Source: Planctomycetota bacterium (lineage in GTDB: Bacteria > Planctomycetota > UBA11346). From it: a DNA stretch of 50,332 nt. The stretch is from positions 1-50,332 of the forward strand of contig JANWWU010000004.1 in NCBI GenBank assembly GCA_025055595.1. The letters are read 5' to 3'. The notes beneath the pieces were generated by a model. That model searched no databases and was not told the DNA's origin. It saw nothing but the letters and a program-made list of their open reading frames with translations. Numbering within the stretch: the first letter of the stretch is position 1; the number at the start of each line of letters is the position of its first letter. The position numbers were made by a program, and so were the translations under genes. This document shows positions 1-50,332 of this stretch, piece by piece.

Positions 1-1
1 C

Positions 2-1960
2 GGGCGGTCGAGCGGTCCGGGACGGGGGCCGGGGGTGCGCGGGCCGCGGCCCTCCGGCGGTCGCGGGGCGCCGCGCGAGGGGCGCGAGGACAAGGAGCTC
101 ATCGAACAGGAGGAAGAAGGGCAGCTGACGCGCCGCCGCCTGCGCTCCTCGCTCGAAGAGGACATCTCGGGCGTCACCGAGTTCTCGATCGCGGTGCCAT
201 GCACGGTGCGCGAGTTCTCCGAGGCCTCCGGCGTCAAGGCGAGCGTGATCATCGCCAAGCTGTTCATGGCCGGGGTGATGGCCAACATCAACTCGGTGCT
301 CGGGCGCGCCGAGGTCGAGCTCCTGGCGCAGGAGTTCAAGAAGACGGTCACGATCACCGAGCCGACCGATGCCGATGCCGCGGTCGAGAGCGAGGCCGCG
401 GCGCAGGCCGCCGACAAGCCGGAGGAGCTGGCGCCGCGCCCGCCGGTCGTCGTCGTCATGGGCCATGTCGACCACGGCAAGACCAGCCTGCTCGATGCGA
501 TCCGCAGGACGGAGATCGCCAAGGGCGAGGCCGGAGGCATCACCCAGCACATCGGCGCCTACACCGTCACCGCGCCGAACGGGATGGAGATCACCTTCAT
601 CGACACGCCGGGCCACGAGGCTTTCACCGAGATGCGGGCGCGCGGCGCCAAGGTCACCGACATCGCGGTGATCGTCGTCGATGCCGTCGACGGCTGCATG
701 CCGCAGACCATCGAGGCGATCAATCACGCCAAGGCCGCCGGCGTCACCATCGTCGTCGCGCTCAACAAGTGCGACAAGCCGGAGGCGACGCCGCAGGCTC
801 AGGAGCGGGTCATCCGGCAGCTCGCCGAGCACGGCGTGCAGGCCGAGGAATGGGGCGGCGATGTCGGCGTCGTCCGCACCAGCGCGCTGACCGGCCAGGG
901 CATCGACGAACTGCTCGAGCGCCTGGCGCTCGAAGCGGAGATGAAGGAGCTCAAGGCCAACCACTATGCAGCGGCCAGCGGCACGGTGCTCGAGGCCCGC
1001 CTGCGCGAGGGCCAGGGCGTCACCGCGACGCTGCTCGTGCAGCGCGGCTCGCTGGCGCTCGGCGACATCGTGCTCGCCGGCATCGCCTACGGACGGGTGC
1101 GCAGCATGACCAACTGGAAGGGCGAGCGCCTCGAGCTCGCCGGGCCGTCGCAGGCCGTCGAGGTCATCGGCCTCGACGAGCTGCCGCGCGCCGGCGACAG
1201 CTTCCGCGTCGTCGAGGAGCTGCAGGCGGCGGCCGAGGCCGCCGAGGCGCGGCGCCAGAAGCAGCGCGAGCGCGAGCTCAACGCGCGCGCCCGGGCGATC
1301 ACCGCGGCCTCGATCTTCGGCGACATCGCCGAGTCGAAGAAGAAGGAGCTGCGGGTCGTCGTCAAGGCCGACACCGCGGGCTCGCTGGAAGTGCTGCAGA
1401 AGACGATCGCCGAGCTGTCGAGCCAGGATGTGCGGGTGGCGGTGATCCACAGCGGGGTCGGCGCGATCTCGGCCAGCGATGTCATGCTCGCCGTCGCCTC
1501 GAAGGCGGTCGTCATCGGCTTCCATGTCATCGCCGACGCCAAGGCGCGGCAGATCGCCGACGACAACGGCGTCGATGTCCGCAGCTACACGGTGATCTAC
1601 GAGCTGCTCGACGAGCTGCAGCGCGCCGCCGCCGGCATGCTCGAACCGGAGACCCGCGAGACGGTGATCGGCCACGCCGAAGTCAAGGCGACCTTCCAGA
1701 TCAGCAAGGTCGGCACCGTCGCCGGCCTGCGCGTCACCGACGGCGTGGTCCGCCGCGACGCCCACATGCGCATCACCCGCGACGGCAAGATCCTGCACGT
1801 CGGCCGGGTCGGCTCCCTGCGCCGCTTCAAGGAGGATGTCAAGGAGGTGCGCGAGGGCTTCGAGTGCGGCCTGACGGTCGAGAACTTCCAGGACATCCAG
1901 GTCGGAGACCTGATGGAGTTCTACCTCAAGGAGAAAGTGGCGCGCCCCGCCGCCCCATGA
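2..1960 (+). CDS. infB: Translation initiation factor IF-2 (5' end missing)
   Basis: IF-2 is the GTPase that brings initiator tRNA to the 30S subunit and promotes subunit joining. The frame is open to the left edge, so the N terminus lies outside the window; what remains there is a Gly/Arg/Pro-rich linker. An IF2_N domain follows (about 120-350), then the G domain with GHVDHGKT at 461-484, DTPGHE at 602-619 and NKCD at 764-775. Domains II to IV complete the C-terminal part, including the conserved [16 protein letters not shown] region. The GTG at 35 is an internal codon, not a convincing start. rbfA follows 15 bases later, a common bacterial pairing in ribosome assembly and initiation. All visible signature residues are intact. 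Confidence 0.97.
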
Positions 1961-1975
1961 GTTTCGGGGGATGTC

Positions 1976-2389
1976 ATGCCCGGTCCCTCTCGCCGCGCGC
2001 GTCTCGCTTCCCTGCTGCATCGCGAAATCGCCAGCTGCCTGCTGTCGCTCGACGATCCGCGGCTGACGCTGGTGACGATCACCCGCGTCGAGGTCTCCGG
2101 CGACCTGCAGATCGCCAAGGCCTACTGGACGGTGCTCGGCGGCGGCCGCGAACGCCGCCAGGCCGCGCTCGCCCTGGAGGGCGCCAAGCGCGTCTTGCGC
2201 GCCAGCTATGCCCCGGTGGTGCGCACCCGCCTGCTGCCGGAGCTGGTGTTCGCCTACGATGAGAGCGATCATCGGCGCGAGCGCGTGCTGGCGGCGATCC
2301 GCCGCGCGCGCGCCAGCGACCGCGACGCCGCCGAGGACGCGGCTTCGGCCGAGACGGGCGACGCGGAGGGCGAGGACCGCGCGCCGTGA
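1976..2389 (+). CDS. rbfA: Ribosome-binding factor A
   Basis: RbfA binds the 30S subunit during late 16S rRNA processing. The 137-residue product has the KH-like fold signature of the family: RRARLASLLHREIASCL at the N terminus, DPRLTLVTITRVEVSGDLQIAKAYWTV-type central strands and the LRASYAPVVRTRLLPELVF segment. An acidic tail (EDAASAETGDAEGEDRAP) replaces the usual variable C terminus. A GGGGG purine run lies just upstream; an out-of-frame ATG at 1971 was not used. The TGA stop overlaps the GTG start of gpsA in a GTGA arrangement, which suggests translational coupling. Position directly after infB supports the call. Confidence 0.93.
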   Translation: MPGPSRRARLASLLHREIASCLLSLDDPRLTLVTITRVEVSGDLQIAKAYWTVLGGGRERRQAALALEGAKRVLRASYAPVVRTRLLPELVFAYDESDHRRERVLAAIRRARASDRDAAEDAASAETGDAEGEDRAP

Positions 2390-3357
2390 TCGCCGTCGTC
2401 GGCACCGGCGCCTGGGGGACGGCGATCGCCGCCATCTTGGCTGGACGCGTGGCGGTCTGCCTCTGGGGGCGCGATCCGGCGAAGGTCGCGCAGCTGGCGC
2501 GCACACGGCGGCACCCCGCGCTCGGCGAGCGCGCGCTGCCCGCGGCCCTGCAGATCACCGCCGAAGCCGAGCCGCTGGCGGAGGCCGAGCTCGTGCTGTG
2601 GGCCGTGCCGGTGCAGCACTCGCGCGCGCTCGCGCAGCGCCTGCGCTTCGCGCCGCGGGCGCCGCTGGTCTCGCTCGCCAAGGGCCTGGAGGAGGGCAGC
2701 CTGGCGCGGGTCAGCGAGATCCTCGCCGCGACCCAGCCGGGTCGCCCGCTCGCCGCGCTCTCCGGTCCCAGCCACGCGATCGAGATCCTCGCTGGCCTCC
2801 CGGCCTGCCTGGTCGCGGCCGGCGAGCCGGCGCTGTGCCAGCGCCTGGTCGCACTGCTGCACGATGAACGGCTGCGCATCTACACTTCTGCGGACCTCCT
2901 CGGGGTCGAGCTCGCAGGCGCGCTCAAGAATGTCGTCGCCATCGCCAGCGGCATCTGCGAGGGGCTGGGGCTCGGCGACAACGCGCGCGCGGCCCTGATC
3001 GCCCGCGGTCTGGCCGAGATGCGCCGCCTCGGGCGCGCGCTCGGCGCCCACGACGCGACCTTCGCCGGCGTCGCCGGGGTCGGCGATCTGTTGACCACCT
3101 GTTACGCCCCGCATGGCCGCAATCGCGCGCTCGGCCTCGCCCTTGCCCGCGGGGAAAACCCGATGGACTTTCTCTCCCGACCTGACAGGGTAGCCGAAGG
3201 CGCATGGACCAGCCGTGCAGCGGTCGAGCTCGGACGGCGCGTTGGCATCGAGATGCCGATCGCGGCCCAGGTCTCTGCCGTGATCTGGGAAGGGCTGCCG
3301 GTGGCCACGGCCTTGCAGCGCCTGCTCTCCCGTTCTCCGAAGGAAGACGACGCATGA
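2386..3357 (+). CDS. gpsA: NAD(P)-dependent glycerol-3-phosphate dehydrogenase
   Basis: GpsA reduces dihydroxyacetone phosphate to sn-glycerol 3-phosphate for phospholipid synthesis in the cytoplasm. The 323-residue protein has the family length, the dinucleotide-binding GTGAWG near residues 6-11, SLAKGLEEGS, LSGPSHAIEI and the catalytic lysine in GALKNVVAIASG (Lys about 181). The substrate-binding region GLGDNARAALIARGLAEM is followed by the GVGDLLTTCY motif. The start is a GTG inside the stop of rbfA. The TGA stop overlaps the ATG of the next gene, so the three genes are probably co-transcribed. Confidence 0.95.
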   Translation: MIAVVGTGAWGTAIAAILAGRVAVCLWGRDPAKVAQLARTRRHPALGERALPAALQITAEAEPLAEAELVLWAVPVQHSRALAQRLRFAPRAPLVSLAKGLEEGSLARVSEILAATQPGRPLAALSGPSHAIEILAGLPACLVAAGEPALCQRLVALLHDERLRIYTSADLLGVELAGALKNVVAIASGICEGLGLGDNARAALIARGLAEMRRLGRALGAHDATFAGVAGVGDLLTTCYAPHGRNRALGLALARGENPMDFLSRPDRVAEGAWTSRAAVELGRRVGIEMPIAAQVSAVIWEGLPVATALQRLLSRSPKEDDA

Positions 3358-4235
3358 ATCGCACGCTGCTCGCTCCCCTCCTCCTGCTCGGCGCCGCCGG
3401 CGCCCTCAGCGCCCTCGACCACCGCTTCGTCTACGCCCCGCTCGAGGTCGGCCAGGGCGCGGCCCAGGCCGAGCGCTTCTTCGGCATCGAGGCGCAGCTG
3501 AAAAGCAAGGCCCTCGAGGACACCTGGGTCTACGCCAACGACGCGACGCTCGGCGTCAACGCCGAAGGCCGCGTCTACGGCCTCGGGCTCGGCCTGCTGA
3601 CCGACTGGGGGTTCGGGCAGAGCGACGACAGGTCGCGGCCCGGCGAGCGGACCAATCCCGGCGAGCTGCTGCGGCTCGAAGGCCGCGTCGATTGGGCGAT
3701 CGAGATCCGCCACCCCGAGGACAGCAGCATCCCCCTGCTGCAGATCATCCCCAAGTTCCGCTACATCACCTATCCGAACCAACGCGACATCTTCACGCCC
3801 TTCTACAACAACTGGCTGAAGGAGCGCCAGCGCTGGGTCGGCCTCGATCTCTGGTACGCGGCGCCGATCGAAGGGCTCGAGGTCGGCTTCGGCGTCGAGC
3901 AGAACATCAGCAGCGAGTGGCGGGCGACCCGCGCTGGCCTCGGCCTGCGCGAGTTCATCCAGTACAACGCTGTCGACCTCGCGTTCTGGCAGAAGGTCGG
4001 GGCTGCCGACGCCGAGTACCGCGATGTCGTCGGCGGCGAACGAAAGTCCGGCTTCACCACCGCCGATGTCGGCGGCCGCGTCACCATGCCGCTCTTCCTC
4101 GAAGAGCTCTTCGTCTTCGGCGAGCTGCTGATCACCTACTGGCTGGACAGCGATATCCGCGACCACCGCGCGGCTGCGGGGGAGGATCGCGGCGATGTCG
4201 TGCTGGCGGTCGGCATCAGCTGGATGCCTGACTGA
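3354..4235 (+). CDS. Exported protein, probable outer-membrane beta-barrel
   Basis: I do not recognise a named family. The 293-residue product begins with MNRTLLAPLLLLGAAGALSA, a good signal peptide, and is otherwise made of alternating polar and aromatic stretches (GRVYGLGLGLLTDWGF, LQIIPKFRYITY, VGLDLWYAAP, LEVGFGVEQN) ending in a strand-like VVLAVGISWMPD. This pattern fits an outer-membrane or periplasmic beta-rich protein. The ATG overlaps the gpsA stop (ATGA), which fixes the start although the frame is open further upstream. It is followed 17 bases later by a diguanylate cyclase gene. Confidence 0.75.
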   Translation: MNRTLLAPLLLLGAAGALSALDHRFVYAPLEVGQGAAQAERFFGIEAQLKSKALEDTWVYANDATLGVNAEGRVYGLGLGLLTDWGFGQSDDRSRPGERTNPGELLRLEGRVDWAIEIRHPEDSSIPLLQIIPKFRYITYPNQRDIFTPFYNNWLKERQRWVGLDLWYAAPIEGLEVGFGVEQNISSEWRATRAGLGLREFIQYNAVDLAFWQKVGAADAEYRDVVGGERKSGFTTADVGGRVTMPLFLEELFVFGELLITYWLDSDIRDHRAAAGEDRGDVVLAVGISWMPD

Positions 4236-4252
4236 GCGCTGCGGAGCGCGGC

Positions 4253-5584
4253 ATGGCGGCGGCCGCGCCGGCGGCGGACGGAAGCGCGGTCCTGTGCACG
4301 GCTGCTGGTGCGGCAGCGGCCGCCGCCGCGCCGCTCGGGCTGGCCTGGCCGTGGGCGCTGACGGCGACCGCAGTGGCCGCGCTCTACGGCCTCTGGCGTA
4401 GCGGCCTTCCGGCGCTGCTCGCCCTCGTGCCCGGCGGCGCCGTCGCGCTGCCCGAGCTGGTGGCGGAGCGCAGTGCGACGCTCGCCGAGTGGGCGGGGTG
4501 GAGCGCCGCCTCCTGCCTCGCGGCGCTGAGCTGGCAGCTGGCGCGACAGCGCGCGGCGGAGCGCGAGCTGTGGCCGCTGCGGCTCAGCGTGCGCGAGGCC
4601 GAGCGCGCGGCGGCGGCGCTGCGCCAGCAGATCGCCTGCTTCCCGCGCCTGCTCGACGGGTGCATGCAGCTGGCGGCGGCGCGCGACATCGAGCACGGCG
4701 CGGCGACGCTGGTCAACGTGGTCCGCGAGCTTGCGCCCGCGGCGCGCGACATCCAGGTCTTCGCCGCCGATGGCGCCGACAACGTGCACTGCGTGAGCGG
4801 CTGCGCCAACGCGGCGACGCCGCGCGCTGCCGACGACGATGAGCGCTATGTCATCGCCACCGGCCATCCGCTGATCCGGCGCCACGCCGACCAGGCGCGC
4901 ATCATCGTGCCGTTGTACCCCGAGCGCGCGACGGCGGACGAGGAGGCCGCTGCCGCCTGGCGGGGGGCGCTGTCGGTGCAGGTCGCCGGCCAGCCCGAGG
5001 AGCTGCGCGTCGCGATCGATGCCGTCCTGACGCTGGCGCGGATCGCCGGCATCACGCTGGCGACGCTCGCGCTCGTCGAGACGGCGCGCAGCAGCGCCCT
5101 GCGCGACGATCTCACCGGCCTCTTCGGACGCGTCGAGTTCCTGCGCCGCCTCGAGGAGCTGATCGCGCATGCGCGCCGTCAGGGCGCGGCGCTCGCGCTG
5201 ATCGCCTGCGACATGGATCACCTCAAGCGCTACAACGATACCTACGGCCATCCGGCCGGCGATCAGGCGCTGCGCGCGGTCGCGCGGGCCCTGCAGCAGA
5301 CGCTGCCGGCGGCGGCGCTCGCCTGCCGCTGGGGCGGCGAGGAGTTCTGCGCCGCGCTCCTGGTGCGCGATGCCGAGGAAGGCCGGCGCGTCGCTGAGGA
5401 GCTGCGCCGGGCGATCGCCGCGACCGTGCCCGAGCCGCGGCACCCCGAGCGCCGCGTCAGCGCCTCGCTCGGCCTCGCCCTGCTGCGCGCCGGCGAGACC
5501 GCGAGCTCCGCGCTGGCGCGCGCCGATGCCGCGCTCTATCGCGCCAAGCACGAAGGCCGCAACCGCGTGGTCAGCGCGCCATGA
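4253..5584 (+). CDS. Membrane-bound GGDEF diguanylate cyclase, I-site absent
   Basis: The 443-residue protein probably makes cyclic di-GMP from two GTP. Residues about 20-105 hold several hydrophobic segments (likely membrane helices), then a coiled stretch, a GAF-like middle region, and a C-terminal GGDEF domain starting near DDLTGLFGRVEFLRRL. The active-site motif is GGEEF (in CRWGGEEF), and the metal-binding DMDHLKRYNDTYGHPAGD is intact. The RxxD inhibitory site expected five residues before GGEEF reads PAAA, so product inhibition is probably lost. A GGAG lies upstream of the ATG. The stop overlaps the ATG of a second cyclase gene (ATGA). Confidence 0.9.
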   Translation: MAAAAPAADGSAVLCTAAGAAAAAAAPLGLAWPWALTATAVAALYGLWRSGLPALLALVPGGAVALPELVAERSATLAEWAGWSAASCLAALSWQLARQRAAERELWPLRLSVREAERAAAALRQQIACFPRLLDGCMQLAAARDIEHGAATLVNVVRELAPAARDIQVFAADGADNVHCVSGCANAATPRAADDDERYVIATGHPLIRRHADQARIIVPLYPERATADEEAAAAWRGALSVQVAGQPEELRVAIDAVLTLARIAGITLATLALVETARSSALRDDLTGLFGRVEFLRRLEELIAHARRQGAALALIACDMDHLKRYNDTYGHPAGDQALRAVARALQQTLPAAALACRWGGEEFCAALLVRDAEEGRRVAEELRRAIAATVPEPRHPERRVSASLGLALLRAGETASSALARADAALYRAKHEGRNRVVSAP

Positions 5585-6729
5585 GCGTCGTCCTCGCCCT
5601 GTTCGCCGCGTTCCTCCTGCTCGTCGCCAGCTGGCCGCGGCGCCGCAGCGAGGTCTCGGCGACCCGCGCCGCGCTGCTCAGCGCCCCGCTGCTCGACGAG
5701 CGCCGCCGGGCCCTGGCCCAGGAGCGGCTGCGGCTGCAGGCCGAGCTCGACCTGTTGCGCGGCGTCTTCGAGGCTTCCTCAGCGCTGGTCGGATGCATCG
5801 ACGCCCAGGACTTCCGCCGCCGCCTGGCGGCGACGCTCGCCCGCTACTGGGCCGGCGAGCGCCTCGAGCTGCTGGAGTGGGAGAAGGGCGTGTGGCGCGG
5901 CGGCGAGGGCGCGCCGCCGGAGCTCGACGCCCCGGTGGTCCTGCCCGAGGGCGACGGGCAGCCGCACCTGATCCTCGACCTCAGCCCCGGCGTCGCTGGG
6001 CGCGCGGCGCTGGTGCTGCGCCAGGCCCGGCCCCAGCCCAGCCTCGCCGGCTGCTCCCGCGACGAGCAGCGGACGATCGCCGAACTGCTGCGCGGCCAGT
6101 TCGCGATCGCCCTGCGGCGCATCGTGCTCTACCAGCAGCTGCAGGACCTGGCGCGCAGCGATCCGCTGACCGGGGCCTGCCGGCGCTGGTACGGCGAGGC
6201 GCGCCTCGCCGAGCTCGTCGATGGCGGCGCCGTCGTCGCCGTCTGCGTGGTCGACATCGATCACTTCAAGCGCATCAACGACACCTACGGCCATGCGGCG
6301 GGCGATGCGGTGCTGGCGGCGGTGGGCAAGGCGCTGATCGCGCAGGTCCGCGGCGACGACCTGGTGGTGCGGCTCGGCGGCGAGGAGTTCCTGGTCATCC
6401 TGCCCGAGACGCTGCCGGCCGGCGCGCTCACGGTCGCCGAGCGCTTGCGCCAGGCGGTGGCGGCGCTGGCCGGCCTCCCGGCCCCGGTGACGGTGTCGAT
6501 CGGCCTCGCCTGCTGCCACCGCGATGAGACCGCCGAGAGCCTGATCGCGCGCGCCGATGCCGCGCTCTACCAGGCCAAGCAGGCGGGGCGCAACCGCGTC
6601 GTCAGCGCCGATGCCGGCGACGCCGCGCAGGTGCGCGCCCAGGCGGTGCCGCGCAGCGGCACGGTGACGAGGGCCTACTATGCGGCGGCGCGCGCGCCCC
6701 GTCCCCCGCCGGCGGCGCCGGGGTCCTAG
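5581..6729 (+). CDS. GGDEF diguanylate cyclase with intact I-site
   Basis: The product is 382 residues: one N-terminal hydrophobic segment (VVLALFAAFLLLVASW), a coiled-coil stretch (about 25-65), a GAF-like region, and a GGDEF domain from RSDPLTGACRRWYGEARL onward. It has the DIDHFKRINDTYGHAAGD metal-binding segment, GGEEF, and a proper RGDD inhibitory site exactly five residues before GGEEF. A proline/alanine-rich tail of about 45 residues follows the domain. It is translationally coupled to the preceding cyclase, which lacks the I-site; the two look like a diverged tandem duplication. Confidence 0.9.
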   Translation: MSVVLALFAAFLLLVASWPRRRSEVSATRAALLSAPLLDERRRALAQERLRLQAELDLLRGVFEASSALVGCIDAQDFRRRLAATLARYWAGERLELLEWEKGVWRGGEGAPPELDAPVVLPEGDGQPHLILDLSPGVAGRAALVLRQARPQPSLAGCSRDEQRTIAELLRGQFAIALRRIVLYQQLQDLARSDPLTGACRRWYGEARLAELVDGGAVVAVCVVDIDHFKRINDTYGHAAGDAVLAAVGKALIAQVRGDDLVVRLGGEEFLVILPETLPAGALTVAERLRQAVAALAGLPAPVTVSIGLACCHRDETAESLIARADAALYQAKQAGRNRVVSADAGDAAQVRAQAVPRSGTVTRAYYAAARAPRPPPAAPGS

Positions 6730-6769
6730 GTCCGCGGCCCCGGCCTTGCATGGCTCCGCCAGCGCGACG

Positions 6770-7363
6770 ATGGCAGGCATGCTGGCGCAGGCCCATCTCA
6801 CGGCGGCGTGGAAGGCCTACCGCCACGGCGACCCGGCGCAGGGGGTGCGGCATGCCGAGCGCGCCTTGGCCGCCGACGCTGAGGACGGCGAGGCATGGTA
6901 CGCCCTGGCGTGCAATCTCGAGCGCAGCGAGGCCTACATCGCTGCCGACCGCGCCTTTCTGCGCGCCGCGCGCGCCCGCTATCGGCCGCAGGCCCCGCCC
7001 TGGCGCGTCAGCTGGGCGCGCTTCCAGCGCGCGGTGCGCGCGGCGGTCGATGCCTTGCCGATGCCGCTGCGCGCGGCGCTCGACGAGCTGACCCTGGTCC
7101 TCGCCGACTACCCCGAGCCCTACCTCCTGGAGGGCTATGAGGACCCCGAGCTGCTCGGGATCTTCGAGGGCGAGCCGCGGACGGAGCGCGGCCAGCACTC
7201 GGGTTCCCTCAGCCCGCGCCTCCATCTGTGGCGGCGGCCCCATGAGCACGCGGCGGACAGCGCCGCGGCCTTCGATGCTGAGATCCGCCAGACCCTGCAC
7301 CACGAGCTCGGCCACTACCTCGGCTTCGACGAGGACGAGCTCGAGCGCTTGGGGATGGGCTGA
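6770..7363 (+). CDS. Zincin-like metallopeptidase family protein with TPR-like N terminus
   Basis: The C-terminal part carries HHELGHYLGFDEDEL, the HExxH-type zinc site typical of the small zincin-like family (Pfam Zincin_1, formerly DUF1025), preceded by the family's DELTLVLADYPEP and LGIFEG segments. The first 70 residues resemble a pair of TPR helices (AYRHGDPAQGVRHAERALAADAEDGEAWYALACNLE). The frame is open from 6680, inside the preceding cyclase; the ATG at 6770 was chosen because the product then starts with the TPR-like helix (MAGMLAQAHLTAAWKAY). An alternative ATG is at 6779. Substrate and biological role are unknown. Confidence 0.8.
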   Translation: MAGMLAQAHLTAAWKAYRHGDPAQGVRHAERALAADAEDGEAWYALACNLERSEAYIAADRAFLRAARARYRPQAPPWRVSWARFQRAVRAAVDALPMPLRAALDELTLVLADYPEPYLLEGYEDPELLGIFEGEPRTERGQHSGSLSPRLHLWRRPHEHAADSAAAFDAEIRQTLHHELGHYLGFDEDELERLGMG

Positions 7364-7408
7364 GGTTGGCGGCGGCGCGCCGGCGTGATACTGCGGGCGG
7401 AGGCAGGC

Positions 7409-7684
7409 ATGGCGAGGAGGCAGGGGGTTCCGGCAGCGCGGCGCGGCGCCGGCAGGCGAGCTGCGAAGGCCGCCGAGGACGCGCGCCGCGCGGCGCCGCG
7501 CGCGAGCACGCGCATCACGGCGCGCGCCCTGCGCCGCGACTTGCTGCGCCTGCAGCACGAGCGCGGGATCGGCGACGCGGTCCTGCTCGGCGCCCTCTGC
7601 GAGGTGATCGCCGCCCATCAGCCGACGGCGCGGCAGGCGTTCGCGCGGCTGTGCGCGCTGCTCGATCAAGCGGGGGTGCGCTGA
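7409..7684 (+). CDS. Small basic protein of unknown function
   Basis: The 91-residue product is very rich in arginine and alanine, with a basic N-terminal 40 residues and a helical C-terminal part (ALRRDLLRLQHERGIGDAVLLGALCEVIAAH...). A GGAGG at 7399-7403, five bases before the ATG, decides this start; a GTG at 7385 in the same frame lacks one. I recognise no domain. It lies between the metallopeptidase and the Nudix gene and overlaps the probable start of the latter. The good ribosome site and plausible C-terminal helices favour a real gene, but composition alone could produce such a frame in this GC-rich DNA. Confidence 0.5.
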   Translation: MARRQGVPAARRGAGRRAAKAAEDARRAAPRASTRITARALRRDLLRLQHERGIGDAVLLGALCEVIAAHQPTARQAFARLCALLDQAGVR

Positions 7685-8085
7685 GCCAGCCGCGCTACGC
7701 CTGCGCGATCATCGAGGACGCGCGCGGCCGGCTGCTGCTCGAGCTGCGCCCGCCGAGCGCGGCGCGCGCCGCATCCTGCCTCACCTGCTTCGGCGGCGGC
7801 TGCGAGGCGGGCGAGAGCAGCGAGCAGGCCCTGCAGCGCGAACTCGCAGAAGAGCTCGGGTGGCGGCCGCGCGAGGCCGCGCCCTGCTGCGATCTGCGCC
7901 ACCGCGACGGCCGCTGGCTGGCGCGCTTCTACCGCTGCGCCTGGGACGGCGGGACCCCGCGCTGCGAGCCCGGCGTGGTCGCCATCTGGGCGCCCTGGCC
8001 GAGCCTGCCCGGGCTGCCGCTTTCAAGCTGGCACCGCGCGGTGCTCGAGGCCGTTGCCCGCGGGGACTCCGTCGCCTGGGTATGA
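7651..8085 (+). CDS. Nudix hydrolase
   Basis: The protein carries a complete Nudix box, G-x5-E-x7-REUxEExGU, read as GGCEAGE...RELAEELGW, so it should hydrolyse a nucleoside diphosphate linked to another group. The fold core is compact, about 130 residues from RYACAIIEDARGRLLLE to the C-terminal HRAVLEAV helix. The start is uncertain: GTG at 7651 is the nearest standard codon in frame and is used here, but CTG at 7681, overlapping the upstream stop as CTGA, would give a more typical Nudix N terminus (SQPRYACAI). The stop overlaps the ATG of the glycosyltransferase gene. Its neighbours do not identify the substrate. Confidence 0.82.
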   Translation: MRAARSSGGALSQPRYACAIIEDARGRLLLELRPPSAARAASCLTCFGGGCEAGESSEQALQRELAEELGWRPREAAPCCDLRHRDGRWLARFYRCAWDGGTPRCEPGVVAIWAPWPSLPGLPLSSWHRAVLEAVARGDSVAWV

Positions 8086-8876
8086 GCCTGCCGACGCTCG
8101 CCGTCTGCATCCCGACCAAGAACCGCCACCAGGAGCTGGCGCGCTCGCTCGCCACCGTCCTGCCGATGGCGCGCCGCGCCGGCGCGCGGATCTATGTCTG
8201 CGACCAGTCGCCGACGCCGTTTGCGCATCCCGCGCTCGTCGTCTGGCATCGCCCCGAGCTGCCCGGCCTGCCGGCGGCGCGCAATGCGCTGCTTGCACTC
8301 GTGCGGGAAGACATCGTGCTGTTCCTCGACGACGACTGCGACACCGCCGCCGATCTCGGCGAGCGGCTGCGCCAGCTCGCGGCCGAGGAGCCGGAGTTCG
8401 CTGGCTGGGGCGCGGTCGCCGAGACCCGCGGGCCCTGGTCGCGCCGCCTGCACCGCCTGCTGCACCTCGGCTGTCTGCGCGATGCCCGGCGCCTCCTGGC
8501 GCGGCGCTGCGATCGCGAGACCCGCGAGCTCTTCGGCTGCTGCTTCGCGGTGCGCCGCGCCGCCCTGCTCGCGATCGGCGGCTTCGACGCGCGCCGCCGC
8601 GGCTACGCGCTCGGCGAGGACCGCGATGCCTGCTGGCGCCTCTGCGCCGCCGGCCAGCGCCTGCGCTTCGTCGCCGCCTGGCGCGTGCACCACCGCGAGA
8701 GCGGCGGCCAGCAGCCCGCGCTCGGCGCGCGCCTCGCCTACCTCTGGTGGTTCGCCAGCCGCCATGGCCGCGGCAACCCGGCGACGCTGCTGCATGTCTG
8801 GCAGACGGCGGCGGCCTGGACTGCGCTGGTCCTGCTGCAGCGGCTGATGCGCTGGCGGCGCTGGCGCGCGCGTTAG
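8082..8876 (+). CDS. Family 2 glycosyltransferase
   Basis: The 264-residue protein has the GT-A nucleotide-sugar fold of GT2 enzymes: LAVCIPTKNRHQELARSL at the N terminus, VLFLDDDCD as the metal/UDP-binding acidic motif, GCCFAVRRAALLAIGGFD and the acceptor-side GEDRDACWRL. A hydrophobic C-terminal stretch (AWTALVLLQRLMRW) may peripherally anchor it to the membrane. It starts within the Nudix stop codon. Its own stop overlaps the convergent aspS stop by four bases. It most likely adds a sugar to a surface polysaccharide or lipid; the exact donor is not visible. Confidence 0.88.
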   Translation: MSLPTLAVCIPTKNRHQELARSLATVLPMARRAGARIYVCDQSPTPFAHPALVVWHRPELPGLPAARNALLALVREDIVLFLDDDCDTAADLGERLRQLAAEEPEFAGWGAVAETRGPWSRRLHRLLHLGCLRDARRLLARRCDRETRELFGCCFAVRRAALLAIGGFDARRRGYALGEDRDACWRLCAAGQRLRFVAAWRVHHRESGGQQPALGARLAYLWWFASRHGRGNPATLLHVWQTAAAWTALVLLQRLMRWRRWRAR

Positions 8877-10663
8877 GCCGGCGGCAGCCGGGTCAGGATG
8901 TGCAGCTCGGCGAGCTGGCGCTCGCTGACCGCGGTCGGACAGTCGAGCATCTCGTCGCGCCCGCGCTGGGTCTTGGGGAAGGCGATGACCTCGCGGATCG
9001 ACTCTGCGCCGCTCAGCAGCATCACCAGGCGGTCGAGGCCGAAGGCCATGCCGCCGTGCGGCGGGGCGCCATAGCTCAGGGCGTGCAGCAGGAAGCCGAA
9101 CTTGCGTTGGGCTTCTTCCGGGCCGATGCCGAGGGCCTGGAACACCGCCTGCTGCGTCGCCGCGTCGTGGATGCGGATCGAGCCGCCGCCGATCTCGTTG
9201 CCGTTGAGCACCAGGTCGTAGCTCTGCGACAGCACCGCTCCGGGATCGCTGGCGAGCAGCGGCAGCTGCTCGCGGTAGGGCGCGGTGAAGGGATGGTGAT
9301 TGGCGACCCAGGCGCGCTCCTCCTCGCTCCACTCGCACAGCGGCGCCGAGTGCACCCAGAGGAAGCGCCACTCGCCGGGCCGCGCCAGCTGCAGCAGCTC
9401 GCGGCCGAGCTGATTGCGCACCGCGCCGAGCACCGTGCGCACGGTCTTCAGCGTGTCGGCGCCGAAGAACAGCACATCGCCGGCCCGCACCTGCAGACGC
9501 TCAGCGAGCTGCGCGCGCGCCTGCGGCGTGATGTTCTTCGCCGCCGGCCCCTGCCAGTCTTCGGCGCGCCCCGGATCGGCGCCGATCTTGATCCAGGCCA
9601 GGCCCTTGGCGCCGATCCCCTTGGCGAACTCGGTCAGCTGATCGAGCGTGCGCCGCGACAGCTGCTCCGCCGCGCCCGGCGCGTTGAGCGCGCGCACCAC
9701 GCCCTTGGCCTCGAGCGCCTTCTCGAACACCGAGAAGCCGCAGCCGGCGGCCCAGTCGCTGAGGTCGACGATCGGCAGCGCGAAGCGCAGGTCGGGCTTG
9801 TCGGAGCCGTAGCGGTCCATCGCCTCCTGCCAGGTCAGGCGCGGGAAGGGCGCGGGCAGCTCGACGCCGAGCGCCTCGCGCCACACCGCGCGCGCCATGC
9901 CCTCCCCGACCTCCATGATGTCGTCCATCGTCACGAACGACATCTCGAGGTCGATCTGCGTGAACTCGGGCTGGCGGTCGTTGCGCAGATCCTCGTCGCG
10001 GAAGCACTTGGCGATCTGCACATAGCGGTCGTAGCCGGCGATCATCAGCAGCTGCTTGAACAGCTGCGGCGACTCGGCGAGCGCGTAGAACTGCCCGGGA
10101 TGCAGGCGCGACGGCACGAGGAAGTTGCGCGCGCCGCCGGGAGTGTACTTGCACAGCACCGGGGTCTCGACCTCGACGAAGCCGAGGGCGTCGAAGTAGC
10201 GGCGCGCGGCCTGCACGATGCGGTGACGCAGCAGCAGGCGGCGCTGCATCGCCGGCCGGCGCAGATCGAGGAAGCGGTATCGCAGCCGCGCCTCCTCGCC
10301 GACCTTGGCGTGCTCATCGATCTCGAAGGGCGGCGTCGGCGCCGGATTGAGGACGGTCAGCCGGCGCGCGAAGACCTCGATATCGCCGGTCGCGAGCTGC
10401 TTGTTGGCGTTCTTCTCCCCGCGCGCGCGCACCTCGCCCTCGACCTGCACCACCCACTCGCTGCGCAGGCGGTCGGCCTGCTCCTTGGCCGCAGCTCCGC
10501 AGACATCGGCATCGAACACCACCTGGGTCAGGCCGTAGCGGTCGCGCAGATCGATGAAGATCACGCCGCCGTGATCGCGGTGATTCTGCACCCAGCCGCA
10601 GAGGGTGACGGTGGCTCCGACATCGGCGAGGCGCAGCTCGCCGCAGGTGTGGGTCCGCAGCAT
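8873..10663 (-). CDS. aspS: Aspartyl-tRNA synthetase
   Basis: The 596-residue bacterial-type class II synthetase charges tRNA with aspartate. It has an N-terminal OB-fold anticodon-binding domain (LCGWVQNHRDHGGVIFIDLRDRYG), motif 1 around RYRFLDLRRPAMQ, motif 2 FRDEDLRNDRQPEFTQIDLEM, a bacterial GAD insertion domain, and motif 3 GMAFGLDRLVMLLSG. The ATG at 10663 was chosen because LRTHTCGELRLADVG matches the family N terminus; the open frame upstream to 10819 has no homology. A GGAG precedes it. The leader contains a strong hairpin at 10703-10728. Whether it discriminates between tRNA-Asp and tRNA-Asn cannot be told from sequence alone. Confidence 0.96.
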   Translation of the reverse strand: MLRTHTCGELRLADVGATVTLCGWVQNHRDHGGVIFIDLRDRYGLTQVVFDADVCGAAAKEQADRLRSEWVVQVEGEVRARGEKNANKQLATGDIEVFARRLTVLNPAPTPPFEIDEHAKVGEEARLRYRFLDLRRPAMQRRLLLRHRIVQAARRYFDALGFVEVETPVLCKYTPGGARNFLVPSRLHPGQFYALAESPQLFKQLLMIAGYDRYVQIAKCFRDEDLRNDRQPEFTQIDLEMSFVTMDDIMEVGEGMARAVWREALGVELPAPFPRLTWQEAMDRYGSDKPDLRFALPIVDLSDWAAGCGFSVFEKALEAKGVVRALNAPGAAEQLSRRTLDQLTEFAKGIGAKGLAWIKIGADPGRAEDWQGPAAKNITPQARAQLAERLQVRAGDVLFFGADTLKTVRTVLGAVRNQLGRELLQLARPGEWRFLWVHSAPLCEWSEEERAWVANHHPFTAPYREQLPLLASDPGAVLSQSYDLVLNGNEIGGGSIRIHDAATQQAVFQALGIGPEEAQRKFGFLLHALSYGAPPHGGMAFGLDRLVMLLSGAESIREVIAFPKTQRGRDEMLDCPTAVSERQLAELHILTRLPPA

Positions 10664-10702
10664 CCCAGGCTCCAGGGCCGCTGTGAGCGGCAGAAGAAGC
10701 AG

Positions 10703-10728
10703 CTTGCCCAGAGCACCCCTCGGGCAAG
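10703..10728 (-). promoter_or_regulatory. Hairpin in the aspS leader
   Basis: On the minus strand CTTGCCC pairs perfectly with GGGCAAG. The inner GAG/CTC extends the stem by three pairs with one bulged base. The stem lies 39 bases upstream of the aspS ATG. There is no U-run after it, only CTGCTTCTTCTG, so it may be a weak terminator for ilvD, an mRNA stabiliser or a leader regulatory element. No T-box signature was seen. Confidence 0.35.
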
Positions 10729-10822
10729 GGCAGGCGTGGCGCGCGCGTCGCAGAGATGAGAACAACGGTCGGCATGCGACGCTCTGCGGCCTGCCCTGCC
10801 GCCGGGCTGCGGCGCGCAAGGC

Positions 10823-10844
10823 GGCGGCGAGCGTCCGCGCCGCC
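10823..10844 (-). terminator. Possible hairpin at the end of ilvD
   Basis: GGCGGCG and CGCCGCC form a seven-pair GC stem with an eight-base loop on the minus strand, beginning at the ilvD stop codon. No U-tract follows, so intrinsic termination is uncertain; in such GC-rich DNA stems of this size also arise by chance. Confidence 0.2.
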
Positions 10845-12526
10845 TACCACCCGTCGGTGATCGCGCCCTCGCTGGCGGAGGCGCAGAGGCGGGCGAACTT
10901 GGCGAGGACGCCGCGGGTGTAGCGCGGAGCGGGCGGGCGCCAGGCGGCGCGGCGCGCGGCCTGGGTCTCCTCGCTGACGCGCCAGGTGATGGTGCGGGCG
11001 ACGGCGTCGATCTCGATCGGGTCGCCGTCGGCGACCAGCGCCAAGGGGCCGCCGACGGCGGCTTCCGGCGTGACATGGCCGACGACGAAGCCGCGGCTGC
11101 CGCCGCTGAAGCGGCCGTCGGTGATCAGCGCGACCGAGGCGCCGAGGCCGCGGCCCATCAGCGCGCTGGTCGGCGACAGCATCTCGCGCATCCCCGGCCC
11201 GCCCTTCGGGCCCTCGTAGCGGATGATGACGACATCGCCGGCCTGCACCGTGCCGTCGAGGATGCGCGCGTAGGCCTCGTCCTCGCTGTCGAAGCAGCGG
11301 GCGCGGCCGGCGAAGCGCAGCCCCTCCTTGCCGCTGATCTTGGCGACCGCGCCCTCGGGGGCGAGGTTGCCGCGGAGGATGACGAGGTGGCTGTCGGGCT
11401 TGATCGGGTCGTGCAGGGGGCGGATGACGCGCTGCTCGGGGGGGTAGGGGGCGACGCCGGCGAGGTCCTCGGCGAGCGTGCGCCCGGTGCAGGTCAGGCA
11501 GCCGCCGTGGAGCAGGCCGGCATCGAGCAGCATGCGCAGCAGCGGGCGGATGCCGCCGATCGCTGCGAGGTCCAGCGCATGGTAGCGCCCGCTCGGCCGC
11601 AGGTCGCCGAGCACCGGCACGCGCGCGCCGAGGCGTTCCCAGTCGGCGAGCGTCAGCCGCACGCCGGCGGCGTGGGCCATCGCCGGCAGGTGGAGGACGG
11701 CGTTGGTCGAGCCGCCGAGCGCGATGACGGTGGCGATCGCGTTCTCGAAGGCCTCGCGGGTCATGATGTCGCGCGGGCGGATGCCGCGCGCCAGCAGCTG
11801 CAGGACGGCGGCGCCGGCGCGCTGGCAGTCCTCGGCCTTCTCGAGCGCGTCGGCGACCTGGGTCGAGGACCCGGGCAGGCTCATGCCGAGGGCCTCGATC
11901 GCGCAGGCCATGGTGTTGGCGGTGTACATGCCGCCGCAGGAGCCCGGACCGGGAATCGCGGTGCGCTCGAGCTCGGCCAGCTGTTCGGCGGTGATGCGGC
12001 CCTCGGCGCAGGCCCCGATGCCTTCGAAGACGTCGACGATGTCGGTCGCTCGGCCAGCGGTGTTGCCGGGGCGGATCGTGCCGCCGTAGACGAAGACCGC
12101 CGGGCGGTCGAGGCGCGCCATCGCGATCAGGCAGCCCGGCATGTTCTTGTCGCAGCCGCCGATCGCGACCAGACCGTCGAAGCCCTCGCAGCCGATCACG
12201 GTCTCGATCGAGTCGGCGATCACCTCGCGCGACACCAGCGAGTACTTCATGCCCTCGGTGCCCATCGCGATGCCGTCGCTGATCGTGATCGTGCCGAAGA
12301 TCACCGCCTTGCCGCCGTGCTGGTCGACGCCCTGGGCGGCGGCGCGCGCCAGGCCGTCGATGTGCATGTTGCAGGGCGTCACCTGCGACCACAGCGAGGC
12401 GATGCCGATCTGCGGCTTGGCGAAGTCTTCGGGCCGGAAGCCGACGGGATAGAGCATGGCGCGCGCCGCGGCGCGGGTCGGGCCGTCGACGACGCGGGAA
12501 GAGTGGGGACGCGGAAGTGCCGGCAT
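10844..12526 (-). CDS. ilvD: Dihydroxy-acid dehydratase
   Basis: IlvD dehydrates dihydroxy acids to 2-oxo acids in valine, leucine and isoleucine synthesis, using an iron-sulfur cluster. The 560-residue protein has the expected length and the cluster cysteines in [17 protein letters not shown] and [14 protein letters not shown], the last being the ILVD/EDD signature. The C-terminal signature [21 protein letters not shown] is intact. Start at the ATG 12526 gives [19 protein letters not shown], which aligns with the usual N terminus; a TTG at 12559 in the same frame is less likely. No other branched-chain gene is next to it. Confidence 0.95.
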
Positions 12527-12571
12527 GCCGCAGGTGTGCGGCGGCGCCGGCCAGCGCAAGCAGCAAGCCCG

Positions 12572-13750
12572 CTAGCGGTCGAGGAGCAGCGCGGCGCCGG
12601 CCGGCGTCGGGCGCGCCGCGAGCTCGCGCAGCGCGCTGCGCCAGGCCTGCAGGGCGGTCGCGGCCGGCTGCGCGAGGTCGAGGCGCGGCAGGGCCGGCAG
12701 GGTGCGGACCAGCGGGTCGTCGGGGGCGAGGGCGAGGACGAGCAGGGTGCCGCGCGCCGGCGGCAGGCGCAGCTGCAGGGCCCCGTGCACGGGCTGCGCG
12801 CCGAGGGCGGCGGCGGGCAGCGCCGAGAGCTCCTCGGCGTCGAGCCAGAGGCCGAGCAGGCGCCGCGGGCTGCCGGCGATGACCAGGGTCAGCTGCACGC
12901 CGTCGGCGCCCTGCCGGACCGCGGCGCGCAGCCCGCCGCTGGCTGCCAGCGTGCGCGCCAGGGCCTGCACCCGCTCAGCGAGCTCGCGGGCGCTCTCGGC
13001 CTGGGCCGCCAGCTCGCTCTCCAGCGTGCAGAAGGCGGCGAAGACCTCGGGCGCGCTGCCTTCGATGACCTGCGCCGCGGCCTCGAGGGTGGCGCGGGCC
13101 GCCGGCAGGTCGCCGAGCAGGAAGTGGCAGCGGGCGAGCTGGATCAGCTCGGCGGCGCCGCCGCCGTCGTTGACCGCGGCCTGCGCGGCGAGCGGCGCGA
13201 GCCGGCGCTGCAGGGCGTCGCCGGCCAGCCACTGCTGGGCGAGCTCGCCGAGCGCGGCGCGGCGCGCCGCGCCGCGCGGCTGCTGCAGCAGCTCCTGCAG
13301 GCGGCGCTCCGGCAGCAGGTCGTCGAGCGCGATCGTCAGCTCGACCCAAGCGCGCACCCGGCCGTCGGGCAGGTCGACGACGGCCTGCCGTCCCGGCAGG
13401 GCGCGCGCGACGAGCTGCTCGGAGGCGACGCGGGTCGCCTGCACCGCGCGGTCGACGAGGGCCTGCGCCTGGTCGTGGCGCACCTCGGCGGTGACGGCGC
13501 TGAACAGCGCCTGCACCTGCACGCCGCGATAGGCGGCGAGCGCGCCGTAGGCCGCGCGCCGGGCGCTGGCCAGCGCCTCCTGCGCGTCGCGGCCATCGGC
13601 GGTTTCGATCACGCTCAGGCGGCCGGCGCGCTCGCCGGCCTCGGCGGCCCAGGGCGGGGCGCTCGGCGCGGGCGGCGGGGCCGGCTCCGGACGCGCGCTG
13701 CAGGCCGCGAGGATGCCGGCCAGCGCCCACGCCCAGCGCCGCGCGCTCAT
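12572..13750 (-). CDS. LPP20-like lipoprotein
   Basis: The 392-residue product starts with MSARRWAWALAGILAAC, a signal peptide with a lipobox ending in Cys 17, so it should be lipid-anchored. Residues about 45-150 (DAQEALASARRAAYGALAAYRGVQVQ ... VRAWVELTI) resemble the LPP20 lipoprotein domain. A TPR-like helical region follows (ELIQLARCHFLLGDLPAARATLEAAAQV), then a beta-rich tail. Its ATG overlaps the stop of the 136-residue gene upstream, and it is the last gene of a three-gene set of exported proteins. LPP20-like proteins often accompany flagellar or envelope assembly factors; a specific role cannot be assigned. Confidence 0.72.
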   Translation of the reverse strand: MSARRWAWALAGILAACSARPEPAPPPAPSAPPWAAEAGERAGRLSVIETADGRDAQEALASARRAAYGALAAYRGVQVQALFSAVTAEVRHDQAQALVDRAVQATRVASEQLVARALPGRQAVVDLPDGRVRAWVELTIALDDLLPERRLQELLQQPRGAARRAALGELAQQWLAGDALQRRLAPLAAQAAVNDGGGAAELIQLARCHFLLGDLPAARATLEAAAQVIEGSAPEVFAAFCTLESELAAQAESARELAERVQALARTLAASGGLRAAVRQGADGVQLTLVIAGSPRRLLGLWLDAEELSALPAAALGAQPVHGALQLRLPPARGTLLVLALAPDDPLVRTLPALPRLDLAQPAATALQAWRSALRELAARPTPAGAALLLDR

Positions 13751-14157
13751 CGCCGGACCGCGGTGCCGACGCTGATCTCGCGCGCCGCCCCGGCGCTCCA
13801 GCTGTCCTCGAGCACGCGCAGGGTGGCGCGGCCGGGGTCGACGAGCTCGACGACGGCGCGGGCCAGCACGCGCTCGCCGTCGACCAGCGCCAGGCGCTGG
13901 CCGACCTGCAGGCCGGCTTCCTGGCCGGCGTCGATCTGCAGGTAGAGCGCTTCGCCGGCGCGGCGGGTCGCGGTGACGCGCGCCAGCGGCGGGTGCGGCG
14001 CCGCCGGGAGCGCGGCGGCTGGTGGCGCGGCCGGCGGCGCCGGGGCCGCCGGCCACAGCCAGCGCGCCAGCAGCAGGCCGCCGCCGACGCCGAGCGCGAG
14101 CAACAGCAGCGGCAGGATGCGGCAGGACGAACAACGGCGCTCGTCGGCGTCGGCCAT
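13747..14157 (-). CDS. Single-pass membrane protein with FlgT-C-like periplasmic domain
   Basis: The 136-residue protein has one membrane helix near the N terminus (ILPLLLLALGVGGGLLLARWLW), an Ala/Pro linker, and a small beta-rich domain reading GLQVGQRLALVDGERVLARAVVELV. The latter resembles the C-terminal domain of FlgT-type and related envelope proteins, which is a tentative match. Four cysteines do not cluster except CSSC near residues 9-12. It is coupled to the lipoprotein gene downstream (ATGA overlap) and lies three bases after the stop of the upstream exported-protein gene. Confidence 0.65.
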   Translation of the reverse strand: MADADERRCSSCRILPLLLLALGVGGGLLLARWLWPAAPAPPAAPPAAALPAAPHPPLARVTATRRAGEALYLQIDAGQEAGLQVGQRLALVDGERVLARAVVELVDPGRATLRVLEDSWSAGAAREISVGTAVRR

Positions 14158-14160
14158 GGC

Positions 14161-15633
14161 TCACCAGGTCGGATCGAAGGTCGGCGTGCCGCCCGGCGCC
14201 GGCGGCGCCGGCGCCGGGCGGTCGGCGGCCGCGCGCACCTCGACCCCGCTGCCGGGCTGGCGCGCGTGCTCGACCGCGCTCATCCGCCGCGGCGACCAGC
14301 TGACGACGACGCCCGCGGCCTCGACGCCGTCGATCGCGCCGTGCCAGCGGCGCAGCTCGGCGGCGCCAGCGATCGTCAGGCTGGCGGCGCGCTGGCGGAT
14401 GCGCTGCTCGAAGGCGTCCTCCTGGCGGGTGGCGGCCGCGAGCTGGCCGCTCTGCTCGCCGCGCATCGCCTCGCTCGCCGTCGCCAAGAGGCGCTGGGTC
14501 TCGCGGTCGATGTCGCAGGCGACGAACTCCTTGAGCGCGGTGCGCGCCTCGAGCGCCGCCTTCTCGAAGGCCGCGGCCAGGGCGGTGGCGCGCAGGCCTG
14601 GGGCCACGCTCGGCACCGCCGCCTGGCCGTAGGCGAGCAGCGTGATGTCGCCCTGCTCGTCGACGACGCGCTGCACGCCGAAGCAGCGGCCGAGGATGTG
14701 CGGGTCGTCGGGGACCTGGGCGAGCAGGGCCTGGCCGGCGGCCGGCGCGCGCGGCGGCAGGCGCTCGCCGAGACGCAGCGCGATCTGCGACAGCTGCGCG
14801 AGGTTCTGCGACCAGACGAGGGCGACGGCGACGCAGGGCGCGCCCTGGTAGGAGCCGACGGCGCTGGCCAGCGTCGCGGTGCCGGCGAGGGCGGCGGCGG
14901 CGCGCGCCCGCATCTCGGCGCTGTACTGCTCGATCAGCAGCTGGCGCTTGCGCTCGGGGGCGGCAGCGGCGATGGTCGCCGGCGGGATGCCGAGGCGGCG
15001 CAGGTCCTCGTCGAGCTGCTGCTCGGCGGCGCTGCGCGCGCGCTCGGCGATCTGCGCCGCGCTGCGCGGCGGCAGCTGGCCATCGAGCAGCAGCGACGGC
15101 GGCTCGGCCAGCGTCAGCTGGCGGCCGCTGCTGATCTCCTCGGCGATCGCGGCGGCGATCGCGGCGCGCGCGCGCAGGGTGGCGACCGCGGCGGCGGCGC
15201 TGCGCGCCTCGATCCAGCCCGGGCTGCCAGGCGCGGCGACGCATTGCGCGACGCCGGTGGCGACGATCAGGGTCTGGCCGTTGACGATCTGCACGCCCTT
15301 GCTGATGCCGAGGCGGGCGATCAGCCGCTCGAGCTCGAGCACCGGGTCCTCGCTGCTGCGCTGCAGGACCAGCGCCGTCGTGCGCACGGGGGCGCTGACC
15401 GCGCTCGGCGCGGCGGGCGCTGGCGGCTCCGGGGCGGCCGCGGCGAGCAGGCGCGGCAGGGGGTCCTGGCGCTGGAAGCTGCGGTTGAGGCGGTCGAGCT
15501 CGGCGAAGGCCTGTTCGGCGAGCGCCGCCGCCTCCTGATGCGCCGACAGCGCATCGCCGCCGCAGAGCGCGGCGGCCAGCGCCAGCAGCAGGAGCAGCGC
15601 ACGGTGGGCGCGACGGCAGCCCGGCCTCAGCAT
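14161..15633 (-). CDS. Large exported Ala-rich protein, first gene of the lipoprotein cassette
   Basis: The 490-residue protein starts with a basic then hydrophobic signal peptide (RRAHRALLLLLALAAALCGGDALSA). It is mostly helical and alanine-rich, with an ordered segment about residues 105-175 (GISKGVQIVNGQTLIVATGVAQ ... WIEARSAAAAVATLRARAAIAAAI) and a further long helical region with a VACDIDRETQRLLATASEAM stretch. I do not recognise a named domain with confidence. The last 30 residues are Pro-rich and probably disordered. The gene order with a membrane-anchored beta domain and an LPP20-like lipoprotein suggests that the three products act together in the periplasm. Confidence 0.65.
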   Translation of the reverse strand: MLRPGCRRAHRALLLLLALAAALCGGDALSAHQEAAALAEQAFAELDRLNRSFQRQDPLPRLLAAAAPEPPAPAAPSAVSAPVRTTALVLQRSSEDPVLELERLIARLGISKGVQIVNGQTLIVATGVAQCVAAPGSPGWIEARSAAAAVATLRARAAIAAAIAEEISSGRQLTLAEPPSLLLDGQLPPRSAAQIAERARSAAEQQLDEDLRRLGIPPATIAAAAPERKRQLLIEQYSAEMRARAAAALAGTATLASAVGSYQGAPCVAVALVWSQNLAQLSQIALRLGERLPPRAPAAGQALLAQVPDDPHILGRCFGVQRVVDEQGDITLLAYGQAAVPSVAPGLRATALAAAFEKAALEARTALKEFVACDIDRETQRLLATASEAMRGEQSGQLAAATRQEDAFEQRIRQRAASLTIAGAAELRRWHGAIDGVEAAGVVVSWSPRRMSAVEHARQPGSGVEVRAAADRPAPAPPAPGGTPTFDPTW

Positions 15634-15675
15634 GTCGGGATTCTGCCAGCGCCGGAGGCCGATGCCAGCGCGCGC

Positions 15676-16263
15676 TCAGCGCCCCGCAGCGGGCGGGGCG
15701 TTGATGGCCTGGGCCGCCGCCGCGCCCGCGCGCAGCCACAGCTCGACGGCATCGGCGGCGCGCTCGAGCATCGCCTCGAGCGCCGGCCGCTCGTCGTCGC
15801 GCCAGCGGCCGAGGACGTGCGCGACCTGCGCCTCGCCGGGGGCCGGCGCGGCGCCGATGCCGAGGCGCAGCCGCGCATAGCCCGTGCCGAGGCGGGCGGC
15901 GATGTCGCGCAGGCCGTTGTGCCCGCCGTCGCCGCCGCCGGCGCGCAGGCGCAGGCGGCCGAGCGGCAGGTGCAGGTCGTCGACGACGACCAGCAGGGCG
16001 GCCAGCGGCAGCCGCTCCTCGGCGAGCAAGGCCTGCACCGCCAGGCCGCTGCCGTTCACGAAGGTTTGCGGCCGGGCAAGCAGCACCGGGCCCTGCGGCG
16101 AGGCCCAGCGCGCGACCAGGCTGTGGCAGCGCTCCTCCCAGCGCGCGACGCCGTGGCGCTCCGCCAGCCGCTCGAGGACCGCGAAGCCGGCGTTGTGGCG
16201 GGTGTCGCGATAGCTCGCGCCGGGGTTGCCGAGGCCGACGACCAGGCGCCGCTCACCCGGCAT
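15676..16263 (-). CDS. pth: Peptidyl-tRNA hydrolase
   Basis: Pth releases tRNA from prematurely dissociated peptidyl-tRNA. The 195-residue product shows LVVGLGNPGASYRDTRHNAGF, with the catalytic histidine in RHNAG, the FVNGSG substrate loop (usually MNxSG), DDLHLPLG with the catalytic-site aspartate, and GGHNGLRDI. The length matches the family. The start codon lies within the 3' end of the HD-domain gene (11-base overlap), so the pair is probably co-transcribed. Confidence 0.95.
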   Translation of the reverse strand: MPGERRLVVGLGNPGASYRDTRHNAGFAVLERLAERHGVARWEERCHSLVARWASPQGPVLLARPQTFVNGSGLAVQALLAEERLPLAALLVVVDDLHLPLGRLRLRAGGGDGGHNGLRDIAARLGTGYARLRLGIGAAPAPGEAQVAHVLGRWRDDERPALEAMLERAADAVELWLRAGAAAAQAINAPPAAGR

Positions 16264-16867
16264 CGCCGCTCGCCTGGCGGACGGCGTCGCGCAGCCGCCG
16301 CAGCTCGGCGACCAGCGCCGGCGCCACCCCGCGGCGCTCGGCGAGCTCGGCGCAGGCCTCCCAGTACCAGCAGTGCTCGGCGCAGCCGGCGTGGAAGCGC
16401 TGCCAGGCGCGCGCGCCTTCGTGGCGCAGGTCGGCCAGCAGGCAACGCGCGTTATGCACCTTGTCGGCGAGCGCGATCAGCAGCGCCGCGGGGTCGGTCG
16501 CCGGCTCGGCGAGGCGGGCGAGGTAGCGCTGCTTGCGCTCGCGCCACGGCGGCTTGGCCGGCTGCTCGGGATCGGGCAGGGCGTCGGAGCAGGCCTCGAC
16601 GAGGGCCGCCACGCGCTCGCCGAAGCGCTGGCGGATGTCGGCGAGGCGCGCGCGGCCGCCGCGGTCCTCGGCGGCGTCGTGCAGGATCGCCGCGAGCTGG
16701 GCCTCGGGGTCGGCGCCGTGCTCCATCGCCAGGCCGGCGACCTGCAACAGGTGCGCGAGGTAGGGGACGGCGCTGCCTTTGCGGCCCTGGTCGGCGTGGA
16801 CGATCGCCGCATAGGCGACGGCCTCGGCGAGGCGCGGATGCAGGGGGTTCGGCAGCGGGCTGGACAT
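16253..16867 (-). CDS. HD-domain phosphohydrolase, RelA/SpoT-hydrolase-like
   Basis: The 204-residue protein has an HD metal-dependent phosphohydrolase domain: AAIVHADQGRKGSAVPYLAHLLQVA, ILHDAAEDRGG with the HD pair and following ED, and LIALADKVHNARCLLADL. This is the layout of small (p)ppGpp hydrolase-like proteins, so degradation of an alarmone or related nucleotide is plausible but unproven. The ATG at 16867 gives a product that starts just before the domain; the frame is open 120 bases further upstream without homology. It overlaps pth by 11 bases. Confidence 0.85.
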   Translation of the reverse strand: MSSPLPNPLHPRLAEAVAYAAIVHADQGRKGSAVPYLAHLLQVAGLAMEHGADPEAQLAAILHDAAEDRGGRARLADIRQRFGERVAALVEACSDALPDPEQPAKPPWRERKQRYLARLAEPATDPAALLIALADKVHNARCLLADLRHEGARAWQRFHAGCAEHCWYWEACAELAERRGVAPALVAELRRLRDAVRQASGDAG

Positions 16868-16986
16868 GGCGCGGATCTTGGCTGCCGGGCGGGGCGCGCA
16901 CGGTCGCGGGCCGCGCGTCATCCACGGGCGATCCGTCCGCGCCGGCGGAGCTTGGCGCACGCTGCGGCGCCGCAGACTACAACGCA

Positions 16987-18246
16987 ATGGCGCCGCGGCT
17001 GCTTCGGCTTCTGTGCGTGTTGCTGGTCCTGCTCGCCGGCTGCGGCAGCAAGGCGGAGCGCGACGAGGTGCGCGACGACACCGCGCGCTGGCGGCAGGCG
17101 CGCCACGCCGAGTACCTGCGCCTGCAGCGGCGCCTCGCCTACTTCGTGCAGCACGAGGGGCTGGCGGCGCAGGAGCTGGCGATCGATGTCGAGCGCTTCC
17201 TCGAGTGGCGGCATCGCGCCTTCTGGAACCGCAGCGCGGAGCTGGCAGCGGTGCTCGCCTACGAGGAAGCGCAGGTGCGCCGCTTGGCCGAGGACGCGGC
17301 GCGGGCCTATGGCTACGAGCTCGTCCGGCTGCCGACGGGTGGCGAGGCCCTGGCGCAGGCGATCGCCCGCGCCGACGCCGAGTGGGGCCGCCTGCTGCGC
17401 GACGCCGTGATCTTCGTCGAGTGGCGCGAGCGCGAGGCCCTGCCGCTCGGCCGCGACCTGCGCGAGGCCTATGCCCGGCTGCGCTGGGAGCTGGCCAGCA
17501 CCGAGGTCGATGTCGCGGCCTTCCTCTCCTGGCGCGACCGCGAGTGGCGCCGCTTGCGCCGCGACAGCGCCGCCTTCCTCGCCTGGGAGCGCGAGCAGGG
17601 CCAGCGCCTGCGCGCCGAGCTCCGCCGCTTCCGCGCAGCGCGCGCCCTCGAGGCGCGCTACCTGCTGGTCGACGCCGAGCAGTGGCTGCGCGGGGAAGGC
17701 GGACGCGTGCCGCGCCTGGTCGCCGATGTCGAGGCCTGGGCCTGGCGCGCGCCCGAGGACCTCGAACGCCTCGGCGCCGAGATCGCGCGCTACGGCGCCG
17801 ACGCCGACCGCGAACTGCTCGCCCTGCTCGCCGACCTCGAGCGCGTCGCCGAGGCCGAGCTCGAACGCATCCCGTTGCTTGCCGCCGAGGCCGAGCGCAT
17901 CCTCGGCGCGGCGGAGGAGGCCTATCAGCGGCTCGATGCCGGGGCGCGGCGCTGGTGGCGGATCAACTACGCCCTCGGCTATGTCCTGCGCGCCGACCTC
18001 GAGCAGGCGGTCCGCGAGCGCCCGGCGACCGAGACCGCCGAGCTCGCCGCTGGCGTCGAGCGCTTCTTCAGCTACGCGCACAAGGAGTGGCGCGATCTGC
18101 GCGCCGCCCTGCGCCGCTTCGCCGGCGACGACCACGCTCGGGCCTTCGGCGACCGCAACTTCCCCTTCGCCGGCGACTCCGGGCGCGCGGTGTTCGAGGA
18201 CCCCCGCGCCTTCCCCGCCCGCGGCTACGACGCCGGCCGGGAGTAG
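16987..18246 (+). CDS. Helical lipoprotein with repeated FxxWRxRE motif
   Basis: I do not recognise a family. The 419-residue product has a signal peptide ending in the lipobox LLAGC (Cys 18). The mature part is almost entirely charged helices with a recurring motif: ERFLEWRHRAFW, IFVEWREREALP, AAFLSWRDREWRRL, AAFLAWEREQGQRL, EQWLRGEGGRVPRL, ERFFSYAHKEWRDL. These look like units of an internal helical repeat. The frame is open far upstream on the antisense side of other genes; the ATG at 16987 is fixed by the signal peptide. It is divergent from the HD-domain gene across 119 bases. Confidence 0.75.
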   Translation: MAPRLLRLLCVLLVLLAGCGSKAERDEVRDDTARWRQARHAEYLRLQRRLAYFVQHEGLAAQELAIDVERFLEWRHRAFWNRSAELAAVLAYEEAQVRRLAEDAARAYGYELVRLPTGGEALAQAIARADAEWGRLLRDAVIFVEWREREALPLGRDLREAYARLRWELASTEVDVAAFLSWRDREWRRLRRDSAAFLAWEREQGQRLRAELRRFRAARALEARYLLVDAEQWLRGEGGRVPRLVADVEAWAWRAPEDLERLGAEIARYGADADRELLALLADLERVAEAELERIPLLAAEAERILGAAEEAYQRLDAGARRWWRINYALGYVLRADLEQAVRERPATETAELAAGVERFFSYAHKEWRDLRAALRRFAGDDHARAFGDRNFPFAGDSGRAVFEDPRAFPARGYDAGRE

Positions 18247-18274
18247 CGGCTGGTTGGCGGCGCTGCCAGCGGCT

Positions 18275-18301
18275 GTTGACCGGGAGGGAGCCGCTGCAGA
18301 A
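18275..18301 (+). promoter_or_regulatory. Possible sigma-70-type promoter
   Basis: TTGACC at 18275-18280 and CAGAAT at 18296-18301 resemble -35 and -10 boxes, but the 15-base spacing is short. They lie 25 bases before the start of the TPR/alpha-CTD gene. Weak support. Confidence 0.25.
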
Positions 18302-18325
18302 TGCCTTCCCCCTTCCGAGCAACCT

Positions 18326-19597
18326 ATGGCCATCGCCTCGCTTCCGCCCTACGCCGCGCCGCTGGCCGCCGGCGATCGCTTGACCCCCGTGCAGATCCGG
18401 CGGTTGCGCCAGGCCTTCGCCAGCGACCGCGAGGAGCGCGAGAAGCTCGTCGCGGCGATCGGCGAGGGCCTCGGCTTCGAGCGCGATCGCTACCGGATGG
18501 CGCTCGTCCACTACGCCGTCGGGCGCTACGCCGACGCCGCGGAGCTGCTCGACGAGCGCGACGCCCACGGCGCGCTGCTGCTCGGCATGATCCACGCCGA
18601 GCTCGGCGATCATGCGGAGGCGCGCGCCTGCCTGCAGGTCGCGTCCAAGTCCCTGCCGGAGGCGCGGGCCGAGCTCGTCCGCGCGCTGGTCGCGGCGCAC
18701 GCCCTCGACGAGGCGGAGCGCGTGCTCACCCAGGTCCCGGCGGGCGCGGAGCGCGATTTCGCCACCGGCCAGCTCGCCGAGGCCAAGGGCCAGATCGAGG
18801 CCGCGATCAACGCCTACGAGGCCGCGCTGCAGGGCGACCACGAGCATGTCGAAGCCGCGTTCCGCATCGGCTGCCTGCTCGACCGCATCGGCGACGACGA
18901 GCTGGCCGCCGATCACTACCTGATCTGCGCCGACACCTGGCCGGCCTACTTGCCGGGCGTGATCAACCTCGGCATCCTCTACGACGAGCGCGGCGAGCCG
19001 AACGCCGCGATCGACTGCTTCCGCCAGGTGCTCGCCTACGAGCCGCGGCACGCCCGGGCGCGCGCGCTGCTGCGCGACGCCAAGGCCAGCCGGACGATGT
19101 ACTACGACGAGAAGGAGGAGCGCGAGCGCGAGCGCATGGACAAGGTGATGCGCACCAGCGTCAACGACTTCGAGCTCAGCGTCCGCTCGCGCAACTGCCT
19201 GACGAAGATGAACATCTACACCGTCGGCGACCTCCTGCGCATCACCGAGAGCGAGATGCTCGCCTACAAGAACTTCGGCGAGACCTCGCTCAAGGAGGTC
19301 CGCGATGCGCTGGCGCAGCGCGGGCTGCGCCTCGGCATGTTCAAGAACGAAGGCGACCACGGCCAGACCAAGGTCGATCAACGGATGCTCGGCGAGAGCG
19401 TCGACCGCCTCGACCTGTCGCCGCGCGCGGCGCAGGTCGTGCATGAGCTCGGCATCTCGCGCATCGGCGACCTGCTGCAGTACACCGACCTCGATCTCTA
19501 CAAAGCCAAGGGCTCGGGGCAGAGCGTCGTCCAGGAGCTCTGCACCGCCCTCGGGGCCTGCGGGGCCAGCGTGCGCAAGCCGGAGGTCCGCGACTAG
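18326..19597 (+). CDS. TPR protein with two RNA-polymerase-alpha C-terminal-like domains
   Basis: The 423-residue protein combines about six TPR units (residues about 55-265) with an RpoA C-terminal domain (about 279-340) reading FELSVRSRNCLTKMNIYTVGDL ... GETSLKEV. Of the residues that contact UP-element DNA in E. coli alpha, the Arg, Asn and Cys of VRSxNC and the Ser of GxxS are kept, while Lys298 is replaced by Thr. A second, more diverged copy follows (about 358-415: SVDRLDLSPRAAQVVHELGISRIGDLLQ). The core alpha domains are absent. Such proteins are known to me from planctomycetes; DNA binding or contact with RNA polymerase is inferred. The gene abuts the convergent pentapeptide gene. Confidence 0.88.
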   Translation: MAIASLPPYAAPLAAGDRLTPVQIRRLRQAFASDREEREKLVAAIGEGLGFERDRYRMALVHYAVGRYADAAELLDERDAHGALLLGMIHAELGDHAEARACLQVASKSLPEARAELVRALVAAHALDEAERVLTQVPAGAERDFATGQLAEAKGQIEAAINAYEAALQGDHEHVEAAFRIGCLLDRIGDDELAADHYLICADTWPAYLPGVINLGILYDERGEPNAAIDCFRQVLAYEPRHARARALLRDAKASRTMYYDEKEERERERMDKVMRTSVNDFELSVRSRNCLTKMNIYTVGDLLRITESEMLAYKNFGETSLKEVRDALAQRGLRLGMFKNEGDHGQTKVDQRMLGESVDRLDLSPRAAQVVHELGISRIGDLLQYTDLDLYKAKGSGQSVVQELCTALGACGASVRKPEVRD

Positions 19598-21388
19598 CTA
19601 GCGGCTGCTCAGCGCCGGGCTGAAGCCCGGGCTGACGATCACGCGCGCGAAGCTCGGGAAGACCTCGCTCGCGACGCGCGCCTGGGCGCTGGCGAAGGGC
19701 TGCTCGCGGGCGCTCGCCGGGAAGCCGAAGGTCAGGCGGCGCAGCGGCCGCTGCTCGGCGTCATAGAAGATGATTGCGACGTCGGGCAGCTGCGCCGCGC
19801 GGTGCGGGCGCTGCGCGACCATCTGCACGCTGAAGCCCTGCTCGGCGGGGTCGACGCGCACATGCACCAGGTAGTCGCCGCCGAGGGCCAGCGGCGCCCC
19901 GGCGCGCACCGGCAGCAGCGGCTGGCTGGCCGCGGCATCGCCGAGCACCGCGCCGAGGTCGGCTTCCGCCAGGCGCGCCAGGTAGTTCTCGATCGCCGCC
20001 TGGCTGGCCGTCAGCTGCTCGCGCAGCAGGCGCTCCTGCGCCTGCCAGTTCGCGCGCTCGGCGCGCAGCGTCGCCAGCTCCTGCTTCGCCAGCGCGAGCT
20101 CCGCGCTCAGCGCGTCGGCGCGGCGCTCGTCCTCGATCCGGGCGCGCGCCTGGCGCTCGAGCCGCTCCTTCTCGGCGCTGAGCTCGGCGACGCCGTCGGC
20201 GAGGATGCCGCCGAGCCGCTGCTGGCGATAGACCTCCTCGTGGGCGGCGCGCAGCTGGCGCTCGGCGTCCTGGAGCCGCAAGGCGAGCAGGGCGGCGCGG
20301 TCGTCGGCGCGGCGCAGGCGCTGGGCCTCGGCGTCAGCGGCCTGCCAGCGGCGGCGCGCGTCCTCGGCCTCGGCGCGCGCCAGGGCGGCGTCGTCGGCGG
20401 CCGCGGCGGCCTGGGCGCGGGCCTCGCGCAGTGCGTGGTCGGCGGTCGCCAGCTGCGCCTGGAGACGGCGCACCTCGGCGAGGTTGGCGTCGGCCTGGGC
20501 GCGCACCGCCGCGAGCTCGGCGGACAGCCGCGGCGCCTCGCCGGCGCGCTGCGCTTGCGCCCAGCCCCAGACCGCGAGCGCGGTGCCGATGGCGGCGATC
20601 GCCGCGGCCGCAGCCAGGGGCCACCACGAGCGGCGCGGCTCGGGCAGGGCGACGACGACCGGCGCTGGCGCGGCTCCGGGAGCGACGAGGTCGCTCGCCG
20701 CCACCGCTGCCGGCCGCAGCGCGGAGGGATGCACCGGCGGCGCCTCCCACACCCGGCTGTCGTCGGCTGCGGGATCGTCGTCGGCCGGCTCCGGGCCGGC
20801 GAGGGCTGCGGCGAGATCCTCCGGGAGCCCCGCGGCGTCGGCGGCGCGGGTGCGGCGGCTCCAGCGCACCGAGCGCCAATCGGCGCCGGCGGCCTGGGCC
20901 TTCGTCAGATCGGCGCCCTTGAGCGAGGTGCGCTCGAGCCGCGCCCCGCGCAGCTGCGCACCGGCGAGGTTGGCGCCGCCGAGGTTGGCATCGCTGAGGT
21001 CGGCATCGCTGAGGTCCGCCTCGCGCAGGTCGGCGCCCTGCAGGTCGGCGCGCCGCAGGACGGCGCCGCGCAGGTCGACCTTCGCCAGCTGGGCGGCCGA
21101 GAGCACGGCGTCGCGCAGGTCGGCGCCCGAGAGGTCGGCGCCGGACAGCGCGAGGCCGGGGGCTTGCAGGCCCGCGAGCCTGGCCTCGGCGAGATCGCCC
21201 TGCGCCTGCGCGGCGGCGGCGCGGACGACCGCCGCGACGTAGGCGTCGCGCTTGTCGACGCTCGGATTGTGCCATACGCAGCGCTCGCTCTCCGGCGCTG
21301 CGGGGTGCGGACAGGGGGCGCGCTCCGTGCGGTAGCGATGGCCGCAGGCACCGGCGGAGGCTGCGGGGCTGTGGGGCGCATCCGTCAT
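19598..21388 (-). CDS. Pentapeptide-repeat membrane protein with coiled coil
   Basis: The 596-residue product has four parts. First is a short Cys/His segment (CGHRYRTERAPCPHP ... CVWHN) that could bind a metal. Then come about 90 residues of A(D/N)Lxx pentapeptide repeats (GADLSGADLRDAVL ... ANLGGANLAGAQL), which form a right-handed beta helix. One membrane helix follows (WWPLAAAAAIAAIGTALAVWGW), then a long coiled coil (about 290-460) and a C-terminal beta-rich domain of about 130 residues. A GGAGG before the ATG decides the start. It follows the TPR gene with one base between stop and start. Function unknown; an envelope scaffold is plausible. Confidence 0.78.
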   Translation of the reverse strand: MTDAPHSPAASAGACGHRYRTERAPCPHPAAPESERCVWHNPSVDKRDAYVAAVVRAAAAQAQGDLAEARLAGLQAPGLALSGADLSGADLRDAVLSAAQLAKVDLRGAVLRRADLQGADLREADLSDADLSDANLGGANLAGAQLRGARLERTSLKGADLTKAQAAGADWRSVRWSRRTRAADAAGLPEDLAAALAGPEPADDDPAADDSRVWEAPPVHPSALRPAAVAASDLVAPGAAPAPVVVALPEPRRSWWPLAAAAAIAAIGTALAVWGWAQAQRAGEAPRLSAELAAVRAQADANLAEVRRLQAQLATADHALREARAQAAAAADDAALARAEAEDARRRWQAADAEAQRLRRADDRAALLALRLQDAERQLRAAHEEVYRQQRLGGILADGVAELSAEKERLERQARARIEDERRADALSAELALAKQELATLRAERANWQAQERLLREQLTASQAAIENYLARLAEADLGAVLGDAAASQPLLPVRAGAPLALGGDYLVHVRVDPAEQGFSVQMVAQRPHRAAQLPDVAIIFYDAEQRPLRRLTFGFPASAREQPFASAQARVASEVFPSFARVIVSPGFSPALSSR

Positions 21389-21389
21389 C

Positions 21390-22640
21390 TCAGTGTCCTC
21401 CCCCGGTAACGGCGTGGCTGGGACGAGGCGCGATCGCCGGCGCCGGCTCGAGGGCCGGGGCGGTCGGCGCGGGAGCGGCGGGGCGCGCGGCCGTCGCCTC
21501 GGCGCTCGGGCGGCGCGCGGGCTGCTCGCCGAGCCGGAACACCCGGCGGCGCAGCGCGTGGATCTTCGGCGCATCGGGGTGCAGCTGGTAGTAGGCCGAG
21601 GCGTGGGTGGTCGCGCGCTGGGCATCGGGCCGGTGATCGGTGTAGATCAGCGCCAGCAGGTAGTGGCACTCGCGGTCGACCGGGCTCTTGGCGTCGAAGG
21701 CTGGGCCCTCGATCTCGCGCGTCAGATAGCGCAAGGCCTGGTCGTAGTCGCCGATCTGGAAGTAGTACTGGCCGAGCAGGCCGTTGGCCTCCGGGAAATC
21801 CGGCTGCTCGTTGAGGATGGCGAGCAGCTCGTCGCGCGCCGCCAGGCGCCGCGGCGGCACCTGGCGCAGGTACCAGCGCACGCGCTGCCAGCGCACCTGC
21901 AGCCGCTCCGCGCCGACAGCGAGCTCGAGCGCGCGCGTCAGCGCCGCTTCCGCGTCGGCGGGCCGGTCGGCGCGCTCATAGGCGAGGCCGAGGTTGACCC
22001 AGGCGACCGCGAGGCGCGGCTCGGCGCTGCGTGCGGCCTCCAGGTGCGCGATCGCCTTGCTCAGGGCCTCGGGTTCCTCAGCGAGGGGCCCGAGGTAGAG
22101 CGAGCCGAGGTTGTAGTGCGCGGCCGCGTGCTGGGCCTGGATCTGCAGGGCGCTCTCGTAAGCGCGGCGGGCGTCGGCGTAGAGCCCGAGCCGCTCGCGC
22201 GCGGTGCCGAGGTTGAACCAGTAGTCGGCGGCATCGAGCGGGCTGGCGGTCGCGGCGAGGCCGGCGGCATCTTGGAAGCGGCGCGCGGCCTGCTCGTAGT
22301 CGCCGGCGGCGAAGGCGAGCACGCCGAGGTTGCAGATCACCTCGTGGTGGTCAGGACGCTGGCGCAGCGCCTGCTCGTACCAGCGCCGCGCCTCCTCCAT
22401 CCGCCCCAGCCGCTGGCAAGCCAGCGCCATGTTGAAGATCGCGGGGAAGTGCTGGGGGTCGATGGCGAGCGCGGCCTGGTACTGGGCGAGCGCGCTTTCG
22501 TACTTGCGCTCGGCGAGCAGGACATTGCCCTGCAGGGTGTAGAAGGCGGGGGAGTTCTCGTCGAGGACGACGGTCTCGACCGCTGCGGCGGGCGCGCCGA
22601 CGAGCAGGCACAGGACCAGGCTGGGGAGGGCGGCGCGCAT
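21390..22640 (-). CDS. Exported TPR protein
   Basis: The 416-residue protein has a signal peptide (MRAALPSLVLCLLVGAPAAA) and about eight tetratricopeptide repeats, for example NVLLAERKYESALAQYQAALAIDP and NLGTARERLGLYADARRAYESALQIQ. A Pro/Ala-rich, probably disordered C-terminal tail of about 50 residues follows. It is probably a periplasmic protein-interaction scaffold. It lies 12 bases after the flgM-like gene and directly before the pentapeptide-repeat gene, so the three are likely one transcription unit. Confidence 0.8.
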   Translation of the reverse strand: MRAALPSLVLCLLVGAPAAAVETVVLDENSPAFYTLQGNVLLAERKYESALAQYQAALAIDPQHFPAIFNMALACQRLGRMEEARRWYEQALRQRPDHHEVICNLGVLAFAAGDYEQAARRFQDAAGLAATASPLDAADYWFNLGTARERLGLYADARRAYESALQIQAQHAAAHYNLGSLYLGPLAEEPEALSKAIAHLEAARSAEPRLAVAWVNLGLAYERADRPADAEAALTRALELAVGAERLQVRWQRVRWYLRQVPPRRLAARDELLAILNEQPDFPEANGLLGQYYFQIGDYDQALRYLTREIEGPAFDAKSPVDRECHYLLALIYTDHRPDAQRATTHASAYYQLHPDAPKIHALRRRVFRLGEQPARRPSAEATAARPAAPAPTAPALEPAPAIAPRPSHAVTGGGH

Positions 22641-22652
22641 CGCCGCCCCCGT

Positions 22653-22934
22653 TCACCGCGCGCGACCGAGCAGCAGGTCCGCCAGTTCGTCCGGGTCGGC
22701 GCGATACCTGCCGTCGGCAATCCGCTGCTTGAGCTCGGCGACGCGCTGGACATCCGTGGGTTCCATGCGCTTGAGCGCCTCGACCAGGCTGGCGATGGCG
22801 CGCGAGTCGCCGGGTGCGAAGGAGGCATCCAGCGGCGCCGGCGCGGCTGCCCCCCGCTCGGCGGGACCCCGGGCCGCCTCGAGTTGGCGGCGACGAGCAG
22901 CGGGATCGACGGGACGAGAGCCGTGGATCTCCAT
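22653..22934 (-). CDS. flgM: FlgM-like anti-sigma factor
   Basis: The 93-residue product ends in VQRVAELKQRIADGRYRADPDELADLLL, which matches the C-terminal sigma-28-binding helices of FlgM (RVxxLKxxIxxGxYxxDxxxIAxxLL). FlgM holds the flagellar sigma factor inactive until the hook-basal body is complete. The ATG at 22934 gives MEIHGSRPV; a GTG at 22943 is possible. The N-terminal half is Ala/Pro-rich, as usual for this mostly unfolded family. The gene stands between a uracil-DNA glycosylase and a TPR gene, away from other flagellar genes; flhB occurs elsewhere in the window. Confidence 0.75.
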   Translation of the reverse strand: MEIHGSRPVDPAARRRQLEAARGPAERGAAAPAPLDASFAPGDSRAIASLVEALKRMEPTDVQRVAELKQRIADGRYRADPDELADLLLGRAR

Positions 22935-22986
22935 GACGCCCACAGTATCGGCGGCGGTCGCCGCGGCTTGAGCGCGAACCGCTGTC

Positions 22987-23760
22987 TCAACCAGCGCGCG
23001 GCGGCGGGGAGCGGCCCAGCAGCGCCAGCACCGCCTTCAAGTCCTCCCAGGCCGGTTTCTTCGCCGCCGGGTTGCGCAGTAGGTAGGCGGGATGATAGGT
23101 CGCGATCACCGGGATCCCCTGCCAGTCCCAGCGTTGGCCGCGCGCCTTGCCGACGCCCTGCAGGCCGAGCAGGGACTTCAGCGGGGTGGCGCCGAGCAGG
23201 CAGATGACGCGCGGGCGGATGATCGCCAGCTGCGCCTCGAGAAAGGGGCGGCAGGCCGCGAGCTCGTCGTCGAGCGGCGCGCGATTGCCGGGCGGTCGGC
23301 ACTTGACCGCGTTGCAGATGTACACCTCGTCGCGGCGCAGGCCCATCGCCTGGATCATGCGATCGAGCAGCTGCCCGGCGGCGCCGACGAAGGGCCGCCC
23401 GCTCGCGTCTTCGTCCGCGCCCGGGCCCTCGCCGACGAAGACGAGCTCGGCCGCCGGCGAGCCTTCGCCGGGCACTGGGTGCGTCCGCTGCTCGCAGAGG
23501 CGGCAGGCGCGGCACGCGGCGACCGCCGCCGCGATCGCGGCGAGGTCGGCGGCAGCCAGGCCGCTGCGCGGCGGCAGCGCGGGGCGCGCCGCACGCTCGC
23601 TGCCGACCGGCTCTGGCGGCGGGGCGGGCGCAGCGGCGGGGCTGGGCGGCGCCGCCGCTGCTGCCGGCGCAGCCGGCAGCGCTGGCCGGATGAGGAACTG
23701 GATGCCGGCCTGACGGTCGAGCTCGATCAGCTGCCGCAGGGCCTGGAGCAGCTCGCCCAT
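22987..23760 (-). CDS. Uracil-DNA glycosylase, type 4-like with iron-sulfur cysteines
   Basis: The enzyme removes uracil from DNA. After an Ala/Pro-rich N-terminal segment of about 60 residues comes the family core: CRACRLCEQR (cluster cysteines), VFVGEGPGADEDASGRPFVGAAGQLLD (motif A, GEGPG), NAVKCRPPGNRAP with a further cysteine, AACRPFLEAQL with another, and ATYHPAYLLR (motif B). Four cysteines in the proper places suggest a 4Fe-4S cluster. The ATG at 23760 begins a helix (MGELLQALRQLIELDR) common in the bacterial long form; a TTG at 23790 was rejected. It is divergent from urtA. Confidence 0.92.
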   Translation of the reverse strand: MGELLQALRQLIELDRQAGIQFLIRPALPAAPAAAAAPPSPAAAPAPPPEPVGSERAARPALPPRSGLAAADLAAIAAAVAACRACRLCEQRTHPVPGEGSPAAELVFVGEGPGADEDASGRPFVGAAGQLLDRMIQAMGLRRDEVYICNAVKCRPPGNRAPLDDELAACRPFLEAQLAIIRPRVICLLGATPLKSLLGLQGVGKARGQRWDWQGIPVIATYHPAYLLRNPAAKKPAWEDLKAVLALLGRSPPPRAG

Positions 23761-23825
23761 GGGCTGCAGCCTGCCGGCACCTGGGGCCAAGCAAGGCCGG
23801 GGGCGCGCATCAACGATTGCGCGTC

Positions 23826-23842
23826 TGCTCGATTTTTAAGCG
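23826..23842 (+). promoter_or_regulatory. NtrC-like upstream activator site before urtA
   Basis: TGCTCGATTTTTAAGCG, an imperfect dyad, matches the site upstream of the regulator gene (29434-29450) at most positions, with the same GC-x-CGATTTT core. Its centre is about 73 bases upstream of the GG of the -24 element, close to the corresponding distance of about 70 at the regulator. It resembles the NtrC consensus TGCAC(N)5-7GTGCA. Inferred binding site of the enhancer-binding protein encoded at 29549. Confidence 0.5.
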
Positions 23843-23905
23843 TGGGTGGCGCGGCAGAAAGCCGTCATTTGTCAAGCAGCTGAGCAATGGCCGCCGCGCC
23901 CGGCT

Positions 23906-23921
23906 TGGCACTCCGTGTGCA
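23906..23921 (+). promoter_or_regulatory. Sigma-54 promoter of the urt operon
   Basis: TGGCAC-TCCGT-GTGCA matches the -24/-12 consensus TGGCAC-N5-TTGCA at all but one position, with GG at 23907-23908 and GC at 23919-23920 separated by exactly ten bases. It ends 23 bases before the urtA ATG, and a GGAGG ribosome site stands at 23936-23940. Confidence 0.72.
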
Positions 23922-23944
23922 GCAGGGAGGGGCACGGAGGCTTC

Positions 23945-25168
23945 ATGACCCCATCCCTGTTCCGCACCTACCTCGTCCTCATCGCCTGCCTGGCGGCGCT
24001 GGCGGCGCAAGAGACCGTCAAGGTCGGCGTGCTGCACTCGCTCTCCGGCACGATGGCGATCTCCGAGACTTCGTGCAAGGACGCGACAGTCCTGGCGGTC
24101 GAGGAGATCAACGCCAAGGGCGGCGTGCTCGGCCGTCGCATCGAGGCGGTGGTCGTCGATCCGGCGTCCAACTGGCCGCTGTTTGCCGAGAAAGCCAAAG
24201 AGCTGCTGCTGACCCACAAGGTCGCGGTCGTCTTCGGCTGCTGGACCAGCGTCTCGCGCAAGTCGGTGCTGCCGGTGTTCGAGGAGTACAACGGCCTGCT
24301 CTTCTACCCCGTGCAGTACGAGGGCGAGGAGCAGTCGCTCAATGTCTTCTACACCGCCGCCACGCCCAACCAGCAGCTGGTGCCGGCCGCCGAGTACATG
24401 CTCGAGCAGGGGATGAAGAAGTTCTACCTGCTCGGCACCGACTACGTGTTCCCGCGCACCGCCAACAAGGTGCTCAAGGCGATGCTGAAGAGCCGCGGCA
24501 TCCCGGACAGCAACATCATCGAGCGCTACACGCCCTTCGGTCATAAGGACTACCAGACGATCGTCGCCGAGATCAAGCAGTTCGCGCGCGGCGGCGGGGC
24601 CTGCGTGCTGTCGACGATTAACGGCGACTCGAACGTGCCGTTCTACAAGGAGTTCGCCAACCAGGGCCTGACCAGCGCCGACTGCCCGATCATGGCGTTC
24701 TCGGTCGCCGAGGACGAGCTCAGGGCGATGGAGGTGCCGCCGCTCGTCGGCCACTACGCGGCCTGGAACTACTTCATGTCGATCGATACCCCAGAAAACC
24801 GCGCCTTCGTCAAGGCCTTCCAGGACCGCTATGGCAAGGACCGCGTGACTTCGGATCCGATCGAGGCGGCCTACTACGGCGTCTATGTCTGGAAGGCGGC
24901 GGTCGAGAAGGCCGGCAGCTTCGAGGTCGACAAGGTGCGCGAGGCGGTGTATGGCCTCGAGTTCGACGCCCCGGGCGGCCGCAAGCGCATGCACGCCAAC
25001 AATCAGCACACCTGGAAGCCCGTCTACATCGGCGAGATCCAGCGCAACGGCCAGTTCAAGATCGTCTGGCGCTCCAAGGGCCTGGTCGAGCCCGACAGCT
25101 ACAGCAAGTTCCTGTGGCCGGACGGCAACTTCCCCAAGCCGACGGGCGGCCCGAAGAAGAAGTCCTGA
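23945..25168 (+). CDS. urtA: Urea ABC transporter, substrate-binding protein
   Basis: UrtA captures urea in the periplasm for the UrtBCDE importer. The 407-residue protein has a signal peptide of about 21 residues (YLVLIACLAALAA), then the family sequence VKVGVLHSLSGTMAISE, FGCWTSVSRKSVLPVFEEYNGLLFYPVQYEGEE, FYLLGTDYVFPRTANK and the C-terminal WKPVYIGEIQRNGQF. These segments separate UrtA from branched-chain amino-acid binding proteins. GGAGG four bases before the ATG fixes the start, although the frame is open 99 bases upstream. It is the first gene of urtABCDE and is preceded by a sigma-54 promoter. Confidence 0.96.
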   Translation: MTPSLFRTYLVLIACLAALAAQETVKVGVLHSLSGTMAISETSCKDATVLAVEEINAKGGVLGRRIEAVVVDPASNWPLFAEKAKELLLTHKVAVVFGCWTSVSRKSVLPVFEEYNGLLFYPVQYEGEEQSLNVFYTAATPNQQLVPAAEYMLEQGMKKFYLLGTDYVFPRTANKVLKAMLKSRGIPDSNIIERYTPFGHKDYQTIVAEIKQFARGGGACVLSTINGDSNVPFYKEFANQGLTSADCPIMAFSVAEDELRAMEVPPLVGHYAAWNYFMSIDTPENRAFVKAFQDRYGKDRVTSDPIEAAYYGVYVWKAAVEKAGSFEVDKVREAVYGLEFDAPGGRKRMHANNQHTWKPVYIGEIQRNGQFKIVWRSKGLVEPDSYSKFLWPDGNFPKPTGGPKKKS

Positions 25169-25222
25169 TTCCGCCACCGTCCGTGCACCGCGCCCGGCGT
25201 GCCCGGGCGCGGGAGGAGCCTC

Positions 25223-26851
25223 ATGCCCCGAACGATGTGGCGCTGCGTCCTCGTCCTCGGCTGGCTGGCGGCGTGCGCCGCGGCGCGCGCGCTGCCGGCC
25301 GCCGAGGGCGGCGAGCTGGCGGCGCAGCTGGTGCGTCTGCTCAGCGAGGACAGCGGCGAGCGGGTCGCTGCGATCGAGCGGCTGGCGGCCAGCGGCGAGC
25401 AACGGCTGATCGCCTTCTTTGAAGCCTACCGCCAGGGCGCGGTCGCGGTCCATGAGGACAGGCCGGCGCTCGTCCGCGAGGCCGGCAGCGGCCGCGTGCA
25501 GCTGCTCGACCCGCTGAGCGGGCAGCCGCTCCTAGCCGAGCCGATCGCCAGCGAGGGCCTGCGCGAGCTGCCGATCGGGCGCCGCGAGCGCCTGGCGGCG
25601 AACCACGCCCTGGTGCGCCTGCGCCTCGCCGACCCCGACCCCAAAGCGCGGCTCAACGCCGTCAGCCGGGCCGCGGAGCAGGCCGAGCCCGCGGCGCGCA
25701 GCGCCCTCGAGGCGCTGGCGCAGCGGGACCCGGAGCCGCGGATCCGGCGGATGGCGGCGATCGGCGTCGCGGCGATCGACCTGCGCGATGCCGAGGCCGC
25801 GGTGCGCAAGGCCGCCTGCCAGCGCCTCGCCGAGCTGCGCGCCGTCGGCTGGCGCTCGGCGCTGCTCGAGCTCGGACAGCAGGACCCCGACGGCGCCGTC
25901 CGCGAGGCCGCGCGCCGCGCCCGCGCCGAGATCGAGGCCTGGATGCAGTGGACCGGCATCGTGCAGACGCTGTTCAGCGGGCTGTCGGCCGGCTCGATCC
26001 TCATCGTCATGGCGCTCGGCCTCTCGATCACCTTCGGCCTGATGGGCGTCATCAACATGGCGCACGGCGAGATGCTGATGATCGGCGCCTACGCGACGCT
26101 GCTGACGCAGTGGCTGTTCGCCGCCGTCTTCCCGGCGGCGATGCCCTGGTACTTTCCCTGCGGCATCGTCGCCGCCTTCCTCAGCGCGGCGCTGCTCGGC
26201 TGGCTGATCGAGTTGACGCTGGTGCGGCACCTCTATGGCCGCCCGCTCGAGACCTTGCTGGCGACCTGGGGCGTCAGCTACCTGCTGATCCAGACGATCC
26301 GCGTGATCTTCGGCGACAACCAGGCGGTGACCGCGCCCGACTGGCTGGTCGGCGGCTGGGAGCCGGTGCCGGAGCTCGTCCTGCCGTGGAACCGCCTGTT
26401 CATCATCGGTCTGACGGTGGCGGCGGTGATCGCCGTGTGGTGGCTGCTGGCGCGCACCCGCCTCGGGCTGCTGGTGCGCGCGACGACGCAGAGCCGGCGC
26501 ACGGCGGCGGCGCTCGGCGTCGACACTCGGCGCATCGACGGCGCGACCTTCGCGCTCGGCAGCGGCCTGGCGGGAGCCGCCGGCGCGGCCCTGACCCTGA
26601 TCGGCGGCCTCAAACCGGACATGGGGCAGGAGTTCATCATCGATTCCTTCCTCGTCGTCGCCGCCGGCGGCGTCGGCAACCTCGCCGGCGTGGTCCTCGC
26701 CGGCCTCGGTCTCGGCATGGCCAACAAGCTGCTCGAGCCGCTGGTGCACGCGGTGTGGGCCAAGGTCCTGGTGCTCGCCGCGATCATCCTCTTCCTGCAG
26801 TGGCGGCCGAGCGGGCTGTTCCCGCCGCGCGGGAGGCTGGCCGATGCCTAG
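25223..26851 (+). CDS. urtB: Urea ABC transporter permease with N-terminal HEAT-like domain
   Basis: UrtB is one of two membrane subunits of the urea importer. The 542-residue protein has a signal-like helix, about 200 residues of exported HEAT-like helices (QLVRLLSEDSGERVAAIERLAASGEQRLIAFFEAYR ...), then the LivH-type permease from GLSAGSILIVMALGLSITFGLMGVINMAHGEMLMIGAY to the C-terminal FLQWRPSGLFPPRGR. This long form is normal for UrtB. GGAGG lies just before the ATG at 25223. The stop overlaps the urtC start by eight bases. Confidence 0.95.
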   Translation: MPRTMWRCVLVLGWLAACAAARALPAAEGGELAAQLVRLLSEDSGERVAAIERLAASGEQRLIAFFEAYRQGAVAVHEDRPALVREAGSGRVQLLDPLSGQPLLAEPIASEGLRELPIGRRERLAANHALVRLRLADPDPKARLNAVSRAAEQAEPAARSALEALAQRDPEPRIRRMAAIGVAAIDLRDAEAAVRKAACQRLAELRAVGWRSALLELGQQDPDGAVREAARRARAEIEAWMQWTGIVQTLFSGLSAGSILIVMALGLSITFGLMGVINMAHGEMLMIGAYATLLTQWLFAAVFPAAMPWYFPCGIVAAFLSAALLGWLIELTLVRHLYGRPLETLLATWGVSYLLIQTIRVIFGDNQAVTAPDWLVGGWEPVPELVLPWNRLFIIGLTVAAVIAVWWLLARTRLGLLVRATTQSRRTAAALGVDTRRIDGATFALGSGLAGAAGAALTLIGGLKPDMGQEFIIDSFLVVAAGGVGNLAGVVLAGLGLGMANKLLEPLVHAVWAKVLVLAAIILFLQWRPSGLFPPRGRLADA

Positions 26852-27968
26852 GCCGCGCGACCTCGTCCTCGCCGAGGTCCTGCGTCAGCGCTCCTGGGCG
26901 GCCGGCCTGCGCTGGTTCGACTATCATGCCCCGGCGCTCGGCGCCCTGCTGCTCGTCTTCGGCGTCCCGGGGCTGTTCGCGCTCGGCCTGCTCGATCAGT
27001 CGGACCTCGCGCGCCTCGGCCGCTACTGCTGCCTGGCGATGGTCGCGATCGGCCTCGACCTCGTCTGGGGCTATGCCGGGGTCCTGTCGCTGTGCCAGAT
27101 GATGTTCTTCACGCTCGGCGGCTACGCCTGCGGGATGTACCTGGCGATGCACGGCCCGCTCGACGGCGACGGCATCCCGCGCGCGCTGTTCGTCGTCTCC
27201 AGCGACCCCGAGGGCATGCAGCTGCCCTGGTTCTGGAAGCCCTTCGCCGACCCCTGGTTCGCCGCGGCCGCGGTCGTCCTGATTCCCGGCCTGCTCGCCC
27301 TGGTCTTCGGCTGGCTCGCCTTCCGCAGCCGGATCCGCGGCGTGTACTTCGCGATCATCACCCAGGCGGCGACGGTCGCGCTGTGGCTGCTGTTCTGCCG
27401 CAACGACCTGCAGCTGTGCGGGACCAACGGGCTGACCAACTTCACCCGCCTGCTCGGCTTCGACCTGACGGCGACCGCGACCAAGGTCGGGCTGTATATC
27501 GTCTCGGCGGCGACGCTGGTGCTGACCGCCTGGGCGGTGCTGCGCCTGACCGCGACCCGCTTCGGACGCCTGCTGCTGGCGGTGCGCGACAACGAGGCGC
27601 GGCTGCGCTTCCTCGGCTACGATCCGGTCGCGTACAAGACCGCGGCCTTCGTCATCGCCGCCGTCATCGCCGGCATCGCCGGCGCCCTGTACACGCCGCA
27701 GACCGGCATCATCACGCCGGCGAACATGACGGCGATCGAGTCGATCCTCGTCGTCGTCTGGGTGGCGGTCGGCGGCCGCGGCACGGTGACCGGCGCCGTC
27801 GTCGGCGCCCTGGCGATCAATCTGCTCTACGCCTGGCTGACCACCGAAGTGCCGCGGCTGTGGCCCTTCATCCTCGGCGCGCTGTTCATCCTCGTCGTGC
27901 TGTTCGCGCCGGGAGGCCTGGTCGGGGCCTGGCGCGCCTTCGTCCGGCGCGGGGAGCGGACGGCATGA
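26844..27968 (+). CDS. urtC: Urea ABC transporter permease
   Basis: UrtC is the second, LivM-type membrane subunit. The 374-residue protein has about ten hydrophobic segments and the family signatures GLDLVWGYAGVLSLCQMMFFTLGGYACGMYL, YFAIITQAATVALWLLFCRNDLQLCGTNGLTNF and NEARLRFLGYDPVAYKTAAF. A GGAGG about ten bases ahead of the ATG lies in the urtB coding sequence. The stop overlaps the urtD ATG as ATGA, so translation of the operon is tightly coupled. Confidence 0.95.
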   Translation: MPRPRDLVLAEVLRQRSWAAGLRWFDYHAPALGALLLVFGVPGLFALGLLDQSDLARLGRYCCLAMVAIGLDLVWGYAGVLSLCQMMFFTLGGYACGMYLAMHGPLDGDGIPRALFVVSSDPEGMQLPWFWKPFADPWFAAAAVVLIPGLLALVFGWLAFRSRIRGVYFAIITQAATVALWLLFCRNDLQLCGTNGLTNFTRLLGFDLTATATKVGLYIVSAATLVLTAWAVLRLTATRFGRLLLAVRDNEARLRFLGYDPVAYKTAAFVIAAVIAGIAGALYTPQTGIITPANMTAIESILVVVWVAVGGRGTVTGAVVGALAINLLYAWLTTEVPRLWPFILGALFILVVLFAPGGLVGAWRAFVRRGERTA

Positions 27969-28720
27969 GCGACCGCAGCGATATCGTCCAGGTCACCGAT
28001 GTCGTCGTCGAGTTCGACGGCTTCCGCGCGCTCGATGTCCCCTACTTCGGCATCGATCGCGGCGAGCTGCGCGTGCTGATCGGCCCCAACGGCGCGGGCA
28101 AGACGACGCTGTGCGATGTGATCAGCGGCAAGACGCGGCCGAAGAGCGGGCGGATCGTCATCGACGACCGCGAGGTCACGGACTGGCCGGAGACCGCGAT
28201 CGCGCGCCTCGGCGTCGGCCGCAAGTTCCAGACGCCCTCGGTGTTCGATGGCCTCAGCGTCTACGAGAACATGGAGCTCGCCCTGCCCGCGCAGCGCGGC
28301 CTGCGGGGCGCGCTGGCGGGACGCGCCAGCTGGCGCGACGAGCGGCGCATCCTCGCCCTGCTCGAGCGCGTGCATCTGCGCGCGCTGGCGCGCACGCCGG
28401 CGCGCATGCTGTCGCACGGGCAGCGGCAGTGGCTGGAGATCGCGATGCTGATGGTCAGCGGCGCGCGCATCCTGCTTGTCGACGAGCCGGCCGCCGGCCT
28501 GACCGACGACGAGACCCGCCTGACCGCCGAGCTTCTCCGCGATCTCGCCGGCGCGCACACCGTGCTGGTCATCGAGCACGACATGGAGTTCGTCCGCCGC
28601 CTGCAGAGCCGGGTCACCGTCCTCAATGCCGGCAAGATCCTCGCCGAAGGCTCGCTCGAGGCGGTACAGGCCGATCCAAGGGTGCGCGAGGCCTATCTCG
28701 GGCGGGGGAAGCACGGATGA
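27965..28720 (+). CDS. urtD: Urea ABC transporter ATP-binding protein
   Basis: UrtD is one of two ATPases of the urea importer. The 251-residue protein has Walker A GPNGAGKT, the LivG-type segment ARLGVGRKFQTPSVFDGLSVYENMEL, the signature region LSHGQRQWLEIAMLM (LSHGQ instead of LSGGQ, usual for UrtD), Walker B ILLVDEPAAGLTDDE and the switch histidine in VIEHDMEFV. The stop overlaps the urtE ATG. Confidence 0.95.
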   Translation: MSDRSDIVQVTDVVVEFDGFRALDVPYFGIDRGELRVLIGPNGAGKTTLCDVISGKTRPKSGRIVIDDREVTDWPETAIARLGVGRKFQTPSVFDGLSVYENMELALPAQRGLRGALAGRASWRDERRILALLERVHLRALARTPARMLSHGQRQWLEIAMLMVSGARILLVDEPAAGLTDDETRLTAELLRDLAGAHTVLVIEHDMEFVRRLQSRVTVLNAGKILAEGSLEAVQADPRVREAYLGRGKHG

Positions 28721-29415
28721 GCGAGCTCGCCGTCGAAGGGCTGGTCGCCGGCTACGGCGCGGTGCGCGTCCTGCACGGGGTCTCGCTCAGCGTGCGTGGC
28801 GGCGAGATCCTCTGCGTGATGGGGCGCAACGGCGTCGGTAAGACGACCTGCCTGCGCGCGATCATGGGGCAGATGCCGGCCTGGCAGGGCCGGGTGCTGC
28901 TCGACGGCCGCGATGTCACCGCGCAGCCGGCGCACGCGCGGGCGCGCGCCGGGCTCGGCCTGGTGCCGCAGGGCCGCGAGATCTTCCCGCGCTTGACGGT
29001 CCGCGAGAACCTGGAGGTCGCCTTCAGCGCGCGCGGCGCGCGCGAGCCGTCAGCGATCGCCGAAGTCCTCGAGATCTTCCCGGCCCTGCGCGCGCTGCTG
29101 CCGCGCGCCGGCGGCGACCTCTCGGGCGGGCAGCAGCAGCAGCTGGCGATCGCCCGCGCCCTGGTCGGACGGCCGCGCGTCCTGCTGCTCGATGAGCCGA
29201 CCGAGGGCATCCAGCCGAACATCGTCGAGGAGATCGGCCTGGTGCTGCGGCGCCTCGCCAAGCAGGGGCTGGCGATCATCCTCGTCGAGCAGTACCTCGA
29301 CTTCGTCACCGCGATCGGGGACCGCTTCGCGATCGTCGATCGCGGGAGCATCGTCGCCAGCGGCTCGACCCGGGAGCTCGATGCCGAGCTCGTCCGCCGC
29401 TGGCTCAGCGTCTGA
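28717..29415 (+). CDS. urtE: Urea ABC transporter ATP-binding protein
   Basis: UrtE is the LivF-type ATPase that pairs with UrtD. The 232-residue protein has Walker A GRNGVGKT, the Q-loop segment GLGLVPQGREIFPRLTVRENLEV, signature DLSGGQQQQLAIARAL, Walker B VLLLDEPTEGIQPNIV and LVEQYLDF in the place of the H-loop region (glutamine instead of histidine, common in LivF/UrtE). It is the last gene of the transporter set; the next gene begins after 133 bases of regulatory DNA. Confidence 0.95.
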   Translation: MSELAVEGLVAGYGAVRVLHGVSLSVRGGEILCVMGRNGVGKTTCLRAIMGQMPAWQGRVLLDGRDVTAQPAHARARAGLGLVPQGREIFPRLTVRENLEVAFSARGAREPSAIAEVLEIFPALRALLPRAGGDLSGGQQQQLAIARALVGRPRVLLLDEPTEGIQPNIVEEIGLVLRRLAKQGLAIILVEQYLDFVTAIGDRFAIVDRGSIVASGSTRELDAELVRRWLSV

Positions 29416-29433
29416 GCGCCGGCGACAGGCGAC

Positions 29434-29450
29434 TGCACGATTTTCGTGCG
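29434..29450 (+). promoter_or_regulatory. NtrC-like dyad, upstream activator site 1
   Basis: GCACGA-TTT-TCGTGC at 29435-29449 is a perfect inverted repeat. It closely resembles the NtrC operator (TGCAC...GTGCA). Its centre lies about 70 bases before the GG of the candidate -24 element at 29511, and a second related dyad follows 22 bases downstream. There is no T-run, so a terminator for urtE is less likely. Confidence 0.55.
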
Positions 29451-29455
29451 TTGAC

Positions 29456-29472
29456 CGCTCGCTTTTCGAGCG
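29456..29472 (+). promoter_or_regulatory. NtrC-like dyad, upstream activator site 2
   Basis: CGCTCG-CTTTT-CGAGCG is a perfect six-base inverted repeat. It shares the form GC-x-CG-x-TTTTCG-x-GCG with the first dyad. The two centres are about 22 bases apart, two helical turns, as expected for cooperative binding of an enhancer-binding protein on one face of DNA. Confidence 0.5.
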
Positions 29473-29510
29473 CCGCCCCTACAAGTGCATGCAGCCTTGA
29501 CAGTCGGACT

Positions 29511-29525
29511 CGGCATGGGATGTGC
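29511..29525 (+). promoter_or_regulatory. Candidate sigma-54 promoter of the regulator gene
   Basis: CGGCATGGGATGTGC has GG and GC separated by exactly ten bases, and 14 of 15 positions match the candidate before flhB. The inferred start of transcription leaves only about 13 bases before the ATG, including the AGGAGG, so the leader would be very short. Moderate to weak support on its own, stronger with the upstream dyads. Confidence 0.42.
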
Positions 29526-29548
29526 GGGCCCAAAGCAGAGGAGGGTCT

Positions 29549-31045
<1,497 letters not shown>

Positions 31046-31072
31046 GCCACCGAAGCACGAAGGGCTGCTGCG

Positions 31073-33715
31073 ATGATCCTCGTCGACCCCGCCGGTCCCC
31101 TGGTCGCCGCTGCTATGAGCCATACTCGCGCCCTGTGGCGCAAGCGCTGCGCTGCGGCTGCAGTCGCCTGCGCCTTCGGAACCCCGCAACCGATCGGCCA
31201 GCGCATCCGGGTGCTGGTGCGCGCCGGCGCGGTCGTGCAGGACTGCGATACGACCGCGCGCTGGCGCGGACGCCTGCTGTGCAGCGAGATTCCCGCGCCG
31301 CTCGCGCCCGAGGAGCGCGCGCGCGTGCACGGATTGGCCCTGCGCCTCGCGGTGCCGGATGCCGATCTCGAGTTCGCGCGCGGGCCCGAGGACTGGGTGC
31401 TGGTCGAAGCGCGGCCGGCGCTGGCGACCCCGCAGCCGCTGACGCCCGGCACCCGCTGCTTCGTCGCCACGCTCGCCGCCTGGGCTCCCTATCGCGGTCC
31501 GATCACGGCGGTGCAGGCGCCGCCGGAGGCCCGGGTGCTGGTCAGCCGCGGCCAGCAGGTCGATCTCGCGGCCGGCGCCCCGCTCGCCGAGATCGTCGCC
31601 TGCGGCGCCCAGCGCGCGCAGGCGCTGCAGGCGCTGGAGCGCGCCGTGCTGGCGCTCGACATCGGCGGCCCCGTCAGCGATGCCTGCCGCCTGCTCGCCG
31701 CCTTGCCGCGGCTCGCCGCCGGGCTGCGCACGATCCGCGACCTCGATGATCTGCAGGCGGAGCCGCTGGCGGTCGAGGTCCTCGAGCCCGGCCTGGCGAC
31801 CAGCATCCAGGACTGGCCGGGCCGCCTCGGGCACTGGGACGTCGGGGTCCCGCCCTCCGGCCCCTTCGATGACCTCGCCTTCCGCCTCGCCAATCGCCAG
31901 GTCGGCAACCCGCTCGGCGCGCCGGCGCTGGAGATCACCTTGAACGGGCCGCGGCTGCGCTTCCTACAGCCGAGCATCGTCTGCTTGGCCGGCCCGCCGC
32001 GCCGCGCGCTGCTCGATGGCGAGCCGCTGCCGCTGTGGAAGGCGGTCGCCGTGCCGGCGGGCAGCGTGCTCGACCTGCGCGCGCCGCCGACCCAGGGCTG
32101 CCGCTCCTACCTCGCGGTGCGCCACGGCTTCAAGGTCGCCGATTACCTCGGCAGCGGCGCGACCTTCGAGCTCGGCCGCTTCGGCGGCCACGCCTGCCGC
32201 AACCTGCAGGCCGGCGACCTGCTGCCGCTGGCGCGCGCGGCGCCGGCCAGCGAGCTGAGCTCCTGCCCGCCGCCGCTGCCGTCGAACGCGCGCCCGCAGT
32301 ACCCGCGCGCCTGGCAGATCGCGGTCGTCGTCGGGCCGCAGGCCGCCCCCGACTTCCTGACGACCGACGACATGCAGATGCTGTGGGGCACGGAGTGGCG
32401 CGTGCATCCCAACAGCAACCGCACGGGCGTGCGCCTGATCGGCCCGAAGCCGCGCTGGGCGCGCCCCGACGGCGGCGAGGCCGGCCTGCACCCCTCGAAT
32501 GTCCACGACAACGCTTACGCCTTCGGCTCGATCAACATGACCGGCGACACGCCGATCCTGCTCGGCCCCGATGGCCCGAGCCTCGGCGGCTTCGTCTGTC
32601 CCGGCGTCGTGCCGCTGGCCGAGCGCTGGAAGATCGGGCAGCTGCGGCCCAACGACACCGTCCGCTTCGTGCCGATCGCGCCGGACGAGGCGGAGCGGCG
32701 GCGCGGCGACCAGCTGGCCCTGCTCGCCCAGAGCGCGCCGGCGCTGCTCGGCAGCGAGCGGCGCGAGGCGCGCGGCGAGGACCGCGACGCGATCATCGCG
32801 CGCCGCGGCGACTGGTGCCTGCGGCGCGCCGGCGACGACCACATCCTCGTCGAGGTCGGCGACATGGTCCTCGACATCGGCCTGCGCCTGCGCATCCACC
32901 TGCTGTGGCAGCGCCTGACCGCGCAGCGCGTGCCCGGCATCGTCGACCTGACGCCCGGCGCGCGCAGCCTGCTCGTCCATGTCGATCCCGCGGTGCTGCC
33001 GCTGGCGCGCGCCAGCGCCCTGCTCTGCGATCTCGTCGCCGGCATCGGCAGTCCCGAGGGCGTGCGCGTCCCGCAGCGCATCGTGTGGATGCCGATGGCC
33101 TGGGACGATCCCGACACCCGCGCCGCGATCGCCCGCTACATGCGCACGATCAACCCCGATGCGCCGTGGTGCCCCTCGAACATCGAGTTCATCCGCCGCA
33201 TCAACGGCCTCGACAGCGTCGACGAGGTGCGGCGCATCGTCTTCGATGCCGCCTATCTCGTGCTCGGCCTCGGCGATGTCTACCTCGGGGCGCCGGCGGC
33301 GACGCCGCTCGATCCGCGCCACCGCCTGGTGACGACCAAGTACAACCCGGCCCGCACCTGGACGGCGCAGGGCACGGTCGGCATCGGCGGCGCCTACATG
33401 TGCATCTACGGGATGGACAGCCCCGGCGGCTACCAGCTCGTCGGCCGCTCGCTCGAGATCTGGCACCGCTGGGATCCCGAGCCCTGCCTCCTGCGCTTCT
33501 TCGACATCGTCCGCTTCTACGAAGTGCCGTACGAGGAGCTGCTGCGGATGCGCGCCAGCGACTTCCGCCCGCGCATCGAAGAGGGCGAGTTCGTGTGGGA
33601 CGAGTACCGCAGCTTCCTCGAGCGCGAGCAGGCGAGCATCGCCGCTTTCCGCGAGCGGCAGCGCGCCGCCTTCGTCGCCGAGCGCGAGCGCTGGCGGGCG
33701 GCGAAGAAGACATGA
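31073..33715 (+). CDS. Urea carboxylase-like protein with degenerate biotin carboxylase and no biotinyl domain
   Basis: The 880-residue protein contains the carboxyltransferase half of urea carboxylase: a KipA/AHS2 domain (about 235-545: EPGLATSIQDWPGRLGHWDVGVPPSGPFDDLAF, PILLGPDGPSLGGFVCPGVV) and a KipI/AHS1 domain (about 582-815: RAGDDHILVEVGDM, MCIYGMDSPGGYQLVGR). Residues 1-220 align with the second half of a biotin carboxylase, but without its function. The glycine loop is VDPAGP and the ExNxRxQVEH site reads VEARPALATPQ (31403 onward), while DCDTTARWRGRLLCSEIPAP still matches ERDCSxQRRxQKxxEEAPAP. The first 150 or so residues are missing, as is the C-terminal AMKM biotinyl domain. Normal enzymes are about 1200 residues. 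Its ATG overlap with allophanate hydrolase argues for a role in urea use. Confidence 0.85.
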   Translation: MILVDPAGPLVAAAMSHTRALWRKRCAAAAVACAFGTPQPIGQRIRVLVRAGAVVQDCDTTARWRGRLLCSEIPAPLAPEERARVHGLALRLAVPDADLEFARGPEDWVLVEARPALATPQPLTPGTRCFVATLAAWAPYRGPITAVQAPPEARVLVSRGQQVDLAAGAPLAEIVACGAQRAQALQALERAVLALDIGGPVSDACRLLAALPRLAAGLRTIRDLDDLQAEPLAVEVLEPGLATSIQDWPGRLGHWDVGVPPSGPFDDLAFRLANRQVGNPLGAPALEITLNGPRLRFLQPSIVCLAGPPRRALLDGEPLPLWKAVAVPAGSVLDLRAPPTQGCRSYLAVRHGFKVADYLGSGATFELGRFGGHACRNLQAGDLLPLARAAPASELSSCPPPLPSNARPQYPRAWQIAVVVGPQAAPDFLTTDDMQMLWGTEWRVHPNSNRTGVRLIGPKPRWARPDGGEAGLHPSNVHDNAYAFGSINMTGDTPILLGPDGPSLGGFVCPGVVPLAERWKIGQLRPNDTVRFVPIAPDEAERRRGDQLALLAQSAPALLGSERREARGEDRDAIIARRGDWCLRRAGDDHILVEVGDMVLDIGLRLRIHLLWQRLTAQRVPGIVDLTPGARSLLVHVDPAVLPLARASALLCDLVAGIGSPEGVRVPQRIVWMPMAWDDPDTRAAIARYMRTINPDAPWCPSNIEFIRRINGLDSVDEVRRIVFDAAYLVLGLGDVYLGAPAATPLDPRHRLVTTKYNPARTWTAQGTVGIGGAYMCIYGMDSPGGYQLVGRSLEIWHRWDPEPCLLRFFDIVRFYEVPYEELLRMRASDFRPRIEEGEFVWDEYRSFLEREQASIAAFRERQRAAFVAERERWRAAKKT

Positions 33716-35343
33716 ACGACGCGATCTTCATCCATCGCGTCGAGCCCCCGCCCGGCGATGGGCCCCTGCTCGCGGTCAAGGACAACATCGATGTCGCGGG
33801 GATGCCGACGACCGCGGGCTGTCCGTCCTTCGCCTACCTGCCGGAGCGCGACGCCGCCTGCGTCGCGCGGCTGCGCGCCTGGGGCGCGCGGATCATCGGC
33901 AAGACCAACCTCGACCAGTTCGCGACGGGGCTGGTCGGCACGCGCTCGCCCTACGGCACGCCGCGCAACCCCTTCGATGCGCGGCGGGTGCCGGGCGGCT
34001 CGTCGTCGGGTTCGGCGGTCGCCGTCGCCACCGGGTCCTGCCGCCTGGCGCTCGGCACCGACACCGCCGGCAGCGGCCGCGTGCCGGCGGCCTTCTGCAA
34101 CATCATCGGCTTCAAGCCGACGCGCGGCTGGATCAGCACCCAGGGCGTGGTGCCGGCCTGCCGCAGCCTCGACTGCGTCTCGGTGTTCGCGCTGACCGTC
34201 AGCGAGGCCTGGGAGGCCGTGCAGGTGATGGCGGGCTACGACCCGGAGGACCCTTGGAGCCGCAGCCCGCCCTGCGTGGCGCTGCCGAGCGGGCGCTGCA
34301 CGATCGGCATCCCCGAGGATCCCTGGCTCGCCGAATGCGATCCCGACTGGCGCGCCGGCTGGCGGCGCGCGCTCGGCATGCTGCGCGATGCCGGGCACCG
34401 CATCACGACGATCGACTTCGCGCCCTTCGCCGAGGCGGCCGCGATGCTCTATGGCGGCGCCTGGGTGGCGGAGCGCACGGCGGCGGTCGGCGAGCACATC
34501 GCGCGCGGCGGCCCCGACCTCGACCCGACGGTGGCGCGGATCATCGCCGGCGGCCGCGGCATCGACGCCGTGCAGGCGATGCGCGACGCCTATCGCCTGG
34601 CCGAGCTGCGCCGCCTCGCCGAGGCCGCATGGGCGCGCTGCGATGCGCTGTGCCTGCCGACCGCGCCCTGCCATCCGACGCTGGCCGAGGTCGCCGCCGA
34701 TCCGATCGGCGTCAATGCCCGGCTCGGCCGCTTCACCAACTTCGCCAACCTGCTCGACACCTGCGCGGTCGCCGCGCCGGCGGGCTTCACCCAGGACGGG
34801 CTGCCGGTCGGCGTCACGCTCTATGCCCCGGCCTGGCACGACCTGCTCGTCGCGCGCCTCGCTGCCGGCCTGCAGGACGCCCTCGGTCTGACGCTCGGGG
34901 CGACCGGCCGGCGCGCCCCGGCCCCGCAGCGCCTCAGCGGCGATGACGGCCTGATCGAGATCGCGGTCTTCGGCCTGCATATGCGCGGCCAGCCCGGCGA
35001 GCGGCAGATGCTCGCGCTCGGCGCGCGCTGCCAGGGCCGCATCGTCACCGCGGCGCGCTACCGCCTCTTCGTCCTGCCCGGCGAGCCGCGGCGTCCCGGG
35101 CTGTGGCCAGCGCTCGAGGGCGGACGCGCGATCGCTGGCGAGCTGTGGCGCCTGCCGCGCCACCGCCTCGGCGAGCTGCTCGCCCTGGTGCCGCCAAGCC
35201 TCGGCCTCGGCAGCATCGCGCTCGCCGATGGCCGCAGCGTCCGCGGCTTCCTGCTCACCGATCCCGCGGCGCTTGCCGGCGCCACCGACATCAGCGACGC
35301 CGGCTCTTGGCCGGCCTGGCTCGCTGCGCGCACCGCGAGCTGA
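33712..35343 (+). CDS. atzF: Allophanate hydrolase
   Basis: The enzyme splits allophanate to ammonia and carbon dioxide, the second step of the nickel-free urea amidolyase route. The 543-residue protein is an amidase-signature enzyme: the catalytic lysine is in LLAVKDNIDVAGMPTTAG, the cis-serine in GGSSSGSAVAVATG and the nucleophile in GTDTAGSGRVPAAFCNIIG. The C-terminal domain (EIAVFGLHMRGQPGERQML ... RVRGF-like SVRGFLLTD) is the one specific to allophanate hydrolases. The N terminus is shorter than in most relatives (family about 600 residues). Its ATG lies inside the stop of the carboxylase-like gene. Confidence 0.92.
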   Translation: MNDAIFIHRVEPPPGDGPLLAVKDNIDVAGMPTTAGCPSFAYLPERDAACVARLRAWGARIIGKTNLDQFATGLVGTRSPYGTPRNPFDARRVPGGSSSGSAVAVATGSCRLALGTDTAGSGRVPAAFCNIIGFKPTRGWISTQGVVPACRSLDCVSVFALTVSEAWEAVQVMAGYDPEDPWSRSPPCVALPSGRCTIGIPEDPWLAECDPDWRAGWRRALGMLRDAGHRITTIDFAPFAEAAAMLYGGAWVAERTAAVGEHIARGGPDLDPTVARIIAGGRGIDAVQAMRDAYRLAELRRLAEAAWARCDALCLPTAPCHPTLAEVAADPIGVNARLGRFTNFANLLDTCAVAAPAGFTQDGLPVGVTLYAPAWHDLLVARLAAGLQDALGLTLGATGRRAPAPQRLSGDDGLIEIAVFGLHMRGQPGERQMLALGARCQGRIVTAARYRLFVLPGEPRRPGLWPALEGGRAIAGELWRLPRHRLGELLALVPPSLGLGSIALADGRSVRGFLLTDPAALAGATDISDAGSWPAWLAARTAS

Positions 35344-35354
35344 CGGGTTGCCCC

Positions 35355-35429
35355 TGGTGCCCAAGAGAGGGATCGAACCTCCGACCTTCGCTTTACGAAA
35401 GCGCTGCTCTACCGCTGAGCTACTCGGGC
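35355..35429 (-). tRNA. tRNA-Thr (anticodon CGT)
   Basis: The minus strand folds into a complete 75-base cloverleaf with encoded CCA. The acceptor is GCCCGAG/CTTGGGC, the D arm GCTC-AGCGGTA-GAGC, and the anticodon loop TTCGTAA, giving CGT, which reads ACG (Thr). The variable loop is AGGTC, and the T arm GGAGG-TTCGATC-CCTCT has one G-T pair. The outermost anticodon-stem pair is a G-A mismatch. It lies 43 bases downstream of hisA on the same strand. Confidence 0.95.
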
Positions 35430-35472
35430 GTCGAGAACTGAAAGTCTACGGCGAGCAGCGAACAGACAAGCG

Positions 35473-36243
35473 TCAGGGCCTGGCACGAGCGCGGTTCCAG
35501 GCGACGCAGTCGGCGTAGGCGACGCCGCTGCCGCCGAAGATGTCGAGGGCGCTGCCGATCGTCAGGTCGACGCGGCCTTCGGAGAGGTCCTCGACCAGGG
35601 CGAGGTCGGCGAGCGCGCGCGCGCCGCCGGCGTAGGTGACGGGCAGCGGGCTCCAGCGGCCGAGGCACTCGACGAGCTCGGCGTCGATGCCGTTGCACAG
35701 GCCCTCGACATCGGCGGCGTGGACGAGGAACTCGCTGCACTGCTCGGCGAGGCGCGCGAACAGCGCGGCGCTGAGCTCGGTGTCGGTCAGCCGCTGCCAG
35801 CGCTGGGTGGCGACGACCCAGCCGCAGCCCTGGCGGCGGCACGAGAGATCGACGACCAGCCGCTCGCGGCCGATCGCCTGCGCGAGCGCCGCAAGACGCT
35901 CGGGGGCGAAACGGCCTTCCGGAAACAGCCAGCTGGTGACGATCACCTTCTCGGCGCCGGCAGCGAGCCAGCTCCGGGCATTGTCGGCCGTGATCCCGCC
36001 GCCGACCCGCAGGCCGCCGGGCCAGGCGGCGAGCGCGGCGCGCGCCGCCGTCTCGTTGCCGGGGCCGAGCATGATCACATGGCCGCCGCGCAGCTCGTCG
36101 CGGCGATAGAGGGCCGCGTAGTGCTCGGGCGGCAGGCGCGAGACGAAGTTGGTGCGCGGACGCTCGCCATCGCGCAGGCTGCCGCCGACGATCTGAGTGA
36201 CGAGCCCGCCGTGGAGGTCGATGCAGGGGCGGAAGAGGGTCAC
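35473..36243 (-). CDS. hisA: ProFAR isomerase HisA, eukaryotic type
   Basis: HisA converts ProFAR to PRFAR in histidine synthesis. The 256-residue protein resembles the fungal/plant HIS6 form rather than the usual bacterial form: FRPCIDLHGGLVTQIVGGSL, TNFVSRLPPEHYAALYRRDELRGGHVIMLG, GGLRVGGGI, EKVIVTSWLF, VVDLSCRRQG, EFLVHAADVEGLCNGID, VTYAGGA and DLTIGSALDIFGGSG. The start is a GTG overlapping the stop of the upstream HEAT-like gene. No other his gene is adjacent. The identification is firm; that this is the eukaryotic-type subfamily rests on my recall of its motifs. Confidence 0.9.
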   Translation of the reverse strand: MTLFRPCIDLHGGLVTQIVGGSLRDGERPRTNFVSRLPPEHYAALYRRDELRGGHVIMLGPGNETAARAALAAWPGGLRVGGGITADNARSWLAAGAEKVIVTSWLFPEGRFAPERLAALAQAIGRERLVVDLSCRRQGCGWVVATQRWQRLTDTELSAALFARLAEQCSEFLVHAADVEGLCNGIDAELVECLGRWSPLPVTYAGGARALADLALVEDLSEGRVDLTIGSALDIFGGSGVAYADCVAWNRARARP

Positions 36244-37403
36244 GGCTTGGCGCGCGGGGCCGGCGGCGGCGGGCTGGCCGGCTTCTCGTCGGGGTCGCTG
36301 TAGTCGGGGCCGCCGATGACGCCGCTGGCGCGCAGCTGCTCGGCGAGGGTGCGGCGGACCAGCTTGACGCCCTGCAGCAGGCCGTCGCCGTTGGTCGCGG
36401 CGCCGGTGCGGATCAGGAACTTGGCGAGGGCCTGGAAGGCGTTGAGCGCCGACGGCGAGAGCGCGGCCTGCGCATACTGCGGCGGCAGGGCCTGCGGCAG
36501 CACCTGCATCAGCAGCGTGGCGAACTCATCGCGCGACAGGTCGGTCAGCGGGGCGCCGAGCGCGCGCAGCGCGGCCTGCTCGAGCATCGGCCCGAACTGG
36601 GCGGCGAACTGGCGCACCGGCGCGGGCAGGGCTGCGGCCTCGGGGCTGGCGAGGAAGGCGCGCCAGTCGATCGGGGCTCCGGGCGCGGGCGGGGCGGCGG
36701 CCGGCGCCGCCTCGGGCTTGGGCGGAGGCGGCGGCGCGCTGGCGGCTTCGCTGGCCAGCTGGTCGGCGAAGACCTGCGTCCAGGGCGCGGACAGCTGGCT
36801 GGCCGTCTCGCGGTCGCGGCCGCTGTCGGCCAGCGCCTTCTTGATCCGCTGCAGCTCGAAGCGATCGCAGTAGCGGTCGCCGTCGAGCACGGCCTGGGCG
36901 AGCGTCGCGGCCTCGGCATCGCCGAGCACAGCGAGCGCGCGCACCGCGTGCTCGCCGAGGCCGGTGCCCCCGCTGCGCGCCCGTTCGAGCTCGGCCTGGA
37001 CGCGCGCGCGCAGCGCCGCGGCGAGCTGCGGCGAGGCCTTGTTGAGCGCAGCGAGCACCGCCAGGCCCCAGTAGGCATTGTCGCGTTGCTCGAGCGGCCC
37101 CTCGGCGCAGGCCGCCAGCAGCGCGGCCTCGGCGCCGAGCCTGGCCAGGGCCCAGGCCGCGGCGCGGCCGGCGAGCCCTTCCTGGGCGAGCAGCGGCACG
37201 AGCTGCTCGGCGAGCGGCAGCCCGCGCAGGCCGGCGATGATCGCGGCGGCGGGCGCCGCTGGTCCGGAAAGCAGGGGGACCACCTGCCCCGCTTCCGCAG
37301 TGGCGCCCTCGATGGCGGGGGCCACCAGCTTGCCGTCGCGCATCAGCTGGGCGGGGTCGAGGGGCTTGGAAGCTCCGATGAAGGACTTGATGCGGTCGAA
37401 CAT
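36240..37403 (-). CDS. HEAT-like helical protein of unknown function
   Basis: I recognise no named family. The 387-residue product begins MFDRIKSFIGASKPLD. It has helical-repeat-like segments to about residue 200 (AAWALARLGAEAALLAACAEGP, YWGLAVLAALNKASPQLAAALRARV, AVRALAVLGDAEAATLAQAVLDGD), a Pro/Ala-rich linker, and a second helical domain (about 250-365) ending in a proline-rich tail. No signal peptide is evident, so it is probably cytoplasmic. Its ATG lies 61 bases inside the 3' end of rpiB, and its stop overlaps the hisA start. Confidence 0.7.
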   Translation of the reverse strand: MFDRIKSFIGASKPLDPAQLMRDGKLVAPAIEGATAEAGQVVPLLSGPAAPAAAIIAGLRGLPLAEQLVPLLAQEGLAGRAAAWALARLGAEAALLAACAEGPLEQRDNAYWGLAVLAALNKASPQLAAALRARVQAELERARSGGTGLGEHAVRALAVLGDAEAATLAQAVLDGDRYCDRFELQRIKKALADSGRDRETASQLSAPWTQVFADQLASEAASAPPPPPKPEAAPAAAPPAPGAPIDWRAFLASPEAAALPAPVRQFAAQFGPMLEQAALRALGAPLTDLSRDEFATLLMQVLPQALPPQYAQAALSPSALNAFQALAKFLIRTGAATNGDGLLQGVKLVRRTLAEQLRASGVIGGPDYSDPDEKPASPPPPAPRAKP

Positions 37404-37846
37404 GGGCGTTGCTCCAGGGCGGCGATCTTGGCCAGTCGCTGGCGGTGGCGCTCGCCCTCGTCGGCGCGCGCGGCCAGCCAAGCATCCACCGTCGCTTTGG
37501 CGGTCTCGGGATCGAGGACCCGGGCGCCGAGCGCCAGGGCCTGGGCCTGGTTGTGCTCCCAGGCCAGGCGTCCGGTCTCCGGCGAGTGCGCGATCGCGCA
37601 GCGGATTCCGGGGATCTTGTTGGCGGCGATGCCGATGCCGATGCCGGTGCCGCAGATCAGCACCGCGCGCTCGGCGCGGCCGGCGAGCACCTCTCGGCAG
37701 GCGGCGGCGGCATAGTCGGGATAGTCGACGCTGGTCTCGTCATCGGTGCCGAGGTCCCGCACCTCATGGCCCCGGGCCCGCAGGTGCTCGGCCAGCGTGC
37801 GCTTCAGGGCGGGCGAGGCGTGATCGCCAGCGATGACGATGCGCAT
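37343..37846 (-). CDS. rpiB: Ribose-5-phosphate isomerase B
   Basis: RpiB interconverts ribose 5-phosphate and ribulose 5-phosphate. The 167-residue protein has MRIVIAGDHASPALK, the YPDYA loop, the CGTGIGIGIAANKIPGIRCA phosphate-binding segment with the active-site cysteine, and HNQAQALALGARVL. The start is ATG 37846, five codons after a weaker in-frame codon at 37861. The last 20 residues (Ser/Pro-rich) go beyond the usual family length of about 150 and lie within the overlap with the downstream gene. Confidence 0.93.
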   Translation of the reverse strand: MRIVIAGDHASPALKRTLAEHLRARGHEVRDLGTDDETSVDYPDYAAAACREVLAGRAERAVLICGTGIGIGIAANKIPGIRCAIAHSPETGRLAWEHNQAQALALGARVLDPETAKATVDAWLAARADEGERHRQRLAKIAALEQRPCSTASSPSSELPSPSTPPS

Positions 37847-37890
37847 GGCGACAGTGTCCACGGCGGCCGCGGCGCGCCAGGGACGGGGGC

Positions 37891-39162
37891 TCAGGTCGCG
37901 GCGGAACCCGCCTGGGCGGCGAGCACGCGGTCGAGGAAGACCTCGAGGGCCTTTCCCTCGCGGATCTCCATCACCACCTGCGGCAGCTGACCGCTGTCGC
38001 GCAGCCGCTCAGCGATCGCGCGCGGATCGCGGCCGGTGCGCTCGGCAGCGAGCAGGATCTGATCGCGGATGTCGTCGTCCGTCACCTGGACGCCGAGCTG
38101 GCGCGCCAGGGTCAGGCGGATGCAGTGCCGCTTCAGCGAGCGCTCGACATCGGCGCGGACCTCGGCCTTGGCCACCTCCGGGTCGCGCTGCTCGCGCTGC
38201 GCCTGCGCGGCGGCCCTGGCCTCGGCGTCGGCGATCGCCTTCGCCGTCGTCTTCGGCGGCAGCTCGATCGCGATCCGCTCGAGCAGCGCGCGGTCGAGCT
38301 CCTCGAGCTGGCGCAGGCGCAGCTCATGCGCCTTGCGCTCGGCGAGGCGCTCGCGGACATGCTGGCGCAGCGCCGCTTCGTCGGGCAGCCCGAGCCGCGT
38401 CAGCAGCTCGGGGATGCCGAGGCGGCGCAGCCGCTCGCCGCCGCTGATCGTCACCGAGACCCGCGCCGGCTTGCCGGCATGCTCGGCAGGAACGAAGTTG
38501 TCGGGCAACACGGTCTCGAAGACGAGCGCATCGCCGACGCGATGGCCGGCGAACAGCGCGACGACCTCCCGCGGCGGCTTGCCGAACAGCGGATAGCCGC
38601 CGACGAGGTGGCGGAAGTCCTCGAGCGTGCGCACCGTCGCGCCCTCGACCGCGACCGTGCCGCGCAGGACGACGGCGTCGTCCTCGACGATGGTCTCCTC
38701 CGCGGTCAGCGGCGACATCGCGCCCTGGCTGCCGCAGAGATGGCCGATGAAATCGGTGATCTCCTGCTCGCCGACCGCCGTCTCGCCGCGGCTGACCTGG
38801 AAGGACTCGGCGGGCGGGATCTCGAAGCTCGGCATCACCTCGAGTTCGAAGGCGTAGGCGCGGCCATCATCGCGTCGCTCGACGCGGGGACGGATCTCGC
38901 CGAAGGGCACGAGGCGGTGCCGCGTCAGGGCCTCGCGCAGCGCCTGCTCGCGCAGCTCGCGATCGAGCTGCGCATCGACCGCAGCGCCGTAGCGCTTCTC
39001 GAGCAGGGCCCGCGGCGCCTTGCCGGGACGGAAGCCTTTGAGCTCGGCGCCGCTCGCGATCTCGCGCAACAGGTGATGACGCCGCTCTGCGATCTCGTCC
39101 TGCGTGAAACAAACCGTGATGCACTTGCCGAACGGTCCGGCGTCGGCGACCTGGATCTCCAT
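37891..39162 (-). CDS. tig: Trigger factor
   Basis: Trigger factor is the ribosome-bound chaperone for nascent proteins. The 423-residue protein has the N-terminal ribosome-binding domain with the signature KGFRPGKAP, a shortened or diverged FKBP-like middle domain (IVEDDAVVLRGTV ... GHRVGDALVFE), and a long C-terminal helical domain (RLAERKAHELRLRQLEELDRALLERIAIELPP). AGGAG six bases before the ATG at 39162 decides the start. The frame is open another 339 bases upstream without homology. Confidence 0.92.
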   Translation of the reverse strand: MEIQVADAGPFGKCITVCFTQDEIAERRHHLLREIASGAELKGFRPGKAPRALLEKRYGAAVDAQLDRELREQALREALTRHRLVPFGEIRPRVERRDDGRAYAFELEVMPSFEIPPAESFQVSRGETAVGEQEITDFIGHLCGSQGAMSPLTAEETIVEDDAVVLRGTVAVEGATVRTLEDFRHLVGGYPLFGKPPREVVALFAGHRVGDALVFETVLPDNFVPAEHAGKPARVSVTISGGERLRRLGIPELLTRLGLPDEAALRQHVRERLAERKAHELRLRQLEELDRALLERIAIELPPKTTAKAIADAEARAAAQAQREQRDPEVAKAEVRADVERSLKRHCIRLTLARQLGVQVTDDDIRDQILLAAERTGRDPRAIAERLRDSGQLPQVVMEIREGKALEVFLDRVLAAQAGSAAT

Positions 39163-39265
39163 GACGGCTCCTGAAACGAAGGGAACATCGTGGGTCCGCC
39201 ACGCTCCAGACAAGCGGACGCTGCGCCGGCAGCGGCGCCTGCCGCACGCGGCGCGGAGGGGCGCT

Positions 39266-40336
39266 TCAGGCGGTCCGCTGCTTGCGCAGACGGTAGACGG
39301 CGGCGAGGATCTCGGCGACGGGGCGGAACCACTTGGCGGTGATCGGCTGGCCGAGCTCGATCTCGCGCGCCAGCGCGCGCGCCAGCGCGACATTCTCGAC
39401 CATCGGGATGCCGTGCTCGGCGGCGATCGCCTTGATGCGCTGCGCGACCGCGTCATAGCCCTTGGCGACGACGATCGGCGCCGCCATCGTCGCCTGCTCA
39501 TAGCGCAGGGCGACCGCGACGTGCGTCGGGTTGGTGATCACCACCGTCGCCTTCGGCACTTCCTGCATCATGCGCCGCTGCGCGAACTGCCGCGCCATCT
39601 GCCGCAGGCGGCCCTTCACTTCCGGATTGCCTTCCATCTGCTTGAGCTCCTCCTTGAGCTCCTGCTTGGTCATCATGTGGTCGCGGATGTGCTGCCAGCG
39701 CTGGTAGAGCAGATCGAAGACGCCGATGACCAGCAGGGCGGCGCTGAGCGCCATCGCCAGCGTCCACATCGCCCAGCTGTCGTCGGCGACGCGCTGCGCG
39801 AGCTCGGGCGTGATCAGGGCCTCGTGCGGGAGGCGGGCGCCGATCAGCGCCCAGGCGATGGCGATCAGCACCGCGAGCTTGATCAGATTGAGCGCGAAGC
39901 GGACCAGGCCGCGCAGCCCGAAGAGGCGCTTGAGGCCGGTGATCGGGTTGATCTTCTCGAACTTCGGCAGCAGCGGCTTGAGCGTTGGAAAGAAGCCGAC
40001 CTGCAGCAGGCCGATCGCCGCGGCCACCGCCATCATCGCGGCGGCGAAGATCGCGGTGACCAGCAGCAGCGAGCCGTGGCCGTGCAGCGCCAGCGGGACC
40101 ACCGTCTCGCAGGTCAGCTCGCTGCGCAGCCCCGGCCCCAGGGCCCAGCGCAGGGCCGCGACGCAGCTCTGCCACAGCCAGGGTCCGAGCGCGAGCAACA
40201 GCGCGAAGCCGGCCAGCAGTTCGACCGCCGTGCTCAGCTCGTGCGAGTAGGCGACCTGGCCCTCCTCGCGTGCCTGCTCCAGGCGACGCGGCGTCGGCAG
40301 TTCAGTCCGTTCGGTGCCGGTATCGCTCTCGGGCAT
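39266..40336 (-). CDS. flhB: Flagellar export apparatus protein FlhB
   Basis: FlhB is the substrate-specificity switch of the flagellar type III export apparatus. The 356-residue protein has TELPTPRRLEQAREEGQVAYSHEL at the N terminus, four membrane helices (about 38-210), the linker KQELKEELKQMEGNPEVKGRLRQM, the self-cleavage site NPTH followed by VAVALRY, and ENVALARALAREIELGQPI. A candidate sigma-54 promoter is at 40386-40400. It stands alone, divergent from metG, with flgM as the only other flagellar gene in the window. A type III secretion homologue (SctU) is less likely because of the flagellar neighbour and motif details. Confidence 0.92.
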   Translation of the reverse strand: MPESDTGTERTELPTPRRLEQAREEGQVAYSHELSTAVELLAGFALLLALGPWLWQSCVAALRWALGPGLRSELTCETVVPLALHGHGSLLLVTAIFAAAMMAVAAAIGLLQVGFFPTLKPLLPKFEKINPITGLKRLFGLRGLVRFALNLIKLAVLIAIAWALIGARLPHEALITPELAQRVADDSWAMWTLAMALSAALLVIGVFDLLYQRWQHIRDHMMTKQELKEELKQMEGNPEVKGRLRQMARQFAQRRMMQEVPKATVVITNPTHVAVALRYEQATMAAPIVVAKGYDAVAQRIKAIAAEHGIPMVENVALARALAREIELGQPITAKWFRPVAEILAAVYRLRKQRTA

Positions 40337-40385
40337 CGGAGCCGTGTCGCGTTCTGCGACGCCGCCGTCGCGGCAGGCGTGTCCT

Positions 40386-40400
40386 GCACATCCCGTGCCG
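40386..40400 (-). promoter_or_regulatory. Candidate sigma-54 promoter of flhB
   Basis: On the minus strand CGGCACGGGATGTGC has GGCACG at -24 and GTGC at -12 with the exact ten-base spacing between GG and GC. It would start transcription near 40374, about 38 bases before the flhB ATG. It is nearly identical (14 of 15) to the site before the enhancer-binding protein gene. Many bacteria use sigma-54 for middle flagellar genes. Confidence 0.55.
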
Positions 40401-40464
40401 AGCCGGTCCCGAGCGGTCGGGTTGTGCGCCGTCCGCCATCGGCAAGCTCCTGCAAGGAGTTTGC

Positions 40465-42531
40465 ATGCCGCGCCGCATCCTGGTCACCAGCGCCCTGCCT
40501 TACGTCAACGGCCACATCCATCTCGGGCACCTGGTCGAGTACCTGCAGACCGACATCTTCGTCCGCTTCCTGCGGATGTGCGGCCACGAAGTCGCCTACA
40601 TCTGCGCCGACGACGTCCATGGCACGGCGACGATGATGGCGGCCCGCCAGCGCGGCGTGCCGGAGGCGGTGATCGTCGCCGAGATGGGCGAAGCCCACCG
40701 GCGCGACTTCGCCGACTTCGACATCCGCTTCGACTACTACGGATCGACCGACAGCGACAGCAACCGCGAGAGCGTGTACGCGATCTGGGAAGCCCTGCGC
40801 GCCGGCGGCCACGTGACGACCCGCGAAGTCACCCAGCTCTACGATCCGGTGGCCGGGGTCTTCCTCGCCGATCGCTTCGTCAAGGGCGCCTGTCCGCGCT
40901 GCGGGGCCCCCGAGCAGTACGGCGACAGCTGCGACAAGTGCGCCGCGACCTTCGCGCCGACCGAGCTCAAGGACCCCGTGAGCACCCTCTCCGGGGCCCG
41001 GCCCGAGCTGCGCTCGGCCCCGCACTGGTTCGTCGTCCTCGAACGCTTCCGGCCCTTCCTCGAGCGCTGGGTCAACGACGGCGGGCACCTGCATCCCGAC
41101 ATGGCGCGCTGGGTGACCAACACCTTCCTGCGTCCTGGCGAGCCGCTGCGCGACTGGGACGTGTCGCGCCCCGCGCCCTACTTCGGCTTCCCGATCCCCG
41201 ATGCCCCGGGCCACTACTTCTATGTGTGGCTCGACGCGCCGGTCGGCTATGTCGCTGCGACCCGCGACTGGTGCGCGGCGAGCGGGCAGGACTGGCGGCG
41301 CTGGTGGCAGGACCCGGCGACCGAGATCCACCATGTGATCGGCAAGGACATCGCCTACTTCCACACCCTGTTCTGGCCGGCGATGCTGTCGGCGGTGGGC
41401 TGGAACCTGCCGAGCAAGGTGCACATCCACGGCTTTTTGACGGTCAACGGCGAGAAGATGTCGAAGTCCAAGGGCACCTTCGTCCGCGCCCGCACCTACC
41501 TCGAGCACCTCGATCCACAGTGGCTGCGCTACTACTATGCGGCGAAGCTCGACGGCACGGCGAGCGATCTCGACCTGCAGCTCGACGAGTTCGTCGCCAA
41601 GGTCAACGCCGACCTCGTCGGCAAGGTCGTCAACCTCGCCAGCCGCACCGCGCGCTTCGTCCCGCGCCTCGCCGCCAGCTACCCCGAGGACGGCGGCCTG
41701 TTCGCGCGCGCTGCCGCCGAGGGCGCGGCGATCGCCGCGGCCTACGAGCGCCTGGACACTGCCAGCGCCTGCCGCCTGATCATGGCCGCGGCCGATCGCG
41801 CCAACGAGTTCGTCGAGCGCGCCGCGCCCTGGAACCTGCACAAGGATCCCGCCCGCCACGGCGAGCTCGCCGCGGTCTGCACGGTGGCGCTCAACCTCTT
41901 CCGCCAGCTCTGCGTGTACCTGGCGCCGGTGCTGCCGCGGCTGGCTGCCGGCTGCGGCGAACTGCTGTCAGCGCCGATCGCGCGCTGGGAGGACGCCGCG
42001 CAGCCGCTCGTCGACCGCCCGATCGCGCCCTACCGCGCGCTGCTCACCCGCGTCGAGGCCGCCCGCGTCGCGGCGATGATCGAGGCGTCGAAGGCGCCGG
42101 AGACGGTGGCGCGCCCCGCGGCCGCCCCTCCCGCCGCCCCCTCCGCGCCCGCCGAGGCTCCAGCCACGGCGGCGGCCAGCGCGCCCGTCGAAGCGCTGGC
42201 GCCGACCATCAGCTTCGAGGAGTTCGCCAAGGTCGACCTGCGCGTCGCCGAGGTGCTGGCCGCCGAGGAAGTGCCGAAGGCCAAGAAAATCCTCAAGCTG
42301 CGCCTCGGCCTCGGCCCGCTCGGCGAGCGGACGGTGTTCGCTGGGATCAAGGCCGCCTTCCCCGACCCCCGCGCGCTGCTCGGCCGCCGCATCGTCATCG
42401 TCGCCAACCTCGCACCGCGCGCGATGAGCTTCGGCGTCAGCGAGGGCATGGTGCTCGCCGCTGGCGAGGGCCCCGCCTGCTACCTGCTCAGCCCCGACCC
42501 CGGCGCCCAGCCCGGCCAGCGCCTGCACTGA
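40465..42531 (+). CDS. metG: Methionyl-tRNA synthetase
   Basis: MetG charges tRNA with methionine. The 688-residue class I enzyme has YVNGHIHLGHLVEYLQTD (HIGH motif HIHLGHL), the zinc-knuckle cysteines CPRCGAPEQYGDSCDKC, GEKMSKSKG (KMSKS), and the anticodon-binding helical domain. An Ala/Pro-rich linker joins it to a C-terminal tRNA-binding domain of the EMAP-II type (FAKVDLRVAEVLAAEEVPKAKKILKLRL ...). AAGGAG precedes the ATG. It is the last gene in GC-rich DNA; composition changes right after its stop. Confidence 0.96.
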   Translation: MPRRILVTSALPYVNGHIHLGHLVEYLQTDIFVRFLRMCGHEVAYICADDVHGTATMMAARQRGVPEAVIVAEMGEAHRRDFADFDIRFDYYGSTDSDSNRESVYAIWEALRAGGHVTTREVTQLYDPVAGVFLADRFVKGACPRCGAPEQYGDSCDKCAATFAPTELKDPVSTLSGARPELRSAPHWFVVLERFRPFLERWVNDGGHLHPDMARWVTNTFLRPGEPLRDWDVSRPAPYFGFPIPDAPGHYFYVWLDAPVGYVAATRDWCAASGQDWRRWWQDPATEIHHVIGKDIAYFHTLFWPAMLSAVGWNLPSKVHIHGFLTVNGEKMSKSKGTFVRARTYLEHLDPQWLRYYYAAKLDGTASDLDLQLDEFVAKVNADLVGKVVNLASRTARFVPRLAASYPEDGGLFARAAAEGAAIAAAYERLDTASACRLIMAAADRANEFVERAAPWNLHKDPARHGELAAVCTVALNLFRQLCVYLAPVLPRLAAGCGELLSAPIARWEDAAQPLVDRPIAPYRALLTRVEAARVAAMIEASKAPETVARPAAAPPAAPSAPAEAPATAAASAPVEALAPTISFEEFAKVDLRVAEVLAAEEVPKAKKILKLRLGLGPLGERTVFAGIKAAFPDPRALLGRRIVIVANLAPRAMSFGVSEGMVLAAGEGPACYLLSPDPGAQPGQRLH

Positions 42532-42554
42532 GGTCTCGATGAAGGGGGAGCCCA

Positions 42555-43781
42555 TTGCTCATTCGAAATATACTCGATGTGCCGAAGTGTGATGTCATTC
42601 TCTTGCAGGGGCCCATTGGACCGTTCTTTCGAGGCTTGGCCCGTGAATTGTCGCGGCGAGGATATCGCGTCGTACAAGTATGTTGCAATGGCGGTGATGA
42701 ATGGTTTGCAGCGCACGAACTGCCGTGGTTGCGATTCCAAGGACGCCGAGACGACTGCGCTGGATGGCTCAACGAACTTTTAAAGATCACAGAAGCAACC
42801 CGCGTTGTCTTATTCGGCGACGAACGGCCCTTGCATGTCGTGGCGCGGAAAGTGTGCGATGCACGCCGAATCGCAGTGTGGGTTGTTGAAGAAGGATATC
42901 TGCGACCACATTACTTGACCTTTGAACAGGGGGGGGTCAATGCCAACTCTCGACTGCCACGGGATCCCGCAGAGATTGGGCGTTGGCAACCACGAGAACT
43001 GCCTCCACCTCGCGCGTATCAGTGGGTCATGTTGCGGCGCATCATGAATTGCATAATCTACTACACGGCGCTGGCATGGCATCGACGACGGTACCCACAC
43101 TATCGTCATCATCGCCGGACGCGCCTTGTGCCAGAAGCGCTGATCTGGGTGCGGGCATGTGTACGACGCTACTGGTATGCGATCAGCGAGCGCAGAGTGC
43201 TGCCGCTCGTGCGGCAGCACCAAGGTCCTAGGTTCCTGCTCCCTTTGCAAGTGCACAATGATATCCAAATGACGGTACACAGCGACTTCGCTTCAGTGGC
43301 CGCAGTCATTGTACATGTGGTGCGGTCCTTCGTACAGCATGCCGCAGCGAACGCGCTGCTGATCATCAAGCATCATCCGATGGACCGTGGTTATACTGAT
43401 TACCGTCAATTGGTGCAAAGGCTTCGCAAACAATATGCACTGCAGATGCGGCTTGTCTATTGTCATGACCAACCATTACCCACGCTGTTATCCTTGGTTG
43501 ATGGGGTCGTGACGGTGAACAGCACAGTCGGTATTTCTGCCTTGCTGCATGGCGTGCCAGTCATTTGTCTCGGACGCGCACATTATGACATTCCAGGGCT
43601 CACTCATCAAGAGGGCCTTGCCTCATTCTGGACACGTCCGGAGAAGCCCAACCAACAGCTTTTCAAACGCTATCATAGTTTGCTGCGCGAGCAGTCGCAG
43701 CTCAATGCGAGTTCGGCAAGCGAGCACTCGTCGTGGGATTTGCTCGATCGTCTTCCTGCGTGGCGAGCGGTTACCATGTGA
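42555..43781 (+). CDS. kpsS: KpsS-like capsule polysaccharide synthesis protein
   Basis: KpsS adds the first beta-Kdo to a lipid acceptor for the poly-Kdo linker of group 2 capsules. The 408-residue protein matches the capsule-synthesis family: VILLQGPIGPFFRGLARELSRRGYRVVQVCCNGGDEWF at the N terminus, the VWVVEEGYLRPHYLTFEQGGVNANS segment, PLQVHNDIQMTVHS, IIKHHPMDRGYTDY, and VVTVNSTVGISALLHGVPVICLG. The start is a TTG behind AGGGGGAG, only 24 bases after metG. The 3' end overlaps the convergent PagL-like gene by 11 bases. Confidence 0.9.
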   Translation: MLIRNILDVPKCDVILLQGPIGPFFRGLARELSRRGYRVVQVCCNGGDEWFAAHELPWLRFQGRRDDCAGWLNELLKITEATRVVLFGDERPLHVVARKVCDARRIAVWVVEEGYLRPHYLTFEQGGVNANSRLPRDPAEIGRWQPRELPPPRAYQWVMLRRIMNCIIYYTALAWHRRRYPHYRHHRRTRLVPEALIWVRACVRRYWYAISERRVLPLVRQHQGPRFLLPLQVHNDIQMTVHSDFASVAAVIVHVVRSFVQHAAANALLIIKHHPMDRGYTDYRQLVQRLRKQYALQMRLVYCHDQPLPTLLSLVDGVVTVNSTVGISALLHGVPVICLGRAHYDIPGLTHQEGLASFWTRPEKPNQQLFKRYHSLLREQSQLNASSASEHSSWDLLDRLPAWRAVTM

Positions 43782-44388
43782 ACCGCAGGCCGAAAGCCGC
43801 GAAGTTGCTCCCCGTCGCCTGTGGACTGATAAGTCCCCAAACTCCGGATCGATGGTGGATCCGGACGAATACGCAGGTGTTTTGAGAGAGAAAATAGGGT
43901 GCCACACTCGTTTCGATGGCAATGAAGTTCTGCCACTGCCGAGTATCTTCGCCGCGGCGGCCATGAGGTCCCCGTTCAAAGGCTGGTGGTTCCCATGCAT
44001 ATGAAACGCCATCTCCGACAGCGATGTCGATACCTAAAATGTCACGAGGAGACCAGCGCTGGCTTCGCAGGATCAAAGCGACGGTTGTCTCCCAGTGATT
44101 CTGGGCAGCGTAATGCCGAATCATCTGGGTCTCGGCTTCCAGCTTGGTTATGGCAGCATATTTGAACGGAATCAGGTGATGCAGTTCCGAAACCACTGTC
44201 ACGCCCATGCCAATGCCCACAAAGCGGGCATCATACACCTCCAGCGAGCCATTCGCCAAGCGCAGTGGCAAATCAGGCAAGTTGGTTTCCAGCCAATTGC
44301 CTTGCAAAGCAGACAACGACAGCTCAATTCCTGGCAAGGGAATGCAGAGCGACAGGGCTGCTAAATTGAACAGAAGCGACCGCATCAT
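43771..44388 (-). CDS. PagL-like (acyloxyacyl hydrolase-type) outer-membrane protein
   Basis: The 205-residue product has a signal peptide (MMRSLLFNLAALSLCIPLPG) and a beta-rich body with strand-like segments such as FVGIGMGVTVVSELHHL and VSYAWEPP. Near the C terminus FVRIHHRSGVWGL ... GSNFAAFGLRFTW resembles PagL, whose catalytic His-x-Ser lies in the same region (here HRS). PagL removes an acyl chain from lipid A; activity here is inferred. Starts at 44388 or 44385 (adjacent ATGs); neither has a clear ribosome site. It lies between kpsS and kpsC, on the same strand as kpsC. Confidence 0.6.
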   Translation of the reverse strand: MMRSLLFNLAALSLCIPLPGIELSLSALQGNWLETNLPDLPLRLANGSLEVYDARFVGIGMGVTVVSELHHLIPFKYAAITKLEAETQMIRHYAAQNHWETTVALILRSQRWSPRDILGIDIAVGDGVSYAWEPPAFERGPHGRRGEDTRQWQNFIAIETSVAPYFLSQNTCVFVRIHHRSGVWGLISPQATGSNFAAFGLRFTW

Positions 44389-44404
44389 GGCGAGGCACGC
44401 GTGT

Positions 44405-46468
44405 TCAGTGAAACAGGCGCCAGGCCCTGAGCACACCCCAGAGTTTCTTGCATTGTCGAACAAGCCATGGGCGACCAATTCGGACTTGAGAGCGTTGGCG
44501 CACAGAGGACAAATACTGGATGACAGCTTCCGGTCCTACAAAGAGTCCACAATCGGGCAGACGATAACGTGCATACAGCACCAAGGTCCCATATACCAGG
44601 GCTTGCAGGCTGAGGCGGCGGTTGCGGCGTGGGTGCGGGTGCCGGTCGATGGTCAGCCCCCACCCTGCATAAAAGGGCTGTCCATAACACACCACAGACT
44701 TTTGCCGCAGCAATGCTTCGAATCCAGCTAATGATGTCATTGTATGCACGGCATCCACATGATGCATCAGCACATCGATGTTGATGTCTTCTATGACCGC
44801 ATCGCAGGTAACGGATACGACATCAGCGGGAACTTGTCCGCGACGATTTCCGGCCACAACATCGGGGTGAGGTTTGTAGATGACAAAAGCCTCTGGCGCT
44901 TGTTGGCGTACCGCTAGGAGGAGGTCGGCATTCGTTTTTATATCGATTGTGCCATAGATGATCGACTGGTCGTCCTCGACTTGCCCAGGAACGAGAATCG
45001 CTGGACGGCGAGTGATGAGCGAAGGCGCAAAGTGGTTGTGGCCTGCATTGTATTTGGTAATCCCCCAGGTGACCAGCAAATCAATGATGCGCTGCCCTCT
45101 CGCGAGTTCTTCCTCGCTGAACTCATGGTTTAAGAGGATGTCTTCCAGAGCGCTGGCGTGATGCGGATGGAAGTACATCCCTTGACGATCGAGAACGAGA
45201 GAACAAGGGGCGACCATATCGCTGCCAAGCCCAACAGAACGGATGAAGCCGTCTTCTAAACGCGCCACAGGCATCTTTGTTTGTTGGGGATCGAGCTCTT
45301 GCCTGAACCCCCAGAAAAGCAGTTGGTCTCCGGGCGATGGTTTCACATGACGAAGAGAGGGAACAAAGCGTAAACGATCTGCCCCCATCATATAGGCACG
45401 CACGATGGGGCGCCGCCACCAGCGCATACCAACACACCACCACGAGCCGCGGTTGCTTTGTGCGATGCGGGCATGATCTTCGAGTACGGTGAGAAGGTCG
45501 TCTAAACTACATGGTTCGCCCGTGACCGGATTGATATACCTGCAGTAATATTGCATGGCAGCAACAAACAGCCTTTCGCGAGAACGCAACGCTCGACGAC
45601 GCGAGCAAGTTTGGCGATCATCGGTCAGCCCCCAACCAGCATAAAATGGCAGTCCGAAACAGGTCACGGGCTTACCAGCCAATAATGCTTCAAAGCCAAG
45701 TTGACTGGTCACAACATATACATGATCTATCTCCTCCAGGAGAAAGTAGGGATTACATGGCTCCGCATAGACAGTAACCCGTTGCGGCAATCTCTGACGC
45801 AGTTGCAAGTACCCGCGTCGTTTGCCAGCAATCACATCCGGATGAGTGCGGATGATGACCTCAGCGTCAGGATGTTCGCGCAGTGCGCAATCCAGCATGG
45901 TTTGAAATGTTTCTGCGGAAGCGTAGCCAAGCGCAATCGATTGATCGCCTACAGTTTGGTCGACGACGAGCACGCGAGGCCGAGATGTATGTGGCAGCGC
46001 CGGGCGACGCCAGGTGTCGTTATACTTGCAAATGCCGGCACGGCAGATGCGAGCCATCAAAGCGCGAGCCTTGGTTTCGTCAACGGCGATGTCGTTCTGC
46101 AGCAGCAGCTGTTCAAGTCCGCTGAGACGAGTGGCATCATAGTAGATTCCCACTTCATCGACGGCGAATCCAAATGGTTCAGCACCTAGCACCCCTAAAC
46201 CGACCGAACGAATAAAGCCGTCTTCAATACGCCAACAGGGGCGCTGCAGACGCTGCGCCAGCGCTGCGGCACGTGCACCAGAGGCCTTCAATCCCCAACC
46301 GACCATGACATCGGCTAGCTGGGGATCGTCGACCCAGTGACCGCCAAGAGCGGTTGGCAAATGGCGGTAGCGGCGCAAGCCTCGCGAGGCAGGCCAGAGA
46401 CGTAAGGGGCGCGCAGTGGTCATTGAATCTGCAACGCGCTGAGGGGCAATGAAGCTTCTTGGTTGCAT
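44405..46468 (-). CDS. kpsC: KpsC-like capsule polysaccharide synthesis protein
   Basis: KpsC extends the poly-Kdo linker of group 2 capsules. The 687-residue protein has two related transferase halves, as in KpsC. Each carries EDGFIRSVGLG, VVDQTVGDQSIALGY / VPGQVEDDQSIIYGT, IIRTHPDVIAGKRRGY / IYKPHPDVVAGNRRGQ, SQLGFEALL / SLAGFEALL, and PFYAGWGLT. The ATG at 46468 was chosen because GAGGAG (46471-46476) stands just before it; the frame is open to 46582, but that would overlap the divergent kpsM. It is divergent from kpsM across 69 bases. Confidence 0.92.
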   Translation of the reverse strand: MQPRSFIAPQRVADSMTTARPLRLWPASRGLRRYRHLPTALGGHWVDDPQLADVMVGWGLKASGARAAALAQRLQRPCWRIEDGFIRSVGLGVLGAEPFGFAVDEVGIYYDATRLSGLEQLLLQNDIAVDETKARALMARICRAGICKYNDTWRRPALPHTSRPRVLVVDQTVGDQSIALGYASAETFQTMLDCALREHPDAEVIIRTHPDVIAGKRRGYLQLRQRLPQRVTVYAEPCNPYFLLEEIDHVYVVTSQLGFEALLAGKPVTCFGLPFYAGWGLTDDRQTCSRRRALRSRERLFVAAMQYYCRYINPVTGEPCSLDDLLTVLEDHARIAQSNRGSWWCVGMRWWRRPIVRAYMMGADRLRFVPSLRHVKPSPGDQLLFWGFRQELDPQQTKMPVARLEDGFIRSVGLGSDMVAPCSLVLDRQGMYFHPHHASALEDILLNHEFSEEELARGQRIIDLLVTWGITKYNAGHNHFAPSLITRRPAILVPGQVEDDQSIIYGTIDIKTNADLLLAVRQQAPEAFVIYKPHPDVVAGNRRGQVPADVVSVTCDAVIEDINIDVLMHHVDAVHTMTSLAGFEALLRQKSVVCYGQPFYAGWGLTIDRHPHPRRNRRLSLQALVYGTLVLYARYRLPDCGLFVGPEAVIQYLSSVRQRSQVRIGRPWLVRQCKKLWGVLRAWRLFH

Positions 46469-46537
46469 CGCTCCTCTTAATCTTAGAAGAGGGTACACAA
46501 GCGCCATGTAACTGTTCGTGGCATCAGGCACTGTCCG

Positions 46538-47347
46538 ATGACTGAGTCCCATCAAGAACCGATTGCCGCCGTCCGATCGCAATGGGCCGTCTTGCGTTCA
46601 GTATGGTGGGCACTGGTATTTCGAGAATTGAAGACCAGATTCGGCACAAGCCGTCTGGGTGCGTTGTGGTTGATCGCCGAGCCGCTCGTCCACATTGTCG
46701 TTTTGATGGCCGTTTTTCAGGCATTAGGCCGTCACGCAGTGTTTGGTGTGCCATTCGCCCTTTTTCTTGCAGTCGGCCTGGTGCCTTTTTTTATGTTTTC
46801 GAATATTCTAAAACGCGGTTTGGCGGCTGTCGAGGCGAACAAGGGGCTGCTCGTTTACCGGCAGCTGCGACCGATCGATTTTATCAGTGTGCGATGCGGC
46901 ATAGAGGTCGTGTTGTCGATGGTCGTGATCATGCTGTTGGGTGTCATGCTGAGTTATCGGGATTGGCCGGTGATACCGCACGATCCGTTGTTAGCGCTAT
47001 GTGCGTTTGTGCTGCTCGCCGTCTTTTCGAGCGGACTAGCGCTGTTCGCTTCCGTCATCAATGCATTCTCCCACGATGCGGGGCAGGTGATGGCTTTCAT
47101 CCCCCGACCCTTGTATTTTATATCGGGTGTTTTCTTTCCCCTCGCAGTTGTGCCACTGCCCTGGCGCGAACTCTTGCTGATGAACCCCTTGGCACAATAT
47201 TTGGAACTTCTACGCAAGGCATGGTTCGCCAGTTATCCCGAAGCAGGTGCATCGTGGAGTTATGTCGGTTTGTGCGCATTGATCAGCGTCGCTTTCGGGC
47301 TGCTGGTCTATGTGCGGTATGAGCATCGTTACCGTATTGTCGTATGA
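46538..47347 (+). CDS. kpsM: Capsule polysaccharide ABC exporter permease
   Basis: KpsM is the membrane subunit of the ABC-2 exporter that moves finished capsule across the inner membrane. The 269-residue protein has VFRELKTRFGTSRLGALWLIAEPLVHI at the N terminus, about six membrane helices, VYRQLRPIDFISVR and the late segment FIPRPLYFISGVFFPLAVVP ... NPLAQYLELLRKAWF. All are typical of the family. The stop overlaps the kpsT start (ATGA). Confidence 0.93.
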   Translation: MTESHQEPIAAVRSQWAVLRSVWWALVFRELKTRFGTSRLGALWLIAEPLVHIVVLMAVFQALGRHAVFGVPFALFLAVGLVPFFMFSNILKRGLAAVEANKGLLVYRQLRPIDFISVRCGIEVVLSMVVIMLLGVMLSYRDWPVIPHDPLLALCAFVLLAVFSSGLALFASVINAFSHDAGQVMAFIPRPLYFISGVFFPLAVVPLPWRELLLMNPLAQYLELLRKAWFASYPEAGASWSYVGLCALISVAFGLLVYVRYEHRYRIVV

Positions 47348-48006
47348 TGCAGATCCTCAACCTTGGCAAGTATTATCCTACTCGGTATGGTCGTAGATGG
47401 GTATTTCGTGGTTGTACATTGACAATTCCGCGCGGCTGTAATGTCGGCGTCATAGGCCGGAATGGAGCTGGGAAGTCGACATTTATTCGCTTGTTGGGGG
47501 GCATTGAAACGCCATCAGAAGGCGAAGTGAGGATCGAAGGATCGGTATCATGGCCGATGGGCCTGCATAGCGGTTGGCAGGGTAGCATGACGGGCAGGGA
47601 GAATGCAAAGTTTATCGCGCGCATTTATGGCCTCGACGCCGAGGAGACTCGTCGCGTGTGCGCATTCGCTGCTGAGTTCAGCGAACTGGGCGAGTATTTT
47701 GATATGCCAGTCTCTACTTATTCTGCTGGCATGCGATCGCGACTGGCCTTCGCTGTCAGCATGGCATTCGAGTTTGACTGGTACTTATTTGACGAGATCG
47801 CTGCTGTTGGTGATGCGGCATTCTATAAGAAGAGCGCGGCGGCGCTGCAAGCACGCCGATCACGGAGCAACTGGATCATGGTCGGTCATGATTTGCGGGC
47901 CATGCAAGATGAGGCAGATGCCATTCTGTGGTTCGATCGGGGACGTGTACTCTGGTTTGATGATCCAGTGCAGGGCGTCGATGCATATCGGAATAGCTTC
48001 GCATGA
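47344..48006 (+). CDS. kpsT: Capsule polysaccharide ABC exporter ATP-binding protein
   Basis: KpsT powers capsule export with KpsM. The 220-residue ATPase has Walker A GRNGAGKST, the signature TYSAGMRSRLAFAVSMAF, Walker B YLFDEIAAVGDA, and MVGHDLRAM with the switch histidine. The KpsT-type GSVSWPMGLHSGWQGSMTGRENAKFIARIYG segment is clear. Translation is coupled at both ends: the start lies in the kpsM stop and the stop in the start of the next gene. Confidence 0.95.
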   Translation: MMQILNLGKYYPTRYGRRWVFRGCTLTIPRGCNVGVIGRNGAGKSTFIRLLGGIETPSEGEVRIEGSVSWPMGLHSGWQGSMTGRENAKFIARIYGLDAEETRRVCAFAAEFSELGEYFDMPVSTYSAGMRSRLAFAVSMAFEFDWYLFDEIAAVGDAAFYKKSAAALQARRSRSNWIMVGHDLRAMQDEADAILWFDRGRVLWFDDPVQGVDAYRNSFA

Positions 48007-49181
48007 CTGAGAAAACTGATTCCCCACAGGCCTTGCCAGCAGGAGCCCAAGGCGTTGTCAATTTGCGTCGTCCGGGGACCAGCACCATCGTCAAACAGCG
48101 GCGATATCCGAAGGCTGAGTTCCTGATCATGGTCGTCTGTCCTGTGGTGTTGGGCGTTCTTTACTGGGGTATCATCGCTTCTCCACGATACACCGCCAGT
48201 GCAGAGTTCACGATTCGTGCCGACTCAACGGTGCCTGGTGCCATGGAGCTTTCCAGGCTCGGCCTGGTGCCTGTTGGTGTCGATTACGACAACAAGGCGC
48301 TGCTGGCATTCATTCCTTCGCGGGCTTGCATGACGAAGACAGATTTGGAGACTGACATTTTGCAACACTGGGCTGATAGGCGCTGGGACCACATCAGCCG
48401 TTTGGGGGCGCACGAGCCGGTGGAGGAGCAGGTTTGGTACTGGCAGCGACGCGTCCATGTCGAATGGCGAGAGGATACCGGGCAGATCCGCCTGCGTGTG
48501 CAGGCTTTTACCCCCGAAAAAGCACTTGCAGCCTGTGCCGCGATTTTACGGGCGTGCGAAGAACTGACGAATGACTTGAGTCGCGAGATGCTTGCGAAGC
48601 GCAAGGCATTCCTCGATCAAGAGTTAGAGCATGCCCATGCGCTATTAACGCACAGCAGGGCCAAGGTAGCAGCCTTTCAAAAACGATATGATGCGATCGA
48701 TCCCGTCGGCCAAGTCACCACCATAGCCGATACGATAGCAAAAATCGAATCGTCACTGGCTTTAGAGCGAGCCGCCCTGGTCGAGCTGCTCGCCACCAAG
48801 GGCGACGACTCGCCCGAAGTCTTGCGACAAAAGGCGCGGATCGCTGCTCTTGAACAGGAAATCCAGCGCGAGCGGAACCGGGTCACCGGCGCCAGTGGCA
48901 CGAGCGATATCGCAGACATCGTCAGTCAATGGCAGCAACTGCAAATTGAACTTGAACACGCCACAAAGACTTATGCGACCGTACTGGCCAGCCAGCAACA
49001 GGCGCGAGCGGAGCTAGCACGTCAGATCAAGCATCTGCAGGTGGTTGTGCCGCCAGCGCTGCCGGAAGAAGCATCGCATCCACCACTCTTGTATAATACG
49101 CTTCTTTTGGCTATCATATGTCTCGCGCTCTGGTTTGTGTGGGCCACAGTGCGTGCCATCGTTCGAGAACACCGGGATTGA
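48003..49181 (+). CDS. kpsE: Capsule export inner-membrane protein, KpsE-like
   Basis: The 392-residue protein has the KpsE/CtrB/BexC layout: a membrane helix near residues 42-60 (LIMVVCPVVLGVLYWGII), a periplasmic domain with long coiled coils (about 185-345, for example REMLAKRKAFLDQELEHAHALLTHSRAKVAAF and IAALEQEIQRERNRV), and a second membrane helix near the C terminus (LLLAIICLALWFVWATV). The family links the exporter to the outer-membrane channel KpsD, which is not in the window. The ATG overlaps the kpsT stop. Confidence 0.88.
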   Translation: MTEKTDSPQALPAGAQGVVNLRRPGTSTIVKQRRYPKAEFLIMVVCPVVLGVLYWGIIASPRYTASAEFTIRADSTVPGAMELSRLGLVPVGVDYDNKALLAFIPSRACMTKTDLETDILQHWADRRWDHISRLGAHEPVEEQVWYWQRRVHVEWREDTGQIRLRVQAFTPEKALAACAAILRACEELTNDLSREMLAKRKAFLDQELEHAHALLTHSRAKVAAFQKRYDAIDPVGQVTTIADTIAKIESSLALERAALVELLATKGDDSPEVLRQKARIAALEQEIQRERNRVTGASGTSDIADIVSQWQQLQIELEHATKTYATVLASQQQARAELARQIKHLQVVVPPALPEEASHPPLLYNTLLLAIICLALWFVWATVRAIVREHRD

Positions 49182-49198
49182 AGCGCGACCTCCCTCTG

Positions 49199-50332
49199 TT
49201 ACAATGCGTTCTGAGACTTGCGAGCAAAAAACACTTCCGCAGTTTCGCCGGTGATCGGATCGAAGGCCGACACTGTGAAAGGCTCGAAGTGCTTTTGCAA
49301 TCGCGCTAAGAAATCGTCACGGCCATAGCGGCGAAAACTGCCTACACCATAGCGTTCTAAATTATCTTTGCCGTAATCGCGAGCGGGGTCATCGAGCTCA
49401 ACTGTAGCTTCGTGATCGCGATAGGGTACTGTGAATACAGCCAAGCCTCCCGGAACTAGCACGCGATGGATTTCTCTAAGGGCGCTCATGTCATCTTTCA
49501 CATGGTTCAGGACATGCGCCGCAAAGAAGCATTCATAGCTGTGATTCGCTACGCCATCCATATGTTGAATATCCATCTGCATATCACAGTAGCTGATAGG
49601 CCGCACATCAAAGTTGGTGACATGGCGCGCGCAGGATAAAAAAACAGTTTTCTCGAGAGGATTTGCATGACAGGCGAGCACGCTCCGCCCAGCGAAGGGA
49701 TTGCCCACCTGGGCAAATGCATGAAGCAGGTGACGATGACGAACGCGTGAGCCACAGCTGACGCAACGATCCGAAGTCATCACATTTCTGGACAACATCG
49801 CCCCACAGAGCGAACAAACGAGCTCATGGGCCAGCAAAGGTGCGAAAGGCCGTTCTGGAGGCAAAGCTGACCAGTCCGAGCGCTGGGGCCAAGCATGCGG
49901 CGTGAGCGTGCTGTATCCTGCCACTATCGCTTTGCCTTGTAGTTGCCGGCATATATCATGCAGGGCAGATTCATACTCTGGGTCGTAATGGCGGTGCATC
50001 CCATCAGGGTCACGGCGCAACAACGACCATGAATGCAACAGCATGTTAAATGTTGATCTAGGCTTCTCCTGCACTTCGGACAGCGTCTTGGGCAACAGCG
50101 TCAGAGCCTTAGGCAGGGGATCAGCATTCAAGTCCAGGGGCAATTCGCCAACACCGTTCGGCCACCGCCAGGTATTCCCTCCACACGAAACACCTCGTGC
50201 ATTGCTAGCACACCATATGCCAGCAGCAGGCAACGCTTCGATAGTATGTCGAGAAAAGCGCAATCCTCCAGCTCTGAAAACAGTCGGTTTCTGACCGCGA
50301 CACATGTGAAACAGCAAGGCGCCATGCTGAAG
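49199..50332 (-). CDS. SAM-dependent methyltransferase with zinc-ribbon-like segment (5' end missing)
   Basis: The frame is open to the right edge, so the N terminus lies outside the window; a TTG at 50317 is not a convincing start. The visible 378 residues hold a region of unknown role, a four-cysteine segment (CSLCGAMLSRNVMTSDRCVSCGSRVRHRHLL, two CxxC pairs) and a class I methyltransferase domain ending in FFAAHVLNHVKDDMSALREIHRVLVPGGLAVFTVPYR. It is convergent with the KpsE-like gene, 17 bases apart. It probably methylates a capsule sugar or a related product. Confidence 0.75.
   Translation of the reverse strand, partial: LQHGALLFHMCRGQKPTVFRAGGLRFSRHTIEALPAAGIWCASNARGVSCGGNTWRWPNGVGELPLDLNADPLPKALTLLPKTLSEVQEKPRSTFNMLLHSWSLLRRDPDGMHRHYDPEYESALHDICRQLQGKAIVAGYSTLTPHAWPQRSDWSALPPERPFAPLLAHELVCSLCGAMLSRNVMTSDRCVSCGSRVRHRHLLHAFAQVGNPFAGRSVLACHANPLEKTVFLSCARHVTNFDVRPISYCDMQMDIQHMDGVANHSYECFFAAHVLNHVKDDMSALREIHRVLVPGGLAVFTVPYRDHEATVELDDPARDYGKDNLERYGVGSFRRYGRDDFLARLQKHFEPFTVSAFDPITGETAEVFFARKSQNAL

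Follow-up and report, generated by a model that had tools for sequence, protein, structure and literature searches.

The window, a stretch of 50,332 nucleotides, contains a collinear row of genes in the order urtABCDE, sigma-54-dependent activator, carboxylase and allophanate hydrolase. The genes, together with the features of the carboxylase, are listed below.

23945..25168, plus strand: UrtA, urea ABC transporter substrate-binding protein (TIGR03407, 581 bits, cut-off 493)
25199..26851, plus strand: UrtB permease (open reading frame; 67% identity to the collinear gene of genome G003)
26844..27968, plus strand: UrtC permease (74% identity to the collinear G003 gene)
27965..28720, plus strand: UrtD ATPase, start inferred from the ATGA overlap (open reading frame; collinear G003 match by position)
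28717..29415, plus strand: UrtE ATPase, start inferred from the ATGA overlap (67% identity to the collinear G003 gene)
29522..31045, plus strand: sigma-54-dependent activator with AAA+ and Fis-type HTH domains (domain matches)
31073..33715, plus strand: short urea carboxylase of 880 aa, consisting of a biotin-carboxylase remnant, CT_A_B and CT_C_D, with no BCCP (open reading frame, Pfam/NCBIfam, alignments)
31073..31768, plus strand: degenerate biotin-carboxylase remnant, residues 1-232, with the N-terminal domain and glycine loop deleted (hhalign, short-form model versus AccC)
31841..32674, plus strand: CT_A_B carboxyltransferase domain, residues 257-534 (Pfam PF02626, 294 bits, full profile)
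32534..32536, plus strand: codon of Asn488, aligned to Kluyveromyces lactis (K. lactis) N1330; Asn is the urea type, Asp the guanidine type (alignments, PMC11410670)
32819..33493, plus strand: CT_C_D carboxyltransferase domain, residues 583-807 (Pfam PF02682, 130 bits)
33275..33277, plus strand: codon of Asp735, aligned to the conserved K. lactis D1584 (alignment, PMC11410670)
33338..33340, plus strand: codon of Lys756, counterpart of K. lactis K1605, which probably acts as general base in carboxyl transfer (alignment, PMC5770610)
33712..35343, plus strand: allophanate hydrolase, AtzF type with AH_C (TIGR02713, 665 bits, cut-off 511; PF01425, PF21986)

No guanidine riboswitch was found in the window. 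In published descriptions, a urea or guanidine carboxylase is one polypeptide in which biotin carboxylase (BC) and biotinyl (BCCP) domains accompany the carboxyltransferase (CT) domains. The carboxylase frame of the window is open throughout its 880 codons, and its stop codon shares an ATGA with the start codon of the allophanate hydrolase gene at 33712, in agreement with the uninterrupted, coupled frame described in the first-pass annotation. CT_A_B and CT_C_D, both required of a urea carboxylase (EC 6.3.4.6), were matched by Pfam over their full length, so that the reported retention of both CT domains was confirmed. With respect to the remaining domains, Biotin_carb_C matched only below threshold (residues 138-210, 18.7 bits at a cut-off of 32.4), while Biotin_lipoyl gave no Pfam match at all and the chain stops before the BCCP position, as had been noted from the sequence. 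The urea carboxylase model TIGR02712 aligned at profile positions 348-1110 of 1201 and yielded 916 bits at a cut-off of 1304. A model of the full protein by AlphaFold (mean pLDDT 74.8) matched the structures 5i8i and 3va7. Compared to canonical urea carboxylase/urea amidolyase (TIGR02712; K. lactis 3va7, 5i8i), the window protein shares the CT domains with their catalytic residues, the Asn at position 1330 and the pairing with allophanate hydrolase. In contrast, a functional BC and a C-terminal BCCP domain in the same chain are missing: the N-terminal BC domain, the glycine loop, the ExNxRxQVEH site and the BCCP are absent, and the protein has 880 rather than approximately 1200 residues.

The N-terminal part had been regarded as a shortened BC. 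A phmmer search of this remnant alone against the PDB returned nothing meaningful, and profile comparison was therefore needed. The N-terminal profile of seven short proteins (see below) matched canonical BC by hhalign with a probability of 98.8% (E = 4.9e-17, 197 columns), while a control comparison with unrelated allophanate hydrolases gave 0.2%. A second model, for which only six short proteins were used, also matched the AccC-length frames of G005, G008, G010, G011, G018 and G020, with E values between 4e-5 and 9e-4. Thus, the derivation of residues 1-220 from BC held up. An AlphaFold model of the N-terminal part matched BC folds as well; this is supporting evidence only, since the model is weak (mean pLDDT 60) and its input alignment consisted of canonical BC sequences. 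One detail of the earlier reading had to be revised. The motif VDPAGP does not represent a mutated glycine loop, because the remnant begins downstream of the loop, which is deleted along with the BC N-terminal domain. The region of the catalytic ExNxRxQVEH site is mostly deleted, and LVEARP occupies the place of FLEVNTR.

The search for the short form covered 198 related genomes and, in a second round, the complete class (23 genomes, one family). The same architecture occurred in six genomes besides that of the window (G000), namely G003, where the gene is cut by the contig end, G004, G006, G008, G017 and G018. The seven genomes span five genera. As the architecture recurs in seven genomes (in one of them up to the contig end), a local assembly error as the origin of the short form was ruled out, and the pathway variant suggested in the first-pass annotation was upheld as real. 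A scan of named genomes covered 80 loci, 75 of which provided open frames of canonical length; the remaining five, which were left out, comprise frames truncated by a contig end, L074 (short, with the BC motif) and L115 (an outlier). All 75 measurable intact homologues carry BC motifs, and none is of the short form. In a quick tree of the CT domains, a moderately supported branch (SH-aLRT 91) had all seven short proteins on the same side. Within the same class, G010 encodes a frame of 1222 aa with BC and BCCP, which was placed among the canonical enzymes. This carboxylase (L008), a full-length guanidine-type protein, clusters with its counterparts from other phyla and was possibly acquired separately. 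In the open-licence literature, we found no description of a urea or guanidine carboxylase form without BC and BCCP.

The two parts of the short proteins have diverged to very different degrees. In 76 canonical enzymes, 212 columns of the CT domains show an identity of at least 97%. Of these columns, 178 are retained by every one of the six long short-form proteins, while the window protein retains 197; of 124 BC columns selected in the same way, the corresponding numbers are 4 and 24. Likewise, pN of the CT domains was 0.21-0.32 at a pS of 0.52-0.72, while the remnant displayed a pN of 0.49-0.55 at a pS of 0.58-0.73, with synonymous sites near saturation in both cases. By these sequence comparisons, purifying selection maintains the CT domains, whereas constraint on the remnant is relaxed. 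That the remnant evolves nearly freely speaks against its having an important role, and we take it for a vestige that may still serve as a scaffold. The previous statement that decay is unlikely therefore applies to the CT domains, where catalytic residues are also kept, and not to the BC part. The relaxed constraint on the remnant might be taken to indicate that the whole protein is dead or decaying and that the operon persists by chance. We consider this very improbable, given the selection acting on the CT domains, the retained catalytic residues, the occurrence of the short form across five genera and the guanidine-II riboswitches found at four of its loci.

An Asp at the position of K. 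lactis residue 1330 separates guanidine from urea carboxylases, and an Asp at 1584 is required (PMC11410670); K1605 probably serves as the general base when the carboxyl group is transferred (PMC5770610). According to the alignments, the window protein has D735 and K756 at the two catalytic positions and the urea-type N488, not Asp, at the position of 1330. All five short-form relatives sequenced across this site have Asp. Among the 80 named homologues, only that of Cerasicoccus frondis (L123) has Asn; its locus contains urtA, urtB, urtC, urtE and an allophanate hydrolase gene, with no hit for cgdA or cgdB. Both of the latter genes were detected for nearly all other named homologues, the exceptions being L062, L095, L106 and L115; the frames of the first three run off the contig start. 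The stretches WTAxGTVGIGG and MDSPGGYQL are common to L123 and the window protein, and several window-specific residues are shared.

The neighbourhoods of the relatives were analyzed with genes called by a simple script, part of which were confirmed with NCBIfam, and riboswitches were sought with Rfam. The short-form relatives sit beside the carboxyguanidine deiminase genes cgdA/cgdB, with guanidine-II riboswitches at four loci. In G018, CgdA, CgdB, the short carboxylase and allophanate hydrolase are encoded in one row and all three partners were confirmed; the fetched stretch yielded no riboswitch with Rfam and no identified importer. In G004, CgdA (UAAP1) and CgdB (UAAP2) were confirmed directly upstream of the carboxylase, accompanied by a confirmed SsuA-type binding protein and ATPase and three guanidine-II riboswitches; the contig stops immediately behind the carboxylase, so that allophanate hydrolase is not visible. 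The G006 locus has a confirmed CgdB, two riboswitches and permease-like frames, and a CgdA candidate and a frame the size of allophanate hydrolase come from the gene caller only. At the G017 locus, allophanate hydrolase was confirmed approximately 140 bases downstream of the carboxylase, two riboswitches and ABC-type frames are present, and the stretch immediately before the carboxylase encodes the CgdB-type C-terminal peptide NCPQLNNPCNAY. CgdA was confirmed for G008, where the script called neither CgdB nor the carboxylase nor allophanate hydrolase and Rfam detected no riboswitch. In G003, CgdA- and CgdB-type frames were recognized by eye next to two riboswitches; the carboxylase is cut by the contig end, and allophanate hydrolase is not visible. 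The guanidine setting is common to the short-form relatives, although the contiguous set cgdA-cgdB-carboxylase-allophanate hydrolase with every partner confirmed could be seen in only one of the six, G018. These relatives share the setting of the known guanidine carboxylase operon (CgdA/CgdB, guanidine-II riboswitch) and differ from it in lacking BC and BCCP, while the window member is of the urea type and located at a urt locus.

With regard to the window protein, the signature residue and the gene context suggest that urea is the substrate. A different substrate, as once considered, is thus not favored here by N488 and the position after urtABCDE, even though the relatives are of the guanidine type. 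The genome of the window also contains, on contig C61 (L162, 8374-13503), two DUF1989 genes of the cgdA/cgdB type and two guanidine-II riboswitches, together with divergent importer-like frames and a BioD-like frame. Neither a carboxylase nor allophanate hydrolase gene lies beside cgdA/cgdB on this contig, and no second full urea carboxylase was found in the genome. The enzyme may hence have some guanidine activity, or a guanidine carboxylase may be missing from the assembly. It could even be that the window enzyme is a guanidine carboxylase serving the distant cgdAB instead of a urea carboxylase, as its nearest relatives are of the guanidine type and the genome keeps cgdAB and the riboswitches with no other carboxylase. 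We regard this as improbable in view of Asn488, the urt neighbourhood, the lack of a guanidine riboswitch in the window and the urea-type residues common to the window protein and L123.

The suggested search for a free BC and carrier turned up a single candidate for each in the genome of the window: the only Biotin_carb_C match is AccC on contig C52, and of four Biotin_lipoyl matches only AccB has the biotin motif (EAMKV), the other three having lipoyl motifs. A dedicated BC or BCCP was not found in this metagenome-assembled genome (MAG), which is approximately 90% complete. From the single AccC and single AccB we therefore infer a split enzyme. Since the MAG is incomplete, a dedicated BC and carrier might be encoded in its unassembled part; this is quite unlikely, as the six other short-form genomes, which were assembled separately, each have one over-threshold BC of AccC length, and no BC gene was seen in the neighbourhoods. 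G004 additionally has two sub-threshold BC matches, the short carboxylase itself and a frame unlike a carboxylase.

A precedent for a carrier in trans may be found in PDB 9yx5, in which MSMEG_0435-0436, a urea-carboxylase-CT-like pair, is bound to the acyl-CoA carboxylase complex of Mycobacterium smegmatis with an AccA3 chain listed. The entry makes such a carrier plausible; its title states binding and not urea carboxylation, so it does not provide proof. In acyl-CoA carboxylases with a shared alpha subunit, such as mycobacterial AccA3, one BC/BCCP is similarly proposed to serve several CT subunits. In contrast to that system, the partners of the window protein would be AccC and AccB, and both CT halves reside in one chain.

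Alternatively, the enzyme could be independent of biotin, its CT domains activating urea, for example by phosphorylation, or carboxylating it directly without carboxybiotin. In the 5-oxoprolinase subunits PxpB and PxpC (YbgJ/YbgK, 5dud), the CT_A_B and CT_C_D folds are homologous, and phosphorylation of the substrate is the presumed reaction (PMC13274462). The window protein, for its part, lacks a BC active site as well as a biotin site. PxpB and PxpC, however, are separate chains with another signature, and the window protein stays far below the cut-offs of both family models (129 of 500 bits for PxpC, 39 of 145.6 bits for PxpB), compared to 916 bits for urea carboxylase and 249 bits for urea_amlyse_rel (TIGR00724). 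As it also keeps the D1584/K1605 residues required of urea and guanidine carboxylases, and no PxpA homologue or PxpA-type partner was seen among the operon frames, this 5-oxoprolinase-like option, raised in the first-pass annotation, appears unlikely and is weaker than the use of a carrier in trans. The latter, with subunits of acetyl-CoA carboxylase as donor, is the best explanation, in line with the single AccC and AccB, the retained CT residues and the example of 9yx5.

The sequence data establish that the protein has the architecture described, with a BC-derived remnant and conserved CT domains, that it has lost BC and BCCP, and that this form recurs in relatives; they also establish the gene context, the single AccC/AccB pair and the lack of a detectable urease (see below). 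Taken together, we consider the window protein probably to be the CT component of a split biotin-dependent urea carboxylase that is charged by AccC/AccB; AccB/AccC as donor, the carboxylation activity, the substrate specificity and the regulation are the inferred elements of this proposal. With ATP and bicarbonate, AccC would carboxylate the biotin of AccB in trans, and the resulting AccB-carboxybiotin would dock at the two CT domains of the window protein. The carboxyl group would then be passed to urea in the Asn488-type pocket, with Lys756 as the base, to give allophanate, from which the co-translated allophanate hydrolase would release ammonia and CO2. UrtABCDE would import the urea, and control of the operon probably lies with the sigma-54 activator. 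For the short urea and guanidine carboxylases in general, borrowing of charged biotin from acetyl-CoA carboxylase is most likely. A conserved lineage without BC and BCCP would show that the CT half is able to work as a separate subunit, and would make the question of a shared carrier directly testable with AccB and AccC. If true, a split carboxylase links nitrogen acquisition to fatty-acid synthesis. Domain-based annotation would misname such genes as truncated or broken.

No urease was detected in the genome of the window: PF00449 gave no match for the alpha subunit and the best TIGR01792 score was 28 bits at a cut-off of 680, in a MAG of approximately 90% completeness from which a urease, like a separate BC or BCCP, could be absent. 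Urease is present in all seven relatives tested. In G003, which belongs to the same genus, the genes after urtABCDE (contig C155, L163) are ureD, fused ureAB and ureC, at the place of the activator, the short carboxylase and allophanate hydrolase; ureC is backed by PF00449, and the names ureD and ureAB come from reading of the frames. The carboxylase and allophanate hydrolase genes may have moved from the cgd locus on C61 to the urt locus. There is about an even chance that the whole scenario is correct, in which a stand-alone CT chain uses the housekeeping AccB/AccC and, in one species, has replaced urease at the urt locus after a switch from guanidine to urea. The window would then represent a nickel-free route at a place where a relative of the same genus has urease.

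At the window locus itself, the first 163 residues of the activator (29522-30010) have no Pfam match and may form an undescribed sensory domain. Just past the urea operon, beside a tRNA gene, a HisA/HisF-like protein is encoded on the minus strand (35476-36243).
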